The translations under genes were made by a program, and so were the position numbers. This document shows positions 1 through 22,607 of a stretch of 22,607 nucleotides of DNA, piece after piece. The notes below the pieces were generated by a model. The model was given only the letters and a program-made list of their open reading frames with translations, was not told the origin of the DNA and ran no database searches. Each line of letters starts with the position of its first letter. Positions within the stretch are counted from its first letter, which is position 1. This stretch comes from a virus: IMG/VR virus record IMGVR_UViG_3300008113_000690, positions 1 to 22,607 of that record; one strand, written 5' to 3'.

Positions 1-30
1 CTCCTATGCTAAAATGAGCATAGGAGTTTT
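1..30 (+). terminator. Rho-independent terminator of the upstream operon
   Basis: A perfect 10-bp inverted repeat (CTCCTATGCT / AGCATAGGAG) with a 6-base loop occupies 1-26 and is followed by TTTT. It probably ends a gene lying left of the window. The 5' arm could also pair with the ribosome-binding site of the next gene (TAGGAG at 38-43). Confidence 0.7.
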
Positions 31-52
31 CCTATTTTAGGAGATTTTGAAA

Positions 53-403
53 ATGGCAGTACAAAAGAATTTTGAAGTAGATCAAAATGCTACTTTTACC
101 TTTGAGGTTCAATACACCTTAGAGGACGAAGTCACACCAATAAGTTTAGTAAATGCAACTGCAAAAATGCAAGTACGTGATACTAAAGGTGGATCTAAAT
201 TAGCATTTACACTAACATCACCGTCTGGTGGTATAACAATTAATGGCGCAACTGGAACATTAACCATTAAAATGACACCTACTCAGACAAATAAACTCTT
301 TTATCCAAAATCTTCTTATGACATTATGGTTGTCGATTCTAACGGGAATAAAATAAAACTCCTTGAAGGGTTTTTAACTCTCAGCAGATCGGTAACTATA
401 TAA
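53..403 (+). CDS. Small Ig-like phage structural protein (BppU N-terminal-like)
   Basis: This 116-residue protein is rich in beta-strand patterns. It opens with the Asn-Phe-x-Val-Asp-Gln and Phe-Thr-Phe-x-Val-Gln-Tyr pattern seen in immunoglobulin-like baseplate or tail adaptor domains, followed by an Ala-x-Met-Gln-Val-Arg strand. The ATG at 53 is chosen because AGGAG at 39-43 sits 9 bases upstream; a TTG at 47 would leave only 3 bases. No signal peptide or membrane segment is visible. Its stop overlaps the next start by one base (TAATG), which implies coupled translation. A role as an adaptor or decoration domain of the tail tip is inferred from fold-like pattern and context. The family call is from memory and moderate. 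Confidence 0.6.
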   Translation: MAVQKNFEVDQNATFTFEVQYTLEDEVTPISLVNATAKMQVRDTKGGSKLAFTLTSPSGGITINGATGTLTIKMTPTQTNKLFYPKSSYDIMVVDSNGNKIKLLEGFLTLSRSVTI

Positions 404-855
404 TGTCAGAAAAAGTAATAGTAACAGAAGTAAAAAATAAAGTAATTATTAAATCCCCTGGGCCACAAGGACCAGCTGGAAGAACAATATTAAATGGCAC
501 TGGTGCTCCCGCAAATAACTTAGGAGTTACTGGTGATTTTTATTATAATACAACTACTACAGATTTTTATGGTCCAAAATTAACAGACTTGTCATGGTCT
601 GGATCATCAGTTATTAAATTTGTACAAGAAGGATCTGATTATTCATATTCTACTTCTTGGGAACTTGCTCAAGTAACTGGACCAGTTTCTGGAATATATT
701 CTGTAACTATTAACCATAACCTAGACTTTTTCCCAAATGCAACAATAAAAGATAGCTCTGGAGAAACAGTAGAAACTGGATTAGAATACATTAATACAAA
801 TACAATAAAACTGACAATGGCTCAACCATTTTCAGGGACAGCATACCTGTCATAA
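403..855 (+). CDS. Small tail-fibre/adhesin protein with short collagen-like start
   Basis: A 150-residue protein. After a short beta-rich N-terminus it has a minimal Gly-X-Y stretch (GPQGPAG, about residues 20-26), then a module with GDFYYNTTT-like strands that commonly follows collagen-like stretches in phage fibres. The C-terminal 60 residues (Asn-His-Asn-Leu followed by Pro-Asn-Ala-Thr-Ile and a Phe-Ser-Gly-Thr-Ala-Tyr end) resemble the small beta-rich tip modules of phage adhesins. It is translated from an ATG that overlaps the previous stop by one base. Binding to host surface glycans is plausible but not shown. The Gly-X-Y region is too short to form a stable triple helix alone. Confidence 0.6.
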   Translation: MSEKVIVTEVKNKVIIKSPGPQGPAGRTILNGTGAPANNLGVTGDFYYNTTTTDFYGPKLTDLSWSGSSVIKFVQEGSDYSYSTSWELAQVTGPVSGIYSVTINHNLDFFPNATIKDSSGETVETGLEYINTNTIKLTMAQPFSGTAYLS

Positions 856-867
856 AGGAGAAATAAA

Positions 868-1800
868 ATGGCAAGAAAATTTTTAGTTAGTTTAGATCTT
901 AACAAAAATGAGTTACTAAACGCTAGATTACAAAATCTGTCTTCCGACCCATCTTCACCAGTGGCAGGTCAGATTTACTTTAATACACAAGACAATGTAA
1001 CAAAATTTTATGATGGCAATCAATGGATTTCAGGGGGGTCTACTAAATTTGGCCTAGAGGCAAATAGACCAAGTCCTTCTAAATCAGGAACCTTATATGC
1101 CGCAACAGACACAAGTACATTATTTTTGGATAATGGAACATCTTGGATTCAAATATCTGTAAATCCTGAAGATTTAGCAGATGCTCTTCAAGAAGCAAAA
1201 GATTACACAGATACTCGTGAAATTGCAATTACATCTGCTTACGAAGCATATGCAGATCAAGCAGAGGTAGATGCAAAAGCTTACACAGATGCTCGTGAAA
1301 CTGCAATAACAACAGCCTATGAATCTTACACAACAACAGCAATTGGTAATTTAATTGATGGTGCACCAGGCTTATTAGATACATTAAATGAAATTGCAGC
1401 GGCAATTAACGATGACGCTAATTATTTCACAACTATTGCAAATTCACTTGCAACAAAACAAGATAACTTAACAGCCGCAAACGGTATTGATATTGATAGC
1501 TCTCAAAATATTTCTGTAAAGCTAGGAACTGGTTTATCTTTTGATGGCTCTGGAAATATCGTTCCTTCAAGCGGATATGGAGTAAGAAAATATTCAGAAG
1601 ATATTGGAGACGGCACAGCAGTTTCTTTTGTAATTCCACACGGCTTTAGTACAAAAGACGTAACAGTTCAAGTATATGAAAAAGCTTCACCTTTTTCAAA
1701 AGTTGAAACAGATGTAGAGCACACCGATGTAAACACCACTACAATTAAATTTGCATTAGCTCCAAGTCTAAATGAGTACAGAGTTGTAGTAATAGGATAA
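868..1800 (+). CDS. Tail-fibre protein with helical stalk and beta-rich tip
   Basis: A 310-residue protein preceded by AAGGAG nine bases before the ATG. Two similar small modules (Gly-x-Ile-Tyr-Phe-Asn-Thr...Phe-Tyr-Asp-Gly-x-x-Trp and a Leu-Tyr-Ala-Ala-Thr-Asp variant) fill residues 30-100. They are followed by an Ala/Glu/Tyr-rich helical segment with repeated [15 protein letters not shown] units (about 105-155), a likely trimeric coiled-coil stalk. Residues about 160-200 ([20 protein letters not shown]) are nearly the same as a block in the fibre at 2805-4226, so the two genes have exchanged modules. The C-terminus is a beta-rich tip like that of the preceding gene. The function is host-recognition fibre or fibre subunit by family resemblance. 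Confidence 0.65.
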
Positions 1801-1804
1801 AAAC

Positions 1805-2161
1805 GTGAAGTTAAGGTCTTTACTTAATTTAGCAACACTAGCCTCCGACCCAGCAGGGTCGGTAGGCGATGTGTTTTTTAATACAACAGAAAAAGCCTTA
1901 AAAATTCATAACGGAACAACATGGATTATTCTTTCACAGAACACAGACCCAGCACCATTCTATATGCACACACATACATTTGATGGTGACATACATACAA
2001 TTGATATTGAAAATCCAATAACATTTAAAGATATAAATACTGTAGCAAGTGTCTCAGAAAATATTCCTAAGATAGTAGGGTTTGACGGAGGGTCACCATC
2101 AAACAATGTTACAGATCCTAATTTCTTAGAGTTATCATTACTAGATGGCGGCAATATTTAA
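1805..2161 (+). CDS. Small fibre-associated protein, GTG start
   Basis: A 118-residue protein starting at GTG 1805, four bases after the previous stop, with AGGA (1793-1797) as a weak ribosome-binding site. Residues 5-45 repeat the 'Ser-Asp-Pro-x-x-x-x-Gly-x-x-(Tyr/Phe)-Phe-Asn-Thr...Trp-Ile' module at the N-terminus of the preceding gene. The remainder contains several His residues (MHTHTFDGDIHT) and a Phe-Asp-Gly-Gly-Ser-Pro loop. The His-rich stretch could bind a metal, as in many fibre tips, but this is speculation. It is probably a short fibre or fibre cap that arose by partial duplication. No enzyme signature is seen. Confidence 0.5.
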   Translation: MKLRSLLNLATLASDPAGSVGDVFFNTTEKALKIHNGTTWIILSQNTDPAPFYMHTHTFDGDIHTIDIENPITFKDINTVASVSENIPKIVGFDGGSPSNNVTDPNFLELSLLDGGNI

Positions 2162-2223
2162 TTTTTAGGCAATTATAAATATTATAATGTATAATATAAC
2201 TAAGTCATAATTTAGAGGTAAAA
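2162..2223 (+). promoter_or_regulatory. AT-rich leader with two TATAAT boxes
   Basis: This spacer contains TATAAT at 2183-2188 and again at 2190-2195, and a 7-bp inverted repeat (ATTATAA / TTATAAT, 2172-2188). No convincing -35 box lies at the right distance, so promoter activity is only possible. AGAGGT at 2214-2219 is the ribosome-binding site of the next gene. Confidence 0.3.
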
Positions 2224-2781
2224 ATGGCAACAAACTTTCCAAGCTCTTTAGATACATTAACGAATCCAAACTCAACAGATGCGTTATCAAATCCGTCACA
2301 CTCTCAGCAGCACACCAATCTTAATGACGCTGTCGAAGCAATTCAGACAAAAATTGGTGTAAATGGATCTAATGACTCAACTTCAATTCAGTATAAAATA
2401 TCAGAAATAGAAACAACCTTATCAGATATTGAAAATTCAACTGGGGCAACAGAGACTCTTTTAGGACTAGAGGGAAACAATGACCTTACAATATCAGGTA
2501 TTGAAAACAAAACTACTATAGACTCATTTAATAAAAATCTGTATAGAACATTAGAATACACTGTTCAATTATCTAGAGGATCAGAGTATCACAGTTCTAA
2601 TATTTTAATTTTAAATGATGGCACTAATGTAAACATTGCAGAATCAAACATTATTTCAAACACAAATAATGTTCTGGCTAATCTTACTTTTGAAGAAAAT
2701 TCGGGTATAATTAGTTTATGCGTTACTCCAACGAGTACAGCAGTTACTGCTAGATATTACAGAACAGCACTTAAAGTATAA
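2224..2781 (+). CDS. Small tail-fibre protein
   Basis: A 185-residue protein. Its N-terminal 50 residues (Asn-Phe-Pro-x-Ser-Leu-Asp...Asn-Pro-Ser-His-Ser-Gln-Gln-His...Ala-Ile-Gln-Thr-Lys-Ile-Gly) match a module common in phage fibres. A polar helical segment follows (residues 50-95), and a beta-rich C-terminal domain (about 105-185) ends in an Ala-Arg-Tyr-Tyr-Arg-Thr-Ala strand. The start ATG is set by AGAGGT upstream. It lies in a run of fibre genes with the same plan of conserved N-terminus plus variable tip. A role in host attachment is inferred from family and neighbours. Confidence 0.6.
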   Translation: MATNFPSSLDTLTNPNSTDALSNPSHSQQHTNLNDAVEAIQTKIGVNGSNDSTSIQYKISEIETTLSDIENSTGATETLLGLEGNNDLTISGIENKTTIDSFNKNLYRTLEYTVQLSRGSEYHSSNILILNDGTNVNIAESNIISNTNNVLANLTFEENSGIISLCVTPTSTAVTARYYRTALKV

Positions 2782-2804
2782 AAAAAGCAGTAAAAGGGGA
2801 ATAA

Positions 2805-4226
2805 ATGGCAACAGTAAATAAGAACTTTAGAATCAAACATGGTCTGGTGGTTGAGGGATCAACCGCTACCGTAAATGGCCAAAATGTATTAACCGAAACA
2901 GGTGGAGATGCCTATATTCTCAACCTCGTTGGCGGGGCAACACTTGTAAAATCTGTATCCTCTGACTTTGCAGTAGACGGAGCAGGAAATCTTACAATCA
3001 ACGGATCTTCAGATCTTGCAAGAACTGGAGATATTACCACAGCAGTTAATGCACTAGACACTGATGATATTGAAGAAGGTGCAAGTAATCTTTATCATAC
3101 CGCACAACGTGCAAAAGATGCAGCAGCAGAACTTTTAACAAATGCATCAACAACAAATATTACAATTACAGGAACAGGTGCTGGATTAACAATTACTGCC
3201 GAAAACGGCGTAGCTGATTCAGACACTGATGATCTTACTGAAGGCACAACAAATCTATACTTCACCAATCAACGTGCATTAGATGCAACAGCATCAGCAT
3301 ACGATATATCAGGTTCTGCTTCAGCAGCACAAACTGCAGCAGAAAATTATGCAGACAGTTTAGCAGGAAACTATGATCCAGCAGGCGCTGCTTTAACAGC
3401 AGAAACTAATGCTAATATATATACAGATAGTGAAATCAATGGCTTAGTTACAGATGACATTGAAGAGGGTGTAAGTAATCTTTACTTTACAAATACTCGT
3501 GCTCGTGGAGCAATTTCTGCAGGAACTGGAATCAGTTACGATAGCGGAACTGGTGTAGTATCTGTAGACAATACAATTGCAACAGAGTCTTACGTCAATA
3601 CAGCAATTAGTAACCTTGTTGACGGAGCTCCTGATCTTTTAAATACTCTTAATGAAATTGCAGCAGCAATCAATGATGACGCAAACTACTTTACAACAAT
3701 TGCTAATCAGATTGCAGGAAAGCAAGATACATTAACAGCATCTACAGGAATTACAATTGATGGTTCAAATAACATTTCGGTAACAGCCAATACATATGAT
3801 GCATATGGAGCAGCTTCAGCGGCCCAAACAGCAGCAGAGGCTACAGCTCAGGCAGCACTGGATGATGTTCTTGATGCCACAACACCATTCTCAGACATCA
3901 ATATAAATGATTTTGCAAAGCAGGTAGCTGCTAGATCTACATCACTTGGTTCAGTTGTAGTAACTGCTTATCAGTTCAATAAATCAACATTTAAATCAGG
4001 TAAGTTCTTGGTTAAGATTGACAACGGAACACATAATGAAATCTCAGAAATTCTAGTAACACTAGATTCATCTGACAACGTAGCAATTACAGAATATGCA
4101 ATCGTCGGAACAAATGGTTCAAGAGGAACAATTACAGCAGATGTAGATGGAACTCATTGCCGAATCAGAGTAAATCCAGTAAATGATTCAACTATTACTG
4201 TAGCTGGTACAATCTTTAACGCATAA
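2805..4226 (+). CDS. Large mosaic tail fibre
   Basis: A 473-residue protein with AAAGGGG upstream of the ATG. The N-terminal 20 residues (MATVNKNFRIKHGLVVEGS) match the gene at 4293-4640, so this is a shared attachment module. Residues about 80-240 carry three DD(I/L)xEGxxNLY(F/H)T-type motifs followed by short Ala-rich helices, a pattern typical of long phage fibres. Residues about 255-315 repeat the [28 protein letters not shown] block of the fibre at 868-1800. A further Ala-rich helix leads to a C-terminal beta domain (about 345-473). It is probably a trimeric receptor-binding fibre. The host receptor cannot be read from sequence. Confidence 0.7.
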   Translation: MATVNKNFRIKHGLVVEGSTATVNGQNVLTETGGDAYILNLVGGATLVKSVSSDFAVDGAGNLTINGSSDLARTGDITTAVNALDTDDIEEGASNLYHTAQRAKDAAAELLTNASTTNITITGTGAGLTITAENGVADSDTDDLTEGTTNLYFTNQRALDATASAYDISGSASAAQTAAENYADSLAGNYDPAGAALTAETNANIYTDSEINGLVTDDIEEGVSNLYFTNTRARGAISAGTGISYDSGTGVVSVDNTIATESYVNTAISNLVDGAPDLLNTLNEIAAAINDDANYFTTIANQIAGKQDTLTASTGITIDGSNNISVTANTYDAYGAASAAQTAAEATAQAALDDVLDATTPFSDININDFAKQVAARSTSLGSVVVTAYQFNKSTFKSGKFLVKIDNGTHNEISEILVTLDSSDNVAITEYAIVGTNGSRGTITADVDGTHCRIRVNPVNDSTITVAGTIFNA

Positions 4227-4234
4227 TTAAATAA

Positions 4235-4262
4235 AAGGCTAGGGGAGAGCCTTAATCTCCCC
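4235..4262 (+). promoter_or_regulatory. Two mutually exclusive hairpins between fibre genes
   Basis: AAGGCT (4235-4240) can pair with AGCCTT (4248-4253), or GGGGAGA (4242-4248) can pair with TCTCCCC (4256-4262). The two stems overlap, so only one can form. There is no U-tract after the second stem, so a classical terminator is unlikely. mRNA processing or attenuation is possible. Confidence 0.4.
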
Positions 4263-4292
4263 ACAAAAAACAATTAGGGGATAGTGAACTTA

Positions 4293-4640
4293 ATGGCAAC
4301 AACAGATAAAAACTTTAAAGTTAAAAATGGACTCAATGTCGCAGGAAACGCTACATTTGATTCTAGCGTTATATTGGGATCAACCCCCCTAAGATTTGAT
4401 ACGGCAACAAATAAACTACAGATCCAATTAAATGGAACATGGAAGCCTATTGCATTTACCGAAGACCTGGAAAGCCAAATTGGCTTTACAGATATCGGAC
4501 TAGCAATAGATTACAATGGTCTTCCAATATACACAGTTCAGGCAAATGGAGTAAGCACCACAGCAACTAAGTTCGCTGACGGTGGAACCCCAGAAACCTC
4601 AACATATGGTATGACATTTGATTCTGGGGCTTTAGTTTAA
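4293..4640 (+). CDS. Small fibre protein sharing the attachment module
   Basis: A 115-residue protein. The ATG at 4293 is preferred over a GTG at 4284 because AGGGGA (4276-4281) lies 11 bases before the ATG but only 2 before the GTG, and because from this ATG the protein aligns with the N-terminus of the preceding large fibre (MATxxKNFxxKxGLxVxG). A module ending in Leu-Asn-Gly-Thr-Trp-Lys (about residues 35-50) follows. The C-terminal third has an Ala-Asp-Gly-Gly-Thr-Pro loop similar to Phe-Asp-Gly-Gly-Ser-Pro in the gene at 1805-2161. It may be a short fibre or a partner that occupies the same attachment site as the larger fibre. Confidence 0.55.
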   Translation: MATTDKNFKVKNGLNVAGNATFDSSVILGSTPLRFDTATNKLQIQLNGTWKPIAFTEDLESQIGFTDIGLAIDYNGLPIYTVQANGVSTTATKFADGGTPETSTYGMTFDSGALV

Positions 4641-4649
4641 ATAAAATAA

Positions 4650-4658
4650 TGCTATACT
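4650..4658 (+). promoter_or_regulatory. Extended -10 promoter before the 824-residue fibre
   Basis: TGCTATACT matches the extended -10 form TGnTATAAT with one mismatch. The -35 region is poor. Transcription would start near 4665 and leave a short leader containing AAGGGGA (4667-4673), the ribosome-binding site of the gene starting at 4681. Confidence 0.45.
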
Positions 4659-4680
4659 TAGCAAATAAGGGGAAATAAAT

Positions 4681-7155
4681 ATGTCAACAGTAAGAATTCA
4701 AGTAAGACGAGGTACTGCATCAGAATGGACCTCAGTAAATCCTACACTAGCTGCAGGAGAACTAGGTGTTGAAACAGACACTAGAAAAATTAAAATTGGA
4801 ACTGGAAGCACTGCTTGGACTAGCCTTTCTTACATAGCAGCAGACTCACCAGCAATTACAGAAATTGCACAAGACGCAATTGATCAAGCTCTTTCTATGG
4901 GCTCAGGTCTTACAAAGTCTTATAACGATAACACAAATACAATTTCCCTTGGCATCGACGACTCAATTGTCGCACTTAAATCTTATGTTGACAGCCAGGT
5001 AGGTGGGTTACAAAATACAGTAACTTCAGACTATGTATTATTAGCAGATGTTGGAAATGCAGGTGGACCTGCAAAATTAGATGCTGACGGAAACTTGCTT
5101 GTTCCAAAATCAAGCATTATTATAGAAGGATCATCAGCAGATGCTCATGAAACCACACTAACAGTATCAAATCCAACATCAGATAGAACAATCACACTTC
5201 CAGACTCATCTGGTACAGTAGCACTAACATCAGACCTTGCACCATATGCAACAACACAAGCATTAAATTCCGTAGTATCTTCATTGAATATTCATCAAGC
5301 AGTAAATGTTGCAACAACAGAACCGTTAGTAGCAACTTATGCTGCTGGTTCCGCTGATAACGGCAATGGAACTGGAATTGGTGCAACATTAACAATGAAC
5401 TCAAATGGCACTCTAACAATAGATGGCTTACAAGCAGAAAATGGATTTAGAATATTAGTAAAAGATCAAGCAAACTTAGTTCATAATGGTATTTATGAAG
5501 TAACAATTGCAGGATCAGCTGGAGCACCAGCCGTTTTAACTAGATCTGCAGACTACAATAACTCAGATGTAAACACACCTCTTGATGTTGCTAAAGGCGA
5601 TGTCGTTTTTGTAACAGATGGAACAGAAAATGGATATAAACAATTTTCTCAAATATACGCAGGAACTAACGCAGACGGCTCAGTAAAAATTGGATCTGAA
5701 AATATTGACTTTACTCAAATTTCAGGAGCAGCAACAATTATAGCTGGAAATGGTATAACTAAATCAGGAAACACAATTAGTGTTGATGCTCAAGAATTTT
5801 TAGCAACATCTACCGCATCAAGTACATATTTAACTCAAGCAGATGCAGCAAATGACTATTTGTCACAAACAGATGCTGGGGCTACTTATTTAACTCAAGC
5901 AGATGCAGCTTTAACATATTTAAATCAAACAGACGCAAGTACGACATACCTGTCACAAGCAGATGCAGGTACAACATACTTGTCTCAAGCAGATGCTGCA
6001 ACAGATTATTTTGCTGTTACAACAGATCAAATTGAAAATGCCAATATTAAAATTGGCGCAGGAATTGCAGCAGATAAAATATCAGGAAACGCTGTAACAC
6101 AAGCAGATACAGGAACTGTAACCAATACAATGCTTGCAGGATCCATTGATAATAACAAATTATCAAACTCTACAATTTCAGGCATATCGCTTGGATCTAA
6201 TTTAGAAACATTAACAATTGGAACTGGTTTAAGTGGTACATCTTACAACGGTGGATCAGCAGTAACAATTGCAATTGATTCAACAGTTGCTACAGAGTCT
6301 TACGCAGACACCGCAGCATCAAATGCTCAAGGAGCAGCAGAAGATTACGCTGACGGACTTGCAGCAAATTACGAAGTTGCAGGAGCTGTTTCAACACACT
6401 CATCTGATACAACAAACGTACACGGAATTACAGATACAGCCCAAATTGCTCTTCTAGATGCTGCTACACAGCAATTTACAGGAGACATGGGAATTACTGG
6501 AGACTTAATTGTTGACGGTGACGTAACTGTTAATGGCGGAAGCTTTACAGCAAGCGCTACATCTATAACAATTGAAGATAATCTAGTTCAGCTTGCTCAT
6601 CAAAACGCAGCAAATACCGTAGACTTAGGTCTTGTTGTAGCGTACAATGACGGCGCAGCAAAACACTCTGGTATAGTAAGAGATGTTTCTGCTAATAAAT
6701 GGAAACTATTTAAAGGCGTAACAACAGAGCCTGCTACAACAGTAGACTTTACAGAAGGATCACTTGATGACCTTGAGTTAAATGAAATTAAAACAGCTGG
6801 AGTAGTATTCTCAGACGGCACACAGACCAAAGAGGGTGTTCCTTCAAGAACTCCAATTATTTCAAAGACTGCAGACTATACATTGTCTGCGCTAACCGAG
6901 AGAGATTCATTAATTGAAGTTGACTCTTCTTCAGCAGTAACAATTACAATTCCAACCAACTCAGCAGTTGCTTATCCAATTGGAACAACTCTAGATATTC
7001 TTGGAGTTAACACAGGACTAATCACAATCGCAGGAGATACTGGTGTAACAGTAAATGCTACCCCAGGATTAAAGTTACGTACACAATGGTCATCCGCAAC
7101 ATTACTCAAGAGAGCAGAAAATTCTTGGGTAGTTTACGGCGACTTGAAATCATAA
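4681..7155 (+). CDS. Major long tail fibre with Mtd-like N-terminus
   Basis: An 824-residue protein, the largest here. Residues 3-50 (Arg-Ile-Gln-Val-Arg-Arg-Gly-Thr...Leu-Ala-Ala-Gly-Glu-Leu-Gly-Val-Glu...Lys-Ile-Gly-Thr-Gly) fit the major tropism determinant N-terminal domain used to attach adhesins to virions. A 'SDRTITLPDSSGTVAL' motif at about 165-180 is common in phage fibres. Six 10-residue repeats occupy 383-442. Residues about 610-720 hold an IEDNLVQLAHQNA-type motif known from large fibres. The last 95 residues (ISKTADYTL to the end) are clearly paralogous to the C-terminus of the collagen-like protein at 15034-16137, including VTIxGDTGVTVN and PGLKLRxQWSSATLxKR. It is followed directly by a Phe/Pro-Hint gene, as is that collagen-like gene. 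It is probably a receptor-binding fibre. Confidence 0.75.
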   Translation: MSTVRIQVRRGTASEWTSVNPTLAAGELGVETDTRKIKIGTGSTAWTSLSYIAADSPAITEIAQDAIDQALSMGSGLTKSYNDNTNTISLGIDDSIVALKSYVDSQVGGLQNTVTSDYVLLADVGNAGGPAKLDADGNLLVPKSSIIIEGSSADAHETTLTVSNPTSDRTITLPDSSGTVALTSDLAPYATTQALNSVVSSLNIHQAVNVATTEPLVATYAAGSADNGNGTGIGATLTMNSNGTLTIDGLQAENGFRILVKDQANLVHNGIYEVTIAGSAGAPAVLTRSADYNNSDVNTPLDVAKGDVVFVTDGTENGYKQFSQIYAGTNADGSVKIGSENIDFTQISGAATIIAGNGITKSGNTISVDAQEFLATSTASSTYLTQADAANDYLSQTDAGATYLTQADAALTYLNQTDASTTYLSQADAGTTYLSQADAATDYFAVTTDQIENANIKIGAGIAADKISGNAVTQADTGTVTNTMLAGSIDNNKLSNSTISGISLGSNLETLTIGTGLSGTSYNGGSAVTIAIDSTVATESYADTAASNAQGAAEDYADGLAANYEVAGAVSTHSSDTTNVHGITDTAQIALLDAATQQFTGDMGITGDLIVDGDVTVNGGSFTASATSITIEDNLVQLAHQNAANTVDLGLVVAYNDGAAKHSGIVRDVSANKWKLFKGVTTEPATTVDFTEGSLDDLELNEIKTAGVVFSDGTQTKEGVPSRTPIISKTADYTLSALTERDSLIEVDSSSAVTITIPTNSAVAYPIGTTLDILGVNTGLITIAGDTGVTVNATPGLKLRTQWSSATLLKRAENSWVVYGDLKS
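5827..6006 (+). repeat. Six tandem 30-bp (10-residue) repeats in the long fibre
   Basis: Six in-frame units with consensus Tyr-Leu-(Thr/Ser)-Gln-(Ala/Thr)-Asp-Ala-x-x-(Thr/Asp) occupy residues 383-442 without spacers. The units differ at the DNA level, so they are not brand-new duplications. They probably form a regular shaft segment. Confidence 0.8.
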
Positions 7156-7167
7156 GGAGAATTATAA

Positions 7168-8400
7168 ATGAGTAAGAGATCTGGTAGAAAATCCCAAGCA
7201 GCAAATGACTTTTTAGAGCCAAAACCTGTAGAAAATTTAGTAGCTACAGATGTAGGAACTTCTAGAGCATACAATGACGGAGCAGTAAATCTATCATGGG
7301 AGTTACCTGCAGGATCACCTCCAGCAACCTCTTACTCAATTACAACAACCCCAGCATCAACAACACAAACTACATCTAATACCTCTTTTACATTTACTGG
7401 GCTATCATCAGATACAGCCTATACATTTTCAATAACTGGAAGCAATGCTGCAGGAACTTCTGCTGCTACAACTTCTAGTTCTGTAACAGCAACTACGGTT
7501 CCTCAATCTCCACAATCAGTTTCAGCAGCTTCTCCAAACGCAAACGAAGATGTTGTTTCATGGTCAGCAGGTGCTTCTGGTGGTAAAACAATTACTAGTT
7601 ATACCGTAATATCTTCAGATGGACCATCATACACAAATTCAACTTCACCAAAAACTATTTCAGAAACAGCTGGAACTTCACAATCTTATACAGTTTATGC
7701 AATTAACGATAATGGAACATCAGTAGGAGCAACTACTGGTTCTATTACTACAACAGCACCGTTCTTCCCACCGTTCTTCCCATATTTCCCACCGTTCTTC
7801 CCATATTTCCCACCGTTCTTCCCATTCTTCCCGTTCTTCCCACCGTTCTTCCCACCGTTCTTTCCACCAAGATTCGGTCCATATTTCCCAGCGTGTGTTG
7901 ACGGAGATACTTTAATCTTAACTAGCGAAGGTCCAAAACCTGCTAGAGAGATAAAAGTAGGAGATAAACTACTAACAGTTGATGCTTTAGGGTTAGCCGA
8001 TCAACCTAACAAAACACCTCTTGAAATTAATGTTCAAGATTTGATGATAAGTAACATGGTACACACAGAAGTTACAAATGTTATAGTCTCAGACAAACAG
8101 GACAGAGTTTACTTCAATGGAAACAAAGAAGTTCAGTTTACAGAAACTCATCCAATATTCGTAAAACGAAATAACGAATATCGTGTAGTCGAAGCAGGAC
8201 TAGTACAACAAGGAGATGTTTTAATAAATATCTCAGTAGATAACTTATCTGAAACTTTAGATATGACCAAGGTAATATCAGAAGTTGAAGTGTCTAAGGT
8301 AGATAAAATAACTTTAGATTTAGCAAAAGATGTGTACACATTTAGCTGCGATCCACATAATTGGTACTTCGCAGGAGATATATTAACACACAATAAGTAA
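7168..8400 (+). CDS. FnIII-like adhesin with Phe/Pro repeat and C-terminal Hint domain
   Basis: A 410-residue protein; AAGGAG lies 8 bases before the ATG. In order: a basic N-terminus (MSKRSGRKS); two fibronectin-III-like domains (about 20-110 and 113-196); a repeat of Phe-Phe-Pro and Tyr-Phe-Pro units (198-242); and a Hint domain (243-409). The Hint domain shows the nucleophile Cys243 after Pro-Ala, a block-B Thr325-x-x-His328, and the terminal His408-Asn409. Only Lys410 follows, so no Cys/Ser/Thr is available at +1 and normal protein splicing is not expected. Family knowledge predicts N-terminal thioester formation and cleavage at Ala242-Cys243, with water or another nucleophile as acceptor. 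No endonuclease insert is present. The gene ends a transcription unit, with a strong terminator 13 bases downstream. Cleavage or cross-linking of the adhesive half is inferred. Confidence 0.8.
   Translation: MSKRSGRKSQAANDFLEPKPVENLVATDVGTSRAYNDGAVNLSWELPAGSPPATSYSITTTPASTTQTTSNTSFTFTGLSSDTAYTFSITGSNAAGTSAATTSSSVTATTVPQSPQSVSAASPNANEDVVSWSAGASGGKTITSYTVISSDGPSYTNSTSPKTISETAGTSQSYTVYAINDNGTSVGATTGSITTTAPFFPPFFPYFPPFFPYFPPFFPFFPFFPPFFPPFFPPRFGPYFPACVDGDTLILTSEGPKPAREIKVGDKLLTVDALGLADQPNKTPLEINVQDLMISNMVHTEVTNVIVSDKQDRVYFNGNKEVQFTETHPIFVKRNNEYRVVEAGLVQQGDVLINISVDNLSETLDMTKVISEVEVSKVDKITLDLAKDVYTFSCDPHNWYFAGDILTHNK
7759..7893 (+). repeat. Phe/Pro-rich coding repeat, first copy
   Basis: Tandem in-frame units of CCG-TTC-TTC-CCA and CAT-ATT-TCC-type variants encode alternating PFFP and PYFP motifs just upstream of the Hint cysteine. 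The array is purely pyrimidine-biased on the + strand and likely prone to slippage. Confidence 0.85.
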
Positions 8401-8412
8401 AATAATAATCAC

Positions 8413-8438
8413 CTAAAGCCCCCAAACGGGGGCTTTAG
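8413..8438 (+). terminator. Strong stem-loop terminator after the first Hint gene
   Basis: An 11-bp perfect stem (CTAAAGCCCCC / GGGGGCTTTAG) with a 4-base loop lies 13 bases after the stop codon. The following T-tract is imperfect (TATTCTT). It separates the fibre genes from the oxygenase operon. Confidence 0.85.
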
Positions 8439-8443
8439 TATTC

Positions 8444-8472
8444 TTGACAGTTAATTATATATTATATATAAT
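8444..8472 (+). promoter_or_regulatory. Consensus sigma-70-type promoter of the oxygenase operon
   Basis: TTGACA (8444-8449), 17 bases, then TATAAT (8467-8472): both hexamers are perfect and the spacing is optimal. It starts six bases after the terminator stem. The expected transcription start is near 8479, leaving about 18 bases before the ATG at 8497, which has only a weak ribosome-binding site (AGAAAGA). Confidence 0.85.
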
Positions 8473-8496
8473 GTATACATAGTAGAAAGATAAAAT

Positions 8497-9216
8497 ATGC
8501 AAGATATTTATGATATAAACGATAATCCATGGTTTACAAAAGATAGATCAGAATCAACTTCTTTTAGGGTAAATAGATCTTTTGGTAATATTAAAGTTTT
8601 AAATCCAGGTATTGGATTAAATATTTATGAATCAGCTATTCCAAGCAGTGTTTGCGAAACATCAATTAAAACATTAGAAGATAAGCTAACAAATGGCAAC
8701 ATGTATAAATGGTCAGAAGCACAAGTTACGACCTCAGACAAACCAGTAAAATCTGCAAGAGATTGCGTAGATTTTAAATTTAAACCAGAAAATCTTGGAA
8801 AAAGAAATGAAAATAATGCAGAACTTCTAGATATGCATGAATCCATTTATAATGTATTAAAAAAATGCGTAGATGATTATTGTCAATATTGGGGAATTAA
8901 TGTTGTATATTATGAAGCTTTTAATTTTGTGAAATACACCAGCCCAGGACAACATTTTAGAGTTCATGCTGATCATGGTCCACACTATAATTGTACAGTT
9001 TCAGCTGTAATATATTTAAATGATGATTACGAGGGCGGGGAGATAGCATTTCCAAGATTAGATAAATTAGTATATAAACCAAAACGTGGTGACGTAGTAA
9101 TTTTTCCATCAAACTATATATACGAACATTCTTCAGAACCAATGATTTCTGGAGATAAATACTCTGTTGTAATTATGATGGATATTAACCTATTAGGACA
9201 TAAGGAGAACAATTAA
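8497..9216 (+). CDS. Fe(II)/2-oxoglutarate oxygenase 1 (prolyl-4-hydroxylase-like)
   Basis: A 239-residue protein and first gene of the operon. The catalytic double-stranded beta-helix spans about 135-230 with metal ligands His157-x-Asp159 and His211, and Lys221 for the 2-oxoglutarate carboxylate. The hallmark IYLNDDYEGGE strand (172-182) and GDVVIFPS (198-205) confirm the P4H-like (2OG-FeII_Oxy) superfamily. Reaction expected from the family: hydroxylation of a protein side chain, classically proline, with O2 and 2-oxoglutarate. Length is normal and all active-site residues are present, so it should be active. It shares a distinctive Arg-Asp-Cys-Val-Asp-Phe-Lys-Phe-Lys block with the next gene, its closest paralogue here. 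The ATG follows the consensus promoter. The substrate is unknown; neighbouring Pro-rich and collagen-like fibres are candidates. Confidence 0.85.
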   Translation: MQDIYDINDNPWFTKDRSESTSFRVNRSFGNIKVLNPGIGLNIYESAIPSSVCETSIKTLEDKLTNGNMYKWSEAQVTTSDKPVKSARDCVDFKFKPENLGKRNENNAELLDMHESIYNVLKKCVDDYCQYWGINVVYYEAFNFVKYTSPGQHFRVHADHGPHYNCTVSAVIYLNDDYEGGEIAFPRLDKLVYKPKRGDVVIFPSNYIYEHSSEPMISGDKYSVVIMMDINLLGHKENN

Positions 9217-9872
9217 TGAATAAACAAACTTGGTCAAGCGCAGAAGACTTAGGATCAGGAATTTGGGTATATAGAGATGTTTTAACAAAAGATTTAGATA
9301 TTATTAATAGGCTAGAAACAAATTTAGATGGAAGCACTCCAGGTTGGACTTGGCAGCCAGCTTATGTTGGATATCAAGAAAGAATGCCAGAATATAGAGA
9401 CTGCGTAGACTTTAAATTTAAAAAATCAGATATAGCAAATGATAAGTCTCCTATATCATTAAAAATGCAAGAATTGTGGCAAGACTGCTATGATAGGCAA
9501 GCACCAGCAGTAGAAGATTATTGTCAAAAACATAATATACATAAACTTCAATATTGGGAAGCTTTTAATTTTATTAAATATGTTCCTGGACATCACTTCA
9601 TGGAGCACCATGATCATGGATTTTCATATAATTGCACTGTATCTTTAGTTGGCTATATTAACGATGATTACGAGGGCGGAGAATTATATTTCAGATTACA
9701 AAATTTAAATATTAAACCAAAAGCTGGAGATTTATATATTTTCCCTTCAACATATATGTATCCTCATCAAGCAAAAGTAGTTAAGTCTGGAACAAAATAT
9801 TCATTAGTTACAATGTTAGATTATAGCGCAAAATTTCATACTCCAGCAATGTACGAAGATACTGGTAATTAG
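9216..9872 (+). CDS. Fe(II)/2-oxoglutarate oxygenase 2 (prolyl-4-hydroxylase-like)
   Basis: A 218-residue protein with start and previous stop overlapping by one base (TAATG) and an AAGGAG site upstream. Metal ligands His131-x-Asp133 (within the His-rich EHHDHG) and His184, with Lys194 as the 2-oxoglutarate-binding base; INDDYEGGELYF at 148-159. It shares RDCVDFKFK (61-69) and a YWEAFNF(I/V)KY strand with oxygenase 1, so the two form a subfamily and probably arose by tandem duplication. All catalytic residues are intact. The product probably acts in the cytoplasm before virion assembly. Substrate is inferred only from neighbours. Confidence 0.85.
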   Translation: MNKQTWSSAEDLGSGIWVYRDVLTKDLDIINRLETNLDGSTPGWTWQPAYVGYQERMPEYRDCVDFKFKKSDIANDKSPISLKMQELWQDCYDRQAPAVEDYCQKHNIHKLQYWEAFNFIKYVPGHHFMEHHDHGFSYNCTVSLVGYINDDYEGGELYFRLQNLNIKPKAGDLYIFPSTYMYPHQAKVVKSGTKYSLVTMLDYSAKFHTPAMYEDTGN

Positions 9873-10591
9873 TGTCTATATTAAAGGCATATAAAAGACA
9901 TCCAAATTCTTTTATAATTGAACCTATTTCAGTAAAAAGACAATGGATGGACGAAACTCCAGACGGTCATGCGTATAGGTGTTTTCCAGTAACAATGGCA
10001 AATACAATAGGTTGGACATTATCGTGTCCAGTGGACGTATCATTTATATGGGATGGGCAAATAGACACAACGCCAGATAGAGTTAAAATTTTATCTGGTC
10101 AAGAATATTGTTACACTGGAAGAGGCCAAGGTTCAGTAAGTTTTAATACAGGTCTTATTCTAAAATCAGAAAAACATATAAGTGTATTAAGTATTACTCC
10201 ACAAAATTATTTTTATGAAGATTTTGAAGTAATGTCATCATTAATAAGTACATCTTTTTTTAATGTTGATTTTCCATTAGCAATTAAAGTTAAAATTCCA
10301 AATAAAGAAATTATTATAAAAGCTGGCACTCCCATTGCTACAATTATTCCGATTTCTCTTACATCATTAAAAGATGAATCTATAGAAATAGAAAATTTTA
10401 TAAAGCCAGAAGATTATGATGCTAAATTAAAAAGTTATGGAGATGCTGCTCAAGTAATAAATCAATCTGGACAGTGGACAGATTGGTATAGAGATGCTAT
10501 TGATGAAACTGGCACATCTATTGGAGAGCATGAAACTAAAGCTTTAAAATTAAAAGTAATAGATAATACAACAAAGGAAAATAACAATTAA
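9872..10591 (+). CDS. DUF6065-like protein A
   Basis: A 239-residue protein from a GTG that overlaps the previous stop by one base (TAGTG). The N-terminal pattern Lys-Arg-x-Trp-Met-Asp-x-Thr-Pro...Ala-Tyr-Arg-Cys-x-Pro-x-x-x-Ala-Asn-x-x-Gly-Trp...Cys-Pro-Val-Asp is what I remember of DUF6065, a family of unknown function. Near the middle is a block ending AGTPIATIIP, also seen as AGTPYAQIIP in the next gene, so the two are diverged paralogues. No HxD...H iron site, signal peptide or membrane segment is seen. It sits between oxygenases and is translationally coupled to them, so it may help choose, hold or read their substrate. That role is inference. Confidence 0.65.
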   Translation: MSILKAYKRHPNSFIIEPISVKRQWMDETPDGHAYRCFPVTMANTIGWTLSCPVDVSFIWDGQIDTTPDRVKILSGQEYCYTGRGQGSVSFNTGLILKSEKHISVLSITPQNYFYEDFEVMSSLISTSFFNVDFPLAIKVKIPNKEIIIKAGTPIATIIPISLTSLKDESIEIENFIKPEDYDAKLKSYGDAAQVINQSGQWTDWYRDAIDETGTSIGEHETKALKLKVIDNTTKENNN

Positions 10592-11312
10592 TATAATTAA
10601 ATTTGTATCAAATAGGCCTTGGTTAAATAAAGAAAGTATTTCTAAGCCAACAGCAGCCATAAAAGAAATACCAGAATGGTTTAGAAAGGCAGATAGATTT
10701 GCAGTTAATCCAATTACTAAAGATTATTGGAAAGGGCCAGACGGAGGCAAAGTTCCTACATGGAAGGCTTGCCCAGCTATATTTGATATATTAGGCACTG
10801 GCTATGTTCTTAAAACACCATGCGACATTAAATTTTATTTAAAAAATAATAAAATGTCTGTTGAAATAAAAGAAGATAGGTATAAAGATTTTTGTTCTCA
10901 AAGAGACCCTATGCCACAATTTGTTCATCCAAAAGGTTACCATAAAGAACATTTTGCATGGTACCCAGACTGGGCAATTGAGTTGCCAGAAGGATACAGT
11001 GCTTTATACACAACCCCATTTAATAGGTTTGATTTACCATTTTTAATGACTACTGGAATTGTAGATAATGATAAAATTAATTTACCAGGAACAATGCCAT
11101 TTTTTATAATTAGAGGATTTGAAGGAGTGCTACCAGCAGGAACTCCATATGCTCAAATAATTCCATTTAAAAGAGAAGATTGGTCATCAGAAATATTTAT
11201 AGAAAATCCAAATAATTTATACAAAAAGAATCAAAAAAATAGTGATAAATATAGAGTAAAAGATGGTGGAGTCTATAAAAATGAAGTTTGGTCTAAAAGA
11301 ACATATGAATAG
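10587..11312 (+). CDS. DUF6065-related protein B with non-canonical (ATT) start
   Basis: The open frame runs uninterrupted from before 10587 to the stop at 11312, but the first ATG/GTG/TTG/CTG in it is the ATG at 10854. The 89 codons upstream of that ATG are clearly coding: they contain KFVSNRPWLNKE, PEWFRKADRF and a Cys-Pro...Gly-x-x-Leu...Pro-Cys-Asp block that matches the paralogue just upstream. AAGGA (10574-10578) lies 8 bases before ATT 10587, which overlaps the previous stop (ATTAA), copying the coupled junctions elsewhere in the operon. ATT is therefore the best start (241 residues); ATA 10593 is an alternative. The protein carries AGTPYAQIIP, shared with protein A. No catalytic motif is recognised. 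An alternative is that the gene lost its start codon and now makes only the shorter product. Confidence 0.7.
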   Translation: MNIIKFVSNRPWLNKESISKPTAAIKEIPEWFRKADRFAVNPITKDYWKGPDGGKVPTWKACPAIFDILGTGYVLKTPCDIKFYLKNNKMSVEIKEDRYKDFCSQRDPMPQFVHPKGYHKEHFAWYPDWAIELPEGYSALYTTPFNRFDLPFLMTTGIVDNDKINLPGTMPFFIIRGFEGVLPAGTPYAQIIPFKREDWSSEIFIENPNNLYKKNQKNSDKYRVKDGGVYKNEVWSKRTYE

Positions 11313-11314
11313 AA

Positions 11315-11323
11315 TGATATAAT
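11315..11323 (+). promoter_or_regulatory. Extended -10 promoter placed for a leaderless mRNA
   Basis: TGATATAAT is a perfect extended -10 element (TGnTATAAT). The hexamer ends exactly 6 bases before ATG 11330, so transcription would begin at or next to the A of the start codon. There is no ribosome-binding site before that ATG. The -35 region is weak, as allowed for extended -10 promoters. Confidence 0.55.
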
Positions 11324-11329
11324 AAATAT

Positions 11330-12001
11330 ATGGACAATAATTTAGCAAATGGTGCAGCAAATTGGGATAACCGTGTTTCAATAACACCACCTGGATTTTT
11401 TGGCAACAGTCCAGAGCATATTCAGGCAAGAGAAAATTTTATGACTGAAGAAGAGAGATTATTCTTATTAGAATCAGCTAAATCAATTAATGAGTGGGAT
11501 AGAACCGAAACTCATTATAATGATGACGGAATTGTAATTTATGACTCTTCTTATTGGGATAACCGTGTTGCATCAAGACCAATTCTTGATAAAATAAATC
11601 CAGAGATATCTGTTGTAATTGAAAAACTTGTTGAAAGATTAAAAGTTGAAGTTGATAATCATTTTAATGTTGATGCTAAACCTACAAGTCCAGCAATTGT
11701 TAGATGGATGAAAGGATATAGACAAGAGCCACATGCAGACAAACAGTTGCAAAATGGAGAGCCAAATGATTTTCCTTGGTATGATCTTGCTGGATTATTT
11801 TATTTAAATGATGACTACGAAGGCGGAGAACTTTATTTTATGCATCATGATGTACAATTTAAACCAAAACCTGGAGCAGCATATTTCTTCCCAGGAGATG
11901 TAGGATACAGTCACGGAGTAAAAGAAATAACAAATGGAATTAGATATGTTATTCCATTTTTTTGGACAATTTTAAAACATACTGGTGATAAGCAGCCATG
12001 A
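11330..12001 (+). CDS. Fe(II)/2-oxoglutarate oxygenase 3
   Basis: A 223-residue protein. Metal ligands His135-x-Asp137 and His195, with Arg205 as the 2-oxoglutarate-binding base; FYLNDDYEGGELYF at 157-170. Residues 1-115 form a variable region with two Tyr/Trp-rich segments, both containing Trp-Asp-Asn-Arg-Val. Using Arg rather than Lys at the co-substrate position sets it apart from oxygenases 1, 2 and 7. It follows a 17-base gap that holds the extended -10 element, and has no ribosome-binding site, so it may be transcribed separately as a leaderless message. Intact active site; target residue unknown. Confidence 0.83.
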   Translation: MDNNLANGAANWDNRVSITPPGFFGNSPEHIQARENFMTEEERLFLLESAKSINEWDRTETHYNDDGIVIYDSSYWDNRVASRPILDKINPEISVVIEKLVERLKVEVDNHFNVDAKPTSPAIVRWMKGYRQEPHADKQLQNGEPNDFPWYDLAGLFYLNDDYEGGELYFMHHDVQFKPKPGAAYFFPGDVGYSHGVKEITNGIRYVIPFFWTILKHTGDKQP

Positions 12002-12792
12002 CAGTAGATTACACAGAAATATATCCTAAAATATATGTATACCACAATTCAATAAAAGATCCTAATTTTTTTTTAAAGCAGTCTTTAAATCAATATAAAA
12101 TTGGTTGGAAGGATTGGTCATTTTTTGGAAGATATATAGGAATTGGCGGGAAAACAGCTAAATATAAAAAATTTCCAACCTGGGAAGAATTTAAAGAGTC
12201 TATAGATTTACAAGAAAATCAACAACTAAGTTTAGAGTATATTGATAAGTTTTATCACAACACTAAACATTATATAGATAATAATTTAATTACTTTAAAC
12301 GAATGGGCATACGAGTCTTCCTCTTTATGTGAATATGATATAGCAAAAGGACATGACGGAGAATTCTCTATGGCCTATCACTCAGACTTTATTGTGCCAG
12401 AAAAAAATTGGCCAGGATTAAAATTTGAAATATCAGTAACAACTTATCTTAATGATGATTACGATGACGGTGAGTTGTGTTTTGCTATAGATAACGATTT
12501 ATTTTCTTATAAACCTAAAGCTGGAGATATGATTATTTTTCCATCAAGACCACCATATTTTCATGGAGTAAGAAAACATAAAAATAAAAATAGATATATG
12601 ATTAGAGGATTTTGGCTATCTTCTTACGAAGGAAGTCTTGAATGGCATGAGGGATTGCTTAAATACGGTAAAGAAGAGTGGGAAAAAATGCAAAGAATCG
12701 AACTAGAAAAATATACCATAGAAAATATACCTTCTCCATCAGAATACGCATCTTCTTATTCTAGAGATAATGAAAGATTAAATATAAAATGA
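11998..12792 (+). CDS. Fe(II)/2-oxoglutarate oxygenase 4
   Basis: A 264-residue protein whose ATG overlaps the previous stop (ATGA). Metal ligands His128-x-Asp130 and His189, with Arg199; TYLNDDYDDGELCF at 149-162. It is the near twin of the next gene: the two share TxYP(K/G)xxVY at the N-terminus, MxYHxD, FPSxPPYxHxVRK, RYMIRxFW, a YEGSxEW segment and a following KYGKxxW. Oxygenases 4 and 5 are thus a recent tandem pair. Both have a C-terminal helical tail of about 55 residues not found in the others. Probably a protein hydroxylase; substrate unknown. Confidence 0.83.
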   Translation: MTVDYTEIYPKIYVYHNSIKDPNFFLKQSLNQYKIGWKDWSFFGRYIGIGGKTAKYKKFPTWEEFKESIDLQENQQLSLEYIDKFYHNTKHYIDNNLITLNEWAYESSSLCEYDIAKGHDGEFSMAYHSDFIVPEKNWPGLKFEISVTTYLNDDYDDGELCFAIDNDLFSYKPKAGDMIIFPSRPPYFHGVRKHKNKNRYMIRGFWLSSYEGSLEWHEGLLKYGKEEWEKMQRIELEKYTIENIPSPSEYASSYSRDNERLNIK

Positions 12793-13598
12793 AAAATTTA
12801 GAATTTATAACAATATATCCTGGAGTAAACGTATACAGAAATGTTTTTCAGGATGTAAATGATTTTTTAGAAAAAGCAAAAAAATGTGAAAAATGGGAGC
12901 AATGGTATACATTTGGATCAATGCTTGCTCTTCAAGAAATGCCAATTAAATTTGATTCATTTCCAAATAAAGATGAGTATATGACATCAAGAAAATGGGA
13001 CGACGGTACAGAAAATTCAAAAATAAGAGGACAGCTAGCAGAAGAAGTAGCAGAAATATTTTATGATGTAACAAGTCATTATATAAAAATGCATCCAGAG
13101 CATTCATTACAAAATTGGATAAAAAACCCCGCTTCTGTTAATAGATACAATGATGGATCAAGTATATCTGATAACTATTCAATGAACTACCATACAGACT
13201 ATAATCAAGAAATTGAAGATTCAAGTGGTATTAAATTTGGAATTACTACAACATTTTATTTAAATGATGACTATAAAGATGGAGAAATTTGTTTTAAAAT
13301 TAATGATCATTTTATTTCTCATAAACCACAAAAGGGAGACGTAATAGTATTTCCATCTAAGCCACCATACTATCATGCAGTTAGAAAATCTAGTGGAACA
13401 GATAGATATATGATTAGATCATTTTGGCAATTTGAGTATGAAGGATCAAAAGAATGGCTAGAAAATCAAGAAAAATACGGCAAAGATGTTTGGGCGTCTA
13501 TGGAAGAAAAAAGAATTAGCAAAGAAAGATTTATGTATCAAATTGAAGGAGAGTCTATGCATAAATTTTTTGGAAAAGATAATGGAATTAAACTATGA
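12789..13598 (+). CDS. Fe(II)/2-oxoglutarate oxygenase 5
   Basis: A 269-residue protein, ATGA-coupled to oxygenase 4, its closest paralogue. Metal ligands His135-x-Asp137 and His196, with Arg207; FYLNDDYKDGEICF at 156-169. Glycine-Gly of the usual EGGE motif is Lys-Asp-Gly here, while the iron ligands are kept. The extended C-terminal tail (about 215-269, charged and helical) is shared with oxygenase 4 and could be a docking element for another protein. Its stop overlaps the ATG of the CDGSH-oxygenase gene. Confidence 0.83.
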   Translation: MKNLEFITIYPGVNVYRNVFQDVNDFLEKAKKCEKWEQWYTFGSMLALQEMPIKFDSFPNKDEYMTSRKWDDGTENSKIRGQLAEEVAEIFYDVTSHYIKMHPEHSLQNWIKNPASVNRYNDGSSISDNYSMNYHTDYNQEIEDSSGIKFGITTTFYLNDDYKDGEICFKINDHFISHKPQKGDVIVFPSKPPYYHAVRKSSGTDRYMIRSFWQFEYEGSKEWLENQEKYGKDVWASMEEKRISKERFMYQIEGESMHKFFGKDNGIKL

Positions 13599-14437
13599 GA
13601 CAATGTACTTGTGGAAGATCTAATGCGTATCCATATTGTGATGGAACTCATAAAAAGAAAAAGGAGCCAATAATGAAAGACGGCATGATAGATGTTTTAG
13701 ATAAAAGTAAATTTATTGTTTTGCAAGACGAAGAAGTTCCAGAAAATAAAGCTGGTGTACTTGGAGTCTATACCAATAAAATTGTAGAAATACCCAACTT
13801 TATTGACCCAGCAATAGTTCCCAAGATGATTCATTTTTTTGAAAATTGTAATGTTGAGTGGGGAGATATTGCGTTTTACGGATCTTCTGGAAAAGGTATT
13901 TTAACTGACTCTGAAACAATGAAAAAATTTGGATTGCCAGATGAATTTTTTGATAAGTTAAAAAATAAATATCAGGAAACAGTAGAACTGGTATTCGGCA
14001 GAGAAGTTAGAGCAAATACTTCTCATGCACAAAAATGGGATGTTGGAGGATTTGCAAGCCCGCATTCAGATAATTCAGATAATGAAGGAAAACCTAATGC
14101 TTTTGAAATAAATAAGTATGTTGGAATTTTATACTTAAACGATGACTATGAGGGTGGGGAATTATATTTTTGCGATAAAGATAATGAGATGAATCCATAT
14201 CTATCATTTAAACCAAATGTATATTCTTATTATGTATTTCCTGGAGGGTATGAAAATATTCACGGAGTATCAGAAATTACTAAAGGAACAAGATACACTA
14301 TGGTATCATTTTGGGATTTTGCAGATTTAGTATATGACGATGCTACTTTAGAAAAATGGAAAGAAGAAGAAAAGCAAGTTAGAATTGAACAGGCTGCACA
14401 AAAAGAAGAATGGCTAAAAGGAAATAAATATGCCTAA
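13595..14437 (+). CDS. CDGSH iron-sulfur domain fused to Fe(II)/2-oxoglutarate oxygenase 6
   Basis: A 280-residue protein, ATGA-coupled to the gene before. Residues 4-19 read Cys4-x-Cys6-x2-Ser-x3-Pro-x-Cys15-Asp-Gly-Thr-His19, an exact match to the CDGSH signature whose three Cys and one His bind a [2Fe-2S] cluster. A Lys-rich linker leads to an oxygenase with His157-x-Asp159, His223 and Arg233, and ILYLNDDYEGGELYF at 178-192. CDGSH domains act in electron transfer or iron-sulfur handling, so the fusion could feed electrons to, or sense iron for, the oxygenase; this is inference. A strong AAGGAG lies 6 bases before an in-frame ATG (codon 27), so an oxygenase-only form may also be made. The tail (250-280) is charged and helical. 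Confidence 0.83.
   Translation: MRQCTCGRSNAYPYCDGTHKKKKEPIMKDGMIDVLDKSKFIVLQDEEVPENKAGVLGVYTNKIVEIPNFIDPAIVPKMIHFFENCNVEWGDIAFYGSSGKGILTDSETMKKFGLPDEFFDKLKNKYQETVELVFGREVRANTSHAQKWDVGGFASPHSDNSDNEGKPNAFEINKYVGILYLNDDYEGGELYFCDKDNEMNPYLSFKPNVYSYYVFPGGYENIHGVSEITKGTRYTMVSFWDFADLVYDDATLEKWKEEEKQVRIEQAAQKEEWLKGNKYA
13661..13675 (+). promoter_or_regulatory. Internal ribosome-binding site and start in the CDGSH-oxygenase gene
   Basis: AAGGAG (13661-13666), 6 bases, ATG (13673-13675, Met27), in frame with the oxygenase and just after the CDGSH motif. It would give a 254-residue oxygenase without the iron-sulfur domain. The AAGGAG also encodes part of the Lys-rich linker, so chance is possible. Confidence 0.5.
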
Positions 14438-15026
14438 TGTTCAAAGATTTGAAAAAATATCATATTATAAAAACGTTATAGACGATCCTAAATCACTAAT
14501 CAATTTAATAGAGGAGTCAGATAAAAATTTAACGTCAGATACTAGTATCCCAAGTTGGCAAGAATGGAATGCTAGCGGAGATAGTCCTTATCAATTTGGT
14601 TATCAAAAAAGATTTAACAATAATGTTGAAGCTGATACTTCTCTAGAAATTAAAAAAATAAATATGACATTAAAAAATGCTATTGTAGATGCATCTAATG
14701 ATTATTCAAAAGAATATGGTATAAATATAGGAACATTAATGCCTTTATCTATAAGTAAGTATTCCACTGGAAAATCTATGGGCCCTCATGTAGACGATTA
14801 TAATAATGGAGATGACCCAAACATATCAGTAGTTTTATATTTAAATGATAATTATGACGGTGGTGAGATTAATTTCCCAAATCAAAACATAACAATAAAA
14901 CCAGAAGCAGGAAGCATTGTGATATTCCCATCTGTAGAGCCATATTACCACGAATCCCTACCAGTTATTTCTGGTATTAAATATATGTCTCCTGGATTTT
15001 GGCGTAAAGTAGACAAGGTGGTATAA
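14430..15026 (+). CDS. Fe(II)/2-oxoglutarate oxygenase 7
   Basis: A 198-residue protein, the shortest oxygenase here and last gene of the operon; its ATG lies 8 bases inside the previous gene, behind AAGGA. Metal ligands His120-x-Asp122 and His174, with Lys184; LYLNDNYDGGEINFP at 136-150. The Lys co-substrate residue links it to oxygenases 1 and 2 and to classical prolyl-4-hydroxylases. It is adjacent to, and upstream of, the collagen-like gene, which makes that protein a natural candidate substrate (inference). Its final codons contain the -10 element of the next gene. Confidence 0.85.
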   Translation: MPNVQRFEKISYYKNVIDDPKSLINLIEESDKNLTSDTSIPSWQEWNASGDSPYQFGYQKRFNNNVEADTSLEIKKINMTLKNAIVDASNDYSKEYGINIGTLMPLSISKYSTGKSMGPHVDDYNNGDDPNISVVLYLNDNYDGGEINFPNQNITIKPEAGSIVIFPSVEPYYHESLPVISGIKYMSPGFWRKVDKVV

Positions 15027-15027
15027 T
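15019..15027 (+). promoter_or_regulatory. Extended -10 promoter at the collagen-like gene
   Basis: TGGTATAAT is a perfect extended -10 element overlapping the stop codon of oxygenase 7. The hexamer ends 6 bases before ATG 15034, the geometry of a leaderless transcript. AAGGTGG (15015-15021) could also serve as a distant ribosome-binding site (12 bases) on read-through mRNA. Confidence 0.5.
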
Positions 15028-15033
15028 TTAAAA

Positions 15034-16137
15034 ATGGCCACTATTCCAAATGATAAAAACTGGAGATTCCCAGACTACACAGATTCACCAGATATACCAA
15101 GAGATATTTCTTATTTAGCTGCAGATATTTCAGAGTATATAGATTCTCACCCAGGTCCACAAGGTGAGCAGGGGGATACTGGACCAGCAGGACCAGCAAA
15201 CGTTTTATCAGTCGGAACAGTAACAACTGGACCAGCAGAGTCTTCAGCCTCAGTTACAATTACTGGTACATCACCAGAGCAAACAATCAATTTTACAATT
15301 CCTCGTGGCGATACTGGAGCAACTGGTGCAACTGGCGCACAAGGTATTCAGGGAATACAGGGCATACAAGGAGAACAAGGAATTCAAGGTATACAAGGAG
15401 AAAAGGGCGACAAGGGCGATACTGGTGCAACTGGCGCAACAGGACCTCAAGGTATACAAGGCGAAAAAGGTGATGATGGTGACCAGGGCATACAAGGAGA
15501 ACAAGGAACTGGCGTTAATATATTAGGTTCTTATGCTAATCTTACAGCACTACAGACAGCACATCCAACTGGAAGCTCTGGAGATGCATATTTAATAGAT
15601 AATGATTTATATGTTTGGTCTCAATCAACATCTTCATGGATAAACGTTGGAACAATAAGAGGCCCACAAGGTATTCAAGGAGAGCATGGCATACAGGGTC
15701 CAAAAGGCGATAAGGGAGATACTGGCGATACTGGAGCAACTGGTGCACAAGGACCGCAAGGCCCACAAGGCGAACCAGGATTAACAGGAGCAGACGGAGC
15801 AGACGGAGCAGACGGAGCAGACGGTCAAGACCTTACATCAGTATTTACAATATCACAAAAATCTACATCTTACACATTAGTGGCATCAGATCTTGGAAAA
15901 TTAATAGAAATGTCAAATGGCGGAGATCTAATTATACCAACAGATTCAGAAATATTTGATATCGGATCTACTATAGATATAATTCAAACTGGATCATCGC
16001 AAGTAACAATAGGCGGAGATACTGGTGTAACAGTAAACTCAACCCCAGGATTAAAATTAAGAGCACAGTGGTCATCTGCAACATTAATTAAAAGAGGAAA
16101 TAATCTTTGGGTTGCTGTAGGCGATTTGAGCGTCTAA
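15034..16137 (+). CDS. Collagen-like tail fibre
   Basis: A 367-residue protein. Gly-X-Y triplets occupy about 41-55, 92-160 and 210-266, rich in GIQ, GEQ, GDT and GAT; this is a trimeric collagen-like shaft. Non-collagen inserts at 56-91 and 161-209 (the latter with GDAYLIDNDLYVWS, a module often placed between phage collagen segments) are beta-rich. The final 95 residues match the C-terminus of the 824-residue fibre. Prolines are mostly at position X; GEP (247-249) puts one at Y, the position used by animal prolyl-4-hydroxylase. It follows seven hydroxylase-like genes and precedes a Phe/Pro-Hint gene. A host-binding fibre is likely; modification by the oxygenases is inferred. Confidence 0.8.
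   Translation: MATIPNDKNWRFPDYTDSPDIPRDISYLAADISEYIDSHPGPQGEQGDTGPAGPANVLSVGTVTTGPAESSASVTITGTSPEQTINFTIPRGDTGATGATGAQGIQGIQGIQGEQGIQGIQGEKGDKGDTGATGATGPQGIQGEKGDDGDQGIQGEQGTGVNILGSYANLTALQTAHPTGSSGDAYLIDNDLYVWSQSTSSWINVGTIRGPQGIQGEHGIQGPKGDKGDTGDTGATGAQGPQGPQGEPGLTGADGADGADGADGQDLTSVFTISQKSTSYTLVASDLGKLIEMSNGGDLIIPTDSEIFDIGSTIDIIQTGSSQVTIGGDTGVTVNSTPGLKLRAQWSSATLIKRGNNLWVAVGDLSV
15790..15825 (+). repeat. Four tandem 9-bp repeats in the collagen-like gene
   Basis: GCAGACGGA is repeated four times (last base varies), coding for Gly-Ala-Asp triplets at the end of the shaft. The units are identical, which suggests recent slippage that would change shaft length one triplet at a time. Confidence 0.8.
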
Positions 16138-16138
16138 A

Positions 16139-17080
16139 ATGCCAAAAAGAAATCGTGGTAGATCTGGTACAAGAAAAACAAATGTTCCAAATTATTTAGG
16201 ACAAACTTCTACCGACACGCAAACATCTTTAACAAATCTTGGATTTGTTTATATATATAATACAACCGATACTACAACAGAGTCTGATAATTTAAAAATA
16301 TATTCACAAAGTATTTCTTCTGGTCAATTATATACTTTGGGATCACAAGTTTCAGTTGAATATTATGTGTATGTTGCGCCGTTCTTCCCACCGTTCTTTC
16401 CATTTTTCCCACCCTATTTCCCACCGTTCTTTCCATTTTTCCCACCCTATTTCCCACCGTTCTTTCCATTTTTCCCACCCTATTTCTTCTTTCCATTTTT
16501 CCCACCCTATTTCCCACCGTTCTTTCCATTTTTCCCACCAAGATTTGCCCCAGTGGGTCCTTATTTCCCAGCATGCCTAGATGAAAACACTTTAGTGTTA
16601 ACTAACGAAGGAATGAAGCCAGCTAAAGATATTAAGGTCGGGGATACATTATTAACAGTTGATGCATTAGGATTGTCTAATCAACCAAATGCAACCCCAC
16701 TTGAAATTAATGTTAAAAATCTTAATATAACAAACTTAAGATCTACACAGGTTACAAATGTAATTGTTTCTGATAAAACAGATAGAGTCTATTTTAATGA
16801 AAATACAGAAATTCAATTTACTGAAACTCACCCAATATTCGTAAAACGAAATAATGAATATCGTGTAGTAGAAGCGGGATCAGTTCAAGAGGGAGATATC
16901 ATTATAATTATAAATATAAGTCTCTTAAAAGAACAAATAAATATATCAGAAGTAATAACTGAAACTGTAATAAATAAAGTTGAAAAGAAAACTTTAGATG
17001 TTGCAAAAAATGTATATACGTTTAGCTGTGATCCATATAATTGGTATTTTGCTGGAAATATATTAACTCACAATAAGTAG
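16139..17080 (+). CDS. PASTA-like adhesin with Phe/Pro repeat and C-terminal Hint domain
   Basis: A 313-residue protein starting one base after the previous stop, with no good ribosome-binding site, so probably coupled. In order: basic N-terminus (MPKRNRGRSGTRK); a PASTA-like domain (about 16-78: Val-Pro-Asn-x-x-Gly, helix with Asn-Leu-Gly-Phe, Gln-Ser-x-Ser-Ser-Gly, Gly-Ser-x-Val); Phe/Pro repeats (81-145); Hint domain 146-312 with Cys146 after Pro-Ala, Thr228-x-x-His231, and terminal His311-Asn312 followed only by Lys313. The Hint part is closely paralogous to that at 7894-8400, even at the DNA level. PASTA domains bind uncrosslinked peptidoglycan or stem peptides, so the protein may touch the host wall. 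Autocleavage at Ala145-Cys146 is expected from the family; splicing is not. Confidence 0.78.
   Translation: MPKRNRGRSGTRKTNVPNYLGQTSTDTQTSLTNLGFVYIYNTTDTTTESDNLKIYSQSISSGQLYTLGSQVSVEYYVYVAPFFPPFFPFFPPYFPPFFPFFPPYFPPFFPFFPPYFFFPFFPPYFPPFFPFFPPRFAPVGPYFPACLDENTLVLTNEGMKPAKDIKVGDTLLTVDALGLSNQPNATPLEINVKNLNITNLRSTQVTNVIVSDKTDRVYFNENTEIQFTETHPIFVKRNNEYRVVEAGSVQEGDIIIIINISLLKEQINISEVITETVINKVEKKTLDVAKNVYTFSCDPYNWYFAGNILTHNK
16379..16573 (+). repeat. 33-bp identical tandem repeats coding Phe/Pro units, second copy
   Basis: An 11-codon unit (Pro-Phe-Phe-Pro-Phe-Phe-Pro-Pro-Tyr-Phe-Pro) is repeated from 16391 about 4.7 times. Units 1 and 2 are identical over all 33 bases. Six bases (CCACCG) are missing at the junction of units 3 and 4, in frame. 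Identical third-codon positions indicate recent expansion. Confidence 0.9.
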
Positions 17081-17098
17081 ATTGGAGGTTGTCAATAA

Positions 17099-18949
17099 AT
17101 GTCATATAAACTTAAAATATTAAAAGACCATCCTATTGGATTTTGGCAACTTGATGATGTGGCTACAAATCCTACTTTTGACTTTACTGATATTTTAGAA
17201 AAATATGATACCTATCAAGATTTATTAGATGCATATGAAGACTATGCAAATATAAACTATTTTGCAGAAGATAGTTCTGGATGCTCTAATACTGGACTGT
17301 ATGTCGGAACTTTTGATACTAATAAAAAATATTTTCCTTTATCTCCAGGAGGAAGATATTCTATAGATATAACATCATCTAAAAGTATAGATTTCCCAAT
17401 AATTAATAGTTACTATAAAAATAATGCACCTGGCGGTTTTGCTACAAGAGATTATGGAGATAATGATTTTACACTAGAATGCTGGATCTACCCAGAAATA
17501 ACCACTAATTCTTTAACAACAATATTTGCCGATAGTAGTAAAAATGTTGGCATATTTTACCAAAATGGAAATATCATTTTTAAATTAGATCAAGAACTTT
17601 TAGAATATACATTACCAATTATAAATAAATCAATGCATATAGTTGCAGTATATTTAGTAACAGAAGCTCATTTATATATAGATGGCAAACTATCCATTAG
17701 TAAAACAATATCTTCTAATCCATTTACCAATACTGAAATTTTATTAACCTCTGGGCCCACATCAAATTTAAACGATAAATTTTTAATAGACGATATAGCA
17801 GTATATAGATATGGTCTATCTAATATAAAAATATTAGATCATTATTATAATGATAGCTATACAAATCCATCTCAAATAATACAAGTAGACAATGGAGAAA
17901 TTTTTGAATTTTACGATACAGATATAAGTAAAGTTTTTTCTTATTCATATCCTTTAAATAGGCCCTGGCAAGAAGTCGTGACAGAAGATTTATATTATGA
18001 CCAAACAAATCAATATATACAAATTAAAAAAAGTGGCGTACAAGAGTCTAAGTCTATTGTAATAGAAGATACAATATACTTACCAGCAGCAACTTCTATA
18101 AATTCTTCAAAAATAGATTGGTTTGGAGATAATGGAATTACTGTTGAAACTAGTATTAATGGAGAAGATTATGAATTGTGTATCAACGGACAGTCTATAC
18201 CACAATACACCTCATTAAATTTTAACAATAGTAGAGTTTTAAATATAAAAATAACAATAGGCTCAACGGACATTTCTAAATATTTACCAAAATTATATAA
18301 TTTAAATATTAGTTTTTATAATAATCAAATTATGTATTCAAAAAATGGAACAAGCTATTTGTCAAAAATTGAAAATAAAGACTATTATTTAGGAGAAAAT
18401 AAATACCCAATTTTATCTAGGGATCCAAGAAATGGAATATTGTGTCCAAGTAACTCTGGATTTAATATTAATTTATTTCAATTAAAACAATCAATAGAAT
18501 TTTTTTATACACCATATAGTTTAAATAAAGGTCTACTAATTAGCTCAATTATAGATGAAGACGGGGCAGCCAGCGAATATTCATGGAATACAGATGGATC
18601 AATTAATCAAACTAACATAGAGTCTATTTATGTCAATGGTATAGATGTTTCTCTAGAAGATGACATATCTAATATATTTACATTAAACGATATACATCAC
18701 GTTGTGATTAATTTTACAGACCCTATATATGGGCTAGCAACAATCAACTACAAGTCATCTGGTTCAACAAAAGCCCTATATCAATATATGTCATTTTACC
18801 AGAATTCATTAAGTTATAATACTATAATTAATCATTATCGTTTATATACCTCTAGAGACCTATATCAAACAAGTTATTCTTCCATGTTTATGTCAGAAAA
18901 CTCAGTTAATCTATATAATAATGACTGGATTGTGGTACAAAACTCATAA
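17099..18949 (+). CDS. Large LamG/concanavalin-A-like tail protein
   Basis: A 616-residue protein behind a strong GGAGG (17084-17088). Residues about 90-250 have the features of a LamG_3-type jelly-roll: DNDFTLECWIYPE near 120-132, a Gly-Ile-Phe-Tyr-Gln-Asn strand, HLYIDGKLSIS near 196-206 and FLIDDIAVYRYGLS near 228-241. A second, weaker LamG-like region occupies about 450-600 (SIEFFYTPYS, IYVNGIDVSLED, HHVVINFTD). The middle is unassigned and rich in Ile, Asn and Tyr. It begins with a short Pro-Ile-Gly-Phe-Trp-Gln-Leu motif, typical of proteins that carry LamG domains on phage tails. It is visibly more AT-rich than the fibre genes. A carbohydrate-binding tail component is likely; the ligand cannot be predicted. 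Confidence 0.7.
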   Translation: MSYKLKILKDHPIGFWQLDDVATNPTFDFTDILEKYDTYQDLLDAYEDYANINYFAEDSSGCSNTGLYVGTFDTNKKYFPLSPGGRYSIDITSSKSIDFPIINSYYKNNAPGGFATRDYGDNDFTLECWIYPEITTNSLTTIFADSSKNVGIFYQNGNIIFKLDQELLEYTLPIINKSMHIVAVYLVTEAHLYIDGKLSISKTISSNPFTNTEILLTSGPTSNLNDKFLIDDIAVYRYGLSNIKILDHYYNDSYTNPSQIIQVDNGEIFEFYDTDISKVFSYSYPLNRPWQEVVTEDLYYDQTNQYIQIKKSGVQESKSIVIEDTIYLPAATSINSSKIDWFGDNGITVETSINGEDYELCINGQSIPQYTSLNFNNSRVLNIKITIGSTDISKYLPKLYNLNISFYNNQIMYSKNGTSYLSKIENKDYYLGENKYPILSRDPRNGILCPSNSGFNINLFQLKQSIEFFYTPYSLNKGLLISSIIDEDGAASEYSWNTDGSINQTNIESIYVNGIDVSLEDDISNIFTLNDIHHVVINFTDPIYGLATINYKSSGSTKALYQYMSFYQNSLSYNTIINHYRLYTSRDLYQTSYSSMFMSENSVNLYNNDWIVVQNS

Positions 18950-18952
18950 TTA

Positions 18953-18969
18953 TGTCAACTGTCTTGACA
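18953..18969 (+). promoter_or_regulatory. Inverted repeat TGTCAA-N5-TTGACA
   Basis: A perfect 6-bp inverted repeat with a 5-base centre lies just downstream of the LamG-like gene, and its right arm is a consensus -35 hexamer. It may be an operator or a weak hairpin. With 17-base spacing the matching -10 would be GTAAGT, which is poor. Confidence 0.4.
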
Positions 18970-18974
18970 ATATA

Positions 18975-19003
18975 TGGACTTTAACCGTAAGTAATGGTAG
19001 AAT
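18975..19003 (+). promoter_or_regulatory. Promoter of the head-gene operon, near-leaderless
   Basis: TGGACT (18975-18980), 17 bases, TAGAAT (18998-19003), with TG at 18995-18996 forming an extended -10. Transcription should start around 19010, only a few bases before ATG 19013. No ribosome-binding site precedes that ATG. Confidence 0.55.
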
Positions 19004-19012
19004 TGAGACCTA

Positions 19013-19348
19013 ATGGATATTAAAAATGTTAATCAAAAAGTAATAGAGGAAACAACTCTAGGAATATATGTGTGGGAAATGCCAGACGGAAGATGGATTG
19101 GCGATGACGATGGCAATTTTCTATCAATAACATCTAAAAAAGGCAACCGCTCAAAAATGGACACATTAGCAAAAGCCGTAAGATCTTATGGAATTTATGA
19201 GGGACAGCCTAAATTTTTATCAGGCAGACGTAAAATTGATGATGAAGAATTTGAATATCAAAAACAAAGATTAGATTGGGGACTAACACCAGACCCACTA
19301 GATATTGGTGTATATAAAGATTCAATTAAAAATGGAGGAAGACCATAA
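19013..19348 (+). CDS. Conserved small protein upstream of portal
   Basis: A 111-residue acidic/basic mixed protein with Val-Trp-Glu-Met-Pro-Asp-Gly-Arg-Trp, Asp-Asp-Asp-Gly-Asn-Phe-Leu, Leu-Ser-Gly-Arg-Arg-Lys and Trp-Gly-Leu-x-Pro-Asp-Pro. I recognise this pattern as a conserved protein of unknown function encoded beside portal or terminase genes in some phages, but can name no role. No membrane segment or signal. The absence of a ribosome-binding site and the promoter just upstream suggest a leaderless or very short-leader message. GGAGG near its 3' end serves the portal gene, and its stop overlaps the portal start by one base. Confidence 0.65.
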   Translation: MDIKNVNQKVIEETTLGIYVWEMPDGRWIGDDDGNFLSITSKKGNRSKMDTLAKAVRSYGIYEGQPKFLSGRRKIDDEEFEYQKQRLDWGLTPDPLDIGVYKDSIKNGGRP

Positions 19349-20934
19349 TGGAGTTCATTAACGACGACACAGATCCTACACAAAATATAGATATATCAAA
19401 CTCTGCCGACTGGATGAGATTTAACAGCAAAGAAGTTGTAGTAGACAATGATCCATTTAGTATTGGAGAAGCAGAGTTAAAAAAAGTTAATGGTCTTGGA
19501 ACAAGTTTTCGTAGAAAGATGTCTAGAGAATTTTCTAAAAGATTTATCGGTCAAGATGGAACTGGAACACAGCAGAATTTATTGCAGCAGGCAGTTACGG
19601 GATATGCAATGTTCGATCTCGTTCAACCAGTATACAACCTAGAATATCTATCAAAGATTTATGAAATATCTCCTTATAATTACGCAGCAATTAATGCAAA
19701 AGTTGCAAATATTGTAGGGCTTGGGTATACGTTCGTAGAAACAAAAAAAGCAAATGATGCACTAGACAATATTTCAGATGAAAAACAATTAGATAGGGCA
19801 CGTAGAAAATTAAATAAGCTTCGTCAAGATTTAGATTATTGGCTAGAAGAAACAAACGAAGAAGAAACATTTACAGAAACATTAATTAAAGCCTATACAG
19901 ATTTAGAAGCTACTGGTAATGGCTTTATTGAAATTGGTAGAACCACTGCTGGCAATATAGGATACATAGGACATATCCCAGCAAAGACTATGCGTGTTCG
20001 TCGTTTGCGTGATGGATTTATTCAATTGCTATATGGTAAGGCTGTATATTTTAGAAACTTTGGAGATCAAGAAACCCCTAATCCAATAGCGGATGGAACA
20101 GATAGACCAAATGAAATTATTCATTTAAAGAAATATACTCCAATGAATAATTACTACGGGCTACCAGATATAGTTGCAGCACAAACATCAATGGCTGGAA
20201 ATGAATTTGCTGGTAAATATAATTTAGACTATTTTGAAAATAAAGCAGTTCCACGATATGTTATTACTGTAAAGGGAGCAAAGCTTTCCCCAGAATCCGA
20301 AAGAAAATTATTAGAATTTTTCCAGGTAGGATTAAAAGGTAAAAATCATAGATCGTTATATGTACCGCTTCCACCAGACAGCCCAGACTCAAAGGTTGAA
20401 TTTAAAATGGAGCCTATTGAGGCAAGCTCTCAAGAGTCTTCATTTAATGTTTACCGAAAGGCAAATAGAGACGAAATATTATTAGCTCACAGAGTTCCTA
20501 TTAATAAAATAGGAGTTCCAGAAGGAATTAGTCTAGCATCTGCAAGAGACGCAGATAAAATGTTCAAAGAGCAGGTATGTCGTCCAGCACAGGATATTTT
20601 AGAGAAGAAATTAAATAGAATTATTTCTGAAAAAACAGATGCCTTAATTCTTAAATTTAATGAATTAACCCTAACTGACGAAGATACTCAATCTAAAATT
20701 GATGAACGTTATTTAAGAATGCAGGTAATTACTCCAAATGAAGTTAGAATTAGAAAGGGTATGGTGCCTAGGGATGGCGGAGATAATGTTGTTGATTTAA
20801 AAGCTCAAGGGGCAGCCGAACAAACCGCTCAAGCAATGAATTCTAGAAATAGGACTCAGGAGAGATCTGCAAATTCACCAGATATTTCTGGGGAGGCCAG
20901 AAATCCAAAAGGTGAGGGTCGAACCACTGCTTAA
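19348..20934 (+). CDS. Portal protein (PBSX/HK97-like)
   Basis: A 528-residue protein of normal portal length. The region about 85-130 (NLEYLSKIYEISPYNYAAINAKVANIVG pattern), ATGNGFIEIGR near 190-200, HLKKYTPMNNYYGLPDI near 252-268 and YRKANRDEILLAHRVPINKIGVPEG near 370-394 are the conserved parts of PBSX-type portals. It forms the dodecameric ring at the capsid vertex through which DNA is packaged. It starts at an ATG one base into the previous stop, behind GGAGG. It is followed by protease and capsid genes, the classical order. The C-terminal 60 residues are polar and probably disordered. High confidence in function. Confidence 0.92.
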   Translation: MEFINDDTDPTQNIDISNSADWMRFNSKEVVVDNDPFSIGEAELKKVNGLGTSFRRKMSREFSKRFIGQDGTGTQQNLLQQAVTGYAMFDLVQPVYNLEYLSKIYEISPYNYAAINAKVANIVGLGYTFVETKKANDALDNISDEKQLDRARRKLNKLRQDLDYWLEETNEEETFTETLIKAYTDLEATGNGFIEIGRTTAGNIGYIGHIPAKTMRVRRLRDGFIQLLYGKAVYFRNFGDQETPNPIADGTDRPNEIIHLKKYTPMNNYYGLPDIVAAQTSMAGNEFAGKYNLDYFENKAVPRYVITVKGAKLSPESERKLLEFFQVGLKGKNHRSLYVPLPPDSPDSKVEFKMEPIEASSQESSFNVYRKANRDEILLAHRVPINKIGVPEGISLASARDADKMFKEQVCRPAQDILEKKLNRIISEKTDALILKFNELTLTDEDTQSKIDERYLRMQVITPNEVRIRKGMVPRDGGDNVVDLKAQGAAEQTAQAMNSRNRTQERSANSPDISGEARNPKGEGRTTA

Positions 20935-20939
20935 TTATT

Positions 20940-20963
20940 AGGCAACTAGTTATTTGCCTTTTT
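20940..20963 (+). terminator. Weak terminator after the portal gene
   Basis: AGGCAA (20940-20945) and TTGCCT (20954-20959) form a 6-bp stem with an 8-base loop, followed by a T-run. The stem is short, so termination would be partial. The right arm doubles as a -35 box. Confidence 0.5.
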
Positions 20964-20982
20964 ATATATACAAAGATAAAAT
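20954..20982 (+). promoter_or_regulatory. Promoter embedded in the terminator, before the protease gene
   Basis: TTGCCT (20954-20959), 17 bases, TAAAAT (20977-20982), which ends 7 bases before ATG 20990. The transcript would be leaderless. There is no clear ribosome-binding site. Confidence 0.45.
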
Positions 20983-20989
20983 TAAGCAT

Positions 20990-22297
20990 ATGAATATTGA
21001 AAAATCTTATTGGTCCAGCAATGGCGATGATATCAGTTTATCTATTCCTTTCACAAAAGTCAATCGTGAAAAGAGAACTGTCTCTGGTTTTGCGACACTA
21101 GACAACATTGATCAAACAGGAGATGTTGTAACTGCAGAGGCCAGCTTAAAAGCTTTTGAAAACTTTAGAGGAAATATCCGTGAGATGCACGGATCAAATG
21201 CAGTCGGTAAAATGGTTTCATTTAAACCAGAAACTTACTATGACCCAAAGTCAGGTGAATTTTTTAACGGAGTATATGTAGACGCATATATCTCAAAGGG
21301 CGCACAAGACACCTGGGAAAAAGTTTTAGACGGAACACTACAAGGATTTTCAATTGGCGGAAAAATTGTGGATTCAGAGAATGAAGTAAATAAGTCTACA
21401 GGAAATCCAGTAAGATTTATTAAAGAGTATTCATTGATTGAGCTATCAGTAGTAGACTCACCAGCAAATGAATTATGTAATATTTTATCTATTCAAAAAA
21501 TGAATGGACAATTAATTTTTAAAGGAATAGCAGCAGATACTGTTACGGAAAATATTTTTTATTGTGAAGATAGCGATTCCGTATTCATGTCAACAGACGC
21601 AACTTATACCTCACCAGTAACTGGTAAATTAGCAAGTTTAATTGGTTGGGTAGAAAGTAACGATGTTAATAAAGCAAAAGAAATAGAAAAGATTCTTGCT
21701 TCATTCAAGAAGTCAAGATTAACGTTGCCTGAAACACAAATAGCAAAACAGGCAAACGCAGAAGGAGGTAATGAAGTGTCAGAAAACACAGAAACAGTAG
21801 CAGTAGAAGAAACTGCTCCAGTAGAAGTTTCAAGCGCTGCAGAGGCAGTAATTGAAAAAGCTGTTACAGAAGATGTAGTAGCCGAAGATACTTCTGCCGA
21901 AACCGTTGAAAAAGCAGCAGACGTCTCAGAAGTCGTCGTTGATGAACCTGATTTTGCAAAAATGTTAGGTGACCTAAAAGGCTTTTTCTCAGAAACTCTA
22001 AGCAAAGCTTCAGAAGCAAATGCAGCACAAGTTACAACTATTAAAGAAACAGTTGAATCTTTTAGCAAGAGCGTAGAAACTAGAATTTCAGAGTTGGCAG
22101 AACAACACTCAGAACTCAGCAAAACTGTTGAGAACATCAAGAACACGATTGATGGTGTAGAAAAGCGTGTCGATGCAGTAGAATCAGAGACTGCAATTAA
22201 GAAGTCCTCAGACCTTGGCGGGTCTAGGGAAGTAAAAATCCAAAAATCAAAATGGAACGGTTCTTTCCTCGGTTCCGTAAACGAACTATTTAAATAA
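20990..22297 (+). CDS. Prohead protease with fused scaffold-like C-terminus
   Basis: 435 residues from ATG 20990. A longer frame from TTG 20954 is rejected because that codon lies in the terminator stem. The first 165 residues are an HK97-type prohead protease: GFATLDNIDQTGDVV near 33-47, catalytic His67 in REMHG, Ser121 in LQGFSIGG, and LIELSVVDSPAN (149-160). Proteases of this family are often about 200 residues. Here a linker leads to an acidic Val/Ala/Glu-rich region (about 262-320) and a coiled coil (about 325-400), as expected of a scaffold. It acts inside the prohead, then cleaves scaffold and capsid N-termini. It sits between portal and capsid genes. An internal start may make the scaffold separately. 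Confidence 0.88.
   Translation: MNIEKSYWSSNGDDISLSIPFTKVNREKRTVSGFATLDNIDQTGDVVTAEASLKAFENFRGNIREMHGSNAVGKMVSFKPETYYDPKSGEFFNGVYVDAYISKGAQDTWEKVLDGTLQGFSIGGKIVDSENEVNKSTGNPVRFIKEYSLIELSVVDSPANELCNILSIQKMNGQLIFKGIAADTVTENIFYCEDSDSVFMSTDATYTSPVTGKLASLIGWVESNDVNKAKEIEKILASFKKSRLTLPETQIAKQANAEGGNEVSENTETVAVEETAPVEVSSAAEAVIEKAVTEDVVAEDTSAETVEKAADVSEVVVDEPDFAKMLGDLKGFFSETLSKASEANAAQVTTIKETVESFSKSVETRISELAEQHSELSKTVENIKNTIDGVEKRVDAVESETAIKKSSDLGGSREVKIQKSKWNGSFLGSVNELFK
21762..21778 (+). promoter_or_regulatory. Internal ribosome-binding site and GTG start inside the protease gene
   Basis: AAGGAGG (21762-21768), 7 bases, GTG (21776-21778), in frame at codon 263. This is the strongest ribosome-binding site in the window, although it lies inside an open reading frame. 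Confidence 0.7.
21776..22297 (+). CDS. Predicted scaffold protein from an in-frame internal start
   Basis: 173 residues, identical to the C-terminal part of the protease protein. It begins at the GTG seven bases after AAGGAGG, precisely where the protease domain and linker have ended and the acidic, coiled-coil part begins. It starts Met-Ser-Glu-Asn-Thr-Glu, has an acidic Glu/Val/Ala region (to about 60), a long helical coiled coil (about 65-135) and a basic C-terminal end (KIQKSKW...) that may bind the capsid protein. The arrangement parallels lambda, where scaffold Nu3 is made from an in-frame start within protease gene C. The sequence signals are seen; separate production is inferred. Confidence 0.65.
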   Translation: MSENTETVAVEETAPVEVSSAAEAVIEKAVTEDVVAEDTSAETVEKAADVSEVVVDEPDFAKMLGDLKGFFSETLSKASEANAAQVTTIKETVESFSKSVETRISELAEQHSELSKTVENIKNTIDGVEKRVDAVESETAIKKSSDLGGSREVKIQKSKWNGSFLGSVNELFK

Positions 22298-22317
22298 AGG
22301 GTAGGTGAAATAAATAA

Positions 22318-22607
22318 ATGAGCAATGAATTATTAGAAAAAGCAGTAGCTGCCGATACGACAGTAACTGGTACATTTGCTTCAGCAACTGGAGGAGAAGG
22401 AATCCACACAGGGTCAGAAAATGGCAACGGTGGTCTTCTTAATCCAGAACAGTCAGCTCGATTCCTAGACTATATGTTCGACGCAACCGTAATTGGTAAA
22501 GTCGCACGTACCGTCAGAATGAAGTCTGATACAACTGAAATTGATCGCATGGGCGTAGGCGAAAAGCTTATGAAACTTGCGACAGAAGGAGATAACACAA
22601 ACAGCGA
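22318..22607 (+). CDS. Major capsid protein (partial, 3' end beyond window)
   Basis: The open frame runs from ATG 22318, with AGGTGA nine bases before it, through the window edge: 96 complete codons are seen. The N-terminal region contains Leu-Leu-Asn-Pro-Glu-Gln-Ser-Ala-Arg-Phe-Leu-Asp-Tyr-Met-Phe-Asp and Val-x-Arg-Thr-Val-Arg-Met-Lys...Asp-Arg-Met-Gly-Val-Gly, which fit the N-arm and first strands of phage capsid proteins of the HK97 fold. Position directly after portal and protease supports this. The first 20 or so residues may be removed by the protease during maturation (family knowledge). Confidence 0.85.
   Translation, partial: MSNELLEKAVAADTTVTGTFASATGGEGIHTGSENGNGGLLNPEQSARFLDYMFDATVIGKVARTVRMKSDTTEIDRMGVGEKLMKLATEGDNTNS

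Follow-up and report, generated by a model that had tools for sequence, protein, structure and literature searches.

Prolyl hydroxylation as a form of protein maturation is known chiefly for collagen, the cell-wall proteins of plants and the sensing of hypoxia, and some peptidyl prolyl 4-hydroxylases act on proline-rich repeat proteins. In RiPP tailoring clusters, several modifying enzymes adjoin the gene of one repetitive peptide. Several 2OG-Fe(II) oxygenases per genome are common in cyanophages and have been read as metabolic or repair genes, DNA repair being proposed (PMC3037559). The window analysed in this study is the whole stretch of 22,607 nucleotides of the IMG/VR virus record IMGVR_UViG_3300008113_000690, which carries an array of seven oxygenase genes together with two DUF6065-related genes between positions 8497 and 15026 (Table 1). 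This array is a recurring, swappable cassette behind a Phe/Pro repeat protein, and no description of such a cassette was found in the open-access literature searched.

Table 1. Features of the oxygenase array and its surroundings in the window.
Feature	Position	Strand	Evidence or remark
Mtd_N fibre	4681..7155
hintA, candidate substrate 1	7168..8400	+	PF00041 fn3 E 4.1e-13; PF14890 Intein_splicing 31.1 bits
Phe/Pro tract of hintA	7756..7893	+	46 residues: 20 F, 19 P, 3 Y
Terminator-like hairpin separating hintA from the array	8413..8438	+	11 pairs
TTGACA-17-TATAAT, a sigma70-type promoter match immediately ahead of ox1	8444..8472	+	sole 12/12 match
ox1, Fe(II)/2OG oxygenase, 239 aa	8497..9216	+	PF13640 50.3 bits
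ox2, Fe(II)/2OG oxygenase, 218 aa	9216..9872	+	PF13640 46.3 bits; AF2 model pLDDT 90.9
Protein a (DUF6065), 239 aa, starting with GTG	9872..10591	+	PF19541 106.5 bits, cut-off 26.6, E 2e-30
Protein b (DUF6065-related), 241 aa, start probably ATT	10587..11312	+	phrog_7084; homology to a; AF2 model
ox3, Fe(II)/2OG oxygenase, 223 aa	11330..12001	+	PF13640 37.3 bits
ox4, Fe(II)/2OG oxygenase, 264 aa	11998..12792	+	PF13640 38.1 bits
ox5, Fe(II)/2OG oxygenase, 269 aa	12789..13598	+	PF13640 37.6 bits
ox6, Fe(II)/2OG oxygenase, 280 aa	13595..14437	+	PF13640 37.3 bits
ox7, Fe(II)/2OG oxygenase, 198 aa	14430..15026	+	PF13640 51.4 bits
Collagen-like (GXY) tail protein, 367 aa	15034..16137	+	PF01391 76.9 bits; starts 8 bases after ox7
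hintB, candidate substrate 2: PASTA domain, Phe/Pro tract, putative Hint domain	16139..17080	+	PF03793 25.0 bits (cut-off 23.2)
Stretch with Phe/Pro tract of hintB	16361..16573	+	71 residues: 28 F, 27 P, 8 Y

Seven intact prolyl-4-hydroxylase-like oxygenases had been read from the letters of the window, and this was borne out: all the seven ORFs scored above the Pfam cut-off of PF13640 (37.3-51.4 bits against 27), exactly seven oxygenase matches were obtained by an independent scan of the window, and no internal stops were present. By alignment, the HxD, the distal His and a Lys/Arg about 10 residues further were found in all seven, and of 1332 related frames, a total that takes in fragments at contig ends and loci that overlap, 1279 showed the pattern of iron triad and Lys/Arg. 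The conserved strand is present in the seven as Y[LI]ND[DN]Y; the YLND stated earlier is right for six of them, ox2 reading YIND. Pairwise identities were 20.7-41.0% (38% for ox4 and ox5), which agrees with the earlier claim that the copies differ from each other and marks the seven as old paralogues, not recent copies. Recent duplication for dosage as the origin of the array was rejected on account of this divergence and of the clades common to several phages. Against five relatives, omega values of 0.02-0.25, representing purifying selection, were obtained for ox1, ox2, ox3, ox6, ox7 and both DUF6065 genes, and ox5 was more weakly constrained (0.21-0.46); ox4 was left out of this test for want of a labelled orthologue. 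By tblastn against isolate phages, identities of 22-41% were recorded for ox2 among the matches listed, and no match was obtained for ox5, DUF6065 protein a or residues 1-141 of hintA. The N-terminus of ox6 bears a CDGSH-type motif (13604-13651; general form CxCx2[ST]x3PxCDG[STA]H), which is complete, is also present in ox6 of the relatives, and scored 29.0 bits over 17 residues with zf-CDGSH, against a cut-off of 29.5; an in-frame internal ATG preceded by AAGGAG lies at 13673.

Fold comparison was done with the AF2 model of ox2 only, and its closest solved structures were prolyl hydroxylases with peptide substrates. The top matches were 3gze (Z 18.6 over 169 residues at 2.5 A), 6f0w and PHD2, all with Z from 17 to 18.6, and lysyl hydroxylase LH3 and AlkB also matched with Z from 15 to 16.

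The array lies in a tail/fibre block, as the sequence-only reading had it. The preceding protein, hintA, consists of a basic N-terminus, two FN3-like domains (one found by the PF00041 profile, the second by reading of the sequence), a Phe/Pro tract (FFPPFFPYFPP...) and a putative C-terminal Hint (intein-type) domain ending in HN-K. The PF14890 scores of hintA and hintB (31.1 and 27.3 bits, respectively) are both below the cut-off of 35.8; a Cys after the tract, TETH and HN-K are visible in these proteins and are presumably the Hint motifs. The tract stretch of hintB is encoded by varied synonymous codons. The hairpin and the promoter match between hintA and ox1 belong to classes of site that are not above chance in the window, since 5 terminator-like sites were found against a mean of 4.5 in shuffles, and 73 promoter-like sites against 66.5 (sd 6.8).

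The search of related phages for the same cluster gave a conserved, ordered array and not scattered homologues; 168 of 210 groups entered the comparison of ordered arrays (at least 2 oxygenases, span of at most 15 kb), and with the same kind of array recurring in many viral contigs, chance is not an issue. Of the 37 loci, the window included, with at least 3 oxygenases and testable upstream sequence, 36 had a repeat protein no more than 3 kb upstream, the sole miss (L121) having 691 bases upstream; none was found in the 7 portal relatives that lack oxygenases and extend about 10 kb beyond the portal on the upstream side (Fisher p 2e-7, a value that ignores ancestry, the loci being related). 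The 62 groups behind these counts were divided into 36 with the repeat protein, 1 without it, 3 at a contig edge, 7 with few oxygenases and 15 without oxygenases (8 of these too short upstream). For the scans starting from the repeat, the listing ended at 120 viral stretches each for FFPP, FFxPPx and collagen-type repeats; duplicates (1 of 120 FFPP and 3 of 120 FFxPPx), loci with the motif outside a frame of at least 45 aa (4 of 119 FFPP, 1 of 117 FFxPPx, 0 of 120 collagen and 4 of 28 bacterial-genome loci) and loci with less than 3 kb downstream (40, 50, 67 and 10, respectively) were removed. Among the matches listed, an oxygenase within 5 kb downstream on the same strand was recorded for 67 of 75 testable FFPP loci and 60 of 66 FFxPPx loci, the remaining 8 and 6 having none in the tested downstream stretch, and a downstream oxygenase was recorded for 3 of 53 collagen-type loci, used as a control, and 2 of 14 bacterial-genome loci. 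A single oxygenase was present in 14 FFPP loci, and some FFPP proteins of other architecture (L177 and L179, over 900 aa) stand alone. The recurrence of the cassette behind the Phe/Pro repeat protein indicates that the oxygenases probably hydroxylate the repeat.

These counts bear on two other explanations. Another virion protein near the array, the collagen-like protein or the Mtd_N fibre, could be the substrate, as in collagen prolyl hydroxylation, and a GXY protein placed immediately after ox7 and a chlorella-virus collagen hydroxylase among the fold matches of ox2 would suit this; however, the rarity of downstream oxygenases in the collagen-type control, among the matches listed, indicates that the collagen-like protein is probably not the substrate, and a frame with at least 6 GXY units was found in 5 of 40 array loci against 4 of 15 oxygenase-less relatives (many loci being short), which makes this explanation unlikely. 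The fibre-type protein and the oxygenases could also be exchanged as a host-range block without acting on each other, and the exchange en bloc described below could come from linkage alone; we regard this as very improbable, because the scans starting from the repeat gave oxygenases in about 9 of 10 testable loci, against about 1 of 18 for collagen-type repeats, among the matches listed. The substrate is probably hintA, judged from the sequence, rather than fibres in general or the collagen-like protein, and hintB is perhaps a second one.

Three repeat kinds (FFPP, FxPPxF and FGFTP) were distinguished, and their oxygenase sets are largely different. Clades were counted over 111 FFPP and 77 FxPPxF loci, the 1332 frames being reduced to 800 by keeping a single locus from each group at 55% coverage, and then to 443 by removal of near-copies. 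The ox1 clade was found in 58 FFPP and 0 FxPPxF loci, the ox2 clade in 70 and 3, and the ox3 clade, the largest and common to both PP repeat kinds, in 69 and 43, respectively; four other large clades were found in 0 FFPP against 23-32 FxPPxF loci, and three smaller ones were mixed (36 against 8, 19 against 9 and 4 against 6). The tie of many clades to one repeat chemistry fits division of labour better than dosage; linkage alone makes neighbouring genes travel together, and the matching is thus not an independent proof. The earlier preference for division of labour over dosage is upheld to this extent by the distinct copies, the mostly strong purifying selection and the many clades with one repeat kind; hintA supplies the candidate substrate that was lacking in that account.

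The whole repeat-plus-oxygenase cassette is exchanged between phages: on the portal side the DNA of contigs L013 and L017 is 97.7% identical along 4.9 kb, and an FxPPxF cassette is present in one and an FFPP cassette in the other. Seven contigs (L030, L042, L043, L058, L059, L060 and L063) had been taken as arrays without a repeat, which was rejected for the six followed upstream, where (FGFTP)n was found on the same FN3 protein (L058, L059, L060 and L063 directly, L030 via G007 and L043 via G006); all the seven carry few oxygenases of the PF13640-type family. The L030 array contains a glycosyltransferase-like gene (PF11397 E 0.001, below the cut-off), which is a lead only, and its relative in L059 gave no Pfam family. 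Accessory genes read from sequence as sulfotransferase-like or methyltransferase-like gave no such Pfam match. Contig G002 carries two further oxygenases outside its array.

A role of the oxygenases against host targets during infection, be it hydroxylation of host proteins or 2OG draw-down, with a recombination hot spot as the only reason for their position, would be in line with the two additional G002 genes, with the presence among the fold matches of ox2 of prolyl hydroxylases linked to EF-Tu by structure or by name (4iw3 and 5v7y), and with the metabolic or repair reading of the several cyanophage oxygenases (PMC3037559); yet both the match of repeat kind with many enzyme clades and the keeping of several distinct paralogues in conserved order are left unexplained by it, and little probability is given to it.

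Two DUF6065-like partners had also been named, and both were recovered: protein a is a clear PF19541 member, and protein b shares profile homology with it (hhalign E 1.7e-5). For protein b no Pfam family was obtained (scan of the 152-aa version), and the PF19541 search of G002 gave a single match, at protein a only. The ORF of protein b was listed as 10854-11312, with the frame open from the ATT at 10587, and the protein is probably longer than its listed ORF. In its AF2 model protein b looks dUTPase-like in fold (Z 10.6 over 119 residues at 2.5 A), the best 50 structure matches all being dUTPases (best Foldseek E 1.4e-3), and its invariant residues G157, D160, D162 and Q190 are taken by us to resemble dUTPase motifs. 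This likeness to the dUTPase/dCTP deaminase fold is without a counterpart in sequence, as PDB sequences searched with the profile of either DUF6065 protein yielded no meaningful match and none to dUTPase or dCTP deaminase chains. No such oxygenase was found within about 1.5 kb of DUF6065 in 30 alphaproteobacterial loci, unlike the array, and the association of the two thus seems to belong to phages; no neighbour was common to more than 4 of these loci. Next to the Sinorhizobium copy lies a gene of autotransporter type whose frame, in GC-rich DNA, is very rich in proline, and no recognisable neighbour of this type was found for the Niveispirillum copy.

The dUTPase-like model of protein b gives some ground for a role of the array in nucleotide or DNA modification, in which DUF6065 and the oxygenases would make or protect a modified base. 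Relatives adjoin thymidylate synthase in halovirus HSTV-2 and lie near ribonucleotide reductase in cyanophage S-RIM4, a search of 12 related contigs, each of which may be incomplete, gave no PF00692 dUTPase, and DNA repair has been proposed for cyanophage oxygenases (PMC3037559). The position in the tail/fibre block, the coupling of the array to the repeat protein and the resemblance of the ox2 model to peptidyl prolyl hydroxylases all argue against such a role, which is considered highly unlikely.

The array is thus read, with good confidence from sequence and models, as a dedicated cassette which would hydroxylate the neighbouring virion-type protein on its aromatic-proline repeat, with the prolines divided among the enzymes. 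The oxygenases would work as peptidyl prolyl hydroxylases on the (FFPP)n chain, and the paralogues may split the proline contexts, i.e. the first or second Pro of PP and the lone Pro between aromatics. By this the very hydrophobic chain would be converted into a rigid, more polar hydroxyproline stalk, on which a variable C-terminal tip would be displayed. The DUF6065-related pair would be partners, perhaps trimeric holders of the chain, the cassette would be expressed late, and the repeat protein would be located in the virion. The whole-cassette exchange between phages that are otherwise almost identical points to a part for the modified stalk in host contact.

If this is true, a structural protein of tailed phages is hydroxylated by an enzyme set of their own that is dedicated to it, a concrete candidate substrate is obtained for the 2OG-Fe(II) oxygenases, a common unexplained class of phage genes, together with a reason for several copies per phage, and the matched enzymes and repeats form a natural series for reading prolyl-hydroxylase specificity.

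Compared with known systems, ox2 has in its model the same double-stranded beta-helix fold as the peptidyl prolyl 4-hydroxylases (algal Cr-P4H-1, PBCV-1 vCPH, PHD2/EGLN1 and bacterial P4Hs), with the HxD...H triad and the 2OG Lys/Arg; these are one enzyme each, whereas the phage array holds several divergent paralogues, and the presumed phage repeat is aromatic-proline and not GXY or Ser-Pro. The repeat protein would be hydroxylated much as collagen is in animals and cell-wall proteins are in plants. Six of the seven oxygenases match the PHROG 61 profile, as the cyanophage oxygenases do; some of the latter adjoin tail-fibre genes in cyanophage S-SCSM1, and a profile search of two cyanophage regions gave no DUF6065 gene. 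A further reading, offered tentatively and held to be possible rather than probable, is a RiPP-like tailoring of a virion protein, in which exchangeable cassettes of a low-complexity aromatic-proline repeat and its own matching position-specific oxygenases, up to seven or more in number (joined in relatives by dehydrogenases, other dioxygenases and a glycosyltransferase-like gene), would write a chemical code on the stalk, the dUTPase-fold DUF6065 being recruited to hold the chain. The RiPP precursor is small and has a leader, whereas the presumed phage substrate is about 300-450 aa with FN3 domains.

Relatives were collected from viral contigs with a portal query (80 of 596 confirmed loci retained) and an ox2 query (80 of 523 loci retained), and the retained loci, further fetched loci and the window were sorted into 62 groups by shared DNA. 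The sequence-only reading had taken the array (Fe(II)/2-oxoglutarate (2OG) oxygenases ox1 to ox7 and two DUF6065-related genes) as seven tandem prolyl-4-hydroxylase-like enzymes dividing labour over several targets, and the ordered cluster was indeed found to recur in related phages, with changes, as FN3-repeat protein, ox1, ox2, DUF6065a, DUF6065b, ox3 and more oxygenases. With a single locus taken from each group, those with three or more oxygenases and enough upstream sequence for the check numbered 37, and in 36 of them the repeat protein was upstream of the array, at a distance of 8 to 1993 bases; the sole miss has 691 bases upstream, and three more array loci start at the contig edge. 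The repeat was absent in all seven portal relatives that lack oxygenases and extend about 10 kb beyond the portal on its upstream side, a further eight being too short for this check (36/37 vs 0/7, Fisher p 2e-7, kinship ignored).

Features of the window and of related viral loci (L numbers)
Feature	Sequence	Coordinates	Description
Repeat protein 1	window	7168-8400	directly upstream of array; FN3-type domains, Phe/Pro tract, Hint-type C-terminus
Nine-gene array	window	8497-15026	ox1, ox2, two DUF6065-related genes, ox3-ox7; spacing little or none
DUF6065b gene	window	10587-11312	apparent ATT start
ox6 N-terminus	window	13595-13673	26-residue CDGSH-type stretch
Internal ATG of ox6	window	13673	own AAGGAG in front
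Repeat protein 2	window	16139-17080	PASTA N-terminal domain; 71-residue stretch containing Phe/Pro tract; Hint-type C-terminus
Glycosyltransferase-like gene	L030	5116-5949	inside FGFTP-type array; weak PF11397 (GlcNAc transferase) match
Short-chain dehydrogenase family	L218	6958-7635	in or adjoining relatives' arrays; 31 ORFs
Glutathione-peroxidase-like family	L281	3810-4448	in or adjoining relatives' arrays; 16 ORFs
TauD family	L207	11886-12746	in or adjoining relatives' arrays; 10 ORFs
Asp/Asn hydroxylase-like family	L496	1676-2290	in or adjoining relatives' arrays; 5 ORFs

The window is a virus record of 22.6 kb, in which the array sits between a left series of tail/fibre-type genes and a right part with the portal (PF04860) and head maturation protease. 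The hosts are probably actinobacteria, because the portal shares 55-59% protein identity with those of Streptomyces phages (first among the isolate matches listed) and WhiB, described as an actinophage marker in a passage of PMC10202952, is encoded by 8 of 12 related contigs.

All seven array oxygenases passed PF13640 and, in the alignment, kept the HxD...H triad and the 2OG Lys/Arg intact, while differing mutually at 59-79% of aligned positions. In G001 and G002, larger contigs that share the array, PF13640 matches totalled 8 and 9, respectively, and therefore one or two extra oxygenases lie outside it. Against five relatives, omega was 0.02-0.25 for both DUF6065 genes and for five of the oxygenases (ox1, ox2, ox3, ox6 and ox7); for ox5 it was 0.21-0.46, and ox4 lacked a labelled orthologue among them. 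Between the array and the upstream gene lie a hairpin and a perfect (12/12) match to a sigma70 promoter, such sites as a class being not above shuffles. Two products may arise from the ox6 frame, since its internal ATG has its own AAGGAG. The CDGSH-type motif was also found in the ox6 of relatives, where 23 of 24 motif frames were oxygenase frames (several being overlapping copies of the window locus).

The tract of repeat protein 1, a neighbour that the sequence-only reading had overlooked, consists almost wholly of Phe and Pro: 20 F and 19 P, plus 3 Y, in 46 residues. That of repeat protein 2 appears to be maintained at the protein level, because its synonymous codons are varied. In both proteins the Hint (intein-type) domain begins immediately after the tract (FPA|C) and ends HN-K, as if the C-terminus of the stalk were released, or joined to something, via a thioester; several relatives have Cys-rich or short tips instead.

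Viral contigs were also scanned for repeats alone, enzymes ignored (at least 120 stretches per viral pattern), by counting loci whose sequence continues for 3 kb or more downstream and requiring a same-strand oxygenase no further than 5 kb away. Among the matches listed, a downstream oxygenase was present in 67 of 75 FFPPFFPPFF loci and 60 of 66 FFxPPx loci (missing in 8 and 6, respectively), versus 3 of 53 loci of the collagen-type GPx control. F-x-P-P-x-F is the core common to both repeats. A single oxygenase only was found in 14 FFPP loci with complete-looking surroundings, and four loci (L177, L179, L242 and L256) carry FFPP tracts in phage proteins of other architecture with no oxygenase within the stretch examined. 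The FFPP pattern gave only 28 stretches in about 85,000 bacterial and archaeal species (one genome each), and 2 of 14 bacterial FFPP loci had a downstream oxygenase.

A tree of 443 representative oxygenases was cut into clades and compared with 111 FFPP and 77 FxPPxF loci. Many clades sort with repeat kind (FFPP vs FxPPxF loci): the ox2 clade 70 vs 3, the ox1 clade 58 vs 0, and four large clades 0 vs 32, 27, 26 and 23. The ox3 clade is common to both (69 vs 43), and mixing is also seen in three smaller ones (36 vs 8, 19 vs 9 and 4 vs 6). Repeat and enzymes are exchanged as one unit, judging from sequence comparison, because L013 and L017 carry different cassettes (one FxPPxF, the other FFPP) despite 97.7% identity along 4.9 kb of the portal side, and L014, with a portal identical to that of L013, shares its FxPPxF cassette with the more distant L035 at 81% identity across 7.5 kb.

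Seven groups seemingly without a repeat have few oxygenases of the PF13640-type family. Their assignment as repeat-less arrays was rejected in six, where the FN3 protein again lies upstream, here bearing a repeat of a third kind, (FGFTP)n. L030, the member read throughout, has two oxygenases by a profile made for this analysis, with one above the PF13640 cut-off across the whole contig. Its array also contains a short-chain dehydrogenase, two DUF6065-related genes under the Pfam cut-off and several genes with no family assignment. The four accessory families in the table (Pfam assignment by one member apiece) hint at extra steps.

ORF calling with ATG, GTG or TTG alone shortens DUF6065b to 152 aa. 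Its predicted structure (pLDDT 93.7) is dUTPase-like in fold (Z 10.6 over 119 residues at 2.5 A): the 50 fold matches listed are without exception dUTPases, with a Foldseek E of only 1.4e-3. A relative adjoins thymidylate synthase in halovirus HSTV-2 (L554, gp40) and another is near ribonucleotide reductase in cyanophage S-RIM4. Homologues occur in many haloarchaeal tailed viruses, annotated as hypothetical among the matches listed. Of 385 genomes from a single bacterial class, 45 carry DUF6065, and a PF13640-type oxygenase was nearby in 0 of the 30 DUF6065 loci read there (about 1.5 kb per side). The dUTPase-like fold lends something to a rival reading, nucleotide modification by the array, which leaves the repeat unexplained.

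Most likely, the array hydroxylates the neighbouring repeat, because of the prolyl-hydroxylase fold modelled for ox2, the near-constant proline-rich neighbour and the clades changing with proline context. Genes, linkage, matching and exchange are observed, and the folds of ox2 and DUF6065b come from models; from these we infer the reaction, the residues modified, presence in the virion and an effect on host contact. Against hydroxylation, some repeat loci have a single oxygenase or none downstream (counts above), and linked genes travel together with or without interaction. Several enzymes may be needed because each repeat offers several proline contexts and a long aromatic chain has to be modified from end to end; the tract would gain solubility and rigidity from the hydroxyl groups.

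In open-licence literature, no description was found of DUF6065, or of phage hydroxyproline or prolyl hydroxylase linked to virion, tail-fibre or structural proteins. A passage of Sullivan et al. (2010, PMC3037559) reports that 14 of 16 cyanophages have several 2OG-Fe(II) oxygenases, with DNA repair or 2OG metabolism suggested, and one of the Phold paper (PMC12774648) likens phage proteins of this kind to human EGLN3. Among the fold matches listed, peptidyl prolyl hydroxylases came nearest to the ox2 model (pLDDT 90.9). They include an algal P4H in complex with a (Ser-Pro)5 peptide (Z 18.6 over 169 residues at 2.5 A), Trichoplax PHD, PHD2 with HIF peptides, the collagen hydroxylase of a chlorella virus and a P4H from Pseudomonas with EF-Tu; lysyl hydroxylase LH3 and AlkB scored lower (Z 15-16).
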